From Rhodoplanes sp. Z2-YC6860 (GTDB lineage: Bacteria; Pseudomonadota; Alphaproteobacteria; Rhizobiales; Xanthobacteraceae): a stretch of 64,000 nucleotides of DNA. A model generated the notes under the pieces. That model was not told the origin of the DNA. It made no database searches and was given only the letters and a program-made list of their open reading frames with translations. The stretch's first letter is position 1; the number at the start of each line of letters is the position of its first letter. Positions 1 to 64,000 of the stretch are shown here, piece by piece. The stretch is from NCBI RefSeq assembly GCF_001579845.1, contig NZ_CP007440.1, forward strand, positions 7,586,029 through 7,650,028. Reading direction: 5' to 3'. The position numbers were made by a program, and so were the translations under genes.

Positions 1-2
1 TC

Positions 3-368
3 GTGGTGCTAGATCCCGGCACCCGCCGTATCGTTTCGATGATCTCGCGCGTCAGCAACACCGCCGTGCTGGAGGCACCGCCTTCGACCACGGGCGTCGC
101 GGTGGCTTCGCCCGATGTGCGCGTCAGGCTCACGCGCACGCAGATCGCAACCGTCCGCACAGTGTTGCGCGATCGGGGATGCCGCTATGACCGGTCCACC
201 AGCCTCTCCATTGGCAGTGTGGTGCCGACCGCGGCGTCGATCTGCGCCTTCCCGGAGCGTGTAGTCAGCGCGGTGCCGGATATTGCAGGATACCGTTACA
301 TCACGCGTCGCAACGTCGTCATGGTGATCGATCCGGCCACCGATCAGGTGGTCACTGTGCTACGCTAG
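3..368 (+). CDS. DUF1236 family protein, 5' partial
   Basis: The frame is open to the left edge, so the gene begins outside the window. The visible part starts in the tail of one DUF1236-type repeat (VVLDPGTRRIVSMI, where a basic pair precedes a hydrophobic strand) and ends with a second unit reading VPDIAGYRYITRRNVVMVIDP-type, the family's Gly-Tyr-Arg-Tyr pattern. DUF1236 proteins are short secreted proteins of unknown function common in Bradyrhizobium and relatives. The signal peptide would lie upstream. The stop is TAG at 366-368, followed by a strong hairpin. Confidence 0.75.
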   Translation: MVLDPGTRRIVSMISRVSNTAVLEAPPSTTGVAVASPDVRVRLTRTQIATVRTVLRDRGCRYDRSTSLSIGSVVPTAASICAFPERVVSAVPDIAGYRYITRRNVVMVIDPATDQVVTVLR

Positions 369-386
369 CCGCCTGATTTCGAAGGA

Positions 387-414
387 TGCGGCGCCGCTTA
401 TCGGCGGCGCCGCA
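387..414 (+). terminator. GC-rich hairpin after DUF1236 gene
   Basis: A perfect 11-bp stem (387-397 pairing with 404-414) encloses the loop TTATCG, 18 nt after the DUF1236 stop. There is no long T tract behind it, so it may act as a weak intrinsic terminator or transcript stabiliser. Confidence 0.5.
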
Positions 415-425
415 CGCTTAGGGCG

Positions 426-647
426 ATGAGCATGAGTCAGGCGTTCAAGCGTGGCGATCACGTCAGCTGGAATTCAGAAGCCGGCCGCGTCAGAGGCCAT
501 ATCGTCCGCGTGCATAAGAAAGACGTGAACTACAAGGGCTACGTCCACCATGCCAGCGCCGAGGAGCCTCAGTACGAGATCAAGAGCGACAAGACGGACC
601 ATATCGCCTTGCACAAAGGCAGAGTATTGAGACGTCTTCGCCGTTAG
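426..647 (+). CDS. DUF2945 / HVA1-TUDOR small protein
   Basis: A 73-residue basic protein. The core FKRGDHVSWNSEAGRVRGHI, then YEIKSDKTDHIALHKG, is the pattern of the small hypervirulence-associated TUDOR domain (DUF2945), a beta-barrel of uncertain role, perhaps nucleic-acid binding. The family usually has 65-80 residues, so this is full length. It is probably cytoplasmic. It sits 28 nt before the DUF488 gene on the same strand, and the two families often neighbour each other in stress-related loci (inference). Confidence 0.75.
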   Translation: MSMSQAFKRGDHVSWNSEAGRVRGHIVRVHKKDVNYKGYVHHASAEEPQYEIKSDKTDHIALHKGRVLRRLRR

Positions 648-675
648 TTGTCAGCACAGTTAGCGCAGCCTCTCC

Positions 676-1212
676 ATGGCAAATCCGTTCTATACGATCG
701 GACACTCGACGCACCCGCTCGACGAGTTCATCGCTCTGCTGCAGAACGCGGACGTCACGTTTGTCGTCGACGTCCGCACGGTGCCGCGGTCACGCACAAA
801 TCCGCAATACAACACCGACGTCCTGCCGCCAGCGCTTCTAAAGGCTCACATCGGGTATGAGCACATGGCCGCATTGGGTGGATTGCGCGGGCGGCAGCGT
901 GTTGTCCCGGCAGACGTCAACGGCTTCTGGGAGAACAAGAGCTTCCACAATTACGCCGACTACGCCATGAGCGAGCCATTCCGAGAGGGCCTCGCGCGGC
1001 TGCGCGAACTCGGCCGTGACCAGCGCTGTGCGATCATGTGCGCGGAGGCAGTGTGATGGCGCTGCCATCGCCGCATCATTGCCGATTACCTGCTGGCAGC
1101 CGGTGAAACCGTGCTTCACATCATGGGGCCAGGAAACATCGTGCCCGCCCGGCTGACCGACGTCGCGAAGTCGGACGCCGCCGGCGTCCTGACCTATCCG
1201 GCCGCGGCTTGA
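676..1212 (+). pseudogene. DUF488 protein interrupted by in-frame TGA
   Basis: The N-terminal 126 codons give a clear DUF488 protein (YTIGHSTHPLDEF start, DVRTVPRSRTNPQYN, then CAIMCAE). A TGA at 1054-1056 stops the frame exactly where the family has a Trp before the conserved W-x-C-H-R motif. Beyond it the same frame reads WRCHRRIIADYLL and on to a natural stop at 1210-1212, so the restored protein would have 178 codons including the TGA. This looks like one TGG-to-TGA change, either a true recent nonsense mutation or a base error. The function of DUF488 is unknown. The truncated form would lack the conserved C-terminal Cys-His motif. Confidence 0.8.
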
Positions 1213-1225
1213 GGCCGGGCGCGCA

Positions 1226-1663
1226 TTATGCGGCACGTGTCGCCGCAGCGCCCTTCGGACTTCCGGGATAGGCGCATTCCGCAAGAGTGGTCTTGTCGAG
1301 CTCCCGCATGAAGGCTTCGCGAGCCGCCGCGAGCCTCTGCTTGAGGCGGCAACGGGGCTTGAGCACACAGTCGCCGCCGTCGTCACGGAAGCATTCGACC
1401 AAGGCCTGGCGCTGCTCGAGCGCGCGAACAACCTCACCCAGCGTGATGGTCTGCGGCGGCCGCGCCAGACGGAAGCCGCCGCCCGAGCCGCGTTGGGTCG
1501 CGACAAACCCGCTGTCGGCAAGATCGCGCACCACCTTGATGAGGTGATTGCGCGAAATGCCGAATTCGACCGCGATCTCGCCGGTCGAAAACGAGCGGGC
1601 CGGTTCGCCGGCGAGCCGCATCAAGGCGCGCAAGCCGAAATCGGTGAAAGCGGTCAGTCGCAT
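1226..1663 (-). CDS. nsrR: Rrf2-family regulator, NsrR-like
   Basis: A 145-residue Rrf2 repressor. The start MRLTAFTDFGLRALMRLA matches NsrR, including Asp8, a proposed Fe-S ligand. A winged helix follows (SRNHLIKVVRDLADSGFV recognition region), then Cys91, Cys99 and Cys105 in the spacing expected for the Fe-S cluster. NsrR senses nitric oxide through this cluster and represses NO-detoxification genes. It diverges from a truncated haemoglobin, a typical NO-linked target, and an NsrR-type palindrome lies between them. Start ATG at 1663. The specific NsrR assignment rests on the Asp8 and Cys pattern plus context, against IscR or RirA. Confidence 0.8.
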   Translation of the reverse strand: MRLTAFTDFGLRALMRLAGEPARSFSTGEIAVEFGISRNHLIKVVRDLADSGFVATQRGSGGGFRLARPPQTITLGEVVRALEQRQALVECFRDDGGDCVLKPRCRLKQRLAAAREAFMRELDKTTLAECAYPGSPKGAAATRAA

Positions 1664-1710
1664 GCGAGCCTCGAGCCAAGATTTGCAATCGGCATTCTAT
1701 CTGCTAAATA

Positions 1711-1725
1711 GGTATTTGAAATGCC
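1711..1725. promoter_or_regulatory. NsrR-type operator
   Basis: GGTATTTGAAATGCC is an imperfect palindrome that fits the NsrR core YATTT-N-AAATR exactly. It lies 18 nt before the TTG start of the haemoglobin gene and 48 nt before nsrR, so one site could control both. A second, larger symmetry surrounds it: AATCGGCATT at 1687-1696 is the exact inverse of AATGCCGATT at 1720-1729. Confidence 0.5.
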
Positions 1726-1742
1726 GATTAGCGGAGATTGCG

Positions 1743-2192
1743 TTGGAAAACGATGACCGGCGGGCGAGAATCACGGCCGAGATCGTCGCGCGGACGGGAA
1801 TTACCGAAGCGATGATCGAGCGGCTGGTGCGCGGCTTCTACGCCAAGGTCCGCCAGGACGCGGTGCTTGCGCCCATCTTCGATGCCCGGATTCGGGACTG
1901 GGAACCGCATCTTGAGCAGATGTTCGCCTTCTGGTCGTCCGTCGCGCTCATGTCCGGCCGCTATCACGGCAGCCCCATGGCCAAGCATATGCCGCTCCCC
2001 ATCGACGCGGGTCATTTCGATCGCTGGCTTGCCTTGTTCGAGGAGACGGCTCGGGAGATTTGTCCGCCGGAGGCCCAGGCGCATTTCATCGAGCGGGCCC
2101 GGCGGATCGCCGAAAGCCTCGAGCTCGGCATTGCCGGGCAGCACGGCGTGCTGCTCAGGAGCGGCGAGCGGTTTCGCAGACCCGCACTGTAG
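1743..2192 (+). CDS. group III truncated haemoglobin
   Basis: A 149-residue protein starting at TTG 1743, chosen because GGAG at 1732-1735 lies 7 nt upstream; longer versions would run through the NsrR operator. It carries the compact 2-over-2 globin pattern of class III: ERLVRGFYAKVRQDAVLAPIF in helices A-B, the tryptophan-rich FWSSVALMSGRYHGSPM, and HFDRWLALFEET with the proximal haem His. Group III globins bind O2 and NO and are linked to nitrosative stress. The divergent nsrR supports that job. It is cytoplasmic. Confidence 0.85.
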   Translation: MENDDRRARITAEIVARTGITEAMIERLVRGFYAKVRQDAVLAPIFDARIRDWEPHLEQMFAFWSSVALMSGRYHGSPMAKHMPLPIDAGHFDRWLALFEETAREICPPEAQAHFIERARRIAESLELGIAGQHGVLLRSGERFRRPAL

Positions 2193-2267
2193 CCTTTCAC
2201 GGAAAAGGAATTGATACTCCACGCTTGGAAGCGCCGGCAGCCGTCCGGTGCGCCAAAGGGAGGATCC

Positions 2268-3230
2268 ATGAAAACAACAACGACGCTGCTGGCATTGGCC
2301 GCAATCGTCGCGGCGCTGCCGGTCCGCGCGCAGGATTATCCGAACCGGCCGATCACCATCATATCGGCGCAGGCCTCCGGCGGCGCGAGCGACACCGTGG
2401 TCCGCTCCGTGCAAGACCGCCTGCAGGCGGCGCTCGGCCAGCCGATCGTGATGGAGAACCGGCCTGGCGCGAGCGGCAATGTCGGCGCCGCGCAAGTCGC
2501 TCGCGCGGCTCCCGACGGCTACACGCTGATGATCGGCACCGACGCCATGATGACGTCGAACGTGCATCTGTTCAAAAGCATGCCGTTCGATCCCGCGAAA
2601 GATTTCGCGCCGATCACCAATGCCGGCGCCAACATCATCGTGCTTGCGGTGAATGCCGACCTGCCGGTGAAGTCGGTGGCCGAGCTTGTGGCCTACGCCA
2701 AGGCCAACCCCGGCAAGCTGCAGTTCGGCACATCGGGCGTCGCCTCGCCGCATCATCTCGCCGGCGAGCTCCTGAAGCTCAAGACCGGCATCGACATCGT
2801 CCACGTGCCGTATCGCGGCGGCGCGCTGTCGGCGAATGATCTGGCCGGCGGTCACATCCCGATGGCGTTCGTCAGCTATTCGGCCGTGGTGGCGCTCGTT
2901 CCGACCGGGAAGATTCGAATCCTCGCGGTCGTCGAGAAGACGCGTTACTCTGCCTTGCCGGACGTGCCGACGATCGCCGAGACCATTCCGGGATACGAGA
3001 TGTCGTCCTGGCTCGGCTTCTTCGCACCGGCTGCAACGCCTGCGCCGATCGTGAACCGGCTGCACGACGAGATCGTCAAAATCCTCAAGGTCGACGAGGT
3101 GAAGGAGCGCCTCGCCACGGTCGGTCTCGCGGTGGTCGCCGGAACGCAGGCGGAGCTCGCCGAGACGGTCCGCAGCGGCATCGCGGTGCGCGGCGAGCTG
3201 ATCAAGGCCGCGAAGATCGAACCGCAATAG
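2268..3230 (+). CDS. Bug-family (TTT) periplasmic solute receptor
   Basis: A 320-residue exported protein. A signal peptide (MKTTTTLLALAAIVAALPVRAQ) is followed by YPNRPITII, GGASDTVVR, ENRPGASGNVGA and the YRGGA loop, hallmarks of Bug receptors of the tripartite tricarboxylate transport family. Such receptors trap carboxylates in the periplasm. The start at 2268 has AGGGAGGA before it; the longer frame has no SD. No TctA/TctB membrane subunits are nearby, so this is an orphan receptor, as is common for the family. It ends exactly where the convergent enolase-superfamily gene ends, and the pair may act on the same acid (inference). Confidence 0.9.
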   Translation: MKTTTTLLALAAIVAALPVRAQDYPNRPITIISAQASGGASDTVVRSVQDRLQAALGQPIVMENRPGASGNVGAAQVARAAPDGYTLMIGTDAMMTSNVHLFKSMPFDPAKDFAPITNAGANIIVLAVNADLPVKSVAELVAYAKANPGKLQFGTSGVASPHHLAGELLKLKTGIDIVHVPYRGGALSANDLAGGHIPMAFVSYSAVVALVPTGKIRILAVVEKTRYSALPDVPTIAETIPGYEMSSWLGFFAPAATPAPIVNRLHDEIVKILKVDEVKERLATVGLAVVAGTQAELAETVRSGIAVRGELIKAAKIEPQ

Positions 3231-4382
3231 TTACCCCTTCCCCTTGCCCCCGCTCAGCGGCAGCTTCGCGATCTCGCGAATCGCGTCACGGTTGGGCTCG
3301 AAACCCAGGCCCGGCGCCTCGGACATCGTGAAGTATCCATCCTTCGGCTCCGGCAGCCCCGTGAAAATCTGCCGGCACATCTCCACCGCGAGATAGTGAT
3401 GCTCGACCAGCGTGCCGTTCGACACGCCGGCCTGCAGATGCATGTTGTGGAAGCCCCAGGCGCCGCCGTTGGCGATCGACACGTTGAACGCGCTCGCCAT
3501 TCCCGCGATCTTCACGCATTGCGAATAGCCGCCGGTGATGATCGCGTTGGGCTGCGCATAATCGATCGCCTGCGCCAGGAACAGATCGCGGAAGCGGAAC
3601 GCCAAGCCTTCGTTCTGCCCGCACGCCAAAGGGATGCCCGACGCGCGGCGCAACTGCGCCATGGCCTGCGCATCGTTCTGAGTCAGCGGCTCCTCGAAGA
3701 ACGAAATGCCGTAAGGCTTCACCATCTCGGCCAGTTTCGTCGCGTGATAGAGATCGAGATTGCAGTTGGCGTCGATGAACAATTCGACGTCCGGTCCCAC
3801 CGCCTCGCGCACCGCGCGGACCCGCGCTGCGTCCTCGCGGATCGCGTCCATGATCGGATGGGTATCGCGCTTCTTCAGTGCCTCGTTGCCGACCGTCATC
3901 TTCAGCCGCCGGAAGCCCTGGGACACCCAGAGCTTGGCCGCGGCCGCGAGCTGCTCGCGGTCGAAAAAACCGAACCCGTAGGTGGCGTAGACCGGCACCT
4001 TGGGATGCGCGCCGCCCAAGAGCCGCCACACCGGCTGGCCGAACGCCTTGCCCTTGATGTCCCACAACGCCACGTCGATCGCGGCGAGCGCATGCGCGGC
4101 GTAACCGGTCTGGCCGCGCGGCATCAGCGTCCAGTAGAGCTTGTCCCACAGCCGCTCGTGCGCGAGCGGATCGTCGCCGACGATCGCGGGCCCCGCGATG
4201 CTGTTGACGATCTGCGCGATCACCTCCTCTTCGGTGATGCCGGTGAGGCCGTGACCGATCAGCCCTGTGTCGGTCTCGACCTCCACATAGCAGCCCGACA
4301 GCGACGATGTTTTGTCGACGCCCACGAGCTTGATGTGCAGCGGGACGTTGAGCGGCGTGGCGGTGACGCGGATGATTTTCAT
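3231..4382 (-). CDS. mandelate racemase / muconate lactonizing enzyme family protein
   Basis: A 383-residue enolase-superfamily enzyme with the N-terminal capping domain (MKIIRVTATPLNVPL) and a TIM barrel. Visible barrel motifs are RRLKMTVG on strand 2, FIDANCNL (metal Asp), FFEEPL (metal Glu), ACGQNE (third acidic ligand) and a late GAWGFHNMH. These enzymes abstract a proton next to a carboxylate, giving racemases, dehydratases or cycloisomerases. The substrate cannot be read from the sequence. The start at 4382 follows AAGGTG 8 nt upstream; the frame extends 12 codons further without an SD. It abuts a Bug receptor gene tail to tail. Confidence 0.85.
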   Translation of the reverse strand: MKIIRVTATPLNVPLHIKLVGVDKTSSLSGCYVEVETDTGLIGHGLTGITEEEVIAQIVNSIAGPAIVGDDPLAHERLWDKLYWTLMPRGQTGYAAHALAAIDVALWDIKGKAFGQPVWRLLGGAHPKVPVYATYGFGFFDREQLAAAAKLWVSQGFRRLKMTVGNEALKKRDTHPIMDAIREDAARVRAVREAVGPDVELFIDANCNLDLYHATKLAEMVKPYGISFFEEPLTQNDAQAMAQLRRASGIPLACGQNEGLAFRFRDLFLAQAIDYAQPNAIITGGYSQCVKIAGMASAFNVSIANGGAWGFHNMHLQAGVSNGTLVEHHYLAVEMCRQIFTGLPEPKDGYFTMSEAPGLGFEPNRDAIREIAKLPLSGGKGKG

Positions 4383-4418
4383 GGTCGGCACCTTACGATG
4401 ACGCGCTTGCTGCTCCAA

Positions 4419-5297
4419 TCAATACCGCGCCGCGAAGCCGACACCCGCGATCCAATCGTTCGAATTGCTGTTGAGGCCGTGGCCCAAGCGTATGTCTGCC
4501 TCGAGGTTCGAGGAGAGAAAATAGACCAGCCCGCCCACCGCGTAGTGCCGTGGCGGCGCCGGGCTCAATCCACCGACCGGATAGAACGCGTCCCATTCGG
4601 CGAAAGCCTCGAGCTGTTTGGTCAGATGCACGGCACCGGTCAATCCGGTTGCGACTTCCAGACGCGAGCTGCGCACGCCATCCTGCACAGCGTTGTTGGC
4701 CACCAGAAATTCGACGTCGAAGACATCCTTGATCACTTGCCAGCTGGCATCGACGTTGACTCCCGGCAGGACGCGCCCCGCGGTCGTCGCGCTGCTGCCG
4801 GTCGGCACCGTCATCTGCGGGATCACGGCAACTTGCGGCAGGATGCCGTGCTGCTCCGAAAGCGCAACCTTCGCGCCGAGATACAGATCCTGCGCACCGC
4901 TTGAGTCGAGCACCGCGCCGCCCGCCGTCTGCCGCTGCGCCAGAAAATTCTGCCCGACACGGAGTTCGAACCACTCGGCCATCACGCCGACCCGCAACAG
5001 CGCCTCCGGCAACGAGTGCGAGCGAAACGAGCTGCCGTTGCTGGTGAACGTATAGCCTCCCTCGAGCACCGCGCGGCCAAGCCCCACGGTCGTGCTCGCC
5101 TCCGGAAAATGCGGGCGGTCAGGCTCGATCCGATCGTCCTCCTTCGACGGAGGCTTGGAATTACCACTCGAGCCCAGCAGCCATTCGATCAGCGTCTTCG
5201 AGCCATTGCTCCCGACGCCGGCATCGCTCGACGGCGCATTCTGCGCGTGCGCCGCTCCCGTGCAGGCCGCGACAGCGAAAGCGGCCGCGGCCGCCAT
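4419..5297 (-). CDS. outer-membrane beta-barrel protein, Phenol_MetA_deg-like
   Basis: An exported protein of about 292 residues. An alanine-rich signal segment ends AAHAQ, then a low-complexity Ser/Gly/Lys linker leads into alternating strands: VGLGRAVLEGGYTF, ALLRVGVMAEWFELRVGQNF, YLGAKVALSEQ, LPQVAVIPQMTVPTG and the closing ADIRLGHGLNSNSNDWIAGVGFAARY, which ends in an aromatic-Arg-Tyr as barrels often do. The pattern fits the MetA-pathway / putative transporter barrel family. The start is uncertain: ATG 5297 gives a signal without an N-terminal charge, while GTG 5306 or a TTG further up would add Arg residues. It diverges from a lipoprotein hydrolase across a tandem palindromic repeat. Confidence 0.6.
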   Translation of the reverse strand: MAAAAAFAVAACTGAAHAQNAPSSDAGVGSNGSKTLIEWLLGSSGNSKPPSKEDDRIEPDRPHFPEASTTVGLGRAVLEGGYTFTSNGSSFRSHSLPEALLRVGVMAEWFELRVGQNFLAQRQTAGGAVLDSSGAQDLYLGAKVALSEQHGILPQVAVIPQMTVPTGSSATTAGRVLPGVNVDASWQVIKDVFDVEFLVANNAVQDGVRSSRLEVATGLTGAVHLTKQLEAFAEWDAFYPVGGLSPAPPRHYAVGGLVYFLSSNLEADIRLGHGLNSNSNDWIAGVGFAARY

Positions 5298-5403
5298 GCC
5301 AACCACTGAATGAAACAAATCTCGCCCCGGTAACCGCGTCAATTCCAATCGGCACACGTGGCAAGACCACGCTTGTCTTAAGATCACAGGGAACGGCGTC
5401 TTA

Positions 5404-5449
5404 TTCCATGATGTGGAACCGACCGCTTCCATGATGTGGAACCGACCGC
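5404..5449. promoter_or_regulatory. tandem 23-bp repeat, each with a TTCCA-N5-TGGAA palindrome
   Basis: Two identical 23-bp units (5404-5426 and 5427-5449) stand head to tail with no gap. Each opens with TTCCATGATGTGGAA, a perfect 5-bp inverted repeat around TGATG. The 23-bp period places the palindromes on about the same face of the helix. The pair lies between divergent starts at 5297 and 5526, a good place for a shared operator. I do not recognise the regulator. Confidence 0.55.
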
Positions 5450-5525
5450 CCTTTTCTCGCCGCCATCGTCGTCCAGTGAATTCGCCGGGCGGGCCTTGCG
5501 GGGGGCGACGTTCCGAAGGTCCTGC

Positions 5526-6545
5526 GTGGCCGACCGACATTTGCAGCAACACGAGGCCGTCTCTCGCCGCGCTCTGCTCGGCGGAATTGGCGCGCTTACA
5601 AGTGCGCTGGCGCTCGGCGGATGCGCGGGCCTCGCCGCGCAAGGCGCACGCTACGACGCGTCCTCGCTGTCGGAAGATCCGACGCTGCTCGTCGCCACCA
5701 CGCGCAAGCGGGTGAACGGCGGCCGCGCCAAGCCCTGGTTCGGGCCGGAGCGGGCGTCCGCGATGACGCTGGCGCGGGCCAGGCTCAAGCCGCCAGCCGA
5801 AGGCCGCTTCACGCTCGCGGCGGCGGGCTTCGACAGCTGGCAGATCGGCAAGGTCGAGCCGGCGACCGGAGACGTCAGCGCACTTCTCGCGGAGCGTGGC
5901 ACCGGACGCGACGTCCTCATTTACGTGCACGGCTTCAAGCAGACCTTCGAGACCGCGGCGCTCGATGCGGCCTACCTCTCCGATGCCATCAAGTTCAACG
6001 GCCAGACCATGCTGTTCTCCTGGCCGTCGAAGGACGGGCTGTTCGACTACGCCTACGACCGCGACAGCGCGATGTGGTCGCGCGACGATTTCGAACGCGT
6101 GCTCCGCTCCATCGTGGAGGCGCCGAACGGCGGCCGCGTCCACATCGTCGCGCACAGCATGGGCACCATGCTGACGCTCGAAACCCTGCGCCAGCTTTAT
6201 GCGCGCTATGGCGACACGGTTCTCAGCAGGATCGGCGCCATCGTGTTCGCCGCTCCCGACATCGACATGGACGTGTTCTCGTCGTCGATCAAACGCATCG
6301 GTCCGCTCGCCGGCAAGATCACCGTCATCGCCGCGACCAACGACCGCGCGCTGGTGTTTTCCGGACAGATGGCCGGCGGCATGACACGGGTTGGCGCCGC
6401 CGAGAAGGACGTCATCGAGCGGCTCGGCGTGCGCGTGATCGATGCGTCCAGCGAAGGCTGGGGGCTGATCAACCACGACCTGTTCCTGTCGAATGCCGAC
6501 GTGCAGCAGGTGATCCGGAAGTCGATCGATTCCGTCGGCGCGTGA
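5526..6545 (+). CDS. DUF900-type alpha/beta hydrolase, lipoprotein
   Basis: A 339-residue protein starting at GTG 5526 with GAAGGT about 6 nt before it. The N-terminus has SRRALLGG, a hydrophobic stretch and LALGGC, a lipobox with a twin-Arg pair, so it is likely an exported lipoprotein. The enzyme core shows DVLIYVHGFKQTF (oxyanion strand), LFSWPSKDG, VHIVAHSMG with the nucleophile Ser in the G-x-S-x-G-like elbow AHSMG, and NHDLFLS near the end with the probable catalytic His. DUF900 proteins are esterase-like with unknown substrates. Confidence 0.85.
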   Translation: MADRHLQQHEAVSRRALLGGIGALTSALALGGCAGLAAQGARYDASSLSEDPTLLVATTRKRVNGGRAKPWFGPERASAMTLARARLKPPAEGRFTLAAAGFDSWQIGKVEPATGDVSALLAERGTGRDVLIYVHGFKQTFETAALDAAYLSDAIKFNGQTMLFSWPSKDGLFDYAYDRDSAMWSRDDFERVLRSIVEAPNGGRVHIVAHSMGTMLTLETLRQLYARYGDTVLSRIGAIVFAAPDIDMDVFSSSIKRIGPLAGKITVIAATNDRALVFSGQMAGGMTRVGAAEKDVIERLGVRVIDASSEGWGLINHDLFLSNADVQQVIRKSIDSVGA

Positions 6546-6574
6546 GATTGGAATCATCGCCACGAGGCGGTGCT

Positions 6575-6599
6575 CACCCTCCCCTGGAGGGGGAGGGTG
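6575..6599. repeat. palindromic hairpin after the hydrolase gene
   Basis: CACCCTCCCC (6575-6584) and GGGGAGGGTG (6590-6599) form a perfect 10-bp stem around TGGAG, 29 nt after the hydrolase stop. There is no T run. It may stabilise or end the transcript, or be a REP-like unit. Confidence 0.5.
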
Positions 6600-6654
6600 G
6601 GCGCGGTGCACGAACAGCGCGTCACCTTCAGATTCAGTTTTCAAACAGCCCGCG

Positions 6655-6696
6655 GCATAGCCGTTCGAAGAACGGCGTCGCTTCGCTCGCCTATGC
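6655..6696. repeat. REP-like palindromic element, copy A
   Basis: The unit is bounded by GCATAG (6655-6660) and CTATGC (6691-6696), with an inner hairpin CCGTTC-GAA-GAACGG and the string CGTCGCTTCGCTCGC. A diverged copy lies at 10721-10764 in another intergenic stretch, which marks this as a mobile or dispersed palindromic repeat. Confidence 0.6.
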
Positions 6697-6749
6697 GCGC
6701 GTCCTTCAGCATCCATGCAGGCATGATTCATCGGCCCCTTCAAAGCAGG

Positions 6750-7110
6750 CGCGGGGCTGGCGCCTCTATTCTTTCTCGTCCCTCACATGCGTGAGGGCGC
6801 GGAGCGCCGGTTGGCGCTACGTCTCAGTCGACACCCCTTGCGAGGGTGCCGCGGGCTTGTTGCGAAGCCCGCACGCCTTCCGGCGCTCCACTGGTGGCGA
6901 CTTAACGCGATACCCTCGTTCGAGTTATCGGACGGTGCGGGACGAACCCTTCCCTAAGGCCGCGTTGCCTTGGCCCTTCACCCGATCGCGCCCTGCCACT
7001 GAAGGCGGCCCCCTCATCGGGGACGGACGATGGCATCGCACCCTGGGACGTGGCTACGAACCACGCCTGCAGGCGCCACACCCCGCTCCGCCAAATAGAC
7101 GTCCCTAGTC
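6750..7110 (-). repeat. long dispersed intergenic repeat with a broken reading frame
   Basis: On the minus strand this stretch reads PPSVAGRDRVKGQGNAALG, then KGSSRTVR, a stop, LERGYRVKSPPVERRKACG, NKPAAPSQGVSTET, a stop, and RQPALRALTHVRDEKE. I recognise this string from many short hypothetical annotations in Bradyrhizobium-type genomes, where it recurs between genes; that statement is from memory and was not searched. Two in-frame stops here argue against a protein. Several GC-rich hairpins lie within it (for example CCTCAC-ATGC-GTGAGG at 6781-6796). The remaining sequence out to 7311 shows no gene. Confidence 0.5.
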
Positions 7111-7311
7111 GACGCCCTCAGTGAACGAGGCAAATTCGCGTCTACATCTGAGTCGCAAGAATGCAAAGCGAATAATGAGAACTGCGTGGCTGAACTCAGG
7201 AAGCTGACATCAGCAAACTTTTGAGCTCTGTCAGTTGAGGCTCGTCACGGGGCGCGAAGCCTCAGCGGCTGGCTGGGCGCTTTGCCGTCCACGCGCAAAT
7301 CCGTCGAGCCC

Positions 7312-7554
7312 TCAGTTCTCCTCCGGATCCCGCGTCTGATAGGCAGCCAGGCTTTTCCTGCTCTGCAGCAGCCGGGCGTGATCGTCTTCCAATTTGACCT
7401 GCAGGCGCTCGAACATGGCCAGCGCGTCTTCGGCGATCTTGGCGTCGCGGCCGGCAAGTTTCAGATTTTCCACGACCTTCCGCTGGCGCTCGATACGCTG
7501 ACGGCCTTGCTCAGCATGCCGTTCAGCGAGGTTGAGAAGTTCATCCGGTGCCAT
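7312..7554 (-). CDS. small coiled-coil protein, unknown
   Basis: An 80-residue, highly charged, almost entirely helical protein (ERHAEQGRQRIERQRKVVE and ERLQVKLEDDHARLLQSRK have heptad-like spacing). It has no Cys, no signal and no membrane segment. Similar short coiled-coil proteins are frequent in Bradyrhizobium relatives and have no known role. ATG 7554 has GGGGCGG 9 nt upstream; a TTG at 7575 with GAGG before it would add seven residues. It stands alone between two non-coding stretches. Confidence 0.6.
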   Translation of the reverse strand: MAPDELLNLAERHAEQGRQRIERQRKVVENLKLAGRDAKIAEDALAMFERLQVKLEDDHARLLQSRKSLAAYQTRDPEEN

Positions 7555-7669
7555 TGTCGGTTCCCGCCCCTTCAAAAACGCCTCACGCTCGATCTTGGAA
7601 TCGAAACGGCGCGGCGTGTCCGGTGCACTTACGTTCCGGCAGCAGTGTGCTCGCGGGAGCTTTCTGTAA

Positions 7670-7772
7670 AGTGAACGGCTTCATCCCCCGCGGAGAGCGT
7701 CACTCGACATACGCTCTCTGCCGATCGATTCAAGGCGAATGAGGCCGCCTGATCGGGCGGCCTCATTCTTTT
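7670..7772 (+). ncRNA. candidate small RNA with intrinsic terminator
   Basis: The stretch has two successive hairpins on the plus strand: GAGAGCGT (7693-7700) with ACGCTCTC (7711-7718), then a perfect 12-bp stem 7738-7749 / 7756-7767 followed by CTTTT. No plus-strand gene precedes it that would need this terminator; the neighbouring gene at 7832 is on the other strand. The architecture, stem then terminator, suggests a short transcript of about 100 nt. No promoter was identified. Confidence 0.3.
7738..7767 (+). terminator. intrinsic terminator, plus strand
   Basis: A perfect 12-bp stem with loop TGATCG, followed by CTTTT on the plus strand. On the minus strand it lies 65-94 nt behind the stop of the large gene at 7832, where it is followed by CGCCTTG and would work less well. 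Confidence 0.6.
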
Positions 7773-7831
7773 CGGCGCTGGGCGCAACCCAGGACGGCGC
7801 GGGGCCTCGCTTGGCCCCCGATCCGCCGGCT

Positions 7832-9940
7832 TCAGTGCGCCAGTGGATCGGGCCGCAACTGCAGCTTCACCGCGCGCGGACGGTTTTCCTTGCCGCCTTC
7901 GAGATGGAAGGTGGTGCGGCTGCCGTAGGTGCTCCACAACGCGCGGCCCTTCCAGCCGGTGTTGGCGTCGTCGATGCGGCCGTCGACGTTCTTGGCGAAG
8001 AAGCCCATCGGGTACGGCACCACGAAGTTGATGAGCTGGCCGTCTTTCACGGCGAAAACCGAGCTGTTCAGGTTGCCCATCACGATCGGCACGTTCTCGC
8101 CAAGCCCGAACGTGTTGTACAGATCGACCCACACGTAATAGCTCGCCTCGGCGCTGCCGGCGTCGCTCACGTCGCGGAGCTGCGGACCCGGCAGCTGATG
8201 CAAGGTCCAGCCCTCCGGACAGTGCTTGCCGAGCGCGGTGGGCCCGTTGAGCACCTTGCACTTCCTCCGGTCGAACTCGCCGACGTGGCCGCTCGCGAGC
8301 GCCACCCAATAGACGCCGTTCTTGTCGACGTCGCCGCCGCGCGGCCCGTAGCCCGGCATCGGCGGCTCGTAGATCTCCGTCAGCGCCGTGTTGGTCGGAT
8401 CGCTGCCCGGCACCACGCGGATGATGGAGCCGGGATAGCCGATCACCGTTCCCCACACCGCGCCGTCCGACGGGCTCACCGCCACCGCGTAATGGTTGAC
8501 GTTGATGCGCTTGTCCTTGGTCGGATCGACCGGCGCGTTGGGCTCGACGTATTCGTCGCGCTTGCCGTTGCCGTTGGTGTCGACGATGAACGGTGTCCAG
8601 CCCTGCGATTTCTGTTCGTCGCCGGTCTCTTCGAACATCTTGCGATTGAGCCAGCCGATCACCGCCGGGCCGACCACGCCGGGACTGGTCCAGAGCGTCT
8701 GGTTGGCGTCGCTCGCGAAGTTGAGATGATGCGTCGGGAAACAGGTGTCGATCAGCGTGAACTTGCCGGTCGCCGGATCGTAGAACGACAGCTCCCGGTT
8801 CGCCTCCTTGATCGGGAATGCCTTGGCCGACGGATGATCCGAGCCCTGCTGGCAGAACGCCGGATTGGCGTGCTGACGAATGCGCGGCGTCGACCAGACG
8901 CGGCCCTTCTCGTCGAACATGACGTTGTGGTTGATGTTCTGGCTGTCCCAGATCGGCTTGTCGCCCCACCACGCCGACGCCGCGAACGGGCCGTCCTTGA
9001 CGTTCGGTGTCTTCGGATCGCGCACCGGATGCTTCACCTCGCTCGCGGTGTTGGTCACCGGATCGAGGATCGGGATCATGTCGGTGGAATCTTCGGGCGA
9101 GCCGTAGATCTTGCCGTTGGCGTTGAGCCGCGGGTTGCGGCGGTCGGTCGAGATCGCATCGTGCAGATAGCTGGTCGGATGGCCCCACTCCCACGTGGTG
9201 ATCACCACGTTGCGCTCGATGCCCTTCGGCCGCTCCGGCTTGGCGAACGGAAGCTCGCCGCCCTTGATGCCGTCGGTCCAGCCGGCGAACAGATCGAGCG
9301 CCTTCTGCGTGTCGAGGCGGCCGATGTCGCGCGCCATCAGCGCCTGCGCGCTGCCGGAGGCGAGCCGGCGCGCCCAGGCGTCGGCCGATTTCTCGAACTG
9401 CTTGGCGAATTCCTCGGGCACGACGCGCGTGCCCGGCGTTCCGAGCGGATGACAGGACTGGCAGGCACCGCTCTTGACGATGTTGAGCCACTCGCCCTGG
9501 CTCTTGATCTTCTCCAGCGGAAACTCGTCCTTCTTCGGCACGTGAATGAGCGAGAACCAGTAGATCGGCGGATAGTTCTGCGCCGCGGCTGCCGCGCTCG
9601 GCGCGGGCGCGGCCTTGAGGTCGAGCGATTTTCCCGGCGCGGCCGTAACCTTTGCGGAATCGGAAAGTCCGTAGCCGCGCACGAAGACGTTGTAGTTCGC
9701 CTTCGGCAACTCGGGGATCAGGTAGCGGCCCTGGTCGTCGGTGACGACGATCTTGGCGTATTTGGTCGGCAGGTCTGTCGTCTCTGCGATCACCCAGACG
9801 CCTGCTTCGGGCCCGTTCGCGCCGGTCACCACGCCGCCGATGTCGGCTGCGCCGACCGTCACCGCATTCTGCGCAAGCGCCGTGGATGCCAACAATGTCA
9901 GCGCCAGCGGCAAAGCCGCACTCCAGTTTCTTTTCGTCAT
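7832..9940 (-). CDS. periplasmic carboxypeptidase-regulatory-domain protein with one haem-c motif
   Basis: A 702-residue exported protein: signal peptide ending STALAQ; a carboxypeptidase regulatory-like beta sandwich (about residues 33-110, with VTDDQGRYLIPELP); a Pro/Ala linker; a single CxxCH haem-c site at Cys160-Cys163-His164; then a long beta-propeller-like region with repeated WSTPRIR, LWTSPGVVG and VYWVALASG blades up to about residue 690. Proteins of this build are annotated only by the first domain, and some neighbour quinoprotein dehydrogenases. One haem plus a propeller suggests electron transfer from an unknown periplasmic oxidation. It stands alone on its strand, with no partner enzyme beside it. 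Confidence 0.75.
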   Translation of the reverse strand: MTKRNWSAALPLALTLLASTALAQNAVTVGAADIGGVVTGANGPEAGVWVIAETTDLPTKYAKIVVTDDQGRYLIPELPKANYNVFVRGYGLSDSAKVTAAPGKSLDLKAAPAPSAAAAAQNYPPIYWFSLIHVPKKDEFPLEKIKSQGEWLNIVKSGACQSCHPLGTPGTRVVPEEFAKQFEKSADAWARRLASGSAQALMARDIGRLDTQKALDLFAGWTDGIKGGELPFAKPERPKGIERNVVITTWEWGHPTSYLHDAISTDRRNPRLNANGKIYGSPEDSTDMIPILDPVTNTASEVKHPVRDPKTPNVKDGPFAASAWWGDKPIWDSQNINHNVMFDEKGRVWSTPRIRQHANPAFCQQGSDHPSAKAFPIKEANRELSFYDPATGKFTLIDTCFPTHHLNFASDANQTLWTSPGVVGPAVIGWLNRKMFEETGDEQKSQGWTPFIVDTNGNGKRDEYVEPNAPVDPTKDKRINVNHYAVAVSPSDGAVWGTVIGYPGSIIRVVPGSDPTNTALTEIYEPPMPGYGPRGGDVDKNGVYWVALASGHVGEFDRRKCKVLNGPTALGKHCPEGWTLHQLPGPQLRDVSDAGSAEASYYVWVDLYNTFGLGENVPIVMGNLNSSVFAVKDGQLINFVVPYPMGFFAKNVDGRIDDANTGWKGRALWSTYGSRTTFHLEGGKENRPRAVKLQLRPDPLAH

Positions 9941-10058
9941 TCAAGCCCCCGAAAGATGAAAGCCTGGCGAAGAGCCCAAAGGGCGCCAAGCAACGAGCGA
10001 TCATCTTCCCGAAACTGGAATGATTCAAGAAAAGGGCCCGCGCGCTGGCGCAGAGCAC

Positions 10059-10628
10059 CTATTCGCGCGGGCCGCGAGCAATGGAGCGGATGACCCGCGC
10101 CGGATTGCCTCCGACAAGAGTGTTCGGCGGAACGTCCTTGGTGACGACCGAGCCCGCAGCCACGACCGAATTCTCGCCGACCGTGACCCCGCCGATGATC
10201 GTCGCGCCGGCGGCGATCCAGACGTTTCTCTCGATCGCGATGGGTTTGCCGATCGTGAACTTGCGGCGCTGCAACGGATCGAGGGGATGGCTCGCCGTGA
10301 TGATGCTGACGTTCGGCCCGATCAGCACATCGTCCGCGATGTCGAGGCCGCCGAGGTCATAGAACGTGCAGTTCTGGTTGACGAAGACATTGCGCCCGAC
10401 CCGGATCTCATTCCCACCGACCGTGTAAAACGGCGGGATCAGCAAAAAGCTCTCGTCGACCTTTCTGCCGGTCAGCTCGCTGAACAAGGCCCGGATTTCG
10501 TCGGCATCGTCAAACGTCAAACGATTGAGCCTGGCGGTGATCGCCGTGGCGCGTTTGACGTTGGCCACCATGGCCGCCGATTCCGGTGTCCGGCTGTGAA
10601 TGATTTTGGCGCCGCTCTCGTTCGACAT
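10059..10628 (-). CDS. sugar O-acetyltransferase (LacA/NodL/Maa type)
   Basis: A 189-residue left-handed beta-helix acetyltransferase. The N-terminal Mac segment is followed by hexapeptide turns (IRVGRNVFVNQNCTF, IADDVLIGPNVSIIT, IERNVWIAAGATIIGGVTVG) and the active-site string ASHPLDP, whose His is the catalytic base in maltose and galactoside acetyltransferases. It closes with NTLVGGNPARVIR. It transfers acetyl from acetyl-CoA to a sugar hydroxyl; NodL-type action on an oligosaccharide is possible but there are no nod genes here. Confidence 0.9.
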   Translation of the reverse strand: MSNESGAKIIHSRTPESAAMVANVKRATAITARLNRLTFDDADEIRALFSELTGRKVDESFLLIPPFYTVGGNEIRVGRNVFVNQNCTFYDLGGLDIADDVLIGPNVSIITASHPLDPLQRRKFTIGKPIAIERNVWIAAGATIIGGVTVGENSVVAAGSVVTKDVPPNTLVGGNPARVIRSIARGPRE

Positions 10629-10652
10629 TTATTGAATCTTTTCCTGGCAGAA

Positions 10653-10774
10653 CTGGGTCCCCGCTTTCGCGGGGACGAACGGCTGATGGTTTGGTGAACT
10701 CTCTCCCCGTTCGTCCCCGAGCATAGCCGGCCGAAGGACGACGTCGCTTCCGCTCGCCTATGGCGGGGACCCAG
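10653..10774. repeat. large inverted-repeat element including REP copy B
   Basis: CTGGGTCCCCGC at 10653 is exactly inverted by GCGGGGACCCAG ending at 10774. Inside are the hairpin GTCCCCGCTTTCGCGGGGAC, a second pair CGAACGG / CCGTTCG, and at 10721-10764 a diverged copy of the element at 6655-6696. The whole intergenic stretch can fold as one multi-branched structure. It lies between two minus-strand genes. Confidence 0.65.
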
Positions 10775-10793
10775 GGCCAAAAATCAAAGTTGA

Positions 10794-11078
10794 TCAGAAA
10801 ATCGCGTCGCTCTTCGCGAATCTCTCGCGCGATCTCGCCTTCGCCTTTTCGGCCTCGACCTCGCGGTCGCGCGCGGGCGCCGATGTCTCGAGGGAATCGA
10901 CCAGACGACGCGCAGCCTTCGCGACTTCATCGACCGCGCGCGCGAACGCCGCCTCGTTGGCCTTGGACGGGCGCGCGAAGCCGCTCAGCTTGCGGACGAA
11001 CTGCAGCGCGGAGGCGTGGATCTCATCGTCGGTCGCGGGCGGCTCGAAGTTGAACAGCGTACGAATGTTACGGCACAT
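10794..11078 (-). CDS. DUF2277 family protein
   Basis: A 94-residue protein beginning MCRNIRTLFNFEPPATDDEI, the family signature, followed by ALQFVRKLSGFARPSKANEAAF and a charged helical tail. DUF2277 proteins are small, cytoplasmic and of unknown function. The tail after about residue 70 is richer in Lys/Glu than usual. The start is the MCRN methionine at 11078; an upstream extension of 30 codons lacks the family pattern. Confidence 0.85.
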   Translation of the reverse strand: MCRNIRTLFNFEPPATDDEIHASALQFVRKLSGFARPSKANEAAFARAVDEVAKAARRLVDSLETSAPARDREVEAEKAKARSRERFAKSDAIF

Positions 11079-11215
11079 GGGCGGCTCCGTTGGCGGCGGT
11101 TCGAATGTCCCGACGGGCTGATCGGCCCAATGTAGGTGAAATCCCGGCGGTCCCCAAGGCGCCCGCATTGCATGCGGCGTTTCGGCGATTACCTGATGGT
11201 AACGAGAACCGCACG

Positions 11216-11791
11216 ATGAACATCAGAGCCCAGCCCGACCTTTTCGCCGCGACACCCGACTGGCCGCAGGGATTCCGCTACGAATCCGGCGTGACCCCGG
11301 CCGAAGAACAGCAGGATCTGGTCGAGCAGTTCCAAACGCTTCCGTTCAAGGAATTCGAGTTTCAAGGATTTCTCGGCAAGCGCCGCGTCGTGTCGTTCGG
11401 GTGGCGCTACGACTTCAACAACGGCGGCTTTCAGAAGACCTGCTCGATTCCGGATTTCATGCTGCCGCTTCGCGACCGCGCCGCGCGCTTTGCCGGGCTC
11501 GATGGTGACGCGCTCGCGCACGCCCTCGTGCTCGAGTATCCGCCGGGTGCAGCCATCGGCTGGCACAAGGATCGTCCCATGTTCGATGACGTGATCGGGA
11601 TATCCTTCGCGTCGCCGTGCACCTTCCGCTTCCGTCGCAAGAGCGGACAAAAATGGGAGCGCCGGTCGCTCACCGCGGAACCGGGCTCGATGTATCTTCT
11701 GCGCGGGCCCTCGCGCACCGAGTGGGAGCACAGCATCCCCGGCGTGGATGCGTTGCGCTATTCGGTGACGTTTCGGAGTCTTGCGAGGTAG
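11216..11791 (+). CDS. AlkB-like 2-oxoglutarate/Fe(II) dioxygenase
   Basis: A 191-residue protein with all the iron and cosubstrate residues visible: His117 and Asp119 in WHKDRPMF, His172 in EHSIPG, Arg181 and Arg187 in RYSVTFR. AlkB enzymes oxidatively remove alkyl groups from DNA or RNA bases. The LEYPPGAAIGWHKD strand is typical of the bacterial AlkB subgroup of about 190-200 residues. Start ATG 11216. No ada or other adaptive-response gene is adjacent. It is transcribed away from the DUF2277 gene. Confidence 0.9.
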   Translation: MNIRAQPDLFAATPDWPQGFRYESGVTPAEEQQDLVEQFQTLPFKEFEFQGFLGKRRVVSFGWRYDFNNGGFQKTCSIPDFMLPLRDRAARFAGLDGDALAHALVLEYPPGAAIGWHKDRPMFDDVIGISFASPCTFRFRRKSGQKWERRSLTAEPGSMYLLRGPSRTEWEHSIPGVDALRYSVTFRSLAR

Positions 11792-11821
11792 CCTCGCCGC
11801 ATTGCGGCGCAAGCGCGACGA

Positions 11822-13231
11822 TCAGCGTTTCCGCGCCAGCGCGATGATGGAAGCGGCCGCCGCGGGCCAGCTCGGCCAGGCGAAGCCTGCAGCCACGCGC
11901 CGCTCTTCCTCGGCAACGATCGCCGGATCGTTCAGACGGCGACCGATCGCGGCCACCCAGGCGTCGTCATCGTCGGGATCGAGGCACGAAACGAGGCCGC
12001 CCGCCGCCTCCGGCAGCGAGCCGGACGACGAAACGACGGCCGTCTTGCCATGCGCGAAGGCCTCGATCACCGGCAGGCCGAAGCCCTCGTACAGCGAGGG
12101 ATACACACAAAAACGGGCGCACCGGTAAAGCGCGGCAAGCTGCTCGTCGGAGGCAGCCGCGACATGAACGACGTCGCGCGCCAGCACGGGGTCTGCGGCC
12201 ATCGCTGCGAAGAGATCATCGACCATCCAGCCGCGGCGGCCGGCAAACACCAGTTTGCAGCCGGCCGTGCCGCCCTGTTCGCCGGCGGCCAGGCGCTTCC
12301 AGACGCGCAACAACAGCGCATGGTTCTTGCGCGGCTCGATGGTGGACACGAACAGCACGAACCGGCCGGCTTCAAGGCCTGGGGGCAGCGGCACCGCAGT
12401 GTCCGCGACCGGCGCCGTATCTACGCCGAGCCGTTCGGTGCGGACATCGAGACTTTGGCAGCCGTGCGCTTGCGCAAAGTCGATGAGATCGGTCGCGGTC
12501 TGCTGCGAGATGGCGATGAACCGATCGGTGAACAGGATCGCGGCACGAAAGTAGCGGGTGAACACGTCGACGTCGCGCGCCTGGTAGAATTGCGGGAACT
12601 TGATCGGGATGAGGTCGTAGCAGAGGGCCACCAGCCGAAAGCCGGTGCGAGCCTTGATCTCCGCGAGCGACGCCGCGTCCTTGTTGCTCCAGTCGAAGCC
12701 GGGCGACAGCATGGTGTCGCCGGGGTTCAGTTGAACGATCGGGCCGAGCGCAGTGGCGAGGCGATACCAATTGCGCCGCACGCCTCCTGGGCCGATGGCT
12801 TGCGCCAGCATCTTGCGGCCGAACAGGCGATCGGCGCACGCGGCAACGAACCGGCGCAGCCCGCCTTGCGGAAGCTGCTGGCGGCGTTCGTCAAGCCAGC
12901 AGGCCAGCGTGCGCGGGAGCCTGAGCAACGGGCGCAGGCTGTGCTCGATCGGGGCGAGAAGCTTGCGTACGCGCGAGCGCATCGGGCGCGGATCGATCAG
13001 CGGGCCGGTGTCGACAGTGGCCCTGCCCTCGACCAGCTGTCGGGCAATGTCGCGGTCGAGCGTCCGGAACTGGCCGATCCGCGTGTCGTAGACGGAGAAC
13101 ACCACGTCCGGTTCGCGTTCCAGCACGAACCGCGCGATCTCGGCTTCGACCCGCACAATGCCGACTGGTGCCCCCCGCCAACGAATCAGCGTGGAGACGT
13201 CCACGATCAGACGTTGGTCGGGCGCAGCCAT
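11822..13231 (-). CDS. GT4-family glycosyltransferase
   Basis: A 469-residue GT-B fold enzyme. The C-terminal donor domain shows FVLFVSTIEPRKNH, LVFAGRRGWMVDD, ARFCVYPSLYEGFGLPVIEA with the E-x7-E nucleotide-sugar motif, and GSLPEAAGG. The N-terminal half starts RLIVDVSTLIRW and carries LVALCYDLIPIKFP, found in transferases that build surface polysaccharides. It likely adds a hexose or mannose from a nucleotide sugar. It stands alone without other polysaccharide genes nearby. It diverges from the decarboxylase gene across 178 bp in which I see no clear sites. Confidence 0.85.
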   Translation of the reverse strand: MAAPDQRLIVDVSTLIRWRGAPVGIVRVEAEIARFVLEREPDVVFSVYDTRIGQFRTLDRDIARQLVEGRATVDTGPLIDPRPMRSRVRKLLAPIEHSLRPLLRLPRTLACWLDERRQQLPQGGLRRFVAACADRLFGRKMLAQAIGPGGVRRNWYRLATALGPIVQLNPGDTMLSPGFDWSNKDAASLAEIKARTGFRLVALCYDLIPIKFPQFYQARDVDVFTRYFRAAILFTDRFIAISQQTATDLIDFAQAHGCQSLDVRTERLGVDTAPVADTAVPLPPGLEAGRFVLFVSTIEPRKNHALLLRVWKRLAAGEQGGTAGCKLVFAGRRGWMVDDLFAAMAADPVLARDVVHVAAASDEQLAALYRCARFCVYPSLYEGFGLPVIEAFAHGKTAVVSSSGSLPEAAGGLVSCLDPDDDDAWVAAIGRRLNDPAIVAEEERRVAAGFAWPSWPAAAASIIALARKR

Positions 13232-13409
13232 CGAAACAAGTTGGCGTATCTCCCAACGTCACGCAATTCGCAATCGAAGCGTTTTCCCGTCACGGCACCG
13301 TCGGAAATCCTCCCATTCCGACGGCGGCAAAAACCTGCCGGAATCGCCCGTCACAAAGCTGTCACCGAACGCGCCGACACCTTCCGCCGGACAAAATCAG
13401 TGGCGCGCC

Positions 13410-15767
13410 ATGGACTATTTCAGACGTTTCACGTTCCTCTTCGCGGCACCGTCATTTGACGCCGACGATCTCGAAGGGCTCCGCTTCAACCAGATTGTCG
13501 ACGAAATCCAGCGCTCCGGCTTTGAGGTGATCAAGGCGCGCCGGATCGAGGATGCCGAGATCGCGGTCAAGACCGACGCGGCCATCGGCTGCATGATGGT
13601 CGACTGGGGCAAGAAGGGCCTGGAGGGCAAGACCGCGGCGCTGATCAACCTGATGCGCCGCCGCGGCCTCACCTTCCCGATCATCCTCCTGATCCGCAAC
13701 AAGCGGTTCGAAGACCTGCCGGTCGAGGTGCTGGACTTCATCGACGGCTACGTCTTCCTCTCGGAAGAGACGCCGCCCTTCATCGCCAAGAACCTCATCA
13801 GCCGCCTCAAGCAATACGCCGAGACACTGAAGACGCCGTTCTTCGGCGCCCTCGTCGATTATGCCGAGGAAGGAAATCAGCTCTGGACCTGCCCGGGCCA
13901 CAATGGCGGCGTGTTCTACAGCCGCAGTCCGATCGGACGGGTGTTCATGGAGCACCTCGGCGAGGCGGTGTTCCGCGACGACCTCGACAACTCGGTGCTC
14001 GATCTCGGCGACCTGCTCACGCACGAGGGTCCGGCCCTTCAGGCTCAGAAAGAAGCCGCGCAGATCTTCGGCGCGGAAAAGACCTACTTCGTGCTCAACG
14101 GCACCTCGACCTCCAACAAGGTGGCGCTGACCGCACTGGTGACCGACGGCGACCTGGTGCTGTTCGACCGCAACAACCACAAGGCCGCGCACCATGGCGC
14201 CTTGCTGATCAGCGGCGGCATCCCGGTTTATGTCCCAACCGCACGCAACGCCTGGGGCCTGATCGGGCCGATGCGCTGGGACGCCTTCGAGGAAACCGCG
14301 CTGCGCGAGCGCATCCGCAACCATCCGCTGGTGAAGGACCCCGAGGCGTGGCGCAAGCCGCGGCCGTTCCGCATCGCCGTGATCGAGCAGTGCACCTATG
14401 ACGGCACGATTCACAACGCCGAGATGATCCTCCGCCGCATCGGGCACCTTTGCGACTACATCCTGTTCGACGAGGCCTGGGCGGGGTTCATGAAATTCCA
14501 CCCGCTCTACGCCGGACGTTTTGCGATGGGACTCGCAAACCTCGGCCCCGACGCACCGGGCATCATCGCGACGCAGTCGACCCACAAGCAGCTCGCGAGC
14601 TTCTCGCAGGCCTCGCAGATCCACATCAAGGACCGCCACATCAAGGGGCAGAGACGCCGCGTCGAGCACCGCCGCTTCAACGAAAGCTTCATGCAGCACG
14701 CCTCGACGTCGCCGTTCTATCCGCTGTTCGCCTCGCTGGATGTCGGCGCACAGATGATGAAAGGCCGCTCGGGCGAGGTGCTATGGGACGATACGATCCG
14801 GCTCGGCATCGAGCTGCGCAAGAAGATCCGCGCGACGCGCCGCGAGTTCGAGGAGAAGGAGACCCGCCCGGAGCGGCGCTGGTTCTTCGATCCGTTCGTG
14901 CCCGAGCGCGTCAGGCTGCCGGATCAGGCGCGGCCCGGCGCGGTGCACGACGTGGCCTGGGAAACCGTCAGCACGGACGAGCTCGCCACCAATCCGGCGC
15001 ATTGGCAGCTGGCACCCGACGCCGCCTGGCACGGCTTCGGCGGCATGGAGCCGGGCTTTGCCATGACCGATCCGAACAAGCTGACGCTGCTGACGCCGGG
15101 CTTCAACCGCGCCAGCGGCGGCTACGCCGAGCACGGCATTCCGGCGCCGGTCGTCGCGCAATACCTGCGCGAGAACCGCATCGTGCCGGAAAAGAACGAT
15201 CTCAATTCGCTGCTGTTCCTGGTGACGCCCGGCGTCGAGGCCAGCAAGGCCGGCACGCTGATCAGCGGGCTCATCGCCTTCAAGCGGTTGCATGACGACA
15301 ACGCGCTGCTGGAAGAGGCCATCCCGGAGTTCTACCGGCGGCGGCCGGCACGCTATGCCGGCGTGCGGCTGCGCGATCTCTGCGCGGACATGCACCACTT
15401 CTTCCGCGAGGCCGACGTCAGCGCGCTGCAATCCCGGCAGTTCTCCGCGGAACATCTGCCCGACATCGCGCTGTCGCCGCATGACGCTAGCCGCAGCCTG
15501 ATGCGCAACGATGTCGACTATCTGCCGATCGACGCCATTCTGGGCCGGATCGCCACGACGCCGTTCGTGGTGTACCCGCCCGGCATCGCCACCATCGTGC
15601 CCGGCGAGCGGCTCACCGAGCGGGCCAAGCCCATGATCGATTATCTCAAGATGTTCGAGACGAGCTTCAACACCTTCCCGGGCTTCGAGGTCGAGATCCA
15701 GGGCGTCTATCGCGAGATCGATGCGGTTGGCCGCATCCGGCTGCACACCTACGTGGTCGCCGAGTAA
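13410..15767 (+). CDS. Orn/Lys/Arg decarboxylase
   Basis: A 785-residue PLP enzyme of the acid-inducible decarboxylase type. An N-terminal receiver-like wing domain (to about residue 125) precedes the core: WTCPGHNGGVFYSRSPIG, FVLNGTSTSNKVA, LFDRNNHKAAHHG, LFDEAWAGF and TQSTHKQLASFSQ, where Lys393 should bind PLP. It removes CO2 from arginine, lysine or ornithine to give agmatine or diamines, consuming a proton. Length fits AdiA-type enzymes. The start at ATG 13410 is chosen because MDYFRRFTFLF opens the wing domain. No amino-acid antiporter follows; a GNAT gene does, 25 nt downstream. Confidence 0.9.
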   Translation: MDYFRRFTFLFAAPSFDADDLEGLRFNQIVDEIQRSGFEVIKARRIEDAEIAVKTDAAIGCMMVDWGKKGLEGKTAALINLMRRRGLTFPIILLIRNKRFEDLPVEVLDFIDGYVFLSEETPPFIAKNLISRLKQYAETLKTPFFGALVDYAEEGNQLWTCPGHNGGVFYSRSPIGRVFMEHLGEAVFRDDLDNSVLDLGDLLTHEGPALQAQKEAAQIFGAEKTYFVLNGTSTSNKVALTALVTDGDLVLFDRNNHKAAHHGALLISGGIPVYVPTARNAWGLIGPMRWDAFEETALRERIRNHPLVKDPEAWRKPRPFRIAVIEQCTYDGTIHNAEMILRRIGHLCDYILFDEAWAGFMKFHPLYAGRFAMGLANLGPDAPGIIATQSTHKQLASFSQASQIHIKDRHIKGQRRRVEHRRFNESFMQHASTSPFYPLFASLDVGAQMMKGRSGEVLWDDTIRLGIELRKKIRATRREFEEKETRPERRWFFDPFVPERVRLPDQARPGAVHDVAWETVSTDELATNPAHWQLAPDAAWHGFGGMEPGFAMTDPNKLTLLTPGFNRASGGYAEHGIPAPVVAQYLRENRIVPEKNDLNSLLFLVTPGVEASKAGTLISGLIAFKRLHDDNALLEEAIPEFYRRRPARYAGVRLRDLCADMHHFFREADVSALQSRQFSAEHLPDIALSPHDASRSLMRNDVDYLPIDAILGRIATTPFVVYPPGIATIVPGERLTERAKPMIDYLKMFETSFNTFPGFEVEIQGVYREIDAVGRIRLHTYVVAE

Positions 15768-15792
15768 GACCCACAAGCGCGACATACTGCCG

Positions 15793-16350
15793 ATGGAGAA
15801 CCCGCACCCGATTTGCATCCGGCCATCGCGCGATGCCGACGTCGAGGCGATGCTGGCGATCTATCGCCACCACATCCGGCGCGGTGTCGAAAAGGGCGTC
15901 GACGACAGCGGCACGCCCGAGCCCGACGACATCCGGGACCGGCGCAAGAACCTGCGCAATCACAGATTTCCGCACCTCGTTGCCACGCTGGGCGCCGAGA
16001 TCGTCGGCTACGCCTATGTGGTGCTGTTCCGCAAACGGCCGGCCTACCGTTACACCGTCAAGCATTCGATCTATGTCCACCATGACCACACCGGCCGCGG
16101 CGTCGGCCCATTGCTGATGCAGGAGCTGATCGACGCCTGCGCTGCCGCGGGCTTTCGGCAGATGATCGGCTATATCGATGCCGACAACGCCGCCTCGATC
16201 CGCCTTCACGAGAAGTTCGGCTTCGTCCGCGTGGCGCTGCTGCCGGCCGTCGCCTATCGCTACGGACATTGGGCCGACAGCGTCATGATGCAGCGCTCGC
16301 TCGGTGCCGGCTCGAGCAGCCCGCCGCCGCGCGCATCGCTCAACGGTTGA
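15793..16350 (+). CDS. GNAT N-acetyltransferase, Pat/Bar-like
   Basis: A 185-residue GNAT protein: IRPSRDADVEAMLAIYRHHI at the N-terminus, VGYAYVVLFRKRPAYRYTVKHSIYVH in the central sheet, GRGVGPLLMQELID as the acetyl-CoA pyrophosphate loop, and IDADNAASIRLHEKFGF. The layout is that of phosphinothricin/methionine-sulfone acetyltransferases. It follows the decarboxylase by 25 nt and is likely co-transcribed, so acetylation of the amine product is possible (inference). Confidence 0.85.
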   Translation: MENPHPICIRPSRDADVEAMLAIYRHHIRRGVEKGVDDSGTPEPDDIRDRRKNLRNHRFPHLVATLGAEIVGYAYVVLFRKRPAYRYTVKHSIYVHHDHTGRGVGPLLMQELIDACAAAGFRQMIGYIDADNAASIRLHEKFGFVRVALLPAVAYRYGHWADSVMMQRSLGAGSSSPPPRASLNG

Positions 16351-16389
16351 TGAGCTCTCGCGAAAGCCTACGCGCCCACGCCGTCCGGA

Positions 16390-17265
16390 TCAAAATCGCT
16401 TCTCAGCAAGAATGCGCGCGGCGTGCTGCAGTCTGTCAACCGAGCGCTCGGTGTCGGTCAGCGCGCAGCAGCTCACCAGCGTGTCGATAATGGCGAGCTG
16501 AGCAACGCGGCTGCTCATGGCCTCGGGCCGGTATCGGGTTTCGTTGGCGACCGTATAAAGCAGCACGTCGCAATGGGCGGCGAGCGGCGACTTGCCGAGC
16601 CGCGTGATGCCGATGGTCCGGGCACCGGCTTCCCGCGCCAATCGGGTCGCGAGCACGGTCTCGACCGTGCTGCCCGAGTGGGACACCGTGACGGTCGCGA
16701 CCGTCGGGCCGGTCATGCCGGCGCTGACGGCCTGCACATGGGAATCGACGACCGCGCTCGATGCGAGCCCGAGCTGCAGCAAGCGATAGGAAAGGTCCTG
16801 CGCAATCGGCGCCGAACTTCCGATGCCGTAGATTTCGATTCGTCGCGCTTCCCTCAACAAACCCGCCGCCTTCGCCAGCGATTCCATCGACAGCAGGCGG
16901 CGTGTCTCGCGGAGCGACGCGGCGTGGGCGGCGAAGATGTGATCCGTGACGGTCGCCGGATCATCGCCTCGATGCAGATCCTCCTGAATCAGACGCACCG
17001 GCTCGATCAGATCCCGCGCCAGAAGAATCTTCAGCTCCTGAAACCCTCGCACGCCCACCCGGCGGCAAAAGGAAACGATCGTGCCCTCGCTGACGCCACA
17101 TGTCTCGGCCACCTCGGTGATCGACATGTGAACGAAAGACTCGGCCTGCCCGATGATCAGCTCGGCGATTTGCCGGGCTTTCGGAGGAAGATCGGGCTGC
17201 AGCTCGCGAATGTGAGACAGGATCGCGTTCACAGACGGTCTGGCGTCGACGTTCGCGCGTGTCAT
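16390..17265 (-). CDS. RpiR/MurR-family regulator
   Basis: A 291-residue protein with an N-terminal HTH_6 domain (about 15-90; MSITEVAETCGVSEGTIVSFCRRVG) and a C-terminal SIS sugar-phosphate domain (about 130-260; IEIYGIGSSAPIAQDL, TVTVSHSGSTVETV). These regulators respond to phosphosugars or related ligands. It diverges from a phospholipase C gene across 248 bp that contains an A/T-rich near-palindrome, so it may control that gene. Start ATG 17265. Confidence 0.85.
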   Translation of the reverse strand: MTRANVDARPSVNAILSHIRELQPDLPPKARQIAELIIGQAESFVHMSITEVAETCGVSEGTIVSFCRRVGVRGFQELKILLARDLIEPVRLIQEDLHRGDDPATVTDHIFAAHAASLRETRRLLSMESLAKAAGLLREARRIEIYGIGSSAPIAQDLSYRLLQLGLASSAVVDSHVQAVSAGMTGPTVATVTVSHSGSTVETVLATRLAREAGARTIGITRLGKSPLAAHCDVLLYTVANETRYRPEAMSSRVAQLAIIDTLVSCCALTDTERSVDRLQHAARILAEKRF

Positions 17266-17382
17266 TCCGGCCTGCTCCCGGCTCCCGGTGCTCTCTCAAT
17301 TCCTGCCTCGCGGAACGTCACCGGCCGATCGTCCGGCGGCGCGATCAGCCTAAACTGAGAAAAACTCATCATAAAGCCGTTC

Positions 17383-17398
17383 TGAAATAAATTATTCA
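17383..17398. promoter_or_regulatory. candidate RpiR operator
   Basis: TGAAATAAATTATTCA is a near-palindrome, strikingly A/T rich for this genome, placed in the divergent gap between rpiR (118 nt) and the phospholipase start (116 nt). RpiR-family sites are often of the form TGAAAT...ATTTCA. The assignment rests on position and shape only. Confidence 0.35.
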
Positions 17399-17513
17399 CA
17401 CCCATGTCAAACCGCCTGGGTACGCCTTGTCCGGCTCACCCCCCGCAGCGCTGCCCAAGCCCGCGCTGCATTCCGTGATCCGGTCATTTCAACACAAGAA
17501 AGGGCGAAACAGG

Positions 17514-19862
17514 ATGACAACACGTCGCAATTTTCTGGCGGGCGTCGCGGCGGCGACTGCATTTCCCAGCATCAACCGAGCGCTGGCCATTCCGGCGATG
17601 GGCCGGACCGGCACCATCAAGGACATCAAGCACATCGTGATCCTGATGCAGGAGAACCGCGGGTTCGACCACTATTTCGGCACGATGAAAGGCGTGCGCG
17701 GCTTCGGCGACCGCTTCCCGATTCCGCTCGAAAGCGGCAAGCCGGTATGGGCCCAATCCGACGGCACCCGTGAGATTCCGCCCTACCACCGTGACGCCAC
17801 GACCAGCAACGCGCTGGTCGGCTACGGCACGCCGCACGCCTATGCCGACAGTCAGGCGGCGTGGAACCAGGGCAAGATGGGCTACTGGCCCAAGTACAAG
17901 AGCCAGTACTCGATGGGCTATTTCAAGCGCGAGGACATCCCGTTCCAGTTCGCGCTGGCCGAGGCGTTCACGCTGTGCGACGCCTATCACTGCTCCATCA
18001 CCACCGGCACCGACCCCAACCGGATCACGTTCTGGTCGGGCTCCAACTTCAATCCCGCGCTGCGCGCGCAGGGCATCAACTGCACCACGGCCGACGGCGA
18101 ACCCAACAACCTGCGCTGCTGGCCGAGCCCCAGCAAATGGGTGGACGGCCTTCCGCAGCCGCAGCCGAACTACACGTATGTCGGCAGCGACTTCAACTGG
18201 GACACTCTTCCCGACCTGCTGCAGCGCGCCGGCATCAGCTGGCACATCTACCAGGACATGAACAACAACTGGACCGGCGCGATGCACGGCGGCCTGGCGT
18301 TCTCGAGCTTCCGCCATGCACAGCCGAATTCGCCGGTTTATGTGCACGGCCTGACCGGCGGTCCGGACTATCTCGACAAGTTGAAGGCCGACGTCATGGC
18401 CGGCACCCTGCCGCAGGTGTCGTGGGTTTTGCCGACGCAGGCCAACTCCGAACATCCGGGCGGCGGCAGCCCGACCCGCGCCGGAAACTTCACGGACGAT
18501 GTGCTGAACGCGCTGACCTCCAACCCCGAGGTCTGGAGCCAGACCGCCTTCTTCCTGACCTTCGACGAGAACGACGGCTTCTTCGATCATCTGCCGCCGC
18601 CGGCGGTGCCATCCTACGACATCAACGGCAACCTGATGGGCAAGGCCACGCTGCCGCTCGCGGGCGAGTATTTCGACTCCACCGGATTCGCCCTGAATGC
18701 TCAGGACACGATCAGCGGCAAGACCCGGCCGTGGGGTCTCAGCGCGCGCGTGCCGATGTACGTGGTTTCGCCGTGGAGCAAGGGCGGCTGGGTCAACTCG
18801 CAGGTCTTCGATCACACTTCGGTGGGCCGGTTCCTCGAGAAGCGCTTCGGCATCAAGGTCGACGCCATCAGCCCCTGGCATCGCGCCATTTCGGGCGACC
18901 TGACCACGGCCTTCGACTTCGCGCGCCCCAACGATCCCCGTTTTCCGGAACTGCCCGACCAGAGCGGCTGGGCCGCCTCGGACGCGCATCAGAAAACATT
19001 GACGGCACCCGTACCGCCGGCCACGCCGCAGCCGCTGTTCCAGGAACCCGGCGTACGCTACTCGCGGGCACTGCCTTACCTTCTGCACGCCAGTGCGCAG
19101 GTTGACGCTCGCAAGGGCACGGTCAGGCTGCTGTTTGCCAACACCGGCTTTGCCGGCGCCGTGTTCCACGTTTACGACCAGTTGCACCTGGATCGCATTC
19201 CGCGGCGCTACACCGTCGAGGCCGGTCAGATGCTGGATGACGAATGGGCGATCGGCAGCGACGGCACTTATGATCTCTGGGTGCTCGGACCCAACGGTTT
19301 CCACCGCACCTTCGGGGGCGATCTCAGCAAGGCGCGGCCGCAAAATGCACCCAACCCCGAGATCTTCGTTGGCTACAACGTCCACGACGGCGGTCTGCAC
19401 CTGCAGCTGCGCAACAACGGCAACAGCCACCTGCGCTTCACGGTGAAGTCCAACAAGATCTATGGGCCGCTGCTGGCTGTCAGCCCGTTGGTGTCCGCTG
19501 CGGCGATGCCGGAGTCTCCGGGCTTCGGTCCGCTTCCCGGATTGCTTCCTGTGAGCGCCGGCCCGCTGCTTGGTTTCCGGCCGGCTCCCGACTTGGGCGC
19601 GCCCGGTTTCGGCTTCGGCCCACCGCTCTTCACCCCAGGGCCGAGCTTCGGCAACGGTCCCGACACGTCGTGGGATGTCAAAGTGCCCGCTTCGGGCCAT
19701 CCCAGAGAGTTGTACTGGAATCTGCGCAAGACCGGCTTCTGGTATGACTTCATCGTCACCAGCGACTCGGACAGCGACTTTGAGCGGCGCCTGGCCGGCC
19801 ATGTGGAAACCGGCCGCGCTTCGGTCAGCGATCCTGGCATGGGCATGGCCGACCGTTTCTGA
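17514..19862 (+). CDS. Tat-exported phosphocholine-type phospholipase C
   Basis: A 782-residue enzyme. The Tat signal TTRRNFLAGVAAATAF leads into the phosphoesterase core: IKHIVILMQENRGFDHYFGTM, CDAYHCSITTGTDPNR, FLTFDENDGFFDH and VVSPWSKGG, the metal-binding motifs of the PlcH/PlcN/AcpA superfamily. Two C-terminal DUF756-type beta domains follow (about 545-630 and 645-770). The second carries an unusual Pro/Gly/Phe-rich insertion at about residues 660-715. It cleaves phospholipid head groups outside the cytoplasm, releasing phosphocholine or a similar group. The start at 17514 places the twin Arg correctly. A terminator follows. Confidence 0.85.
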   Translation: MTTRRNFLAGVAAATAFPSINRALAIPAMGRTGTIKDIKHIVILMQENRGFDHYFGTMKGVRGFGDRFPIPLESGKPVWAQSDGTREIPPYHRDATTSNALVGYGTPHAYADSQAAWNQGKMGYWPKYKSQYSMGYFKREDIPFQFALAEAFTLCDAYHCSITTGTDPNRITFWSGSNFNPALRAQGINCTTADGEPNNLRCWPSPSKWVDGLPQPQPNYTYVGSDFNWDTLPDLLQRAGISWHIYQDMNNNWTGAMHGGLAFSSFRHAQPNSPVYVHGLTGGPDYLDKLKADVMAGTLPQVSWVLPTQANSEHPGGGSPTRAGNFTDDVLNALTSNPEVWSQTAFFLTFDENDGFFDHLPPPAVPSYDINGNLMGKATLPLAGEYFDSTGFALNAQDTISGKTRPWGLSARVPMYVVSPWSKGGWVNSQVFDHTSVGRFLEKRFGIKVDAISPWHRAISGDLTTAFDFARPNDPRFPELPDQSGWAASDAHQKTLTAPVPPATPQPLFQEPGVRYSRALPYLLHASAQVDARKGTVRLLFANTGFAGAVFHVYDQLHLDRIPRRYTVEAGQMLDDEWAIGSDGTYDLWVLGPNGFHRTFGGDLSKARPQNAPNPEIFVGYNVHDGGLHLQLRNNGNSHLRFTVKSNKIYGPLLAVSPLVSAAAMPESPGFGPLPGLLPVSAGPLLGFRPAPDLGAPGFGFGPPLFTPGPSFGNGPDTSWDVKVPASGHPRELYWNLRKTGFWYDFIVTSDSDSDFERRLAGHVETGRASVSDPGMGMADRF

Positions 19863-19892
19863 GACAGGCGGCGCAATCGCCACAACGATCCG

Positions 19893-19916
19893 GAAAGGCG
19901 CCCTCGGGCGCCTTTC
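19893..19916 (+). terminator. terminator of the phospholipase gene
   Basis: GAAAGGCGCC and GGCGCCTTTC pair perfectly around CTCG, 30 nt after the stop. The stem itself supplies the closing T run. Confidence 0.75.
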
Positions 19917-20104
19917 TCATGTGGCCGCTTCGAAAGGGAAATCGGCGGCCTTCGGCGTTCATCGCTCTGTAACTGAAGTGGCGCGCCATTCAGAACAAAA
20001 CTGCGAACTCTGATGTAATTCAGATTGCGATGTCATTTTTTATCGCATCAACTTCTGCGATGCAGCCATTCAGGCTTACGTTTCACATTGGTCGCAGGTG
20101 GAAC

Positions 20105-21055
20105 ATGCGTAAGTTGACGTTCGCTTTTCTTCTTGCCGCCAGTCTTGCGTTTGCTCCTGCGACGGCGCGGTCCGGCACGGACTGGATCACCGGCCTGCCG
20201 CGGCAGGACATCCCTGTCGCATCGTGGCCTGGAGGCAAGAAGGTCGCCGTCACCTTCGTCCTCTATGTCGAAGTGTGGGGGCGTGGACACGGGCCCAACT
20301 TCCGCCCTGACATGACCGGGCGCACGCCCGATCTCGTCGATGAGGGATTTCGCCAGTATGCGATCAATTTTGGCCTGCCGCGCACGGGCCGGCTGTTCAA
20401 GGAGATGAACGTCCCGCTCAGCCTGGCGCTGAATGCCCAGTTCCCGCAGGCTCAGCCGGAAACATGGCAGGCGCTCCGCGCGCTCGTTCCCAAGGCGCCG
20501 ATCATCGCCCACGGGCTCAACAATTCCACCGACCTTCTGCCGCTATCCGAGGGGCCGGCCGCACAGCGTGCCTATATCCGCAAGACACTCGACATGATCG
20601 AGGCGAGCACCGGCGTTCGCAGCACCGGCTGGTCGAGCCCGAGCGTTTATCCCGATGCGGAGACCTTTCAAGCCAGCGCCGCAGAAGGCATCCGCTACAC
20701 TCTCGACGGCATGGATTCGGACGTGCTGTCGCGGCTGGACACAAAACCGGCGCCGCTGGTGCTGGTGCCTTACCCGCCGAGCGTCGTCGACATGGGGCAA
20801 TATCTCTCCCGCTTCAAGGAGGCCAGCGATCTCGAGCGACTGTGGATCGACTATGTGCAGGAACTTGCGCGTGAGGCCGCGGCCGATCCCAAGAAACCCG
20901 CGACAGTGGTCGCCATCGGCATTCATCCCTTTGTCGTCGGCACCCCCGCAGGCGCTGCTGCGTTGCGCCGTGTCTTGCAAAGCCTCAAAGCAAACCGCCT
21001 CGTCTGGCTGACGGATGTCGAGGCGGTGGTGCGCGCCGCCGGCCCATCTCGCTAA
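20105..21055 (+). CDS. exported polysaccharide-deacetylase-like protein
   Basis: A 316-residue protein with a signal peptide ending PATARS. The rest follows the NodB-homology layout of the allantoinase/PuuE type: KVAVTFVLYVEVW, FGLPRTGRLFKEMNVPLSLALNAQ, IIAHGLNNST, TGWSSPSVYPDAETFQ and VVAIGIHPFVVGTP. The usual catalytic Asp of T(F)DD is replaced by YVEVW, so metal binding may differ or activity be lost. The substrate is unknown. The annotated ATG has no strong SD. The 190 bp between the upstream terminator and this start show no clear sites. Confidence 0.65.
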   Translation: MRKLTFAFLLAASLAFAPATARSGTDWITGLPRQDIPVASWPGGKKVAVTFVLYVEVWGRGHGPNFRPDMTGRTPDLVDEGFRQYAINFGLPRTGRLFKEMNVPLSLALNAQFPQAQPETWQALRALVPKAPIIAHGLNNSTDLLPLSEGPAAQRAYIRKTLDMIEASTGVRSTGWSSPSVYPDAETFQASAAEGIRYTLDGMDSDVLSRLDTKPAPLVLVPYPPSVVDMGQYLSRFKEASDLERLWIDYVQELAREAAADPKKPATVVAIGIHPFVVGTPAGAAALRRVLQSLKANRLVWLTDVEAVVRAAGPSR

Positions 21056-21099
21056 AGCGAGTCCTGTTCAGTGCGGAAACGGTGACTGGGGAGTTGATG

Positions 21100-22494
21100 T
21101 TACCGTCCAGCGGCAGCAGGCAGATATATCGTAACGCGCAAGCCCCCGAGCGCGGCTTTGTTCAAAGTCAGCGAGCCGGCATAGAGTTCTGCGAGCTCGC
21201 GCGTGATCGACAGGCCAAAGCCAAAACCGGGTGAGCTTTCATCGAGCCGCCGCCCCGCCTGCATGGCCTGCGCCATCTGCGCAGATGTCAATCCAGGTCC
21301 GTCGTCGTCGATCTCCAAAGCCGTGAATCGGCCTTCCTCCCGGGCACGCACAGCCACGCGCGAGCGGCACCAGTGGAACGCGTTTTCCAAGACATTGCCG
21401 AGCATCTCGTCGACATCCTGCGCCTCGCAGGCCACCGCCATGTCGTGTGCAACGTCACTGTTGAACGCAACGTCCTTGTCCGCATTCGCCTTGGCCAGAA
21501 CCAGAGCCAGGTCCGCAACACGCGGTGCGAGCTGCGTTCGCGACCGCACCGGGCCGCTCAAGGCGGCGGCACGCGCGCGCCCGAGGTGATGTCGGATGCG
21601 ACGCTCCATCAAAGCCACAAGTTCGTGCAGCTCTTTCGTGCCACGGGTGTCCTTCGGCAGCGCAATGGCCAAGGTCGCCAGCGGCGTCTTCAGGCCGTGC
21701 GCCAGGTTGGCGACATGTTTGCGCGCCCGTTCGAGATTTGCGGCGTTCTGTTCGAGCAGAGCATTGAGCTCGGCCGCCATCGGCTGCACCTCGCGCGGCT
21801 GGCGTTCAGGCACCCGGTCGCTATGACCCGCTCTGACATCGGCCACCGCCTGACGGAGGCGCTCCAGGGGCCGCAAGCCGAGGCGCACCTGAACCAGCAT
21901 CGCAAGAACCAACGCGATCCCGAGAGCGCCAAGCGCGATCCCGAGCGTCAGCATGGCGTCGCGAAGCGGCCCGCTGACCGCCGCACGTGGCGACGATGCG
22001 ACGATGGTCGCGTGAACGCCCGCAACAGACACGCCTTTGATGCGGTAATGGATCGCTTCACCGTAAGGCCCTGCGCCATCGGCCGGTGCCGGACGTTCGC
22101 CGGGCGGCGGGCGGTCACCCTCCGGCGGAGGGATTGGGGGTGGCGGCGGAAGGGGCCTGCCACTGATGTCCGGCGGCTTCAGCGTTGCGTCATCCAGCGA
22201 GCGCGATCGGATGACATTCTTCGGGCCTGAAATTTGCCAGTACCAGCCGCGGCGCATCCGGTCGAACGGCGGGCCATCGGCCGTTCCGTCGAGTCTCAAT
22301 GTTCCGCCGCTGTCAGCCCGCAACATCGAGGACAGAAACAGAATGTGCGTGTCGAGGCGCTGATCGATCTGCCCCTGTACGAAACGGTGCAGCGCGAAAT
22401 AAATGACGATGGCGGCGATCAGGAGTGCGGCGGCAATCAAAGCGCCAGCCGCAAGCATCAGCCTCCGGCTCAGCGACGCATCCAGAAGCCTCAT
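21100..22494 (-). CDS. sensor histidine kinase with a proline-rich periplasmic loop
   Basis: A 464-residue PhoQ/QseC-type kinase. A first membrane helix (14-36), a periplasmic domain (37-180), a second helix (181-203), HAMP, dimerisation domain with His266 in LAHGLKTPL, and an ATPase domain with NVLENAFHW, DDDGPG and GFGFGLSITREL. The periplasmic part contains a run of prolines at about residues 113-139, including PPPPPIPPP. The stop overlaps the start of its response-regulator gene by 4 nt reading in the same direction, so the regulator is upstream and the two are translationally coupled. The signal is unknown. Confidence 0.9.
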   Translation of the reverse strand: MRLLDASLSRRLMLAAGALIAAALLIAAIVIYFALHRFVQGQIDQRLDTHILFLSSMLRADSGGTLRLDGTADGPPFDRMRRGWYWQISGPKNVIRSRSLDDATLKPPDISGRPLPPPPPIPPPEGDRPPPGERPAPADGAGPYGEAIHYRIKGVSVAGVHATIVASSPRAAVSGPLRDAMLTLGIALGALGIALVLAMLVQVRLGLRPLERLRQAVADVRAGHSDRVPERQPREVQPMAAELNALLEQNAANLERARKHVANLAHGLKTPLATLAIALPKDTRGTKELHELVALMERRIRHHLGRARAAALSGPVRSRTQLAPRVADLALVLAKANADKDVAFNSDVAHDMAVACEAQDVDEMLGNVLENAFHWCRSRVAVRAREEGRFTALEIDDDGPGLTSAQMAQAMQAGRRLDESSPGFGFGLSITRELAELYAGSLTLNKAALGGLRVTIYLPAAAGR

Positions 22495-23156
22495 GGCGGG
22501 CCCGCCGTGAGCTTGTAGCCGCGGCCCCGCTCAGTCTCGATCATGGCCTTGCCGAGCTTGCGACGCAGGCGCGCGACGATCACCTCAAGCGAATTGGAAT
22601 CCGTGCCAGCGTCACCCTCATAGACCTTGTCCGTGAGCACGCTGCGCTCGACCACCGCATCCTTGCGCATGATGAGGCACTCAAGCACACGCCACTCCAG
22701 CGCCGTCAGCTTCAACGGCAGCCCATCGAGCTCAAACACGCCGGTCTGCGCTTCGAACGACAGCGGTCCACAGACAAGGCGCGGGGCGGCGTGCCCCGAC
22801 GCTCGACGTACCAAGGCACGCAGGCGCATCACGAGCTCTTCGATGCGAAATGGCTTGGTCAGATAGTCGTCGGCCCCTGCCTTGAAGCCGTCGACCTTGT
22901 CGGTCCAGCCATCGCGGGCGGTGAGGATCAGGACCGGCAGCTGACGCCCGTTCTTCCGCCAGGCCCGGAGGACTTGTGCGCCGGGAATCTTGGGCAGCCC
23001 CAGGTCGAGGATGGCGACGTCATAAGGCTCGGTATCGCCGAGATGCTGACCGTCCTCACCATTCATCGCGATGTCGACGGCAAAATTTTCCGCGCGCAAC
23101 GCGTTGGCGATTTCCTGCGCCAGCAGACGATCGTCCTCGACCAAAAGGATTTTCAT
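22491..23156 (-). CDS. OmpR-family response regulator
   Basis: A 221-residue regulator with a receiver domain (phospho-acceptor Asp51 in VAILDLGLPKIPG; acidic pair at 8-9) and a winged-helix domain (LTALEWRVLECLIMRKDAVVER, IEVIVARLRRKLG-like). It is the partner of the overlapping kinase gene. It diverges from the OB-fold gene at 23286, whose upstream region holds a palindrome, so that gene is a likely target. It resembles QseB/PmrA-type regulators. Confidence 0.9.
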   Translation of the reverse strand: MKILLVEDDRLLAQEIANALRAENFAVDIAMNGEDGQHLGDTEPYDVAILDLGLPKIPGAQVLRAWRKNGRQLPVLILTARDGWTDKVDGFKAGADDYLTKPFRIEELVMRLRALVRRASGHAAPRLVCGPLSFEAQTGVFELDGLPLKLTALEWRVLECLIMRKDAVVERSVLTDKVYEGDAGTDSNSLEVIVARLRRKLGKAMIETERGRGYKLTAGPP

Positions 23157-23208
23157 GCGGTTCGCGCCTTGGCATGAGGCCGGCCTAAGCCCGCAAGCTT
23201 AACCCAAC

Positions 23209-23226
23209 CTGAACGGAACGGTTCAG
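23209..23226. promoter_or_regulatory. candidate response-regulator site
   Basis: CTGAAC-GGAACG-GTTCAG is a perfect 6-bp inverted repeat in the gap between the response regulator and the OB-fold gene, 60 nt before the latter. It is the most obvious symmetric site there, next to a TTAACCC-type stretch. Confidence 0.35.
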
Positions 23227-23285
23227 CGTGGATTGGGGGCGGCCCGATAATTTCCGGTCATCGCAACCGACGACAGGAGAAATCC

Positions 23286-23873
23286 ATGAGCGAACCCCAT
23301 CTGCAACCTACTTCAAGCGAGACGCCCGCGAAGCGCGGGCTGAACAAGAGTCGCGCCCTGCTGGCTGGTATCGCCATTGCGGTGCTTGCGGTCGGCGCGG
23401 CCGCAGGTGCTGGCGGCACGCGGCTCGCGCAGCGTTGGCAGCCGCAGAGCGTCATGCTGTTGCAGCCGACCTCGATCGACAGGCTGGAAGACGACAGCCC
23501 GGTCGCCGTCAACGGCAACGTGGCCGAGATCTTCGGCAACAAATTCATCCTCCAGGACCGCACGGGCCGCGTCCTCGTCGAGCTCGGCCCGCGCGGCGAG
23601 ATGGGGGATGCCGTCACCAAGGGCGAGACGGTCACCGTGCAGGGCAACTTCGATCGCGGTTTCATCCACGCGCAGATCGTCTCGCATGCCGATGGCCGCA
23701 GCGAAGCCTTTGGCCCGCCGCGACGCCCCGACCGCGGACCGCCTCCGCCGCCGCGGGCTTGGTCCGACCGCGGTCTGGATCAGGGTCCACCGCCACCGCC
23801 GCGTCCCTGGGCCGAGCGTGCTCCGGATCAGGGCCCTCCGCCTCCGCCGACGGGTGAACCGCGCCCGCGATAA
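23286..23873 (+). CDS. membrane-anchored BOF-type OB-fold protein with Pro-rich repeats
   Basis: A 195-residue protein: short cytoplasmic N-terminus, a membrane or uncleaved signal helix (24-44), an OB-fold of the YgiW/YdeI stress type (about 74-133; VNGNVAEIFGNKFILQDRTG, TVQGNFDRGF), then three imperfect 16-residue repeats starting at 151, 167 and 183, each opening GPPPPP and continuing with Trp/Arg/Asp. BOF proteins bind small cationic ligands in the periplasm and are often driven by the adjacent two-component system. The proline runs should depend on elongation factor P. Confidence 0.7.
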   Translation: MSEPHLQPTSSETPAKRGLNKSRALLAGIAIAVLAVGAAAGAGGTRLAQRWQPQSVMLLQPTSIDRLEDDSPVAVNGNVAEIFGNKFILQDRTGRVLVELGPRGEMGDAVTKGETVTVQGNFDRGFIHAQIVSHADGRSEAFGPPRRPDRGPPPPPRAWSDRGLDQGPPPPPRPWAERAPDQGPPPPPTGEPRPR

Positions 23874-23893
23874 AGCGACCGTTGGCCATCAAA

Positions 23894-23932
<39 letters not shown>

Positions 23933-23933
23933 C

Positions 23934-24401
23934 ATGTCCGAAGACCATCGCAAACTATCCGGCAAGATCACACACGTGTTCGCGCACCGCTTCGTGATCG
24001 AAACGCCCAAAGGCGCCGTGCTCGCCGACGTGACACCTCACGGCATGGAGGCCGTTACACTCCGTGTCGGCGCCGATGTGCAGCTCGAAGGCGAGATGAA
24101 GCCATCCGAGCTCAAGGTGTTTCGCTTCACATCCGGCGGCAAAAGCGTCGCGATCGAGCACAAGAAAAAGCATCACGACGACCATCATGGTCCTGCCGAC
24201 CCCGAGGTCGCACGACGGGCGGCGCGCCAGGCAGGCTTCGAACCGGTGGGAGAACCGCGTCGCAAGCCCAAGCACTTCGAGGTCTTGGGGCGCCGGCAGG
24301 GCATCTATTCGGAGCTGCACATCGAACTCGATGGCCATATCCGAAAGACCAAACCGGTCCACGACGATCCCAAGTGGGCTGACGCCCTGCGTTCTTCCTG
24401 A
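23934..24401 (+). CDS. OB-fold-like protein with His-rich linker
   Basis: A 155-residue cytoplasmic protein without a signal. Residues 6-62 (KLSGKITHVFAHRFVIETPKG, then VQLEGEMKPSELKVFRF) align with the OB-fold of the preceding protein strand by strand, suggesting a divergent paralogue. A Lys/His/Asp stretch at about 75-88 (HKKKHHDDHH) could bind metal. The C-terminal half (KPKHFEVLGRRQG, ELHIELDGHI) is unfamiliar. It follows the exported BOF gene by 60 nt, probably in one transcript, and its translation start sits behind the AG repeat. Confidence 0.6.
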   Translation: MSEDHRKLSGKITHVFAHRFVIETPKGAVLADVTPHGMEAVTLRVGADVQLEGEMKPSELKVFRFTSGGKSVAIEHKKKHHDDHHGPADPEVARRAARQAGFEPVGEPRRKPKHFEVLGRRQGIYSELHIELDGHIRKTKPVHDDPKWADALRSS

Positions 24402-24527
24402 ACGCCTGCTGCCGGCCCGGATGCGAACCATCCGGGCCGGCGAACTGCGCTGGATCCACAGGTCGCAGCCGAGATCACAGGAATTGCCTGAACCGTTTCG
24501 GCGATGGGGTTGAGGAGCATCGTTCCG

Positions 24528-25802
24528 ATGATCGAGACGAATCCCAAGCGCCGGGCCGGCAAGGCGCTCGATGCCGCCAACTTCTTCCTCGCCGACGTCC
24601 GCGACGGCCTTGGACCATACCTCGCCATCTATCTCTTGACCGAGCAGGAGTGGAACGAAGCTCGCATCGGTATCGTGATGTCGGTTGCGACCATAGCGGG
24701 CATCGTCGCGCAAACTCCGGCTGGTGCCCTGGTCGACGCGACAAAAGCCAAGCGATCCGCGATGGTCCTTGCCGCGATGCTGGTCACCGTCTCGTCGCTC
24801 CTGCTGCCTTGGTTTTCGGATTTTCTGCCCGTCGCCGTGTCGCAAGCGACGGCCCATGCTGCCGGTTCGATCTTTCCGCCGGCGCTGGCCGCGGTCACGC
24901 TCGGCATCTTCGGCACCAAAGGTTTCACCCAGCGGATCGGGCGCAACGAGACCTTCAACCACGCCGGCAACGCGTTCGCGGCAGCGGCGGCCGGAGCGAC
25001 CGCATACCTATGGGGGCCTTCGGTGGTCTTCTATCTGCTCGCGGTCATGTCGATCGGCAGCCTCGTCAGCATCCTCGCCATCCCCGAACGTGCGATCGAT
25101 CACGATCGCGCGCGTGGGATCGCGAACGATCCCAAGCTGGGCGATGCCGGACATCGCGTTTCAGGGCTGAGCGTGCTCTTGACCTGTCGGCCGCTTTTGA
25201 TTTTCGCCGTCTCGGCCGTGCTGTTCCATCTCTCCAATGCGGCCATGCTCCCGCTGGTCGGCCAGAAGCTCGCGCTGCAAGACAAGAATGTCGGCACGAG
25301 CATGATGTCAGCGTGCATCGTCGCGGCGCAGATCGTGATGGTGCCGATGGCGCTTCTGGTCGGAGCCAAGGCGGACTCCTGGGGACGCAAGCCGTTATTC
25401 CTGACCGCGTTGGCAATCCTGCCGGTTCGGGGGGTGCTCTACACGCTGTCCGACAACGCCTGTTGGCTGGTCAGCGTGCAACTGCTGGACGGCGTCGGAG
25501 CCGGCCTCTACGGCGCGATCTTCCCCATCATCGTCGCCGATCTCATGCGCGGGACCGGCCGGTTCAACGTCGCGCAGGGCGCTGTGATCACGGCTCAGGG
25601 CATCGGTGCGGCGCTGTCGACAACCGTTGCCGGCTTCGCGGTGGTGCACTTCGGCTATAGCGCCGCGTTCATCCTGCTCGGCGCCATCGCCGAGGTCGGA
25701 ATTGTTCTCTGGATCTTTGCCATGCCGGAGACGCGACCGGATGACCGAGACGCTCAACTCTCCAGCAACAAGCTTTCCGCTCCGATCGCCGCAATTCGCT
25801 GA
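24528..25802 (+). CDS. MFS transporter
   Basis: A 424-residue inner-membrane protein with about 12 helices. The loop between helices 2 and 3 has GALVDATKAKR and the second half GAKADSWGRKPL, the major facilitator motif A. The opening ALDAANFFLADVRDGLGPYLAIYL is typical of a small MFS subgroup found in proteobacteria, often near heavy-metal or stress genes. The substrate is unknown. ATG 24528 has AGGAG 10 nt before it; an ATG at 24504 would add eight residues. Confidence 0.85.
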   Translation: MIETNPKRRAGKALDAANFFLADVRDGLGPYLAIYLLTEQEWNEARIGIVMSVATIAGIVAQTPAGALVDATKAKRSAMVLAAMLVTVSSLLLPWFSDFLPVAVSQATAHAAGSIFPPALAAVTLGIFGTKGFTQRIGRNETFNHAGNAFAAAAAGATAYLWGPSVVFYLLAVMSIGSLVSILAIPERAIDHDRARGIANDPKLGDAGHRVSGLSVLLTCRPLLIFAVSAVLFHLSNAAMLPLVGQKLALQDKNVGTSMMSACIVAAQIVMVPMALLVGAKADSWGRKPLFLTALAILPVRGVLYTLSDNACWLVSVQLLDGVGAGLYGAIFPIIVADLMRGTGRFNVAQGAVITAQGIGAALSTTVAGFAVVHFGYSAAFILLGAIAEVGIVLWIFAMPETRPDDRDAQLSSNKLSAPIAAIR

Positions 25803-25845
25803 CGGCGACCGCCCCTCGCAGCACCGCGGTTACATGAGGAACACG

Positions 25846-26202
25846 ATGCCCTTCCAGCTATCTTCGTCTTACCTAACCCCGATCGCACTTCTCGTCTGCT
25901 CGAATCTGTTCATGACGACGGCTTGGTACGGCCACTTGAAATACAAGGAAGTGCCGCTCTGGGGCGTCATCCTGACGAGCTGGGCGATCGCATTCATCGA
26001 GTACTGCTTCGCCGTCCCGGCCAATCGTTACGGCAGTGCCGTCTATTCGACGGCCCAGCTCAAGACGATGCAGGAGGTCATCACCCTTCTGGTCTTTGTC
26101 GGCTTCTCGGTGGTCTATCTGAAAGAGCCGATCGGCTGGAACCATCTCATCGGCTTCGCTTGTATATGCGTCGGGGCCTTCTTCATCTTTCAGAAATGGT
26201 AG
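25846..26202 (+). CDS. DMT-family protein DUF486
   Basis: A 118-residue protein of four membrane helices, with the family strings FMTTAWYGHLKY, ILTSWAIAFIEYCFAVPANR and a closing CVGAFFIFQKW. DUF486 members are small drug/metabolite-type membrane proteins of unknown substrate. ATG 25846 is preferred, with GAGGAA 6 nt upstream; an ATG at 25834 is also in frame. Confidence 0.9.
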   Translation: MPFQLSSSYLTPIALLVCSNLFMTTAWYGHLKYKEVPLWGVILTSWAIAFIEYCFAVPANRYGSAVYSTAQLKTMQEVITLLVFVGFSVVYLKEPIGWNHLIGFACICVGAFFIFQKW

Positions 26203-26246
26203 CGCGGGCACCGGAGCCGCGTCAGGTGGGTTCGCCAACGTGCCGA

Positions 26247-27503
26247 TCAATCCGCCCCGCCAAATCTGTTGGCGGCTTCGATCGTCAGCCCCTTCCCCAC
26301 CGCACCGAACGTGTCGCCTTCGACGACGCGCGCATCCGGGATGCCCTCGACGATGGCGCGCCGGACGTGAGCCAGTTGGACAGAACCTCCCGTCAGGAAC
26401 ACCACATCGATGTCCTTCGCGGCGAGCCCCGCCTGCTTGAGGCATATCGCGATCCGCGTTCCGATGCGGGCCGCCAGTTCCGTGGTGTGACCGACGAGAT
26501 CCTTGCGGCCGATGGCGACTTTCAGGCCGGGCTCGACCCACGCCAGCGGAATACCGGCCTCGGCAACCTCGGACAGCGCGATCTTCGCGTCTTCGACCTC
26601 CATCGCCAAGGTGTGGCCGCGCTGTTCTTCGAGCACGCGCAGCAGGCGATCGAGCAGCTTCGGCTGAGCCGCGTCGCGCCTGACACTGCGGATATCCAAA
26701 GCGACGTTCGCTTCGTACATCCGGTTGATGCTCGACCAGGTCGCGAGCTCATGGAAATACGTCGACGGCGCATCGAGGCCGGCGCGCTTCATCTTGCTGC
26801 CGTAGCCGAACAGCGGCATGACGGCGCCCAGGCTCAGCCGGCGGTCGAAATCCGTTCCGCCGACGCGCACGCCGTCATTTGCAAGAATGTCGCTTTCGCG
26901 GTCGGCCTTCTGATGGCGATCCGGGCCAAGACGCACGATCGAGAAATCCGACGTGCCGCCGCCGATGTCGGCGATCAAGGCGATCTCCTCGCCGGAGATC
27001 TGGCGTTCGTAGTCCAGCGCCGCCGCGATCGGCTCGAACTGGAACGTGACGTGATCGAAACCGATCTCCCGGACGATGCCGCGCAGCGTCTCCTCGGCCT
27101 TCCGGTCGGCCTCCGGCGCGTTGTCGACGAAATGCACCGGGCGGCCGTGAACGACGCTGCGGAACTCGCGGCCCGAGGCCTGCTCGGCCCGGCGCTTCAC
27201 CGCGCGGAGATAGAACGCGATCACGTCGCGGAAGCTGCGGCGCTCGCGGCCGACCAGCGTGGTCTCCTCGATCAGCGAGGTGCCGAGCACGGACTTCAGG
27301 CTCCGCATCAAGCGCCCTGGAATGCCATCGACATAGGCGCCGATCGCGGCATGCCCGATCACCACGCGCCCATCGCGTTCGAAAAAGATCGCGCTGGGGA
27401 TCGCGGTCTTTTCTCCCTCCAACGGGATCAGCGCCGGCGCACGCGCAACGGTGCGGCCGAAGGTCGTGTTCGAGGTGCCGAAATCAAGCCCGCAAGATGA
27501 CAT
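26247..27503 (-). CDS. Hsp70-like ATPase, YegD type
   Basis: A 418-residue actin-fold ATPase. Phosphate-1 motif GLDFGTSNTTFG, phosphate-2 DIGGGTSDFSI and adenosine motif LTGGSVQL are all present. It lacks the substrate-binding and lid domains of DnaK, as in E. coli YegD. The role of these truncated Hsp70 relatives is unknown. AGGAG lies 5 nt before ATG 27503; a GTG three bases upstream is possible. It follows the helicase gene on the same strand by 39 nt. Confidence 0.85.
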   Translation of the reverse strand: MSSCGLDFGTSNTTFGRTVARAPALIPLEGEKTAIPSAIFFERDGRVVIGHAAIGAYVDGIPGRLMRSLKSVLGTSLIEETTLVGRERRSFRDVIAFYLRAVKRRAEQASGREFRSVVHGRPVHFVDNAPEADRKAEETLRGIVREIGFDHVTFQFEPIAAALDYERQISGEEIALIADIGGGTSDFSIVRLGPDRHQKADRESDILANDGVRVGGTDFDRRLSLGAVMPLFGYGSKMKRAGLDAPSTYFHELATWSSINRMYEANVALDIRSVRRDAAQPKLLDRLLRVLEEQRGHTLAMEVEDAKIALSEVAEAGIPLAWVEPGLKVAIGRKDLVGHTTELAARIGTRIAICLKQAGLAAKDIDVVFLTGGSVQLAHVRRAIVEGIPDARVVEGDTFGAVGKGLTIEAANRFGGAD

Positions 27504-27542
27504 CACCGCTCCTGAAAAGAGCGTCTGTCTAAACAGTTCGCC

Positions 27543-29585
27543 TCAACGGCGAAACTTGTTTTTCTTCGGCTTCTTGCCGAACGCGGGCTTGGCAAAAGGA
27601 TTGGCGTGATCGCGCCGCGGCCGCCGGGCGTCGGCGGCGTGGTGTTCGTGCCGCCGCTTCTGATCCGACGCTGGCTTGTGAGGCGGGTTGCCGCCTGACG
27701 CCTCGCCATGATGCTTGTGGCGCCGCTCGTGGTGGGGTTTGCCGTCCTGACGCGGCTTGTGATCTGGCCGATGAGGTGGCCGGTGATCCGGCTTGCGATC
27801 TTTCTTGCCCTCGTATGGCTTGCCTCCGGAGGTTTTGCCGTCGCTCGCGGCTTGATCGGCAGGAGCTTCGGCTGGCGCTTCGCCTTGCGGGCCGGCCGGC
27901 AGCGCCTCGATGCGGATGTTCTCTTCCTTGTCGGGACGATTGAGGTTGACCGAGAACTGCTCCGCGGCCTGCCCTGAAATCTCGAACTCGGTGTGGGTCG
28001 GGTAAATCCTGATCGCGCCGATGTCGTGCTTGTCGATGCTGCCGCGGCGGCAGATCATCGGCAGCAGCCAGCGGGCTTCGGCATTCTTCTGCCGTCCGAC
28101 ACTCAGGCGAAACCAGACGCTGCCCCCCGCCAGGCTGTGACGGAAGCCCGGCTTCTTCTTTCGCGCTTCCGTCACGGCGGGGCTGTTGCCGTTGCGGACG
28201 TCGCGCCGTTCGCGGCGGTCATCGCGCGATCGATAGCGGTCCTGGCCGGGATCGAGGATGTCTTCGGGCGAAGGCAGCCGCGAGCGATAGAGCCTCGCCA
28301 GCGCTGCGGCGATATCCTCGGGCGACCGCTCGGCGAGCAGCGCGCGCGCCAGCGTCAGGTCGTCCTCGGTCGACTCCGCGGTGAAAATCTCATCCTGCAG
28401 CATGCGCTGCTGATCGAGCTTGCGAATTTCCTCCGCCTGGGGCGCCGCGCCCCACGCAGCATCGATGCCGGCCTGGGCCAGCAGCAACTCCGCGCGGCGG
28501 CGGCGCGCGGGCGGCACCAGCAGCACGCTCACGCCCTTGCGGCCGGCCCGGCCGGTGCGGCCGGAGCGATGCTGCAGGGTTTCCGGATCGTTCGGCAGCT
28601 CGGCATGAATGACGGCGCCGACGTGCGGCAGGTCGATGCCGCGCGCCGCCACGTCGGTGGCGACGCAAACGCGCGCGCGCCCGTCGCGCAGCGCCTGCAG
28701 CGCGTGGGTCCGCTCGTTCTGCGTGAGTTCGCCCGACAGGGCCACGACGGAAAATCCGCGCTCCAGCAGCGACGCCTGCAAATGCCGGACGGCCTCCCGG
28801 GTGTTGCAGAACACGATGGCCCCGGGCGATTCGAAATACCGCAGCACGTTGACGACCGCGTGCTCAATCTCGTGCGCGACGACGCGAATGGCGCGATATT
28901 CGATGTCGGCGTGGCCGCCTTCATTGCCCGCGACCTCGATGCGGAATGCGTCTTTCTGGTATTGCTTCGCCAACGCCACGATGCCGCGCGGCAGCGTCGC
29001 CGAGAATAGCAGTGTGCGGCGGCTGTCCGGCGTGGTCTTGAGGATGGATTCCAAGTCCTCGCGAAAGCCCAGATCGAGCATCTCGTCGGCTTCGTCGAGC
29101 ACGATCGCCTTCAATTCCGAGACGTCGAGATTGCCGCGCCGCAGGTGGTCGCAGAGCCGCCCCGGCGTTCCGACCACGATGTGCGCGCCGTAAGAAAGCT
29201 CGCGCTGCTCCCGGCGCGGGTCCATGCCGCCGACGCAGGAGACGATGCGGGCGCCGGTGTATTGATAGAGCCACGCGAACTCCTGCTGCACCTGCAGCGC
29301 GAGCTCTCGCGTCGGCGCGACAATCAATGCGAGCGGCTTGGCGCCCTTTTCCAAGCGATCCGCATCGCCGAGAAGATTCGTCGCGATCGACAGCCCATAG
29401 GCAACGGTCTTGCCCGAGCCGGTCTGGGCCGAGACCAGCAGATCGCGGCCGGCGGCCGCTTCGGCCAGCACCGCGGCCTGGACGGGCGTCGGCTCGGTGT
29501 AGCTTCGCTCGGCCAAGGCCCGGGCGAGCAGGGCGTGGGCGGAAAAGGTTTGGGCGGACTGCGGACTTACGGGCGGGGATATCAC
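27543..29585 (-). CDS. DEAD-box RNA helicase with DbpA/CsdA RNA-binding domain
   Basis: A 680-residue helicase: Q-motif region, AQTGSGKT, PTRELA, VLDEADEML, LFSATLP, ARGIDLP and HRSGRTGR in order over residues 10-370. A DbpA-type RNA-binding domain follows at about 510-565 (WFRLSVGRQKNAEARWLLPMI), then a roughly 110-residue tail of His, Lys, Pro and Arg. This build matches the cold-shock helicase CsdA/DeaD, which unwinds structured RNA and helps ribosome assembly. The start is GTG 29585. A candidate promoter 255-280 nt upstream implies a long leader, as in cold-shock helicase mRNAs. Confidence 0.88.
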   Translation of the reverse strand: MISPPVSPQSAQTFSAHALLARALAERSYTEPTPVQAAVLAEAAAGRDLLVSAQTGSGKTVAYGLSIATNLLGDADRLEKGAKPLALIVAPTRELALQVQQEFAWLYQYTGARIVSCVGGMDPRREQRELSYGAHIVVGTPGRLCDHLRRGNLDVSELKAIVLDEADEMLDLGFREDLESILKTTPDSRRTLLFSATLPRGIVALAKQYQKDAFRIEVAGNEGGHADIEYRAIRVVAHEIEHAVVNVLRYFESPGAIVFCNTREAVRHLQASLLERGFSVVALSGELTQNERTHALQALRDGRARVCVATDVAARGIDLPHVGAVIHAELPNDPETLQHRSGRTGRAGRKGVSVLLVPPARRRRAELLLAQAGIDAAWGAAPQAEEIRKLDQQRMLQDEIFTAESTEDDLTLARALLAERSPEDIAAALARLYRSRLPSPEDILDPGQDRYRSRDDRRERRDVRNGNSPAVTEARKKKPGFRHSLAGGSVWFRLSVGRQKNAEARWLLPMICRRGSIDKHDIGAIRIYPTHTEFEISGQAAEQFSVNLNRPDKEENIRIEALPAGPQGEAPAEAPADQAASDGKTSGGKPYEGKKDRKPDHRPPHRPDHKPRQDGKPHHERRHKHHGEASGGNPPHKPASDQKRRHEHHAADARRPRRDHANPFAKPAFGKKPKKNKFRR

Positions 29586-29839
29586 GAGATGTCAGACCTT
29601 GGTGGCTTGCCGTACGAAACAATGGGTGGCCCGGTCGCGTCCGCGAAGTGAGCGGCCGCAGACCGGCGGATGGACGGATGTGGGAATGGCTTGTGCCGAA
29701 ACAAGCAACAACGCTGATCGTTGCCGGCGATTTGCCTGAGATCGGCCTATTGTCCGCCGAACCCGGCCCGCCTGCTGTTCACACTTTGATGTCCGTTGTG
29801 ACGATGGTGACGCGTCCGAAGCGCGTCAATTGAGGTGCT

Positions 29840-29867
29840 TTAATAGCGATTTCCGCCGCCAACTCAA
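29840..29867 (-). promoter_or_regulatory. candidate promoter of the helicase gene
   Basis: On the minus strand TTGAGT and TATTAA are separated by 16 nt, a fair housekeeping promoter. The transcript would have a leader of about 250 nt. The rest of 29586-30052 shows only a small hairpin (GCCGCC-GGGT-GGCGGC, near 29880) and no gene. Confidence 0.35.
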
Positions 29868-30052
29868 CGATTTGTTTTAGCCGCCGGGTGGCGGCAGGGT
29901 CTGTTTGTCCGGCCCCGAAACGCATTCAAGCCTGCTGTCGGGCCTGGACTTGCCGAACTGACCGACGCGCGGAGCGGCCTCCCTCCCGCCGCATATGACG
30001 ATCATGGAATCGAGCGCGACGCACTGAATCGGCGCGGGAAAGCGGGGAAAGG

Positions 30053-30742
30053 GTGCTGCAGCCGTTCGGCCCCAATATCTGGATCGTGGACGGCTCTGAC
30101 GTTGCGGTCGCGGGATTTCGCTATCCGACCCGCGCCGCCGTGATCAGGCTATCGGCCGGCGGCCTTTTCATCTGGTCGCCGGTGCACCTGACCGACAAAT
30201 TGCGCACCGAACTCGATGCGCTCGGCACGGTTCGCCATATCGTCGCGCCCAATTCGCTTCATCACCTCTTCCTGCATGAATGGAAGCAGGCTTTCCCGAA
30301 CGCCAGGCTCTATGCGCCGCCGCGGTTGCAAAAGACAAGACCCGACCTTGCCTTCGACGCCGAACTCGACGACGAGAGCGGAACGGAGTGGTCCGGAGAG
30401 ATCGAGTCCGTCGTCATGCACGGCAATCTGATCACCGCAGAGGTCGTGTTCTTTCATAAAGCGAGTGGCACCGCCCTGTTCACGGATCTTCTTCAGCAGA
30501 TCCCCGCAGGCCACATCACGGGCTGGAGGCGTCTCGTCGCCAAGCTCGACCTCATGGTGGAACCCGAGCCGTCCGTGCCGCGTAAGTTTCGTATCGCTTT
30601 CACCAATCGCGGCGCCGCCCGCAATTCCTTGAAACGCATCCTGGACTGGCCGGTCGAAAAGGTGCTGATGGCTCACGGCGCGCCTGTCGAACGAGACGGC
30701 TTGGCGTTCATAAACCGCAGTTTCAAGTGGCTTAAACCCTGA
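30053..30742 (+). CDS. DUF4336 family protein
   Basis: A 229-residue protein with the DUF4336 layout: MLQPFGPNIWIVDG, AAVIRLSAGGLFIWSPVHL, HIVAPNSLHHLFLHEW and VEKVLMAHGAPVERDG. The fold resembles metallo-beta-lactamases, with His residues in HHLFLHEW and AHGAP, but the family function is unknown. The start is GTG 30053, directly behind a GGGGAAAGG purine run, so SD spacing is poor; the homologous N-terminus nevertheless begins here. A VOC protein gene follows 15 nt downstream. Confidence 0.8.
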   Translation: MLQPFGPNIWIVDGSDVAVAGFRYPTRAAVIRLSAGGLFIWSPVHLTDKLRTELDALGTVRHIVAPNSLHHLFLHEWKQAFPNARLYAPPRLQKTRPDLAFDAELDDESGTEWSGEIESVVMHGNLITAEVVFFHKASGTALFTDLLQQIPAGHITGWRRLVAKLDLMVEPEPSVPRKFRIAFTNRGAARNSLKRILDWPVEKVLMAHGAPVERDGLAFINRSFKWLKP

Positions 30743-30757
30743 TCCGCGGCGACGACC

Positions 30758-31147
30758 ATGAAACGCATCTGGACGATCATCGGCGTAGCGGACGTGCCCC
30801 GCAGCGTCACATGGTACCAGTCGCTGCTCGGTCTGCCGGAAACGGCTCCGGCTCACGACTATTTCGGGCAGATCGTCGATGCCGACGGAACGGTGCTGCT
30901 GGCTTTGCACGCATGGGGCGCCCATGAGCATCCTTCGCTGACAAGTCCCGAACACGCCGCGCCCGGCAATGGGCTGCTGTTGTTTTTTCGCGTAGACGAC
31001 TTGAGTTCCGCTCTGCCGAGGGCTCGCGCACTCGTCGGCAGACTCGAGGAAGAGCCGCATCTGAATCCCAACACGGAAACGATGGAATTTTCGGTCCGCG
31101 ATCCCGACGGATATTACGTCACGCTGAGCGCGCTCGATCCGGACTAG
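30758..31147 (+). CDS. VOC-superfamily (glyoxalase/bleomycin-resistance) protein
   Basis: A 129-residue protein of two beta-alpha-beta-beta-beta modules: IIGVADVPRSVTWYQSLLGLPE at the start and FSVRDPDGYYVTLSALDPD at the end. These proteins bind a metal and act as lyases, dioxygenases or antibiotic binders; this one cannot be assigned further. It is likely co-transcribed with the DUF4336 gene. Confidence 0.85.
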   Translation: MKRIWTIIGVADVPRSVTWYQSLLGLPETAPAHDYFGQIVDADGTVLLALHAWGAHEHPSLTSPEHAAPGNGLLLFFRVDDLSSALPRARALVGRLEEEPHLNPNTETMEFSVRDPDGYYVTLSALDPD

Positions 31148-31183
31148 CGGCCGCAAACGCGACGCCAAAATCCATCCCGGCTC

Positions 31184-31324
31184 TCAATGACCTGGTCGGC
31201 CTCGATACACGGCCGCAGTCGGGATGGTGTACATGCAGAGGCCGGTGATCGCCGCCAGCGCCATGTAGAGCACGATCGCGGACGAGCGGCGTGAGTTGAA
31301 GAGCTTGTCCACTCCGCCGCGCAT
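31184..31324 (-). CDS. possible 46-residue single-pass membrane protein
   Basis: ATG at 31324 opens a frame of 46 codons with a basic N-terminus (KLFNSRRSS) and one hydrophobic helix (AIVLYMALAAITGLCMYTIP) ending before a basic tail. The shape is that of a small membrane protein. The SD is weak and I know no homologue, so it may be chance. Confidence 0.3.
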   Translation of the reverse strand: MRGGVDKLFNSRRSSAIVLYMALAAITGLCMYTIPTAAVYRGRPGH

Positions 31325-31335
31325 CGGAAGCTAAC

Positions 31336-31376
31336 GCCGGCAAGATTGCAGCCGCGCTGGAAGGAAATGGGAAGGC
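31336..31376 (+). pseudogene. remnant of a tyrosine integrase 3' end
   Basis: This 41-nt stretch matches 53538-53578, the codons AGKIAAALDGNRKA near the C-terminus of the intact integrase, at about 35 positions including the first 17 in a row. Here it would encode AGKIAAALEGNGKA, but there is no integrase upstream and the frame continues into unrelated sequence. It marks an old insertion between the VOC gene and ccoS. Confidence 0.6.
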
Positions 31377-31482
31377 GCTGTCACTCCCATCTATAAGCGG
31401 GCATCAGCATAAACTTGACTCCCAATGCGCCTTCCGGGTTTTGGGTCAGTCGTTAGGAGAGCCGAATACTGGATTTTTGCGC

Positions 31483-31626
31483 TCACACATCTTCATCCGA
31501 CAGCACGCGGAGTGCCGCACCGTCCAGGTCATCATATTGACCGGCGCGCACCGACCACAGGAATGCCGCGAGGCCGGAAAGGCCTAGCGCGAGCGCCATC
31601 GGCACGAGATAGAGCAGAACGGTCAT
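31483..31626 (-). CDS. ccoS: cbb3 oxidase assembly protein CcoS
   Basis: A 47-residue protein: one membrane helix (VLLYLVPMALALGLSGLAAFLWSV) followed by GQYDDLDGAALRVLSDE, the CcoS/FixS signature QYDDL-x-G-x-A-x-R-x-L. CcoS is needed to place haem and copper in the cbb3 oxidase. Its ATG overlaps the ccoI stop by 4 nt, so it is the last gene of the cco operon. Confidence 0.95.
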   Translation of the reverse strand: MTVLLYLVPMALALGLSGLAAFLWSVRAGQYDDLDGAALRVLSDEDV

Positions 31627-33848
31627 GCAGCACCTCCGGTCGCAGGCGCACCCGCGGGGACCGGCAGCGCATCCCGTCGAGCCGCTTTCCCGCGTGCACG
31701 GAACGCGTTCAAAGTGACGATGATCGAGGAACCGGACATTGCGGCGGCGGCAATCAATGGCGTGATGCCGCCTGCGATCGCCACGGGCACTGCGATGGCG
31801 TTGTAGAGCACTGCGATCCAGAGGTTCTGCATCATCAGCGCACGGGCTTGTCGCGCGATACGGACTGCATCGAGCACGGGCAACAGCGGCTCGCCGAGGA
31901 ACACCGCGTCGGCCTGCGCCTGGGTGATCTCGGCGGCGCTGATCGGCGACAGCGAGACGTGGGCTGCGGCAAGCGCCGGCGCGTCGTTGAGGCCGTCGCC
32001 GACCATCAGCACGCGGCGGCCTGCGGCTTTCATCTCGGCGAGACAGGCGATCTTCTCGGCAGGCTTCAACCCGGCGCGCCAGGAGCGGATGCCGAGCGCC
32101 TCGGCGACCGGCGCCACCGCTTCGACGCGGTCGCCCGAGAGGATGTGCAAATCGAGCCCCAGGGCGGCCAGCGCGCGCACCGTCTCAAGTGCCGCGGGCC
32201 GCAGCGCCTGCCGCACCGACAGCACCGTCGACCGGCCGTTATGCATAAAGCCGATGAAGGACAGGCCGCCGGTGCCATCCATGGGCGCAGCCACGCCGCA
32301 GAATTCCGGGCTGCCGAGGCGGGCTTCAACACCGTCGATGACGGCGCGAACGCCGCAGCCGGCTTCTTCCACCGCGCCGTCATAGGGCGTGCGGCGCTGG
32401 GCGTGCTGGGCCACGGCGGCGGCGAGCGGATGATGGCTCGACAGCGCCAGCCGCGCCGCGCGCTCGAGCAGGTCCGGCGGGATCGCGGCGGCATCGACAA
32501 GTTGCGCGTCCGGCAGCGTCAGCGTGCCGGTCTTGTCGAACACCACGGTGTCGGCGCGGGCCAGCCGCTCGATGGCGTCGCCGGCATTGACGATGATCCG
32601 GCTCCGGAACAGCGCGCCGGAGGCGACCACCTGCACGGCCGGAATGGCGAGCGCCAGCGCGCAGGGACAGGTGATGATCAGCACCGCGATGCCGGTGACG
32701 ATCGCGTCGTGGATCGAGGCGCCGGCGATCAGCCAGCCGATCACGGTCAGCGCCGCGGTGAGATGCACGACCGGCGCGTAAAGCCGCGCCGCGCGGTCGG
32801 CGAGGCGAACGATCTTCGATTTAGCCAGGATCGCGCTGTCGAGCAGCCGCTGCACCTCGTCGATCAGCGAGCCGCCGGCCGCGGCCGTCACCTTCATGGT
32901 GATGGCGCCGGAATAGCTGCGGCTGCCCGCGTAAATCTCCGCCCCCGATGCCGTCACCCGCCGCGCGGTCTCGCCGGTGACGAGGCTTTCGTCGAGCTCC
33001 GTGCTGCCGGTCAGGATGACGCCGTCGGCCGGCACGCGCTCGCCGGCGCGCACCAGCACGCGATCGCCAGGCCTGAGCGCCGCGCTCGGCACCGAGACGA
33101 TCTCGTTGTTGTCGTCGAGCCGGTGCGCGACCTCAGCCTTGAGCGCCGCGAGGTTGCCGGCCACCGCCCGCGTCTTCCTCCGCATGGCATGATCGAGCGC
33201 CCGCCCGCAGAGCAAGAAGAACAGCAGCATCAGCGCCGAGTCGAAATAGGCGTGTTCGGCGTGGGCGATGGTCTCGGCGAGCGACATGCCGAGCGCCAGC
33301 ACGACACCGATCGAGATCGGCACGTCCATGTTGGTGCGGCCCAAGCGCAGCGCGCGGAACGCACTCAGAAAGAACGGCTGGCCCGCATAGGCCGCCGCCG
33401 GCAGCGCGATGGCGGCGGACAGCCAGTGGAACAGGTCGCGGGTTTCCCCCGTCATGTCGGTGACGTTGCCGGACCACACTGAAACCGACAGCAGCATCAC
33501 GTTCATTGCCGCAAAGCCCGCCACCGCAAGGCACTTGAACAGCCACCGGGCGTGCTGGGCCTCGTCGGACTCGGCCTGCTGCGGGCGGAACGGATGCGAG
33601 CGGTAGCCGATGCGCTCCAGCGCGTAGATCACGTCGCCGGGGCCGATCTTGTCCTCGCGCCAGCCGACCACGAGACGGCGGTCGGTGAAATTCAGCCGCG
33701 CGCTGGCGATGCCCGGCATCGCCTTGAGACCCTCTTCGATCTTGCGGATGCAGCCGGCGCAGGCGACGCCGTCGACGGCGAGCTCCATGCGCGCGAGGCC
33801 GTCGGCGTCGCGCGTGACGAACATGGACAGGTCGAGGGTTTCCGACAT
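31623..33848 (-). CDS. ccoI: copper-transporting P1B-type ATPase CcoI/FixI
   Basis: A 741-residue pump. An N-terminal metal-binding domain with Cys30-A-G-Cys33, eight membrane helices, the transmembrane TCPCALALA motif, the phosphorylation site DKTGTLT, the HP motif SSHHPL and the hinge GDGLNDAPAL are present. FixI/CcoI exports copper for assembly of the binuclear centre of cbb3 oxidase rather than for resistance. It follows ccoH by 18 nt and overlaps ccoS. Confidence 0.95.
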   Translation of the reverse strand: MSETLDLSMFVTRDADGLARMELAVDGVACAGCIRKIEEGLKAMPGIASARLNFTDRRLVVGWREDKIGPGDVIYALERIGYRSHPFRPQQAESDEAQHARWLFKCLAVAGFAAMNVMLLSVSVWSGNVTDMTGETRDLFHWLSAAIALPAAAYAGQPFFLSAFRALRLGRTNMDVPISIGVVLALGMSLAETIAHAEHAYFDSALMLLFFLLCGRALDHAMRRKTRAVAGNLAALKAEVAHRLDDNNEIVSVPSAALRPGDRVLVRAGERVPADGVILTGSTELDESLVTGETARRVTASGAEIYAGSRSYSGAITMKVTAAAGGSLIDEVQRLLDSAILAKSKIVRLADRAARLYAPVVHLTAALTVIGWLIAGASIHDAIVTGIAVLIITCPCALALAIPAVQVVASGALFRSRIIVNAGDAIERLARADTVVFDKTGTLTLPDAQLVDAAAIPPDLLERAARLALSSHHPLAAAVAQHAQRRTPYDGAVEEAGCGVRAVIDGVEARLGSPEFCGVAAPMDGTGGLSFIGFMHNGRSTVLSVRQALRPAALETVRALAALGLDLHILSGDRVEAVAPVAEALGIRSWRAGLKPAEKIACLAEMKAAGRRVLMVGDGLNDAPALAAAHVSLSPISAAEITQAQADAVFLGEPLLPVLDAVRIARQARALMMQNLWIAVLYNAIAVPVAIAGGITPLIAAAAMSGSSIIVTLNAFRARGKAARRDALPVPAGAPATGGAA

Positions 33849-33866
33849 GGTCAGTCCTGACTTGGA

Positions 33867-34385
33867 TCAGCCCTGCTTCACGACAATGCGGTTCCTGGAG
33901 AGGAACACCCGCTCCTCGCCGCGCATCAGCTCAATGACGAGATCCCATTGTCCCGCCGCGGGCGCGGCCGAGCCGGCAAAGCGGCCCGGCGTCACCTCGC
34001 GCGGCGTCATGTCGACGTCAGCGCGCCGGTCGGTCGGATGGTTGAAGCGCACCACCGCGGTCAGCCCGCTGAGCGGCTTGCCCTGCGCGTCGCGCGCCGT
34101 GATCTCCACCCACTGCTTTTCGCTGCCGGGCGTCACGTGAGCCCGCACATCCCAATGCCGGGCCTCCTGCGCCTGGGCCGCCTTGAGCTCGCGGGAAAGC
34201 GCAAGCCCTGCCTTGTAGGAGCTTTCGGTCTCGACGCCGCCGAAAGTCGTGACCGCGGCGCGGATCATGAAGCCGTTCACGCCCATCACGATGGCGAAGA
34301 AGGCGACGAGACAGCCGAGCACCGTCCACCCCGTCACCTTCTTCGGCCCCGCGGCGCCCCCGCCGGAAAGTTGCAGCTCGCTCAC
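33867..34385 (-). CDS. ccoH: cbb3 assembly protein CcoH/FixH
   Basis: A 172-residue protein with one N-terminal membrane helix (GWTVLGCLVAFFAIVMGVNGFMI) and a periplasmic beta domain ending in GQWDLVIELMRGEERVFLSRNRIVV, as in FixH. It stabilises the oxidase during assembly. GTG start at 34385 overlaps the ccoG stop by 4 nt. Confidence 0.93.
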   Translation of the reverse strand: MSELQLSGGGAAGPKKVTGWTVLGCLVAFFAIVMGVNGFMIRAAVTTFGGVETESSYKAGLALSRELKAAQAQEARHWDVRAHVTPGSEKQWVEITARDAQGKPLSGLTAVVRFNHPTDRRADVDMTPREVTPGRFAGSAAPAAGQWDLVIELMRGEERVFLSRNRIVVKQG

Positions 34386-35944
34386 TGTGGCCTCCAGAAA
34401 TGGTCGGATGTCTGCGCGCGTTCCGTGCCGGCGACGTCCAGGATGTGGAAGCGGATCGGCGTCGAATGCTCGCGGCTGTCGTCGTAGTCGGTGACCAGCA
34501 CGCGAACCTCACGGGTCTGGTCGGGTCCGACCTCGATCACCGGGCTCGCGCCCGGCCGGCGGGTCGCGCCGACCACGTCGACGAAGGTGCCGGCAAGGCC
34601 CGTGACGCTGAGCGCGAATTCACGCGGCTGCGGCTTCTTGTTGATGATCCGCGCCACATAGGCGTTGCGGATCGCGCCATCGGAGAGCCGCACCAACATC
34701 GGATTGCGCTCATGGATGACACTGATGGATTCGGTGACACGCGTCACCAGCGCGTAAAGCATGGTCAGCGCCACCACGGCGATCACGGCGGCGTAAAGCA
34801 CCGTGCGCGGCCGCACGATGCGATATTCCGGCGCCTCGCCGCGCTGGCGGCGCTTGATGTTGATGTCGGTGTCGTAGCTGATGAGCCTTCGCGGACGGCC
34901 GATCTTCGTCATCACGGCATCGCAGGCGTCGATGCAGAGCCCGCATTGGATGCAGCCGAGATTGGGCCCCTGCCGGATGTCGATGCCGGTCGGGCAGACA
35001 TGGACGCACTGCATGCAGTCGACGCAATCGCCGGTCGGCTCCCCCTTGGCGCGCAGCAGCTCGCTCTTTTTGAGAGAACAGCGCGTTTCACCGCGGTCGT
35101 AGCGATAGGTGACGTTGAGCGCGTGCTCGTCGGTCAGCGCCGCCTGAATGCGCGGCCAGGGACACATATAGAGACACACCTGCTCGCGCAGGTGGCCGGC
35201 GAGGAAGTAGGTCGTGACCGTGAGGATGCCGATCCAGGCATAGGCGATGAACGGCGCCTGCAAGGTGGCGAGATCGCGAACGAGCGTGGGCGCGTCGGCG
35301 AAGTAGAGCACCCAGGCGCCGCCGGTCCACCACGCCACCATCAGCCAGAGAAAATGCTTGGCGCCGGCGCGCGCCACGCGCTCCGCCGTCCAGGGCCCGC
35401 GCTCGCGAAGCAGATGCTCCCGCCGGTCGCCCTCGGTCAGGCGCTCTATCGCTTGAAAGAGGTCGGTCCACACCGTCTGCGGGCAGAGATAGCCGCACCA
35501 GACGCGGCCCGCGACCGCGTTCATCAGGAACAGCGTCACGGCCGCGATGATCAGGAGCCCGGTGAAGTAATAGACCTCCTGCGGCCACAGCTCGATGAAG
35601 AAAAAGTAGAAGCGCGTGTTGGGCAGATCGACCAGCACGGCTTGGTCGGGCGCGTTAGGGCCGCGGTCCCAGCGTACAAATGGCAGCAGATAATAAACGC
35701 CGAGCGTGATGAGCAGCACCGCCCACTTGATGCGGCGGAAGGTGCCGCGCACACTCTGCGGATAGACCTTGCGCCGGGCTTCATAGAGAGGAACGTCCGG
35801 CTCGAGTTCCGGCAACTCGGTGCCGTGTACCTCGGCTTCGCGCACCAGAAGCTCCAGCCCGGTGGCCGCGGCAGGCTCAACCACCGCAGGCTCCGTACCG
35901 GCGCCGCGCGGCCGGGCATGCATGGACCGCTGGTGAATGGTCAC
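34382..35944 (-). CDS. ccoG: cbb3 accessory ferredoxin-like protein CcoG/FixG
   Basis: A 520-residue membrane protein with about five helices and two 4Fe-4S motifs of cysteines (CVDCMQCVHVCPTG, then CIQCGLCIDACD), and a C-terminal Ig-like periplasmic domain. CcoG is a cupric reductase aiding copper delivery to the oxidase. The start is GTG 35944, 6 nt after ccoP; WCGYLCPQTVW is the family's conserved helix motif. Confidence 0.95.
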   Translation of the reverse strand: MTIHQRSMHARPRGAGTEPAVVEPAAATGLELLVREAEVHGTELPELEPDVPLYEARRKVYPQSVRGTFRRIKWAVLLITLGVYYLLPFVRWDRGPNAPDQAVLVDLPNTRFYFFFIELWPQEVYYFTGLLIIAAVTLFLMNAVAGRVWCGYLCPQTVWTDLFQAIERLTEGDRREHLLRERGPWTAERVARAGAKHFLWLMVAWWTGGAWVLYFADAPTLVRDLATLQAPFIAYAWIGILTVTTYFLAGHLREQVCLYMCPWPRIQAALTDEHALNVTYRYDRGETRCSLKKSELLRAKGEPTGDCVDCMQCVHVCPTGIDIRQGPNLGCIQCGLCIDACDAVMTKIGRPRRLISYDTDINIKRRQRGEAPEYRIVRPRTVLYAAVIAVVALTMLYALVTRVTESISVIHERNPMLVRLSDGAIRNAYVARIINKKPQPREFALSVTGLAGTFVDVVGATRRPGASPVIEVGPDQTREVRVLVTDYDDSREHSTPIRFHILDVAGTERAQTSDHFWRPQ

Positions 35945-35950
35945 GGCTCA

Positions 35951-36829
35951 TCACCTTTCGCCGCCCAACGTGCCCACATAGACCGTGAGCGCCTTGATGG
36001 TGGTGTCGTCGAGGCGCGCGCCCCAGGCCGGCATCACACCGCCGCGGCCGTTCCACAGTCCGTCCACGATTACGGCCTTGTCGGAGCCGTAGAGCCAAAT
36101 CTGGTCGGTGAGATTCGGCGCGCCCATGTCGCGCTTGCCTTTGCCGTCTTCGCCGTGACAGGCGGCGCAGGTGGCCGCGAAGACTTTCTTGCCCAAGGCG
36201 AGATCGGCTTTGCCGTCGACCGGCAGACTTGCAATCGAGCGCACATAGTCGGCCGAGGCTTCGATCTCCTCGCGCTTCAACATGCCGTCGCGGCCGAAGG
36301 CCGGCATCGAGCCGAGCCGCGTCTGCTGGTCGTTGGCGCGGATGCCGTGACGGATGGTGGTTCCGATGTCGGCAAGCGTGCCGCCCCACAGCCAGTCGTC
36401 GTCGTTGAGGTTGGGATAGCCCTTGCCGCCGCCCCCGCCCGGCCCATGGCACGGCGCGCAGTTGTCGCCGAACGCGGTGCGGCCCTGCGCGCGGGCGAAA
36501 TCGAGCAGCATCGGATCGGCCTTGATGAGCTCGACCGAGGCCGACGAAAGCTTCTCCATCATCGGGCCGCGAACGGCCTTCAATGCCGCGAGATCGCGAA
36601 CGACCGCATCGCGCGAATGCCAGCCGAAGGTGCCGGACGAGAAAGATGAGAGCAGCGGCCAGGACGGATAGACCACCCAGTAGCCGACCGACCAGACGAT
36701 GGTGGCGTAGAACATCCACAGCCACCAGCGCGGCAGCGGTGTGTTCAGCTCGCGCAAGCCGTCCCATTCGTGGCCGGTGGTCGCCGTGCCGGTGACCTTG
36801 TCGATTTCGTGATGCGTCTGTTCGGCCAT
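35951..36829 (-). CDS. ccoP: cbb3 oxidase dihaem subunit CcoP
   Basis: A 292-residue subunit: N-terminal membrane helix (about 33-60), then two cytochrome c domains with CxxCH at Cys124-Cys127-His128 and Cys221-Cys224-His225 and distal Met regions (GSMPAFG and GVMPAWG). It carries electrons from cytochrome c towards CcoO. The start MAEQTHHEIDKVTGT is the usual CcoP N-terminus; the longer frame overlaps ccoQ. Confidence 0.96.
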   Translation of the reverse strand: MAEQTHHEIDKVTGTATTGHEWDGLRELNTPLPRWWLWMFYATIVWSVGYWVVYPSWPLLSSFSSGTFGWHSRDAVVRDLAALKAVRGPMMEKLSSASVELIKADPMLLDFARAQGRTAFGDNCAPCHGPGGGGGKGYPNLNDDDWLWGGTLADIGTTIRHGIRANDQQTRLGSMPAFGRDGMLKREEIEASADYVRSIASLPVDGKADLALGKKVFAATCAACHGEDGKGKRDMGAPNLTDQIWLYGSDKAVIVDGLWNGRGGVMPAWGARLDDTTIKALTVYVGTLGGER

Positions 36830-36834
36830 GATGA

Positions 36835-36990
36835 TCAATCCTCCCGCAGGGGCATATGCGCGGCTTCGTCGAACTGCTGTTTGCGCGAGGGCCACAGCGC
36901 ATAGACGAGCACGAGCAGGAACACCGCCACGAAGTAGGCAAGGCCCCAGGTTTGGGCGAAGTGCGCCAGCGCTTGATAGGTCTCAGACAT
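36835..36990 (-). CDS. ccoQ: cbb3 oxidase subunit CcoQ/FixQ
   Basis: A 51-residue single-helix protein (LAYFVAVFLLVLVYALWPS) followed by a short charged tail, KQQFDEAAHMPLRED. Size, position between ccoO and ccoP and the Trp-Pro-Ser at the helix end identify CcoQ. It is thought to stabilise the complex. Confidence 0.92.
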   Translation of the reverse strand: MSETYQALAHFAQTWGLAYFVAVFLLVLVYALWPSRKQQFDEAAHMPLRED

Positions 36991-37000
36991 GGTTGCGGTC

Positions 37001-37735
37001 CTACCGGACGTTGGCTTTGTCGTCGTAAAGCTTGAAGTTCACCTGCGTGCCGAGCAGCTGCAGGTAGGCAATCAGCGCGTCGGCTTCGGTGATGCGGCCG
37101 GGATTGCCGTCGAAGTCCCGCGCCTGCGCCTTCGGGTAGCGCTTCTCGAGCTGATCGGCGTCCGGAGCATCGGCCGTGGCCTGGGTGCGCACGTCGGCCG
37201 TTGCGTTTTCGATCATCTCCGGCGTGTAGGGCACCCCGAGATGCGCCTGGACGCGGAGATCGTCGCCGATGTGCTCGAAATCGAGTTCGGTCTTGGCGAG
37301 CCAGGGATAGCCCGGCATCACGGAGCCCGGCACCACCGACTTCGGCGAGGCGAGATGGTCGCGGTGCCAGTCGTCGGAGTATTTGTTGCCGACGCGCGCG
37401 AGATCCGGACCGGTGCGCTTGGAGCCCCACTGGAACGGCCGGTCGTACATGCTCTCGGCCGCGAGCGAATAGTGTCCGTAGCGCTCGACCTCGTCGCGCA
37501 ACGGCCGGATCATCTGCGAGTGGCAGTTGTAGCAGCCCTCGCGGACGTAGATGTTGCGGCCGGCGAGCTCGAGCGGCGAGTACGGCCGCACGCTGTCGAC
37601 CTTCTCGATGGTGCTCTTGAGGTAGAACAGCGGCACGATCTCGACGAGGCCGCCGATCGCGATCACGATCAGCACGCCGATCAACATGACGATCGAATTC
37701 TTTTCGAAGATCTGGTGTTTGGCCCAGAGCGACAT
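37001..37735 (-). CDS. ccoO: cbb3 oxidase monohaem subunit CcoO
   Basis: A 244-residue membrane-anchored cytochrome c. One helix (about 13-36), then the haem site Cys68-Cys71-His72 in [13 protein letters not shown], a CcoO signature, and PWLAKTELD. It passes electrons to CcoN. It follows ccoN by 10 nt. Confidence 0.96.
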
Positions 37736-37745
37736 CGTTCAATTC

Positions 37746-39398
37746 CTATTCGGCGGGTTGCATCGCGGCGGGCGCGGCAGCGGGCTCTACGCTCTTGTCG
37801 TTCACGGTCTTCCAGAGATTGAAGACCATGATCAGCGCACCGCTGAGGAACAGCGCTCCGCCGAGCGCGCGGATCATGTAAAAGGGATGCATGGCCTCGA
37901 CGGTCTCGATGAAGGTGTATTCGAGGAAGCCGAGGCTGGTGTAGGCACGCCACATCAGGCCCTGCAGGATGCCGGACACCCACATCGCCGAGATGTAGAG
38001 CACGATGCCGAGCGTCGAGATCCAGAAGTGCCAGTTGACGAGGCGCAGCGAGTAGAGCCGCTCCTTGTTCCAGAGCCACGGCACCAGGCAGTAGATCGCG
38101 CCGAACGAGACATAGCCGACCCAGCCGAGCGCGCCGGAATGCACGTGGCCGATGGTCCAGTCGGTGTAGTGGCTGAGCGAGTTGACGGCCTTCACCGACA
38201 TCAGCGGACCCTCGAAGGTCGCCATGCCGTAGAACGCCACCGACACCACCATCATGCGCAGCACCGGATCGGTGCGCAGCTTGTCCCACGCGCCCGACAG
38301 CGTCATCAGGCCATTGATCATGCCGCCCCAGGACGGCATCCACAGCATGACCGAGAAAGTCATGCCGAGCGTCTGCGTCCAGTCCGGCAGCGCCGTGTAG
38401 TGCAGATGATGCGGGCCGGCCCAGATGTAGAGGAAGATCAGCGCCCAGAAGTGGATGATCGACAGGCGATAGCTGTAGACCGGGCGCTCGGCGCGCTTCG
38501 GGATGAAGTAGTACATGATGGCGAGGAAGCCCGCGGTGAGGAAGAAGCCGACCGCGTTGTGGCCGTACCACCACTGCACCATGGCGTCCTGCACGCCGGA
38601 CCAGACGATGTAGGATTTCGGCGAGAAGATCGACACCGGGATCGCGGCATTGTTGCCGAGATGCAGCACGGCGATCGTCAAGATGAAGGCGAGATAGAAC
38701 CAGTTGGCCACATAGATGTGCGGCTCGCTGCGCCGGATGACGGTGCCGAGGAACACCAGCAGGTATGCGACCCAGACGACCGTGAGCCAGAGGTCCGCGT
38801 ACCACTCTGGCTCGGCATATTCCTTGGACTGGGTGATGCCGAGCAGATAGCCGGTGCCGGCGATCAGGATGAAGAAGTTGTAGCCCAGCACCACGAACCA
38901 AGGCGCGATGTCGCCGGCGAGGCGGGCGCGGCAGGTGCGCTGCACGACGTAGAACGACGTGCCGATCAGCACGTTGCCGCCGAACGCGAAGATCACCGCC
39001 GAGGTGTGCAGCGGCCGGATGCGGCCGAACGAGAACCACGCCAGGTCGAAGTTGAGCACCGGGAACGCGAGCTCGAGCGCGGCCCACAGCCCGACCGTGA
39101 AGCCCGCGATGCCCCAGAACACCGCCGCCACGGTCGCGAACTTGACCGGGCCCATGTTGTAGTTCGGCTTGCCGCCGATGAAGAGCGGTACGGGCTCCGC
39201 GGGACGATCGAAATAGCGGTCGACGATCGCGAACACCGCCGCGGCGCTCGCGGCCGCGAACAGATAGGCGTGGAACGCATATTCGGGCGTGTACGCCTTG
39301 GCGGCGATGATGATGGAGATGAAAGCCAGCGCCGCGAAAGCAAGAGCGCTTCCCATCTCGCCGGTGGTCATCGATTTGCGGGACAAGGCGACGGACAT
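37746..39398 (-). CDS. ccoN: cbb3 oxidase catalytic subunit CcoN
   Basis: A 550-residue haem-copper oxidase subunit I of the C family with 12-14 helices. [16 protein letters not shown] carries the active-site His region with the family's Tyr, and GPHHLHYT the copper histidines; a haem ligand lies in [12 protein letters not shown]. It reduces O2 with high affinity and pumps protons. Start ATG 39398 follows GAGAG; the frame continues 33 codons upstream through the FixK box and is not coding there. Confidence 0.97.
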
Positions 39399-39483
39399 GC
39401 GGGTCGACTCTCTGATGGACCCGTGGCGCTGCCGCGGGCCGTTGACGTCGTGGCAGATTTGCCGCGGTGCGAAGTCGCGCTCC

Positions 39484-39497
39484 TTGATGCAGGTCAA
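39484..39497. promoter_or_regulatory. FixK/FNR box before ccoN
   Basis: TTGATGCAGGTCAA fits the FixK2 consensus TTG(A/C)-N6-(T/G)CAA without mismatch and the FNR box with one. It lies 86 nt before the ccoN start, in the gap after the cytochrome c gene, so the oxidase operon has its own promoter here. Confidence 0.75.
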
Positions 39498-39531
39498 AGG
39501 CGCGCGGCTTTTTTCCGCAGCCGTGGCGCGA

Positions 39532-39876
39532 TCAGTGTTCGAGCGATTTCAGGTAGGCGATGACGTCGCCGATCTGGCCCGGATCGAGCCGGAATTCCGG
39601 CATGCTGGGATGGCCGGTGCGGATGCCTTCGGCCAGCGCCTCGGCCAGAACATCGACCGGGTAACGCCGATGCAGATCGCGGAACGGCGGCGCGACCGAC
39701 AGCGGGCTCGGGCTGACCTTGTCGACGGCGTGACAGCGCGAGCAATTGGCCCGCACGAAGGTCTGGCCGCGCTGCTCGGCGGGCGACAGCGGCTGCGCCG
39801 AGGCAGCGCCCCAGGCAACGCTCGAGACAGCAAGCACCGTGGCGGCCGCCATAGCCGCGAGAAAAGCGCTGGGCAT
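39532..39876 (-). CDS. small periplasmic cytochrome c
   Basis: A 114-residue class I cytochrome. A signal peptide ends at about residue 28, the haem site is Cys45-Cys48-His49 ([10 protein letters not shown]) and the distal Met lies in [11 protein letters not shown]. Being between fixK and ccoN it is a candidate electron donor to the cbb3 oxidase (inference). GGGGGAT stands 4-5 nt before ATG 39876. Confidence 0.85.
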
Positions 39877-39886
39877 GGCAATCCCC

Positions 39887-40324
39887 CTACGGCTTGCCGT
39901 TTGTCGGGCGCTCGGCCTTGAGCGCATCGAGCGTCACCGTGTTGGCGCAATACTTGCGCCACGCCGGATCGTCTGGTTTCCGGTCGAGGTCATGACGGCA
40001 GCGAGTCTTGCCGGTGCAGAGCGAGCAATGCACCGCGAGATCGCGGGCCACCGCAGGCTCCTTGCGGGCCACCTCGGCAGGATCGAGGTCCAGCGCCTGG
40101 AGACGGCGCGTCAGCAGCTCCGGGCTCGCGTCGGGCCACTTTCCGGCCAGCGCGCGCAGCTCGCCCACGCTGGCGCCGAGGTCCCGGGACATATCGGATG
40201 CGGTCCCGGGATCGAGCTGGTCGATCTCGGACACGGCCTGGCGCTGGCGGGACTTCGCCATCCACCATTCGGCGATCCAGCTCCACAGATGTGAACTCGA
40301 ATCGCTTGCGCCCTGGGTCGTCAT
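39887..40324 (-). CDS. DUF6455 family Cys-rich protein
   Basis: A 145-residue cytoplasmic protein. The middle matches the DUF6455 pattern: GASVGELRALAGKWPDASP, MLRRLQ-like LTRRLQALDLD, then CSLCTGKTRC and YCANTVTLDAL, giving four conserved Cys that could hold a metal or Fe-S cluster. Function is unknown. GGAGGAG lies 8 nt before ATG 40324. It sits between fixK and the cytochrome gene, 32 and 10 nt away, so it belongs to the micro-oxic operon. Confidence 0.75.
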   Translation of the reverse strand: MTTQGASDSSSHLWSWIAEWWMAKSRQRQAVSEIDQLDPGTASDMSRDLGASVGELRALAGKWPDASPELLTRRLQALDLDPAEVARKEPAVARDLAVHCSLCTGKTRCRHDLDRKPDDPAWRKYCANTVTLDALKAERPTNGKP

Positions 40325-40356
40325 GTCGGTCGCTCCTCCGAGACAGCAGCACATGG

Positions 40357-41046
40357 TCAGCCTTCGAGCCTGGCGAGCGCGGCGCGGTTGCGCAGGACGA
40401 CGCAACGCGTCGCCGGCAATTCGATCGCCGCGGTGCGGGCCAGTTCGGTCAGCGTGCGCGACACGGTCTCGATGGTGAGGCCGAGATAGTCGGCGATGTC
40501 CTGGCGCGACATCGGCAATTCGATCTGACCGGAGGACGAGGCGCGCTCGGCCATCTCCAGCAGGAACGCCACCACGCGCTCCTTGGCGGTCTTGATCAGC
40601 ATCAGGATATGGTTCTGGGCCATCCGCAGCTCGCGGCAGGTCGTGGTCCACAGCTCGTTGGCGATGGCACGATCGCGGCCGGCCAGCGCCAGCAGCGCGC
40701 TGCGTCTGACGACGAGAATCCTGGAATTCGCGATGGCTTCGGCCGAGAACGTGTGATCGTCACCCGACTCCAGGCCGAACACCTCGCCGGGCAGGTAGAA
40801 CGAACCGATTTGGCGCCGGCCATCCGCGAGAATCCGACACATGCGGACCGCGCCGCCGACGACCTTGTAGAGATACTCGGCCGGCTCGCCCTCGCCATAG
40901 ATTTCGGTGTTGGCGCCGAACGACATCGGCGTGCCGAACTGATCGATATAGGACGACAGCGACTCGACATCGCTGACGGCCTGTCTCGCCATGACGACGG
41001 CCGGGTGAACCTTGTGAACACTCGGAGCTGCGGTCTCGGTGATCAT
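40357..41046 (-). CDS. fixK: Crp/Fnr-family regulator, FixK type
   Basis: A 229-residue regulator. The cyclic-nucleotide-like beta roll spans about 25-140 (YGEGEPAEYLYKVVGGAVRM, FYLPGEVFGLE). The HTH reads MSRQDIADYLGLTIETVSRTLTEL, with the E-x-x-S-R residues that read TTGA half-sites. No N-terminal Cys cluster is present, so it should not sense oxygen itself but be controlled by FixLJ. It diverges from fixL-fixJ across a gap with a perfect palindrome. ATG 41046 is preferred to a TTG at 41076 without SD. Its likely targets carry the FixK boxes in this window. Confidence 0.88.
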   Translation of the reverse strand: MITETAAPSVHKVHPAVVMARQAVSDVESLSSYIDQFGTPMSFGANTEIYGEGEPAEYLYKVVGGAVRMCRILADGRRQIGSFYLPGEVFGLESGDDHTFSAEAIANSRILVVRRSALLALAGRDRAIANELWTTTCRELRMAQNHILMLIKTAKERVVAFLLEMAERASSSGQIELPMSRQDIADYLGLTIETVSRTLTELARTAAIELPATRCVVLRNRAALARLEG

Positions 41047-41120
41047 CGTCTGTGCCCTCGTTCGAACTGTCGGCAACAGGGATACGCGCGAGGCAGCCCG
41101 TCGAAAATTCAGGTATCATC

Positions 41121-41140
41121 CCTAAGGGGTTTCCCTTAGG
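41121..41140. promoter_or_regulatory. palindrome between fixK and fixL, candidate FixJ site
   Basis: CCTAAGGG-GTTT-CCCTTAGG is a perfect 8-bp inverted repeat, 74 nt before fixK and 78 nt before fixL. The GTTTCCCTTA part resembles what I recall of the FixJ-binding region of fixK promoters in rhizobia. It could serve both genes. Confidence 0.55.
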
Positions 41141-41218
41141 TCCCTTCCCGGCCCGCGGCTGGTAACGTCGGGCCTCGTTAACCTCCTGATTGCGCGCTAT
41201 TTTCTGATCCTGAACGTC

Positions 41219-42769
41219 ATGGCCCCGTCCGCGACAAACCAAAGCCCCTCAGCCACAGCGCTGCTCGTCGAACCGGCGGACGCGCTCCGCCAGACATGGG
41301 TGCACTATGCCCTTGCGGTGGGCCTGATCGCCTTCGTGTTTGCCGTGCTCACCGTGCTGGGATCGGGGCTGAGCAACCAGCAGCTCTACCTGTTCTGGGT
41401 GCCGCCGGTGCTCATCGCCGGCATCGCCGGCGGCTGGGGACCGGGGCTCGTGGCCACCGCGCTGAGCCTCGTCGTTCATCTCTATGTCACCGGCGAATAT
41501 GCAGACCTTGCCGGGTCGGGTTCGCCGAATTTCGGCAGCAGCTTCGCCCGCGCCTTCACGTTCGTGCTACTCGGTGTCGGCATCTCCTGGTTCGGCGAGC
41601 GGCTGCGGCTCAGCCTGTCGCGCGCCACGCGGAGCGCGCAGGACGCTGCGGCGCGCGAGGCGCATCTGCAATCGATCCTCGACACCGTGCCCGAAGCCAT
41701 GATCGTCATCGACGAGCGCGGCCTCATTCAATCGTTCAGCGCTGCGGCCGAACGGCTGTTCGGCTATACGACGGGCGAAGTGATCGGCCAGAACGTCAAG
41801 ATCATGATGCCCGCGCCCTACCGCGAAAACCACGACGGCTATCTCCATCGCTATCTCTCGACCGGTGAGCGGCGGATCATCGGCATCGGCCGCGTCGTGG
41901 TCGGTGAGCGCAAGGACGGCTCGACGTTCCCCATGGAGCTTGCGGTCGGCGAGATGAAGTCCTCCGGCCGCAGGTTCTTCACCGGCTTCATCCGCGACCT
42001 GACCGAGCGTCAGCAGACCGAGGCGCGTCTGCAGGACCTGCAATCGGAGCTGATCCACATTTCCAGACTCACCGCGATGGGGGAAATGGCGTCCACGCTG
42101 GCCCACGAGCTGAACCAGCCGCTGTCGGCGATCACCAACTACATGAAAGGCTCGAAGCGTCTCCTGGAATCGGGGAGCGACGGCAGCGCCGCCATGGTGC
42201 GCGAGGCGATCGACAAGGCGGCCGAACAGGCGCTGCGCGCCGGCCAGATCATCCGCCGGCTGCGGGACTTCGTCGCGCGGGGCGAGAGCGAGTATCGGGT
42301 CGAGGTCATTTCCAAGCTGGTCGAGGAGGCCTGCGCGCTCGCGCTGGTCGGCGCCAAGGACCTTGGCGTTCGCGTCAAGTTCGAATTCGACCAGACGGCG
42401 GACCTCGCTTTGGCGGACCGGGTGCAGATCCAGCAGGTGCTGCTCAACCTGGTGCGCAACGCGATCGAGGCGATGCAGGATGCCGAGCGGCGCGAGCTGA
42501 CCGTCGCGGTCGCCCTCGCGCCCGGCGGCATGGTCAAGATCAGCGTCTCCGACACCGGCTCGGGCATCGCGCCCGAGATCGCCGAACAGTTGTTCCAGCC
42601 GTTCATGACCACCAAGCGCCAGGGCATGGGCGTCGGCCTGTCGATCTCGCGCACCATCATCGAAGGTCACGGCGGCCGCATCTGGGCCGAGCCCCATCCG
42701 GGCGGCGGCACCATCTTCAGCTTCACGCTTCGCGCAGTGACTCCGGAGGACGTCGGCGATGAGCACTGA
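41219..42769 (+). CDS. fixL: oxygen-sensing histidine kinase FixL
   Basis: A 516-residue kinase. Membrane helices at about 30-49, 53-70, 72-90 and 108-126 are followed by a haem PAS domain. His205 in NHDGY corresponds to haem ligand His200 of B. japonicum FixL, Arg211 to Arg206 and Arg225 (IIGIGR) to Arg220; the position of His214 is Arg here. Then a DHp domain with His296 in AHELNQP and an ATPase domain ([23 protein letters not shown]). Loss of O2 from the haem turns the kinase on, and it phosphorylates FixJ. It overlaps fixJ by 11 nt. Confidence 0.96.
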
Positions 42770-43382
42770 GCGCCTCGTTCATGTGATCGACGATGACAGC
42801 GCGATGCGGGAGTCGATCGAGTTTCTGCTGCGCACCGCGAACATTCGCGCGCACACCTATGAGAATGCGCCGGCATTCCTCGACGCGCTGCCCCGCGGCG
42901 GCGTGGGCTGCGTCATCACCGATGTGCGCATGCCGGGCATGAGCGGGCTGGAGCTGCTGCGCAAGCTCAAGGAACTCAACGTCGCCATCCCGGTGATCGT
43001 CATCACGGGCCACGGCGACGTGCCGCTGGCGGTGGAAGCCATGAAATGCGGCGCCAGCGACTTCATCGAGAAGCCGTTTGACGACGAGGCCCTGCTGACG
43101 TCGGTCCGCGCCGCACTGAAGGCCCAGGACGGACAGGCCGAGCAGCAGGCCGCAAAAGCCGCCATCGCCGAACGCGTCGCAACGCTTTCGGTGCGCGAGC
43201 GGCAGGTCCTGGAAGGCCTGGTCGCGGGCCTGCCCAACAAAACCATCGCCTACGACCTCGGCATCAGCCCCCGGACCGTGGAAATCTATCGCGCCAACGT
43301 CATGACCAAGATGGGCGCAGCGAGCCTGTCCGAGCTGGTTCGCATGGCGCTGATCGGCGGGGTGCTTGCGAGCTCCCGTTAG
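42759..43382 (+). CDS. fixJ: response regulator FixJ
   Basis: A 207-residue regulator. Receiver domain with acidic residues 11-13, phospho-acceptor Asp55 in [13 protein letters not shown], Thr in VITGHGDV and Lys in FIEKPF; a LuxR-type HTH follows ([36 protein letters not shown]). Phosphorylated FixJ switches on fixK. The gene ends overlapping the convergent nnrS stop by 4 nt. Confidence 0.95.
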
Positions 43383-44557
43383 GCGCTTGGACGGGCGACC
43401 AGCAGCTTCCCATAAGCGGCGCCGAAGCCAAAAAACGCCGCGACCCAGAAAATGGCCGACACCGCCAGAAGCGGGATCAGCCACGCGGGAGCCAGTGCGG
43501 CACCGATTCGAGCGAACGCCGCCAACAGAATCGCAAGATAGATCGCCTGCGTGGCCCGCGCGGCGGTCAACGTTCGGCCGGTGTGGCCAAGGCTCGCGCG
43601 GGTCATGACGGCAAGCGTCATGGTGCCGATCGCGCCGCCCGCAAAGGCATGAACACCGGCAGCGGCCGGCACGACGTCAAACGTCGCCAGCCCGACCAGC
43701 AGAAAGCCAAACGGAACGAAGGCGTAACCCACGTGCAGGATCAGCACGAGCCGTTCGCGCGTCGTGCGGTCGCCGGCCCAGCGGGCGAGCCGCGCGAGTT
43801 GCAGGAGTCCGGCTATGAGCAATGCCGCCCCCGTCGCATGCATTTGCGGAAGCACAATCCAGAGCAGGAGCGCCAAAGCGCTTGCCGCGATGACGACCGC
43901 GTCGAAACGCCCGAACGGCGCTGGCAGGCGGCCTGGATTCTCCCGCGCGAGCCAATTGCGTGTCAAGCTCGGCACGATGCGGCCGCCGATCAGCGTGATC
44001 AGCATGATCACGGCCGCCATGCCGATCCGCACCGAATAGTCGGCTGCACCTTCGAAATGCGCCTCGAGGTGGAATGCGACATTGCCGGCCGCAAGCAGAC
44101 CGATCAACGCGACGACTTTCAGGTTGCCCCAATTGCCGCTGGCCATGATCTCGCGCGCCGCGGCCGCGCCGACCAGAAGCAGAAAGCCGCCATCGATCAC
44201 GGCGGCCGGCAGCCAGCCGATCGTCCCCGACAGGGTCACCGCCACCCGCCCTGCCGCCCAGGCGATCAGCAGCACCATTAACGGGGCTCCCTGAAGCGGC
44301 AAGCGGCCGGTCCAGTTCGGGATCGCCGTGAGCAAAAAGCCGGTGACCACCGCCGAGACGTAACCATAGAGCATCTCGTGCACGTGCCAGTCGCGCGGCG
44401 AGAAGGCTGTCGGCAAAGCGAGCTCGCCGCAAAACACCGGCAGCCAGATCACGACGGCGAGCCCCGCATAGATCGCGCCGAACAGGAAAAACGGTCGGAA
44501 CCCGTACGAAAAGAGCGCCGGTCCTCGATAGGGCTCGAGCCTTGGGATCGGAGGCAT
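43379..44557 (-). CDS. nnrS: NnrS family membrane protein
   Basis: A 392-residue protein of about 12 membrane helices with the NnrS strings LFSYGFRPFFLFGAIYA, WHVHEMLYGYVSAVVTGFLLTAIPNWTGR and a late HAFAGGAIGTMTLAVMTRASLGHTGR. NnrS is a haem- and copper-containing protein that relieves nitric oxide stress. A FixK/NnrR-like site lies 59 nt before the start, so it is induced with the micro-oxic genes. No nir/nor genes are in the window. Confidence 0.93.
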   Translation of the reverse strand: MPPIPRLEPYRGPALFSYGFRPFFLFGAIYAGLAVVIWLPVFCGELALPTAFSPRDWHVHEMLYGYVSAVVTGFLLTAIPNWTGRLPLQGAPLMVLLIAWAAGRVAVTLSGTIGWLPAAVIDGGFLLLVGAAAAREIMASGNWGNLKVVALIGLLAAGNVAFHLEAHFEGAADYSVRIGMAAVIMLITLIGGRIVPSLTRNWLARENPGRLPAPFGRFDAVVIAASALALLLWIVLPQMHATGAALLIAGLLQLARLARWAGDRTTRERLVLILHVGYAFVPFGFLLVGLATFDVVPAAAGVHAFAGGAIGTMTLAVMTRASLGHTGRTLTAARATQAIYLAILLAAFARIGAALAPAWLIPLLAVSAIFWVAAFFGFGAAYGKLLVARPSA

Positions 44558-44615
44558 GGCCGACTCCTTGTTGCGACCGTTTCGGCTCCGGTAGCGCCGC
44601 GAAGACCAGGCCGCG

Positions 44616-44629
44616 TTGCGCCAGGTCAA
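44616..44629. promoter_or_regulatory. FixK/NnrR-like box before nnrS
   Basis: TTGCGCCAGGTCAA fits TTG(A/C)-N6-(T/G)CAA. It is 59 nt before nnrS. The TTGCG half is also that of NnrR/Dnr sites. Confidence 0.65.
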
Positions 44630-44694
44630 ATTCACGAGGCTGTTCTGCCGGGGCCCGCCGAGCATTCTGGGCTTCCGGCTCGAGCGAAACGCGT

Positions 44695-44708
44695 TTGCGC
44701 CAAATCAA
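44695..44708. promoter_or_regulatory. FixK/FNR box before the stress-protein gene
   Basis: TTGCGCCAAATCAA fits the same consensus and lies 61 nt before the universal stress protein start. Together with the site at 44616 each divergent gene has its own box at the same distance. Confidence 0.65.
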
Positions 44709-44768
44709 TGTGCCGGTTGCGCGGCGTGGCATCGTTCCCTCTGGATTCAGACCATTGGAGACGATGCC

Positions 44769-45605
44769 ATGTCGCTATCCGGCCAGCCGCCTGCGGGCGC
44801 GACCTATTCGACCATCCTGCTTCCCATGGATCTCGATCCCGAGACCGAAGGCCGCGCCAGGCTTGCGACCGATCTCGCCGACCGTTTCGCAGCGCGCATG
44901 ATCGGAACTGCTGCAGAGGAGATCGTGGCGCCGCTCTATTTCGAAGGCGCCGATGCCGGCATCGCCAGCATCATGGACATCCAGGCAGAGCAGGCCCAAA
45001 AAGCGCTTGCCGAGGCCGAGACCCGTTTTCGCAGAATCGCCGGCGCGCGAAACCGCATCGTGTGGCGTCACGCCTTGACCGCGCCCACCGCCTACGCGCT
45101 GGAGCAGGCGCGCTCCGCCGATCTTATCGTCGCGGCACGCCCGCGCGCCGACGGCACGTTCGATCCGATGGCGGCCGACGGCGGCGATCTCGTGATGGAC
45201 GCCGGCCGGCCGGTGCTGTTCGTGCCGCCGCAGATCGACCATCTCGCGGCCAAGCGCATCGTCATCGGCTGGAAGGACAGCCGCGAGGCGCGCCGCGCCG
45301 TATGGGACAGCCTGCCGTTCCTCAAGGCCGCCGAGGACGTGTTCGTGGTGTCGACCGAAAGCCCGGCCGACAGCGTCGAGGATGTCGAAGCCTACCTGAC
45401 GTCGCATGGCGTGCGGGCGCATGTGATGCTTCGGCCCGGAGTCGATGCGATCGGGGACGAACTGATTGCCGTGGCGCGACTGAAGGGCGCCGATCTCATC
45501 GTATCGGGCGCCTACGGCCACAGCCGCATGCGCGAGTGGGCCTTCGGCGGCGCCACCCGCGAGCTGCTGCATCATTCGCCGCTCTGCCTCCTGATGGCCC
45601 ATTGA
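44769..45605 (+). CDS. universal stress protein, two-domain
   Basis: A 278-residue tandem UspA protein. The first domain (16-150, STILLPMDLDPETEG) is degenerate; the second (160-278) has KRIVIGWKDSREARRAV and GADLIVSGAYGHSRMREWAFGGATRELLHHS, the G-x2-G-x9-G(S/T) ATP-binding pattern. Such proteins are often under FNR-type control for survival at low oxygen, which fits the box upstream. Start ATG 44769 with GGAG before it. Confidence 0.9.
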   Translation: MSLSGQPPAGATYSTILLPMDLDPETEGRARLATDLADRFAARMIGTAAEEIVAPLYFEGADAGIASIMDIQAEQAQKALAEAETRFRRIAGARNRIVWRHALTAPTAYALEQARSADLIVAARPRADGTFDPMAADGGDLVMDAGRPVLFVPPQIDHLAAKRIVIGWKDSREARRAVWDSLPFLKAAEDVFVVSTESPADSVEDVEAYLTSHGVRAHVMLRPGVDAIGDELIAVARLKGADLIVSGAYGHSRMREWAFGGATRELLHHSPLCLLMAH

Positions 45606-45617
45606 GGAACCACGATC

Positions 45618-45869
45618 ATGAACGGCATGCTCAAGCTTCTGCTTTTGAGTCTGGCAGCCCTCGTTGGCCTCGCCGCCATCGACTATTTCGTCATGCCGCC
45701 GACCGCACCCGTGGGCTGGGGCGACGATCCGCAGCCGCTATGGCAGGTCGAGACGGCCTTCCTGCTGCGGGCGCTGGAAAATATCTCGGCGATGGTCGTG
45801 ATCGGGATCGTTCTGCTGGGGGCGGCGTTTTATATTCAGCGTTGGCTGCAGCCTGACGCGCAGCCGTAA
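45618..45869 (+). CDS. small two-helix membrane protein, unknown
   Basis: An 83-residue protein with helices at about 4-25 (MLKLLLLSLAALVGLAAIDY) and 54-75 (NISAMVVIGIVLLGAAFYI). The loop is rich in Pro, Trp and Asp (PPTAPVGWGDDPQPLWQVE). I do not recognise the family. TTGAGGAACC precedes the ATG. It lies 12 nt after the stress protein gene and shares its FixK-controlled transcript, so a role in micro-oxic respiration or its assembly is plausible. Confidence 0.7.
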   Translation: MNGMLKLLLLSLAALVGLAAIDYFVMPPTAPVGWGDDPQPLWQVETAFLLRALENISAMVVIGIVLLGAAFYIQRWLQPDAQP

Positions 45870-45980
45870 CACCGTTGCAAACAGAACGTGCCACCGAGCC
45901 GACAACCTCCGCCAGAGTTCACCGACGCGGCATCCGAGGAGCGCGGCCGGCTCGCGCCGGCCAACGCGCTCTTTCTCCGT

Positions 45981-45994
45981 TTGAGCTAGGTCAA
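45981..45994. promoter_or_regulatory. FixK/FNR box before the 54-residue protein gene
   Basis: TTGAGCTAGGTCAA fits TTG(A/C)-N6-(T/G)CAA exactly and lies 85 nt before the next start codon. Confidence 0.65.
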
Positions 45995-46078
45995 TGCCGC
46001 GCGATCGGGCCGCGGCGATCATCTTCACATTCGATGCCGACCACTGTCCGTCGGCCACCCCGAAGAGGAGTCACAAAC

Positions 46079-46243
46079 ATGTCCGTCGCCGAATTGGTGT
46101 ACCTGTGCGGAGTCATCGTCGCGTTCCTGACGTTCAGCGTAACGCTCGCTTGGTGCCAACACCAGACCAGTGACTTCGTCCGGCCCGAGGAGTCGCCAAC
46201 CACCGCGTCCGCCGACGATCACGACTTCAGAAAGGCGGCGTGA
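46079..46243 (+). CDS. small single-pass membrane protein, unknown
   Basis: A 54-residue protein: one helix (LVYLCGVIVAFLTFSVTLAW) and a hydrophilic tail rich in Asp, Glu and His. The N-terminus is MSVAEL, and GAGGAG lies 8 nt before the ATG, a strong start. The size and a FixK box upstream suggest an accessory subunit or assembly factor used at low oxygen. I know no named family. Confidence 0.65.
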   Translation: MSVAELVYLCGVIVAFLTFSVTLAWCQHQTSDFVRPEESPTTASADDHDFRKAA

Positions 46244-46306
46244 TCGGTTCGACCGCTGTTTGGCGAGGATCAAAGCCGGCTGATCGCAGGCCCGTCGTGG
46301 CCGCGG

Positions 46307-46504
46307 TCAGGCCGGCTCCCGCCAGTCGCGCCAATGAGTCGGGTTGACGTCCAACGGCTTGCCCGTCTCCGCATTGGCCCAGCCGTGGCGAAGACGGCGA
46401 CAGCGAACGACCAGCGCATGGGCATCACCGTGCTCGACGACGGCGAGTTCAAGATCGCGATCGAACGGCGCGGTGGCGATCGGGTGCCAGTCAGGATCTG
46501 TCAT
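46307..46504 (-). CDS. small conserved hypothetical protein
   Basis: A 65-residue soluble protein beginning MTDPDWHPIATAPFDRDLEL and closing KPLDVNPTHWRDWREP. I recognise WHPIATAPFDRDLELAV and PTHWRDW as strings of a conserved short protein in Bradyrhizobium relatives; no function is known. A perfect anaerobox lies 55 nt before its start, so it appears to belong to the low-oxygen set. Confidence 0.7.
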   Translation of the reverse strand: MTDPDWHPIATAPFDRDLELAVVEHGDAHALVVRCRRLRHGWANAETGKPLDVNPTHWRDWREPA

Positions 46505-46559
46505 TTCGGCTCTAAGTCAGCGGGAAACCGAACCTTGAGGCGCGGCCACGGTTTCCGCA

Positions 46560-46573
46560 TTGATGTGGATCAA
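46560..46573. promoter_or_regulatory. perfect anaerobox (TTGAT-N4-ATCAA)
   Basis: TTGATGTGGATCAA is a full FNR/FixK palindrome. It is 55 nt before the minus-strand gene that starts at 46504 and 115 nt before the CBS gene. Confidence 0.75.
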
Positions 46574-46624
46574 GGACGGATTCGCCGGCAGTTTCGGCTG
46601 GCCTGACACATTGAGATGCCGGTT

Positions 46625-46638
46625 TTGACCTGACTCAA
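46625..46638. promoter_or_regulatory. FixK/FNR box before the CBS-BON gene
   Basis: TTGACCTGACTCAA fits TTG(A/C)-N6-(T/G)CAA and lies 50 nt before the CBS-BON start. Confidence 0.65.
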
Positions 46639-46688
46639 CCCGCTTCGCATGGCCGGGGTCCATCGTGGCGCATCCCAAGGAGGTTGCC

Positions 46689-47420
46689 ATGGAAACCCAA
46701 GACGTCATGTCCCGCCCGGTCTTTTCAATCGCCCCGACGGACTCGCTGGACAGCGCCATCCGCGTGATGCTGCACAACCACATCAGCGGCTTGCCGGTCG
46801 TCGACGCCGAAGGCCGCCTGCAGGGCATGCTCACCGAAGGCGATCTGCTACGGCGGGCCGAGACGGCAACGCAACGGCAGCGCCCGCGCTGGCTGGCTTT
46901 TCTGCTCGGCCCCGGCCGCCTGGCTGACGATTACGTCCACGCTCACGGACGCAAGGTCGGCGAGATCATGACGCCCGATCCGGTGACGGTCGCAGAAGAC
47001 ACGCCGCTCGAGCACGTGGTTTCGCTGATGGAAAAGCACCGCATCAAACGCGTGCCAGTGATGCGAGGCGGCAAGGTCATGGGCATCATCAGCCGCGCCA
47101 ATCTGCTCTATGCGCTGGCAAGCATCGCGCGCGAAGCCAAGCCGGTCAAACTCGACGATCGCGCCATCCGCAACCGCTTGCTCGCCGAGCTCGAAGGCCA
47201 GAGCTGGGCGCCAACCCGCTCAATCGACGTCGTCGTTCGCGACGGCATCGTCCAGCTCTGGGGCACGATCACCGACGAACGCGAACGGCAGGCCACGATT
47301 GTGGCGGCTGAGAACATCCCGGGCGTCAAGCGCATTGAAGATCACCTAGCCTGGGTCGACCCGATGACCGGCATGGTGGTCGAAAGCGACGGCCAGGCGA
47401 CCTGTCCGCTCGCGGGCTGA
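46689..47420 (+). CDS. CBS-pair and BON domain protein
   Basis: A 243-residue protein. Two CBS motifs (VMSRPVFSIAPTDSLDSAI to about 60; IMTPDPVTVAEDTPLEHVVSLMEKHRIKRVPV at about 97-130) form a Bateman module that senses adenine nucleotides. A C-terminal BON domain (about 160-225; VVVRDGIVQLWGTITDERER) may bind membranes or partners. AAGGAGG precedes ATG 46689. The pairing of CBS and BON with universal stress proteins is common in low-oxygen regulons. Confidence 0.9.
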   Translation: METQDVMSRPVFSIAPTDSLDSAIRVMLHNHISGLPVVDAEGRLQGMLTEGDLLRRAETATQRQRPRWLAFLLGPGRLADDYVHAHGRKVGEIMTPDPVTVAEDTPLEHVVSLMEKHRIKRVPVMRGGKVMGIISRANLLYALASIAREAKPVKLDDRAIRNRLLAELEGQSWAPTRSIDVVVRDGIVQLWGTITDERERQATIVAAENIPGVKRIEDHLAWVDPMTGMVVESDGQATCPLAG

Positions 47421-47825
47421 TCGGACGTCCAAGCCGAGAGGCGTCTGAGGTATCGTTTGTGACGCGAGATGCCAGCCATGCCTCCAAGTCTACTAAACTA
47501 GATCTTCCGAGGGCGAGTTGGGTTCGCATGCGGCAAGCGCTGCGAGCTGCAAGAGTGGCTAACTCATGCTGAGGGTGTCACCGCCCGCCGTGCGAATCTA
47601 ACACCTATAAAGTTGGCGGTTAGGAATCCGAGGCGCAGTTGAGCCTCCAAGGGGCGGCCGGGGGTCCGCCAGTTCGCGGGGCACCTTCCAGGGCTTAGAG
47701 AATCAATCCGTATTCGTACGCATCATCGGAAAGCGACACTTGTCGCGCGCTTTGCGAAAAGGACCGCCGGATGTGCATCCGACGGTCAAATCTCGAGTGG
47801 CCGCCAGCGAGCCGAATGTAAGAAG
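47421..47825. other. gene-free stretch
   Basis: About 400 bp without a credible frame. It contains the terminator of the next minus-strand gene (47762-47786); nothing else stands out. Confidence 0.6.
47762..47786 (-). terminator. terminator of the small secreted protein gene
   Basis: GACCG-C-CGGATG and CATCCG-A-CGGTC pair with one mismatch; on the minus strand the stem is followed by CTTTTC. It lies 40 nt behind the stop at 47826. Confidence 0.6.
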
Positions 47826-48125
47826 CTATTCCGGCTGGCCGTGATCCGCCATGCAAGTCTTATAAAGACCGGTCGGTGTGCTCAACGCGTTGTAGCCCCT
47901 GAACCTCGCGATGCGAGCGTTGCATTCGCGCAGCGCCCGGACCCGTTCGGGCGATACGCCGCCTTCCATCACGTCTTCAGTTGCCTGCGCCCGCGCCTGA
48001 GCTGCTCGACTCTTCGCCATCGCCGCAGTTGGAGCTGCTGCCACGGCAAGGCCCAGGGCGAGCGCCAACGTCGAAATCAGACTCTTCGGAGTAGTCACTC
48101 TTTGCTTTAACTGCCTGCTTGTCAT
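47826..48125 (-). CDS. small secreted protein, unknown
   Basis: A 99-residue protein with a clear signal peptide (STLALALGLAVAAAPTAAMAKS) and a mature part ending in ALRECNARIARFRGYN and YKTCMADHGQPE, with two Cys in a helical hairpin-like pattern known from short secreted proteins of Bradyrhizobium relatives. Function unknown. Its upstream region (48168-48232) is a near-copy of that before the gene at 48934, so the two units should be co-regulated, probably by the adjacent sigma factor. Confidence 0.65.
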   Translation of the reverse strand: MTSRQLKQRVTTPKSLISTLALALGLAVAAAPTAAMAKSRAAQARAQATEDVMEGGVSPERVRALRECNARIARFRGYNALSTPTGLYKTCMADHGQPE

Positions 48126-48167
48126 AGTGGCGTAACCTCGGTTTTTTTGGATGAGGCGACGTTCGCT

Positions 48168-48232
48168 CATCTGACGTTGAATTCGGGCTGACGCCGATTG
48201 AAGTCACACACGAAGCAATCACCTCACCGTGA
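48168..48232. repeat. duplicated upstream region, copy 1
   Basis: About 65 bp matching 48980-49045 at roughly 83 percent with one single-base gap. On the minus strand both read GTGATTGCTTCGT, then TGACTTCAATC. Each copy ends about 45 nt before the start codon of a small secreted protein, so it is likely a duplicated promoter. Confidence 0.75.
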
Positions 48233-48290
48233 AGCCTGATCCACCTCGATTTGTTGGACCGATGCGCGCTACTGCACGCGTTGGCTCATA

Positions 48291-48320
48291 AAAAGCCCCG
48301 GCAGCAATGCCGGGGCTTTT
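48291..48320. terminator. strong intrinsic terminator, symmetric
   Basis: A perfect 13-bp stem with a GCAA tetraloop, bounded by AAAA and TTTT, so it works in both directions. It closes the minus-strand unit that ends at 48341. Confidence 0.85.
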
Positions 48321-48340
48321 GCTGGATATCGTCGAAGCGA

Positions 48341-48619
48341 TCACCAGCGATCGGGATCACCGTAAGGGTGGTCTGGATAAGGCAGGTTACGACCCGGACC
48401 GAGCGGCTCGGCCGCCGTGCCCGCGGCGGGGAAACGTGTACCGCTCGAGGACCAGCCAGACGACCGGTCGGACGGGGGCGAGATCGTTCGCTCCTGGGTC
48501 CAAGCACTGCTCGCGTATGCGTCGGCTGGGCGGTGACCTCTTGGCGTGGCGAAACCCGGCTCGACGATTGCGAGCAGAAGTCCCGCAGTGGCTAGAATGA
48601 TCGCACACTTCGTTTCCAT
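48341..48619 (-). CDS. small secreted Ser/Pro/Gly-rich protein, unknown
   Basis: A 92-residue protein with a signal peptide (CAIILATAGLLLAIVEPGFA) and a low-complexity mature region rich in Ser, Thr, Pro and Gly, ending YPDHPYGDPDRW. No Cys in the mature part and no known domain. AGGAAAG precedes ATG 48619. It follows the gene at 48695 by 75 nt and is closed by a strong terminator. Confidence 0.55.
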   Translation of the reverse strand: METKCAIILATAGLLLAIVEPGFATPRGHRPADAYASSAWTQERTISPPSDRSSGWSSSGTRFPAAGTAAEPLGPGRNLPYPDHPYGDPDRW

Positions 48620-48694
48620 GATCGTTACTTTCCTGTTGCTCTCTGGACGGCACCCGCCCCCGTCGCGCATGGCGCGGGCGGATCTCTCGCGGGG

Positions 48695-48934
48695 TTACTG
48701 TTGCCTCTGCTGCTTCTTCGTGTGTGCGCGAAGATGCGTTGCGTAAAGGCGCGAGGTTTGAGCGCGGGCCAAGTAGCCGTCAGAGCCGCCCTGATAGATG
48801 CTGGAGCCGTTCTCCCTCAGCCCGTAGGGCGGGTGCGCAATGTTGCCCGATCCGACATCGGGGTTCCAAGACTGAGCGATGGCGGAGGAGCCGAGCGATG
48901 CGACCACAACCGCGATGGCGAGAAGCTTTTTCAT
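48695..48934 (-). CDS. small secreted protein, unknown
   Basis: A 79-residue protein: signal peptide MKKLLAIAVVVASLGSSAIA, then SWNPDVGSGNIAHPPYG and a basic, Gln-rich tail. No known domain. GGAGATGAA directly precedes ATG 48934. It is the first gene of the unit behind copy 2 of the duplicated promoter, downstream of the sigma/anti-sigma operon on the same strand. Confidence 0.6.
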   Translation of the reverse strand: MKKLLAIAVVVASLGSSAIAQSWNPDVGSGNIAHPPYGLRENGSSIYQGGSDGYLARAQTSRLYATHLRAHTKKQQRQQ

Positions 48935-48979
48935 TTCATCTCCATGATTTCGTGATGCGGACAAACGCGATCGTGCGTT

Positions 48980-49045
48980 CATCTGGCATTGAAATTCGGT
49001 GTGACACTGATTGAAGTCACAGACGAAGCAATCACCTCGTCGTGA
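48980..49045. repeat. duplicated upstream region, copy 2
   Basis: Counterpart of 48168-48232, placed 45 nt before the start at 48934. The best-conserved blocks are GATTGAAGTCAC and CGAAGCAATCACCTC (plus strand). Confidence 0.75.
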
Positions 49046-49193
49046 GTCTCAAATTCACCTTGAAACTGTCCGGACAAGTGCGCGTAGCGCAACGACGCCC
49101 GAGCCGGTGCGCGGCAGCTGCCATCGCCCTCACAGCGAACCACGCAGTGCAATTCGGAGGACGTAGAACTCGCGCTCGCCGCGGCGCGTCGGC

Positions 49194-49835
49194 TCACCAA
49201 CGCAGGAGTCGAACCCCAAGCACCGCGCCAGTTAACACGCAAAGAGCAACTGCTCCGCCATACCAAACGGCCACGAACGGCAAGGAGTCATTGGGACAGT
49301 GCAACGCGTATGCCGCAGCGCCGATGCCACCGGCAACAAGACCGGCCAAAGCACCCGTCCTGGGCAAATTCGTGGGGGCAGCATCTCGGGCCGCCCTAAC
49401 GATGATCGCAAAGGGCACGATCGCCATGACGGGAATGGAGAGCAGGCACTGGAGCAAACGCTCGCCGGCAACAAGATGAGCCCACTGTGATGCCGGCACG
49501 AACATCAGATTCACTGCGGCCAGGGCCAGCAAGCCGACAAACGGAGCTCCTGCTGAATATATCGTAGAGCGTTTTTCCTCGCCGGGGCGCGTGTGCGTAA
49601 GCAACAGCCGCCAACCTAGGATGCTGATGATCGATCCAAATCCGATCTTGACGAACAGAAATTTCATGACCTCGGGATTGTTCAGGTCCGGGCGCATCCC
49701 CAACGCGACGATGCAGACTACTGACGAGAAAGCTAACCCAGAAACGGTCGCGATGGTTAGGCTTCGAAAGACCTTGAATCTATCTACGGGCTCAAGGTTG
49801 CTGCTGAGCAGATCGATCAGTTGTTCGGTCTTCAT
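49194..49835 (-). CDS. nrsF: anti-sigma factor NrsF (DUF1109)
   Basis: A 213-residue inner-membrane protein with six helices, beginning MKTEQLIDLLSSNLEPVD, the DUF1109 N-terminus. VGGIGAAAYALHCPNDSLPFVAVWYG in helices 5-6 contains the conserved His-Cys-x-x-Asp/Asn-Asp motif; NrsF anti-sigma factors keep their sigma factor at the membrane and respond to metal or oxidative stress through periplasmic cysteines. Its start overlaps the sigma gene stop by 4 nt. Confidence 0.9.
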   Translation of the reverse strand: MKTEQLIDLLSSNLEPVDRFKVFRSLTIATVSGLAFSSVVCIVALGMRPDLNNPEVMKFLFVKIGFGSIISILGWRLLLTHTRPGEEKRSTIYSAGAPFVGLLALAAVNLMFVPASQWAHLVAGERLLQCLLSIPVMAIVPFAIIVRAARDAAPTNLPRTGALAGLVAGGIGAAAYALHCPNDSLPFVAVWYGGAVALCVLTGAVLGVRLLRW

Positions 49836-50434
49836 CTTGCTTTTTCCCGCGAGACCATCGCTCTCAACTGCTTGATTCCACGGTGCACGTTCATCTTGAC
49901 CGCGGATTCGGAAATGCCGCAACGCGCCGCCGCTTCGACGACGCTGAGTCCCTCGATTTTTACGTATTGGACCGCCAAGCGAATTTTATCCGGCAGCTTC
50001 GCCAGAACTTTGTTCAGATCGAAGTGACTGTTCATCGCATGACTATCGTCTGACGCGATGATTTCGGCGGCGTCTTCGATGGGCACACTTTTCAACGTTG
50101 ATCGGTGCCGGCGCAGATAATCGATCAGTTTATAGCGAGCAATCGCATAGACCCAAGGTGTCAGGAGCCGAGTAGGATCGTATGTGTGACGTCGTGTGTG
50201 AACGGCGATGAGCGCTTCTTGAACCAGGTCTTCAGTCTCTTCCGCTTCACGGCCAGCTCGAACCAACTTGCCGCGATAATAGCCGCGCAGATGCACGCTG
50301 AGCTCGGAAAGCAGAACGCCATATGCAGCGCCATCGCCGCCCAGACCCGCGATCATCAAGGCCCGCAACGACGTCTCCTTCGCGCTTTCGGCCTTCGTCG
50401 TTTCGGAGTTCGACGTCTTCCCGTTAACGAGCAC
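49832..50434 (-). CDS. sigF: ECF sigma factor, SigF-like
   Basis: A 200-residue sigma-70-family protein: region 2 (YRGKLVRAGREAEETEDLVQEALIAVHTRRHTYDP, TPWVYAIARYKLIDYLRR) and region 4 (LPDKIRLAVQYVKIEGLSVVEAAARCGISESAVKMNVHRG). Coupling to a DUF1109 gene marks the SigF/NrsF class, which in Caulobacter answers to chromate, cadmium and copper and drives bufferin operons. Start GTG 50434. The three small secreted genes downstream on the same strand are likely targets. Confidence 0.9.
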   Translation of the reverse strand: MLVNGKTSNSETTKAESAKETSLRALMIAGLGGDGAAYGVLLSELSVHLRGYYRGKLVRAGREAEETEDLVQEALIAVHTRRHTYDPTRLLTPWVYAIARYKLIDYLRRHRSTLKSVPIEDAAEIIASDDSHAMNSHFDLNKVLAKLPDKIRLAVQYVKIEGLSVVEAAARCGISESAVKMNVHRGIKQLRAMVSREKAR

Positions 50435-50661
50435 GCTACCCCCATGTGAATGCGCCGGAAGAATGCAACGAGCTTTCGCTCCGTTGCGAACGCATCAGAC
50501 ATAAGCGGCTATCACGCCTGGAGGTGGTATTAGGCAGTTTAAAGTTCTGTGACGAGGCCGAGGCCGACATTCACGAGTGAGTGAGCTTGTGACCGCGCGG
50601 CATGAGCGTTCGAATTCATCGCCAGGCTCGATCGCCCTCACCACGGAGAGGATACAATCCG

Positions 50662-51174
50662 ATGTCGGTAATGACGCATCTCAGCGGTCTTTCGAAACTG
50701 AGTGAAAGCATATCCAATGCCGCAAAAATTTGGGCCCCACTGCCACTGCGGCTGATCGTCGGGTACGGCTTCATGGCGCATGGCTTCGCAAAGCTGGCAC
50801 GGGGCTTCGATGCGTTTCCCGCGATCTTGCAGGCACTGGGCATGCCGGCTCCGCACCTCTTGGGATCGCTGACGATCTTGGTTGAAATATTTGGCGGTCT
50901 GGCCGTGCTTTTAGGCGCGCTGGTGCCGCTGGCCAGCATACCGATGGCGGCGATCCTCCTCGTCGCCATGTTTGCCGTGCACCTGCCTTACGGATTCAGC
51001 TCGATCAAGCTGCAGGCTGTGACGGCGGCCGGTGCGCAGTTCGGCCCGCCTGGCTTTGAAACCGATCTCCTTTACCTCGCATGCCTCGCGGCCCTTGTCT
51101 TTTGGGGCCCGGGGCCATTGGCGATCGATAGCTTTCTGGCAAAGCGTAGAGAACCCACGCGCCTTCCGTCGTAA
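50662..51174 (+). CDS. DoxX family membrane protein
   Basis: A 170-residue protein with four helices and the DoxX pattern RLIVGYGFMAHGFAKLARG, LVEIFGGLAVLLGALVPLA and MFAVHLPYGF. DoxX proteins associate with quinone or thiol redox systems; a DoxX (BufD) is also a usual fourth part of bufferin operons, which is interesting since the sigma operon diverges from this gene. GGAGAGG lies 12 nt before ATG 50662. Confidence 0.85.
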   Translation: MSVMTHLSGLSKLSESISNAAKIWAPLPLRLIVGYGFMAHGFAKLARGFDAFPAILQALGMPAPHLLGSLTILVEIFGGLAVLLGALVPLASIPMAAILLVAMFAVHLPYGFSSIKLQAVTAAGAQFGPPGFETDLLYLACLAALVFWGPGPLAIDSFLAKRREPTRLPS

Positions 51175-51466
51175 AGAGAGGCCTTTTCATTTTGTAGAGG
51201 AGTTCCGGGCACTAATGGCGCAAACCCCAGAGTGGAAGCCGGCCGCCTGTGAGCGCCCGACGCAGACCGGCGCGACCAAAGTTGACTGAAAAAGGAATTC
51301 ATAGCTCCAGGCTATGAGAAGCACGTTGCGTTCAGCGACCAGATTACGAATATGACTCGTAACATCGCACGCTGGATCACAACACCCCGATCAATTGATG
51401 TATTGCAGGCTCGACCACACCGATGGCCTGCGTCGCTATTTTCTTTCTCGCAACGAAAGGGCCGGC

Positions 51467-51796
51467 ATGCGCAACAGAGCGATCGTCATTTCCGATACCC
51501 AAGGGACCATCCAAATGTGGAGTGAAGGTGCGACACATTTGTTTGGCTTCGCAGAGGAAGAAGCGATTGGGCGGAAGCTCGACATCGTTGTTCCGGCCCA
51601 TTTGCGGGACGATCATTGGCGAGGGTTCCACGGAGCCATGGCTAGTGGCGTCGTTCACGGCGAAGGTCAGTTTTCTGACATTCCCGGACTACAGAAGAAC
51701 GGCGACATCAGAACTTTTCGCGTTCAACTTCAGTTACTGCGCGATGAACAGAAGATACCGATTGGCGCGATGGCGATCTTTGTTGGTCAGCAGTGA
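51467..51796 (+). CDS. single PAS-domain protein
   Basis: A 109-residue protein that is one PAS domain: AIVISDTQGTIQMWSEGATHLFGFAEEEAIGRKLDIVVPAHLRDDHWRGF resembles the FixL-type PAS fold in order, including HLRDDHWRGF where FixL has its haem His region. There is no output domain. AAAGGG lies 6 nt before ATG 51467; an in-frame ATG at 51395 would add 24 residues. It could be a stand-alone sensor or adaptor. Function unknown. Confidence 0.7.
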   Translation: MRNRAIVISDTQGTIQMWSEGATHLFGFAEEEAIGRKLDIVVPAHLRDDHWRGFHGAMASGVVHGEGQFSDIPGLQKNGDIRTFRVQLQLLRDEQKIPIGAMAIFVGQQ

Positions 51797-52125
51797 CAAG
51801 GAGTTGAAGAGCTACGCTCTCAGCCGCGGGGCAACTACGGCGATGTGATGCGCCTCGGGAGGGATCGCAGGTGGCTGTTATCCGCGCAACCTCAAGCGCC
51901 TTCGTCAGCGCTGCGTTCAAGGCACCGAAGTTGTATTCGCTTTCGATCGGCGGAATCAGGCTTCGGAAATCATCGTCCCGACCTCGGAGCGTTTGTAGTC
52001 GCGGCCAAGTGGGACAGTGACCAAGGCGGGCCATCTGCGTCCACGACTCTCGTGCTTTCCTGCACAACGCCGATGTCAGTCGACAAAAACCACACAAAAC
52101 TTCCTGATGAAAATCAGCAAGTTAG
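51797..52125. other. gene-free stretch before the integration site
   Basis: About 330 bp with frames on both strands but no credible SD, start or domain; I see no gene. The next feature is the tRNA-like remnant. Confidence 0.5.
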
Positions 52126-52175
52126 TGGCGCGCCCGAAGAGATTCGAACTCCTGACCCCTAGATTCGTAGTCTCA
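52126..52175 (-). other. attachment site: 3' half of a tRNA-Arg(ACG) gene
   Basis: On the minus strand this reads from an anticodon loop CTACGAA (anticodon ACG) through a variable loop, a complete T arm (AGGAG-TTCGAAT-CTCTT) and an acceptor 3' strand CGGGCGC-G-CCA. The anticodon stem pairs poorly at its base and no D arm follows, so it is not a gene. Such halves are left when a phage or island integrates at a tRNA 3' end. The integrase begins 160 nt away. Confidence 0.75.
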
Positions 52176-52217
52176 TTATCCGTAATTCCCTGACATTCCT
52201 AGAGTTTCCTTGAGCGA

Positions 52218-52243
52218 TAAAAACCCCGTTGTTACGGGCTTTT
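52218..52243. terminator. weak hairpin before the integrase
   Basis: AAAAACCCCGT and ACGGGCTTTT enclose TGTT. The short stem with flanking A and T runs may end a transcript in either direction. Confidence 0.4.
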
Positions 52244-52334
52244 CTCCTCTTACGCTGCTACTCGGAAATTCCGGGAGGTGCCGTTGCGGTGCTTCCCCGG
52301 TGTTGCCCCGAACCGACAAGCGGCGAACCTACCG

Positions 52335-53609
52335 ATGACGAACCAACGGATCACCAAGCGCGGCATAGAGGCCCTCCAATGCAACGGCCGCGAGTTTACC
52401 GTTTGGGACGACAGCGTGACCGGATTCGGCGTGCGGGTCCGCCCGAGCGGCGCGAAGTCTTACGTGGTGGTGTACAGGGCAGGCGCCGGCCGCGGCGCGC
52501 CGGTTCGTCGCTACACCATCGCGGCGGTTGGCAAGATCACACCAGAACACGCCAGGGAGCGGGCTAAAACGATACTAGGTTCGGTGGCGCACGGCCAAGA
52601 TCCAGCCAGCCAAAAGACTACCGAACGCGGTACGCCCACAGTGTCGGAATTGGCCGATCGCTTCATGGCCGACCACGTGCGCGCCAAGCGCAAACCTGGC
52701 ACTGCCGAGTTCTACCGCGACATCCTAGACCGTATCGTGAAGCCCGCGGTTGGCACCACCAAAGCTGACAAGCTAACTCGGTTCCAAACGGGCAAGCTGC
52801 ATTCCAGCCTTTCTGCAACGCCCTTTCAGGCCAATCGTGTGCTGGCAGTTGTGGGCAGTATGTACGCCTACGCTGGCCGCACGGGCATCGTCACGGAAGG
52901 GACCAATCCGGCGCGAGGAATTGAAAAATTCAAGGAAGATCGCCGGGAGCGGTTTCTGACCGGTGACGAACTGGAGCGGCTGGGTGCTGCTATCCGCGAG
53001 GCCGAAACGACCGGCATTCCATGGATGGTCGATGAATCCAATCCCAACGCGAAGCATGTCCCGAAGGAAAGACGCCTTACCAAGATCAGTCCGCCGGCCG
53101 CAGCGGCGCTTCGACTGCTTCTGTTCACGGGCTGCCGTCTACGGGAAATTCTCAATCTCAAATGGGATTATTTCGATGCGGACCGTGGCGTACTGTTCCT
53201 GCCTGACAGCAAGACCGGTCGAAAGACGATCATTCTCAATGCTCCCGCCCTTGCGGTATTGAACGGCATGCAAAGGGTCAGCGCTTACGTGGTCCCCGGC
53301 GACGATCCAGAGAAGCCCCGCCACGATCTCAAACGGCCTTGGGAAGCGGTCACCAAGCGCGCGGGCCTGAGCGGGGTACGCCTTCACGACCTACGACACA
53401 CATATGCGAGCTTCGGCGCCGCTGGCGGTCTGGGTCTGCCCGTTATCGGCCGCTTGTTGGGACACGCCCAGGCGGCAACCACCGCGCGGTATGCGCATCT
53501 CGACAACGATCCGCTCCGTCGTGCCTCTGAGTCTATTGCCGGCAAGATTGCAGCTGCGTTGGACGGGAATCGAAAGGCTGCGGTGGCGCCCATGCGCAAA
53601 CTGGCTTAG
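52335..53609 (+). CDS. tyrosine-type site-specific integrase
   Basis: A 424-residue integrase of the DUF4102/P4-like class. The N-terminal arm-binding domain (about 5-85, WDDSVTGFGVRVRPSGAKSYVV), a core-binding SAM-like domain (about 105-190) and the catalytic domain with the Arg of FTGCRLREILNL, HDLRHTYAS, LLGHAQAATTARYAHL (catalytic Tyr). It recombines tRNA-linked attachment sites, and the tRNA-Arg half lies next to it. Start ATG 52335; the SD is weak. All catalytic residues are present, so it may be active. Confidence 0.92.
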   Translation: MTNQRITKRGIEALQCNGREFTVWDDSVTGFGVRVRPSGAKSYVVVYRAGAGRGAPVRRYTIAAVGKITPEHARERAKTILGSVAHGQDPASQKTTERGTPTVSELADRFMADHVRAKRKPGTAEFYRDILDRIVKPAVGTTKADKLTRFQTGKLHSSLSATPFQANRVLAVVGSMYAYAGRTGIVTEGTNPARGIEKFKEDRRERFLTGDELERLGAAIREAETTGIPWMVDESNPNAKHVPKERRLTKISPPAAAALRLLLFTGCRLREILNLKWDYFDADRGVLFLPDSKTGRKTIILNAPALAVLNGMQRVSAYVVPGDDPEKPRHDLKRPWEAVTKRAGLSGVRLHDLRHTYASFGAAGGLGLPVIGRLLGHAQAATTARYAHLDNDPLRRASESIAGKIAAALDGNRKAAVAPMRKLA

Positions 53610-53737
53610 CGGCATGGGCATTTGATGCCTTTTAGAGTTCAATAGCTGACTTGGGCCGTCGTCAAAGGCAGCGATGTTTGCAAACGCACTTCGCTGGGCG
53701 CGCGATCATTCCCCGGCGGCTCGTGTAAACTTGTCGA

Positions 53738-55735
53738 ATGCTCCTACCCAGCAAAGTTCTTCTCTGCCTTATGGCAATGACCGTGTTGTGGACCGCGGTT
53801 GGTCTGCCCACGGCGAGGCTATTGGTCCAACGCTCGTATAGCTGGCTCCTGGCGCCGGCGCTGGGCTGGGCCTTGATGAGCGTTCTGACGCTGCCGCTGT
53901 TTGAAATCGTCGGCATGAGCCGCCCATTTGTTCTGCTGGTCTCCGCAGTGATGTGTGCAGCCGCTGTCGTTGCAATTTGGCGGCAAAGTTCGCGGCAAAC
54001 AATGCGGCTGCCGATCTCTCTTGTGGCGGGAGTGACGGCCGCGGCCTTACTCGCATTTGTTCCGCTCACCGGCATTCTCCCGAAACCGACGCCGGAAGGC
54101 GTGACCTTGGCATCACCTATCTTCGACCATTCAAAGATCGCGTTGATCGACGAGATGATCCGCTCAGGCGTGCCGGCTCGGAACCCATTTTTTGGAGAAA
54201 CCGGTACACCGGACCGCGTGGCCTACTACTACCTCTGGCATTTCAGCGCCGCCGTCATGGCGATCATGACCGGAGCGACCGGATGGGAAGCCGATGCAGC
54301 GCTGACGGGTTTCACGGCGTTTGCCTCCTTGCTTTGCATGATCGGTGTCGCAATGCATGCCGGCGCGCGGCCTTGGGCAGCGCTTGCCGTTGTCGCCTTG
54401 GCCGCGACCACGTCGCTTCGCATCACGCTCGGGTGGCTGTGGCCCTCAGCCGCCAAACTGATTGGAGAGGAATCCGGCTTCGGCGGATGGCTGTTTCAGA
54501 CATCCTGGGCTCCGCAGCACGTCGCCTCTGCGACGTGCTGCGTCATCGCCGCCTTGCTGATCCCGCGATTAGCCGAACCGCGGAGTTGGCCCGCCACCAT
54601 CGTGCTCGGCCTCGTTAGTGCCGCCGCTTTTCAAAGCTCGGTCTGGCTTGGCGGCATCGTGTTGCCGCTGATGGCCGTGGTCGTCGGGCTGTCATGTCTC
54701 GCGTCGACCGCTCCCGAGCGCCGCATTCCGTTTGCGGCGAGCGCTGCTGCGGCCGCAGTCCTTGCCGCGCTTTTTGCAGCGCCGTTCGTCTACGATCAGG
54801 CCGCCAGCGCCGCTATGCGGGGCGACGCCGCGCTCATCGCTGTGACGCCAGTAGCGGCGCTTGGGCCGGAAGTGACGGAAAGCCTGCGCCGCCTGCTCGA
54901 TCCGCCGGCTTATTGGTTGATCTACCTGCCGGTCGAGTTCCCGGCCTTCTATCTGGCTGGCCTGCTCGGACTTGGCGTGCTGATCGCGGACCGCAAGCTC
55001 GACAAGGCCAGCCGATGGTCTCTGGGCGCGCTGGTGCTCCTGACCTTCGTAAGCCTCATCACCGCATGGCTCGGCGCGAGTGTCATCGGCGACAACAACG
55101 ATCTCGGCTGGCGCGCGGTGCTGCCGGCCGTCATGGTGCTGATCGGCTTCTCAGCAGCGCTGATCTCGCGCTGGCCCACGTCATGGTCGCGGCCGGCGGG
55201 CGTGCTGGCCGCGCTCGGCGTCCTCTTGAGCCTGCCCGGAACCCTCAAGACCGTCGGCGAAAACCTGTCCGGGCTGCGCAAGCCATCCGAAAAGATTTTG
55301 GCCGCGGCGCCCGAGTTGTGGGAGGCGGCGCGACGGCATACGCCTGTGGGCGAGCGGATCGCCAATAACCCTCGGTTTCTCCACGACATGACGCCGTGGC
55401 CCGTGAACATCTCGTGGGCTTTGCTCGCCGATCGCCGCTCCTGCTACGCAGGAAGTGAGCTTGCGATCCCGTTTGCGCCGATCTCCGCATTGCGCCGCGC
55501 CGAGATCGAAGCGCAGTTCGTCCGTGTCTTCGCTGGCAACCCCGTACCGGACGACCTGACGCAACTCGGAGCGCGATTCCATTGTGACACCATCGTCGTG
55601 ACGCCGCAGGACGGCGCTTGGCAGCGCGATCCATTCGCGGCGAGCAACCTTTATCGCCTCGTTGACAGCCAGGCCGACCGCTGGAGAATCTATCGGCGCA
55701 GCGCGCCTCCGCCGCTGGAACGCTCGGTCCGTTAG
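53738..55735 (+). CDS. large polytopic membrane protein, GT-C-like, unknown
   Basis: A 665-residue protein with some 11-13 membrane helices in the first 500 residues and a soluble C-terminal part (about 520-665). A periplasmic loop after helix 4 has SPIFDHSKIALIDEMIRSGVPARNPFFGE and AYYYLWHFSAA, an Asp-His-Lys arrangement like that of lipid-linked glycosyltransferases (GT-C) or YfhO-type proteins. I do not recognise the family. It is the first long gene after the integrase, and together with the later GT2 and epimerase genes suggests surface glycan work. Stop overlaps the convergent molybdoenzyme gene. Confidence 0.6.
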   Translation: MLLPSKVLLCLMAMTVLWTAVGLPTARLLVQRSYSWLLAPALGWALMSVLTLPLFEIVGMSRPFVLLVSAVMCAAAVVAIWRQSSRQTMRLPISLVAGVTAAALLAFVPLTGILPKPTPEGVTLASPIFDHSKIALIDEMIRSGVPARNPFFGETGTPDRVAYYYLWHFSAAVMAIMTGATGWEADAALTGFTAFASLLCMIGVAMHAGARPWAALAVVALAATTSLRITLGWLWPSAAKLIGEESGFGGWLFQTSWAPQHVASATCCVIAALLIPRLAEPRSWPATIVLGLVSAAAFQSSVWLGGIVLPLMAVVVGLSCLASTAPERRIPFAASAAAAAVLAALFAAPFVYDQAASAAMRGDAALIAVTPVAALGPEVTESLRRLLDPPAYWLIYLPVEFPAFYLAGLLGLGVLIADRKLDKASRWSLGALVLLTFVSLITAWLGASVIGDNNDLGWRAVLPAVMVLIGFSAALISRWPTSWSRPAGVLAALGVLLSLPGTLKTVGENLSGLRKPSEKILAAAPELWEAARRHTPVGERIANNPRFLHDMTPWPVNISWALLADRRSCYAGSELAIPFAPISALRRAEIEAQFVRVFAGNPVPDDLTQLGARFHCDTIVVTPQDGAWQRDPFAASNLYRLVDSQADRWRIYRRSAPPPLERSVR

Positions 55736-56523
55736 ATACCGGCGAACCAGTTGAAGCCCTGCTTTGAATAGAAGGTTCCAGGAAAATCGTTGGTTACCTC
55801 GATCGCAGTGATCCATTTGGCATTCTTAAAGCCGAGCTTGGTCGAAGTCCGCAGTCTCAGCGGGAAGCCGAACGGATCGGCGATCGGCTCTTTGGCGTAT
55901 TTGGTCGCGAGGATGGTCTGCGGATGCAGCGCTGTCGCCATGTCGAGGCACTCGGTGTAGTCATCGGCGCATTTGAAGGCGACGTATCTGGCCCTGCGGT
56001 CCGCACCGATGCGCTCCAGGAACTGGCCAAGGTTCACGCCCGACCACTGACCGATATAGTCCCAGCCTTCGACGCAGACGTGTCGGACGATGATCTCCTG
56101 CTCCGGCAAGGCGCGGAGTTGCTCCGAACTCCATGACGCCTTGCTGTCGACGAGGCCCGCGATCTCGAGCTTCCAGGTCTTGCCATCGACCGGCTTGACG
56201 TCCTCGATGTCGTAATAGGCGTTGAAGCGCGGCGGCTTCACCACCTGGTCCTCGCGGAATGTCGGCGCCAGATGGTTGGGCCGGAAAATCAATTCCTGGA
56301 TTTTGTCGTTGAATGCCGAGACGACGGACATGAATGATTGGACCGGCGCCTTATCCGTGACCGAGCAGCCGCCGAGCAGGCTCAGCGCGCCGAGGCTGAA
56401 CGAGCCTTGCAGAAGCTTTCGCCGGTCGATTTCCTCGACAATCGGCTGCAGCCGCTCGCGGACGTCGGCAGCGACGCCGTCTTTGGGCCGGAAGACCGAG
56501 CGTGAAGGCGAGCGGGACGGCAT
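55732..56523 (-). CDS. molybdopterin-dependent oxidoreductase, YedY/MsrP-like
   Basis: A 263-residue protein of the sulfite-oxidase fold. An N-terminal segment with DRRKLL, a hydrophobic helix and LLGGC (Cys53) combines a Tat-like pair with a lipobox. The Mo ligand is Cys150 in HVCVEGWDYIGQWSGV; CADDYTECLDMATALHPQ and DPFGFPLRLRTSTKLGFKNAKWI follow. It lacks the dimerisation domain, as YedY does. MsrP/YedY repairs oxidised methionine in periplasmic proteins using electrons from a membrane cytochrome, here the b561 gene 12 nt upstream. The exact substrate is open. Confidence 0.88.
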   Translation of the reverse strand: MPSRSPSRSVFRPKDGVAADVRERLQPIVEEIDRRKLLQGSFSLGALSLLGGCSVTDKAPVQSFMSVVSAFNDKIQELIFRPNHLAPTFREDQVVKPPRFNAYYDIEDVKPVDGKTWKLEIAGLVDSKASWSSEQLRALPEQEIIVRHVCVEGWDYIGQWSGVNLGQFLERIGADRRARYVAFKCADDYTECLDMATALHPQTILATKYAKEPIADPFGFPLRLRTSTKLGFKNAKWITAIEVTNDFPGTFYSKQGFNWFAGI

Positions 56524-56535
56524 GGCGTGTCTCCG

Positions 56536-57213
56536 TTATTCGGCGGGCGTCAGCGTTGGCGCAGCATGATCGGGAGTGTCAGGCTCGGACGGCCCGCCGT
56601 TGACCATGGCGGCGATGGTCTTCGGCACGAGCAGGGCGAGCGCCACATGCACCACCAGGAAACCGACGATCGCCGCCATGCCGATGAAGTGAACGAGACG
56701 CGCCGTCTGGAAATCGTAAAACAGATCGACCAGCGCCGAGAGCTGGATCGGCTTCCAGATTGCCCAACCGGAAATCACCTGGACGATGATCACGGCAATG
56801 ATGCCGACATAGAGCAGCTTCTGCACGGCGTTGTAGTGCGTGATGTCATCGTGAGCGAGCTTGAAGCGCAGCGCATCGCGGATGTCTGAGATGATCTGGC
56901 TCGGCCAGATCGGCAGCAGTTTGCGGTGGAAGCGCCCGGTGGCGAAACCGTAGACCAGATAGCAGACGCCGTTCGTCATCAGTATCCACATGGCAAAGAA
57001 ATGCCATTGCAGCGAATGCTGCGCATAGATCCCGATAACGCTCCATTCGGGAAAGTGGAGCCAGCCGAACAGGACTTCGTCGTTGTAGATGCCCCAGCCG
57101 CTGCCGATCAGCATGATCATTGCGAGTGCGTTGACCCAATGCATGATGCGCAGCGGCAGCGGATGCAGCTTGCGCGCATAACGTCCAGTTGATTTGACCG
57201 TGTCATCGTTCAT
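56536..57213 (-). CDS. cytochrome b561-type membrane protein
   Basis: A 225-residue di-haem cytochrome b with four helices: RIMHWVNALAMIMLIGSGWGIY, HFFAMWILMTNGVCYLVYG, LLYVGIIAVIIVQVISGWAIW and LVHFIGMAAIVGFLVVHVALAL, with His in helices 1, 2 and 4 as ligands. It is related to hydrogenase and formate-dehydrogenase cytochromes. It should pass quinol electrons to the molybdoenzyme encoded next. Confidence 0.88.
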   Translation of the reverse strand: MNDDTVKSTGRYARKLHPLPLRIMHWVNALAMIMLIGSGWGIYNDEVLFGWLHFPEWSVIGIYAQHSLQWHFFAMWILMTNGVCYLVYGFATGRFHRKLLPIWPSQIISDIRDALRFKLAHDDITHYNAVQKLLYVGIIAVIIVQVISGWAIWKPIQLSALVDLFYDFQTARLVHFIGMAAIVGFLVVHVALALLVPKTIAAMVNGGPSEPDTPDHAAPTLTPAE

Positions 57214-57335
57214 CGTGAACGCTCTATCTCGCAAATCCACTCGCGCGCCATACGCGACGTTTATTGAATGCGATACGACGGAAATTGACTTTCACACGCA
57301 ACACACGTCCGCGTGTTGAAAAGATCGAGGATCAC

Positions 57336-57884
57336 ATGAGATTAGTAATGCAAAGCCTGACAAGCGTTTCGGCAAGAATGCTTGCGGGGCTCGGGACAGC
57401 GGCTATTGTTTTGATAGCTCCCGTGCATGGTGAGATCGTGTCGCCAACCGTTATCCTTGCCGCGGCGCCGCAGGTAAGCAGTCCGCCGGCTGACACGACC
57501 GAAAAGAAACTCACGCCCGAAGAGACGATGAATCGCCGTTTCCCGCAACCGGTGCGAGTCGGCTTCCTGATCGGCCTGCCAATACTCGACTGGAACGACT
57601 CGACGATCGGTTACATCGAGCAGGTGGTTCGAACGCCGGAAGGCAAAATTCAACTGATCGTTCCTTATCATTCATGGTTCGGCTGGCTCAAAAATGGCGG
57701 GTTGATCGATCGCTGGCGGCGACCCGTCGCCGTGCCGATCGAGACCGTTGCGATCCTGGCTCGACAGGTCGACGCCCTGGAGATGCTGCGCAAAGACTTC
57801 GACGACGCCCCGACTTTCCAAGCCCAGCAGGCGATGCCGGTGCCACCCGACGAGCAGATCCGAATCGCGATCACGCGCCGGTGA
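57336..57884 (+). CDS. exported PRC-barrel-like protein
   Basis: A 182-residue exported protein. Signal peptide to about residue 27-30, then RRFPQPVRVGFLIGLPILDWNDSTIGYIEQVV, GKIQLIVPYHSWFGW and RPVAVPIETVAILARQVDALEM, which follows the PRC-barrel strand order (an interval of small beta barrel). PRC-barrel proteins act in RNA processing or photosynthetic assembly, and many small exported versions in this group have no known function. It diverges from the cytochrome b gene. GAGG precedes ATG 57336. Confidence 0.65.
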   Translation: MRLVMQSLTSVSARMLAGLGTAAIVLIAPVHGEIVSPTVILAAAPQVSSPPADTTEKKLTPEETMNRRFPQPVRVGFLIGLPILDWNDSTIGYIEQVVRTPEGKIQLIVPYHSWFGWLKNGGLIDRWRRPVAVPIETVAILARQVDALEMLRKDFDDAPTFQAQQAMPVPPDEQIRIAITRR

Positions 57885-57980
57885 TCGAAACGCGACTTAG
57901 ACACGAAACTTTCATTTGGACGTGTATCCGCAGGGAACCCATTCTCCCACCGGGTGTTTTGAGAGCTGAGGTTTTCCCGG

Positions 57981-59135
57981 ATGGATGATCAAACCCGGCG
58001 GCCATTGAAGGCCCGGACTTGGGCCTGTCAGGCGCTTGGCGCGGGGGACCCCTCCACCCACGCGCTCGTTCCTCCCATCCACATGTCCGCGACTTATCTT
58101 CGCGATGCTGACAACGGCTACAGCGGCGGCTACGTCTACGGCCGCGCCGACAACGCCACAGTGCAACAGGCCGAAGCTCTGCTCGCTGCGCTGGAAGGCG
58201 CCGACGAAGCGATGACGTTCTGCTCGGGCATGGCGGCAGCGACCACGTTGTTCCTCGCGCTCGACCGTCCCACCCATATTGTTGCATCCGAGATCATGTA
58301 CTGGGGTTTTCGCGCGTGGCTGCGGGAGATCAATCGATACGGACATAGCGTCACGTTCGTCGACACCTCGGACTTGCAGGCGGTGACCAGGGCGATCCGC
58401 CCCGGCGAAACCGGATTGTTCTTCATCGAGACACCGAGCAATCCACTGTGGACCGTCACCGACATCGCGGCGCTGTCCGAGATCGCGCACTCTGCTGGCG
58501 CCTTGCTTTGCGTCGACTCCACGGTCTCAACGCCGGTCTTCACGCAGCCGATCGCACTTGGCGCAGACATCGTCGTGCACTCCGCGACCAAATATCTGAA
58601 CGGACATTCCGACATAGTAGCGGGAGCGCTCGCCGCGGCCGGGCCAAGTTCACTCTGGACGAACATCCAGCGGCTGCGCACGCAGCTCGGCAACACGCTC
58701 GGCCCGTTCGAGGCATGGCTCTTGATGCGTGGCATCCGAACCCTCGACCTACGCGTTCGCGAACAGGCGAAGACAGCCGCCATGCTGGCCCGTTGCATTG
58801 ATAGTCACCCGGCATTGAGCTCGGTGCTTTATCCTGGCCTCAAGAGCCATCCCGGGCACGAAGTGGCGCTACGCCAGATGAACGGCGGCTTCGGCGGCAT
58901 GCTATCGATCCGTATGAAGGGCGGCAGCGGCGCGGCCGTCAGAGTCGCGGCCGGTGTCAAAGTTTGGAAGCGGGCAACATCACTTGGCGGCGTTGAGAGC
59001 CTGATCGAACATCGCGCTTCGATCGAAGGGCCGGGTACGCCCTGCCCCGGCGACCTGCTCAGGCTTTCGGCCGGGCTCGAAGATCCTGACGATCTGCTGT
59101 TCGATCTTATTCGTGCGCTGGAAGCCGCTTGCTGA
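57981..59135 (+). CDS. Cys/Met-metabolism PLP enzyme (cystathionine lyase-like)
   Basis: A 384-residue trans-sulfuration-type enzyme. YVYGRADNATVQQAE (Tyr/Arg of the neighbour subunit), CSGMAAATT, FIETPSNP, VDSTVSTP and HSATKYLNGHSD with Lys204 for PLP are present; the C-terminus has SLGGVESLIEHRAS. Members are cystathionine beta- or gamma-lyases, synthases or methionine lyases; the sequence does not decide. The start MDDQTRRPLKARTWACQALG suits the family. It is followed by a sugar-transferase cassette by 27 nt. Confidence 0.85.
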   Translation: MDDQTRRPLKARTWACQALGAGDPSTHALVPPIHMSATYLRDADNGYSGGYVYGRADNATVQQAEALLAALEGADEAMTFCSGMAAATTLFLALDRPTHIVASEIMYWGFRAWLREINRYGHSVTFVDTSDLQAVTRAIRPGETGLFFIETPSNPLWTVTDIAALSEIAHSAGALLCVDSTVSTPVFTQPIALGADIVVHSATKYLNGHSDIVAGALAAAGPSSLWTNIQRLRTQLGNTLGPFEAWLLMRGIRTLDLRVREQAKTAAMLARCIDSHPALSSVLYPGLKSHPGHEVALRQMNGGFGGMLSIRMKGGSGAAVRVAAGVKVWKRATSLGGVESLIEHRASIEGPGTPCPGDLLRLSAGLEDPDDLLFDLIRALEAAC

Positions 59136-59162
59136 TCGCGATTTCAGAGAGAGGGGACGACT

Positions 59163-59882
59163 TTGAGCACCGTAGCTGTCGCCATCGTCTGCAAAACACC
59201 AGCGCCTGGAAAATCAAAGACCCGGCTGTCCCCGCCGCTACGCCCGGAGGAGTGCGCAGCTGTTTCCACCTGCTTCATTCGCGATCTTTCGGCCACCATC
59301 GCGGAGCTTTCGAAAGACGGCGATGCAACAGGCCATGCGGTGTACACCCCGCTCGGTTCGGAACAAGCCCTGCGGGCGCTAATACCCGGAAATTTCGGAG
59401 TGACTCCGCAATGCGATGGCGGCTTCGGCGAGCGCCTTTGGCAAGGAATCACGGACCTGCTTGATGCGGGACATGGCGGAGCCATCCTGATCAACTCCGA
59501 CAGTCCGACGCTGCCGCTCTCGATCCTGCGGGCCGCAGTCGATTCGATCAGGCAGGGCGACAATGTTGTGCTTAGTCCAGCCTTTGATGGGGGCTACACC
59601 CTGATCGGCCTGTCCAGGCCGCATCGACGGTTGTTCGAGGACATTCCATGGAGCACGAGCGAAGTTTATCGGCTCACGCTCGATCGTGCTCACGAGATCG
59701 GTCTGCCGGTCGTCAACGTGCCCGGCTGGTACGATGTCGATGACGCGGCTTCGTTGCAAATGCTGGAAGCCGAGTTGTCCGGCGGAAGCCTGCCGTTCGT
59801 GGCGCCGCCTGGTGCGCCCGCGCCCGCGACGCGACGCTTTCTGCGCGAGCGCCAATCCGCTTTGGCCGAACTGGCACGTTAG
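59163..59882 (+). CDS. DUF2064/TIGR04282 nucleotidyl- or glycosyltransferase
   Basis: A 239-residue GT-A-like protein: VAIVCKTPAPGKSKTRLSPPL, the loop that holds the nucleotide, INSDSPTLP with a metal-binding Asp, FDGGYTLIGLSRPH and VPGWYDVDD. Family members are named after an arsenosugar gene, but most lie in polysaccharide or lipid contexts; no arsenic gene is near. TTG start at 59163 with GAGGGGA before it. It is 2 nt ahead of a GT2 gene, so translationally coupled. Confidence 0.85.
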   Translation: MSTVAVAIVCKTPAPGKSKTRLSPPLRPEECAAVSTCFIRDLSATIAELSKDGDATGHAVYTPLGSEQALRALIPGNFGVTPQCDGGFGERLWQGITDLLDAGHGGAILINSDSPTLPLSILRAAVDSIRQGDNVVLSPAFDGGYTLIGLSRPHRRLFEDIPWSTSEVYRLTLDRAHEIGLPVVNVPGWYDVDDAASLQMLEAELSGGSLPFVAPPGAPAPATRRFLRERQSALAELAR

Positions 59883-59884
59883 GC

Positions 59885-60646
59885 ATGGGCCGCATCATGC
59901 CATTCCCGGTCAGCCATCACCGCGTAACCGTTGTCATTCCTTGTTTGAACGAAGCCGAACCGATCGCCGGCGTAGTCCGCGAGGTGCTGGCGCAAAATAT
60001 TGATCATGTCATCGTGGTGGATAACGGCTCAACCGACGATACAGCGCGCAAGGCCGCGTCCGCCGGTGCGGTCGTGGTCCGCGAACCTATACGAGGTTAT
60101 GGTCGCGCATGCGCAGCGGGCGTGGCGGCAGCGCCTCCTGGCACCGAGATCGTCTGCTTTCTCGACGGTGACGGCAGTGACATCCCGTCCTTCCTTCCCG
60201 AAGTGGTTGGTCCCGTTGCTGCAGGCGAAGCCGATTTCGTCATAGGCTCGCGGGTGCTCGGCAGGCGCGAGCCTGGCAGCATGACTGCGCAGCAGCTCGT
60301 CGCTGGCTGGCTCGCCGGAATTCTGCTGCGTCTGACGTATGGCGTGACATTTACCGACATGTCGCCATTCCGCGCCATGCGCCTTGACCAGCTTCGCTCG
60401 CTCGGCATGGCGGAACAGACCTACGGCTGGAATCTCGAGATGCAGATGAGGACCGCCGCTGCAGGCTTGCGCATCCGTGAGGTCGCCGTCGACCATCGCT
60501 GCCGCCAAGGCGGCGTGTCGAAGGTATCGGGCAATCTCGTCGCGGGCCTGAACGCCGCCTGGAAGATCACGACGACGTTCCTGCGACTCGCCGTGGCACT
60601 CCGCGCACAGAAGCCCCTGTCGCCCGCGCACGAGATCCCAAAATGA
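59885..60646 (+). CDS. family 2 glycosyltransferase
   Basis: A 253-residue GT2 enzyme: VTVVIPCLNEAEPI, IVVDNGSTDDT, FLDGDGSD with the metal Asp pair, and YGWNLEMQMR. It has no membrane helix beyond the terminal hydrophobic patch, unlike DPM-type enzymes with tails. It transfers a sugar from a nucleotide donor, perhaps to polyprenyl phosphate. It ends overlapping the epimerase gene by 4 nt. Confidence 0.9.
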   Translation: MGRIMPFPVSHHRVTVVIPCLNEAEPIAGVVREVLAQNIDHVIVVDNGSTDDTARKAASAGAVVVREPIRGYGRACAAGVAAAPPGTEIVCFLDGDGSDIPSFLPEVVGPVAAGEADFVIGSRVLGRREPGSMTAQQLVAGWLAGILLRLTYGVTFTDMSPFRAMRLDQLRSLGMAEQTYGWNLEMQMRTAAAGLRIREVAVDHRCRQGGVSKVSGNLVAGLNAAWKITTTFLRLAVALRAQKPLSPAHEIPK

Positions 60647-61671
60647 AAGCCTTGCTGACCGGAGGTGCCGGATTCATCGGCCAACACGTGATGCGCGAAC
60701 TGTTGGCGCGCGGTCACGAAGTGCGTCTGCTCGATTCCCTTCGTCCTGACGTCCATGCGGCCCAGAACTGGAAGCCGCCGGAGGGCGTCGAGCTGGTCAA
60801 AGGGGATGTGCGGGACAAAGCTGCAATCGACAACGCGCTCTCAGGTGTTGAGGTGGTGCTGCATCTTGCCGCCAAGGTTGGGCTCGGTGTTGACGTTGGC
60901 GATCTCCCCGACTACGCGTCGTCGAACGACGCTGGCACTGCCGAATTGCTCGCGGGTATGGCGCGCGCTGGCGTGTCGCGCCTGACGCTCGCGAGTTCGA
61001 TGGTGGTCTATGGCGAGGGCGTCGGCCACTGCCCGGAGCATGGTTCGGTGATGCCGGCCCCACGATTGGAACGTGATCTCGCCGCTGGCCGGTTTGAGCC
61101 GCCCTGCCCGACCTGCGGCCGGCCGCTGGCAACGGCTCTGGTCAGCGAAAATGCGCCGCTTGATCCGCGCAACGCCTATGCCAGCAGCAAAGTGGCGCAG
61201 GAATTTTACTGCAGCAACTGGGCGCGCGTGACCGGCGGCTCGATTGCCGCCATGCGCTATCACAACGTCTATGGTCCCGGTATGCCGCGCAACACGCCCT
61301 ATGCCGGCGTGGCTGCGATCTTCACCTCTGCGCTTCGTCGTGGCGAAGCCCCGCGGGTATTTGAAGACGGCGGGCAGCGACGCGATTTCGTCCATGTGCG
61401 TGATGTCGCGGCCGCAACAGTCACAGCCTGTGAAAAGCACCGCGCTGGCGTGCGCGCATTCAATGTCGGCTCCGGCACGCCGCGCACCGTGGGCGAAATG
61501 GCCTACGCACTGGCCGAGGCTCTCGACGGCCCCCAACCGGTTGTCACCGGACAATTCCGGCTTGGCGACGTTCGCCACATCACCGCTGATTCTTCGAGGC
61601 TGCAGCAAGAACTTGAGTGGCATCCTAAGGTCGAATTTGCGAGCGGCATGGCGGAACTGGCGTCTCTGTAA
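60643..61671 (+). CDS. NAD-dependent sugar epimerase with zinc-ribbon insertion
   Basis: A 342-residue SDR protein: ALLTGGAGFIGQHV (dinucleotide loop), LHLAAKVG, LASSMVVYGEG, and the catalytic Tyr179-x3-Lys183 in AYASSKVAQ. An unusual insertion at about 128-160 carries Cys130-x2-His133 and Cys155-x2-Cys158, spaced as a zinc site in the substrate loop. Extended SDRs of this type interconvert nucleotide sugars. The overlap with the GT2 gene suggests both act on the same sugar. Confidence 0.88.
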   Translation: MKALLTGGAGFIGQHVMRELLARGHEVRLLDSLRPDVHAAQNWKPPEGVELVKGDVRDKAAIDNALSGVEVVLHLAAKVGLGVDVGDLPDYASSNDAGTAELLAGMARAGVSRLTLASSMVVYGEGVGHCPEHGSVMPAPRLERDLAAGRFEPPCPTCGRPLATALVSENAPLDPRNAYASSKVAQEFYCSNWARVTGGSIAAMRYHNVYGPGMPRNTPYAGVAAIFTSALRRGEAPRVFEDGGQRRDFVHVRDVAAATVTACEKHRAGVRAFNVGSGTPRTVGEMAYALAEALDGPQPVVTGQFRLGDVRHITADSSRLQQELEWHPKVEFASGMAELASL

Positions 61672-61805
61672 AGGACGAGACAGCGCGGACCGCCATTGCG
61701 TTGATCCTCTGACATGCGATTGCCGTGGCGAAAGATCGATTCGATAGCCTTCCGCTATCCCAGTTGATGTTATCTATCTGGCTGACGCTCCAGCGATGAG
61801 CGCAA

Positions 61806-62522
61806 ATGCCAGCCCCTGGGCCGAACTTGAACAAATTGAATTCCGATACTCCGCAGCCCGAGACAGAGGCTGATACACTCAACGCCCGCCTGTCCGCTTA
61901 CCGCCAGCAAAGAGCAAAACAGCGGCCCGATTTCGCACGCGCCTATGACCGGCTGGTCGAACGGCTTGCGAAGCTCAGTCGCGGCGAGGTGGGTCCGCAG
62001 GTCGGCGAACCGATGCCTCTCTTCGACCTGCCCGACGAGACCGGCAGTCTCGTCTCGCTCGCATCGATGCTGCAATCGGGGCCGGTGGTCGTCAGCATCA
62101 ATCGCGGCCATTGGTGCCCCTATTGCAAGATGGAACTGCGAGCGCTGGCAACCGCGCAACAACGAATCGCGAAGCTCGGCGCGCGGATCGTCTCGATCAT
62201 GCCGGACACAGCGCAATACACCAGCGGCTATGCTGTGCAGAACGATCTGCCATTTCCGGTGCTGAGCGATATGGACCTCGGTTATTCGCTAGCGCTTGGC
62301 TTGATCTTCTGGGTTGGTGCAGAGGTCCAGCAGCTCTATCAGGACGCCGGTGTCGAGCTCGAAAAGTACCAAGACAACCAGGGCTATTTCCTGCCGATGG
62401 CGGCGAAATTCATCGTGGGCCGCGACGGGCTGATCAAGGCCCGGCAAGTCAATGTCGAATTTCGCGAGCGCATGGAGCCCGAGGCGATCATTGCGGCGCT
62501 CGAGGCGCTGCGCGGCGCGTAA
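61806..62522 (+). CDS. peroxiredoxin-like (AhpC/TSA) protein
   Basis: A 238-residue thioredoxin-fold protein. SINRGHWCPYCKMELRAL contains a Cys-x-x-Cys in place of the Thr-x-x-Cys of typical peroxiredoxins, and FPVLSDMDLGYSLALGL and FIVGRDGLIKARQVNVEF complete the fold. The N-terminal 50 residues are an extra helical segment. It likely reduces peroxides or disulfides. It precedes the bufferin operon by 118 nt on the same strand and may be co-regulated. Confidence 0.82.
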   Translation: MPAPGPNLNKLNSDTPQPETEADTLNARLSAYRQQRAKQRPDFARAYDRLVERLAKLSRGEVGPQVGEPMPLFDLPDETGSLVSLASMLQSGPVVVSINRGHWCPYCKMELRALATAQQRIAKLGARIVSIMPDTAQYTSGYAVQNDLPFPVLSDMDLGYSLALGLIFWVGAEVQQLYQDAGVELEKYQDNQGYFLPMAAKFIVGRDGLIKARQVNVEFRERMEPEAIIAALEALRGA

Positions 62523-62640
62523 ACTGGCATAGCGCTCCGCTATCGCAACGATTGGCCGACGATATTTCATCTCATGCGTCAAAGGCGGCACTCTCGTCTC
62601 AACGCTCGATCATGAGCGTTTCGCAAACGGGAGAGTTCTC

Positions 62641-62925
62641 ATGTCGCACAAGACCACATTGTCGCTCGCGATCGCAGCCGCGCTCACGTCCGCCCTTGCC
62701 ACGACCGTGGTTTCCACCGCGCAGGCCGGCGCCAAAGAGAAATGCTACGGCGTCGCATTGAAAGGCCAGAACGATTGCGCGGCCGGTGCCGGCACCACCT
62801 GCGCGGCGACCTCGAAGGTCGACTACCAGGGCAATGCCTGGAGGCTCGTCGACCAGGGCAGCTGCATCACCACGCAGACGCCGCAAGGCGCAGGCTCGCT
62901 GACGCCGATCAAGCGGCCGTCGTAA
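62641..62925 (+). CDS. bufA1: bufferin precursor BufA1 (DUF2282)
   Basis: A 94-residue precursor. Signal peptide to about residue 29 (cleavage ahead of GAKEKC), then four Cys at 35, 46, 54 and 75 in [27 protein letters not shown] and DQGSC, the DUF2282/bufferin-1 pattern. From published work on bufferins, the cysteines are turned into thiooxazoles by the BufB-BufC enzyme and the product sequesters copper in the periplasm. GGGAGAG precedes the ATG. bufB and bufC follow directly. Confidence 0.9.
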
Positions 62926-62995
62926 CCCGCCTCGCGGAAGCCGGTGCGGTGCGCCGCGCTGGCTTCCGCCCCACGGCCGCCACGGGAGGAACGCT

Positions 62996-63844
62996 ATGGC
63001 TCATTGCATTGCCGGCACAGGGCTCAAGCCCGAGCACGCGGACGACATTTTCGCAGGCGCCCGCCGCGTCGATTTCTTCGAGATTCACGCCGAGAACTAC
63101 ATGGGCGCCGGTGGTCCGCCGCATCATCTGCTGCGCCGCATTCGTGCCGACTATCCGCTGTCGATCCATGGCGTGGGACTTTCGATCGGCGGTACAGCGC
63201 CGCTTGATCGCGCACATCTGATGCGACTGAAACGACTCGTTAGGACGTATGAGCCGGCGTTGTTCTCCGAACATCTTGCCTGGTCGACTCATGATGGTGT
63301 GTTCCTGAACGATCTTCTGCCGCTGCCTTACAACGACATCTCGCTCGCCCATGTCTGCGCCCATGTGAACGAGGTGCAAGACACGCTCGGCATGCGGATG
63401 CTTCTGGAGAATCCCTCCACTTATGTCGCCTTCGGCGCGACCCAGATGAGCGAGATCGAATTTCTCGGCACCGTCGCGCAGCGCACCGGCTGCGGACTTC
63501 TGCTCGATGTCAACAACGTGCATGTCTCGGCGGTCAACCATGGCTTCGACGCCGGGGCCTATATCGACGACTTCCCAATCCAGCATGTCGGGCAATTCCA
63601 TCTTGCGGGCTTCGCCGAAGACCGCGACAGCACCGGAGCCGAACTCCTGATCGACAATCACGGCCAGCTGGTCGCGGACATCGTTTGGGATCTCTACCGG
63701 CAGGCGCTAGCGCATGGCTGCCTCGCCCCTACCTTGGTCGAGTGGGACAACAATTTGCCGCCGTTCGAGACGCTGACCACCGACGTCGAGCGGGCGCGGA
63801 CGCTGATGCTGGCGCAAGCCGCCGACCTCAAGCAGGCTGCGTAA
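62996..63844 (+). CDS. bufB: multinuclear iron oxidase BufB (DUF692)
   Basis: A 282-residue TIM-barrel protein of the MNIO family: VDFFEIHAENYMG, LSIHGVGLSIGG, LFSEHLAWSTHDGVFLNDLLPLPY, MLLENPSTYVAFG, LLLDVNNVHVSAVNHGFDA and GQFHLAGFAEDRD give the His, Glu and Asp ligands for two to three irons. With BufC it modifies cysteines of BufA. The same family makes methanobactin (MbnB). GGGAGGA lies 5 nt before ATG 62996. Confidence 0.95.
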   Translation: MAHCIAGTGLKPEHADDIFAGARRVDFFEIHAENYMGAGGPPHHLLRRIRADYPLSIHGVGLSIGGTAPLDRAHLMRLKRLVRTYEPALFSEHLAWSTHDGVFLNDLLPLPYNDISLAHVCAHVNEVQDTLGMRMLLENPSTYVAFGATQMSEIEFLGTVAQRTGCGLLLDVNNVHVSAVNHGFDAGAYIDDFPIQHVGQFHLAGFAEDRDSTGAELLIDNHGQLVADIVWDLYRQALAHGCLAPTLVEWDNNLPPFETLTTDVERARTLMLAQAADLKQAA

Positions 63845-63848
63845 CGCC

Positions 63849-64000
63849 ATGATCGCGCTATCCATCGAGAGCGGTCACGCCCAGCTTCAGCGCGACTTCG
63901 CCGAAGCGATCCTGTTCGACGACGCGCCGATCCCGGCAACGATCCGCTCGGCGTCCGGCCCGGCGCATGCCAGCCGCTTCGGCGTCTATCGCAACAATGT
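63849..64000 (+). CDS. bufC: BufC (DUF2063), 3' partial
   Basis: The gene starts 4 nt after bufB and runs off the window after 50 codons. LQRDFAEAILFDDAPIPATI and ASRFGVYRNNV are the opening of the DUF2063 partner protein, which presents the precursor to BufB. The rest lies outside. Confidence 0.88.
   Translation, partial: MIALSIESGHAQLQRDFAEAILFDDAPIPATIRSASGPAHASRFGVYRNN

Follow-up and report, generated by a model that had tools for sequence, protein, structure and literature searches.

What switches on the bufferin operon at the edge of this stretch of the Rhodoplanes sp. Z2-YC6860 genome? Bufferins may answer copper, other metals or oxidants. In Caulobacter, bufferin operons are described as controlled by sigma F and induced by copper (PMC3511200 and PMC8224329, available text). 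A survey links bufferin operons to genes for a sigma factor and NrsF and calls other conserved neighbors very rare (PMC12452194, available text); as given there, the count of unrelated genes reached no further than 10 bp and would miss a regulon made of separate units. The accessible part of PMC13097082 anticipates that bufferins act under metal stress and oxidative stress and mentions “transcriptional regulators” near such operons, and the word “LysR” has no match in the accessible parts of either article. In our literature search we found no bufferin operon described as regulated by a LysR protein or by OxyR. The best reading of our sequence comparisons is that the bufferin operon of this strain was captured by a thiol-sensing LysR-peroxiredoxin regulon, and that bufABC may be switched on by a redox sensor in place of the sigma factor for metal stress that usually does so.

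The bufferin operon and its neighbors

The window, by which we mean the whole 64,000-nucleotide stretch analyzed (G000:C1:7586029-7650028, from a genome of 8.19 Mb in one contig), ends inside the operon. Features past its right edge are given in L002 numbering, to which 57971 is added to obtain the window position. The genes are as follows.

61806-62522, + strand: prx1, AhpC/TSA-Redoxin peroxiredoxin-like protein of 238 aa (PF00578, 66 bits)
62641-62925, + strand: bufA, Buf1 (DUF2282) precursor of 94 aa (PF10048, 76.8 bits, cut-off 22.4)
62996-63844, + strand: bufB, multinuclear non-haem iron oxidative enzyme (MNIO) of 282 aa (PF05114, 345 bits)
63849-64000 in the window, then on to the end of L002:5878-6651, + strand: bufC, 257 aa (DUF2063, 89.8 bits)
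L002:6819-8141, + strand: ndh, NDH-2-like oxidoreductase
L002:8165-9052, + strand: lysR, LysR-type regulator (LTTR)
L002:9085-9783, - strand: prx2, second peroxiredoxin
L002:9968-10453, - strand: cupin, N-terminus signal-like by eye
L002:10570-11049, - strand: DUF302
L002:11228-11701, - strand: DoxX
L002:11910-12734, + strand: SDR

The original prediction of a bufferin operon at the right window edge holds for genes, domains and gaps alike: the order is bufABC, with 70 nt between bufA and bufB and 4 nt between bufB and bufC, and by its sequence the operon is of the ordinary Buf1 bufferin type. BufB passes the NCBIfam equivalog model for MNIO_BufB (NF050167; 375 bits, cut-off 310) and has 3bww and MbnB as PDB relatives, and BufC scores 51.4 bits against the HvfC model, under the cut-off of 142. 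Although the window holds just the first 152 nt of bufC, the gene is complete in its own genome, and extension to the right gives an intact frame of 257 aa with the DUF2063 domain. A genome search recovers one MNIO gene and one DUF2282 gene. A DoxX gene directly 3' of a Buf1 operon is frequent, not universal. The DoxX-type BufD expected next to bufC was not found there; ndh follows instead, and the nearest DoxX gene lies about 4.6 kb further on, on the other strand. To the left, positions 57981-61671 hold an enzyme of the Cys/Met-metabolism PLP family, a TIGR04282 glycosyltransferase-like protein, a GT2 protein and an NAD epimerase, which carry no operator of the kind described below and are apparently unrelated.

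The BufA precursor has cysteines at 35, 46, 54 and 75. When it is aligned to bufferins all four match, and because the same four are common to every one of the 127 BufA compared (distinct loci), the precursor is not the new sequence variant it had been taken for. Its sole departure is A56, two residues past Cys54, where 94% of the 127 have Gly; A56 is common to five of the eight precursors of the operator type defined below. By hydropathy the N-terminus resembles a signal peptide: a hydrophobic stretch begins at residue 10, and residue 30 is preceded by AQA. We set aside an AlphaFold model of BufA (25 sequences), whose mean pLDDT is 59.4 and falls below 50 in the Cys46/Cys54 segment. Periplasmic copper buffering by BufA is a fair transfer from characterized bufferins, and these, like fontiphorin, are reported as copper-binding (PMC12452194 and PMC13097082, available text). 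Those reports speak against a scenario in which the peptide is made for a purpose other than copper, its thiooxazoles acting as sacrificial thiols or binding another metal under oxidant stress. We think this scenario unlikely, even though several neighbors look redox-related, none of the 15 proteins scanned matches a copper transport family, and methionine sulfoxide reductases are among the members of sigma-F-type regulons (PMC8315932 and PMC8224329, available text).

Predicted operators and the composite promoter

Inverted repeats of the form ATAG-N7-CTAT recur around the operon, with five in 16 kb where 0.01 are expected. They lie before prx1, bufA, prx2 and cupin and between DoxX and SDR, and all of the following elements are predicted.

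61744-61758, + strand: operator 1, ATAGCCTTCCGCTAT, 47 nt 5' of prx1
62529-62568, + strand: composite promoter of bufA, consisting of operator 2, ATAGCGCTCCGCTAT (62529-62543), then CG-N15-GATATTTC ending at 62568
L002:9862-9876: operator between the prx2 and cupin genes
L002:10550-10564: operator between the cupin and DUF302 genes
L002:11786-11800: operator between the DoxX and SDR genes

This 15-mer is the inverted repeat and consensus of OxyR and fits the T-N11-A LysR box (PMC5002191 and PMC5720770, available text). Operator 2 is located 97 nt 5' of bufA, and the distance is equal in G006 and G290. The whole genome contains 16 such sites (reversed control, 10), of which five fall inside 8.03 kb at this locus. 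Since the 15-mer alone exceeds its control genome-wide in only two of 11 relatives (in G006, 13 versus 26), the argument is carried by the clustering of sites and by the composite promoter.

The composite emerges from 55 promoters lined up in the direction of their genes, in most of which the site precedes CG, then 15 unconstrained bases, then GRnATTTC. Read as an OxyR-type tandem, the first site is exact and the second, at +22, is degenerate, with a mean of 4.4 of 8 positions in the same 55 promoters. The prx promoters are without the composite spacing (0/39). The exact right half has 31 matches in 11 genomes and none in the reversed control; 28 of these fall inside cluster stretches, and the two in the Rhodoplanes genome stand before bufA and cupin. 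The exact composite occurs twice in this genome, both times in the cluster. Allowing up to two mismatches, the full composite has five matches there, four of them in the cluster (bufA, cupin, DoxX and SDR), against one in the control.

Other sites in the genome were considered as further targets and rejected: of nine sites in eight stretches, six are inside ORFs. Another two of the nine adjoin LysR genes, for which the best model is CynR, at scores below its cut-off. Within the window, an isolated site, ATAGCTCCAGGCTAT (51301-51315), is situated between a DoxX gene and a PAS-like ORF (PAS by eye) and has no downstream promoter element.

It had been suggested that prx1, whose stop codon is 118 nt from the bufA start, may belong to the bufferin unit. 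This suggestion is strengthened by the ATAG-N7-CTAT site in front of prx1 and by the position of the gene directly 5' of bufA in this strain and in G006, G290 and G119, though the arrangement is not found in the other four operator-type loci; prx1 seems to be part of the regulon.

The regulator and the distribution of its candidate sites

Two cysteines of the LTTR stand out by conservation. Among 31 distinct homologs of at least 40% identity, Cys25 is present in all, Cys198 in 29 (Trp in the other two) and Cys71 in 25, and both Cys25 and Cys198 are invariant in a set of 14 aligned proteins that includes four paralogs of 35-38% identity. Cys198 aligns with the GHC-motif cysteine of OxyR chain 6g1b, which we take to be peroxidatic. 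The system is like an OxyR regulon in its predicted 15-bp operator, with a weak candidate for the second site 22 bp on, the adjacent peroxiredoxin genes and the cysteine at the peroxidatic position. It differs in the regulator, which on its score against the OxyR equivalog model (83 bits, cut-off 329) is not OxyR and whose 31 aligned homologs have no conserved second (resolving) cysteine near Cys198, though the Rhodoplanes protein itself has CEKC. Its apparent targets are also local: cupin, SDR, DoxX and bufferin, and in relatives DUF302 as well. LsrB of Rhizobiales offers a parallel in the same order, as a thiol-based redox regulator of the LysR family that exists alongside OxyR, although Agrobacterium LsrB is described with cysteines 144, 236, 244 and 273 and with global targets such as katG (PMC11975290, available text).

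To follow the cluster across relatives, we searched with BufB at E 1e-60, which gave a match in 44 of 101 relatives and 173 of 391 family genomes; from a total of at least 590 named loci, we retained the best 80 for comparison. LysR homologs at the same threshold occur in at least 10 of 101 relatives (up to 23 candidates scored per genome) and at least 26 of 397 genomes (up to 6 scored). The LTTR gene is convergent with a peroxiredoxin gene in 28 of 29 cases, and the 29th is at a contig end. In G290 and G119 the cluster order is nearly kept, with LysR identities of 88 and 86%, and G119 has no DUF302 match in the cluster. In G290, the ndh match between bufC and lysR covers only about 79 aa (L189:13429-13665) and is a fragment.

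Across genomes, candidate operators gather around this regulator gene. Thirty LTTR regions (435,615 bp) contain 62 sites, compared with 4 when the site is reversed as a control, with seven of the 30 lacking an exact site. ATAG-N7-CTAT is absent from 64 of 68 other bufferin stretches (1.18 Mb), these being the stretches of over 9 kb from the best 80 loci that lie outside LTTR regions. The remaining stretches have 8 sites (control 4), seven in L004, L005 and L007, of the operator clade described below, and one in L019. Taking 69 sites in 33 loci, 65 are no more than 330 nt 5' of a matched cluster gene, and no matched gene contains one. A site is present within 260 nt upstream of cupin in 16/16 cases, bufA in 5/7, DoxX in 5/7, prx1 in 4/5, DUF302 in 4/8, SDR in 9/20, prx2 in 11/34, lysR in 7/33, ndh in 1/6, bufB in 0/7 and bufC in 0/6.

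This distribution bears on whether the sites might instead belong to the genome's OxyR, with bufABC in an ordinary OxyR regulon and the local LysR protein doing something else. The genome does encode an OxyR-like protein (375349-376218) that, at 267.8 bits, is far above the next best (113.7) though under the cut-off of 329, and the 15-mer is the OxyR consensus. The members of an OxyR regulon should be scattered over the genome; the composite in this genome is confined to the cluster save for one match with two mismatches, and across genomes the sites gather round the LTTR gene and are missing from most other bufferin stretches. Control by OxyR consequently appears improbable to us, and we assign the sites to the local LTTR as the preferred reading.

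Bufferin loci can also be sorted by promoter. We compared 127 distinct loci in which bufA is preceded by 300 nt of sequence or more, all near relatives of the Rhodoplanes BufB and not a sample of all bufferins. An LTTR-type site stands before bufA in 8 of them and a sigma-F-type promoter in 52; the two never occur together, and 67 loci have neither. The sigma-F pattern used (GTAAC-N16-18-CGAA) is less strict than that in the literature, and 20 of the 127 loci have it on the wrong strand. The controls gave one reversed site and two backwards sigma-F patterns. The operator-type loci are those of Rhodoplanes, G006, G025, G039, G107, G119, G290 and G613, and in all eight the exact right half of the composite is directed at bufA. 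In two of them, G025 and G107, the composite directed at bufA has a degenerate left half, and the exact 15-mer found there serves the DUF302 direction. In a BufB tree, seven of the eight form one clade (100/99) and G613 stands apart. Two promoter changes are required on this tree, and a single change suffices for none of 200 bootstrap trees, yet the starred branches by themselves demand no more than one. In contrast, G112 has a bufferin operon 2.5 kb from its LysR cluster with a sigma-F-type promoter and no site.

Sigma F itself is encoded in the window.

49832-50434: sigma F (ECF sigma factor), 11 kb upstream of the bufferin operon

Positions 49194-51174 comprise NrsF (204.6 bits), this ECF sigma factor and a DoxX/HvfX-like gene, and no bufferin gene adjoins them; an integrase gene (52278-53609) lies between this module and the bufferin operon. 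The presence of sigF, nrsF and doxX could be taken to mean that bufABC is an ordinary copper-inducible operon with sigma F in control through an unrecognized promoter, the LysR sites serving only the neighbors, and the 67 loci with neither mark do indicate that other promoters exist. Against sigma-F control, GTAAC-N16-19-CGAA is absent from the whole window. The operator at its fixed distance before bufA in three genomes and the lack of any locus with both marks further argue against sigma F, and we rate this explanation very unlikely. For the preferred reading, control by the local LTTR, the orphan module is consistent, as we infer, with a past transfer of the operon from sigma F to the LysR protein.

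Three relatives, like the seven LTTR regions without an exact site, weigh against the preferred reading. In G006, no LTTR is detected at E 1e-60 among 23 of 59 candidates scored; in G039, only LTTR paralogs of 36-38% are beside the buf genes; and in G025 the LTTR is on a separate contig, with no exact site there. G006 is a MAG with 9% contamination in which BufB, after about residue 189, is fused in frame to transporter-like sequence (L127:5354-7084), probably a misassembly. One Hyphomicrobiales MAG has a tandem pair of MNIO/DUF2063 pairs (L013:3253-7667). At L019:12770-13734, a 35% LysR paralog preceded by ATAG-N7-CTAT is 3' of a bufferin operon that lacks the site before bufA, and in G096 the same 15-mer is on the other strand about 3 kb from bufB. 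Finally, a genus of 6-9 Mb genomes (L192-L200, in G112, G259, G196, G251, G167, G151, G133 and G209) has a LysR-peroxiredoxin-cupin cluster, mostly with SDR, and the same operators. Bufferin genes are missing from these stretches, except near the cluster in G112, and the cluster looks like a redox regulon in its own right.

A proposed thiol-sensing regulon

Based on these comparisons, prx1 and bufABC probably belong to a local LysR regulon that also covers prx2, cupin, DoxX and SDR. Sequence-level support comes from the genes, the predicted operators, the synteny, the absence of overlap with sigma-F-type promoters and the conserved cysteines. In the model we propose, the LTTR would bind ATAG-N7-CTAT together with the degenerate second site 22 bp on, in the manner of OxyR, and oxidation or metal binding at Cys198 would shift the protein and jointly activate bufA, the peroxiredoxins and the other targets. 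BufB and BufC would then modify the two central cysteines of BufA, as in Buf1 systems (PMC12452194, available text), presumably to thiooxazoles, and BufA, exported by Sec, would bind copper in the periplasm. Copper chelation and peroxide removal would thus form one joint response.

The operon is like those of the sigma F/NrsF regulon in Caulobacter (CC3254-3257 and CC2907-2905) in combining a DUF2282 precursor, a DUF692 MNIO and a DUF2063 partner, and a sigF-nrsF pair and a DoxX gene are likewise present in our window. The Caulobacter promoters are GTAACC-N16-CGAA (PMC3511200, available text), whereas here we find predicted ATAG-N7-CTAT operators, and the operon is flanked by a peroxiredoxin gene on its 5' side and a LysR gene on its 3' side. 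The Pep3 cluster of Pseudomonas fluorescens, where DUF692 and DUF2063 genes are listed with a LysR family regulator gene, is also similar, but it is described with a COG3767-type precursor and a DMT transporter, and the available text names neither an operator nor a mode of regulation (PMC8719888). The operon type of our locus is known; its regulatory setting is apparently new.

A broader proposal, to which we give an even chance, is that a Hyphomicrobiales lineage, and G613 independently, moved the bufferin operon from sigma-F metal-stress control to a one-cysteine, OxyR-like LysR regulon, thereby placing a thiooxazole peptide in a peroxide/disulfide response in which Cys198, perhaps with Cys25, senses oxidants or copper. 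The locus points to a LysR-peroxiredoxin-cupin-SDR-DoxX regulon in Hyphomicrobiales, of which our literature search found no description. For bufferins themselves, an operon with a likely redox-type LysR regulator and clean operators offers a direct test of what induces bufA.
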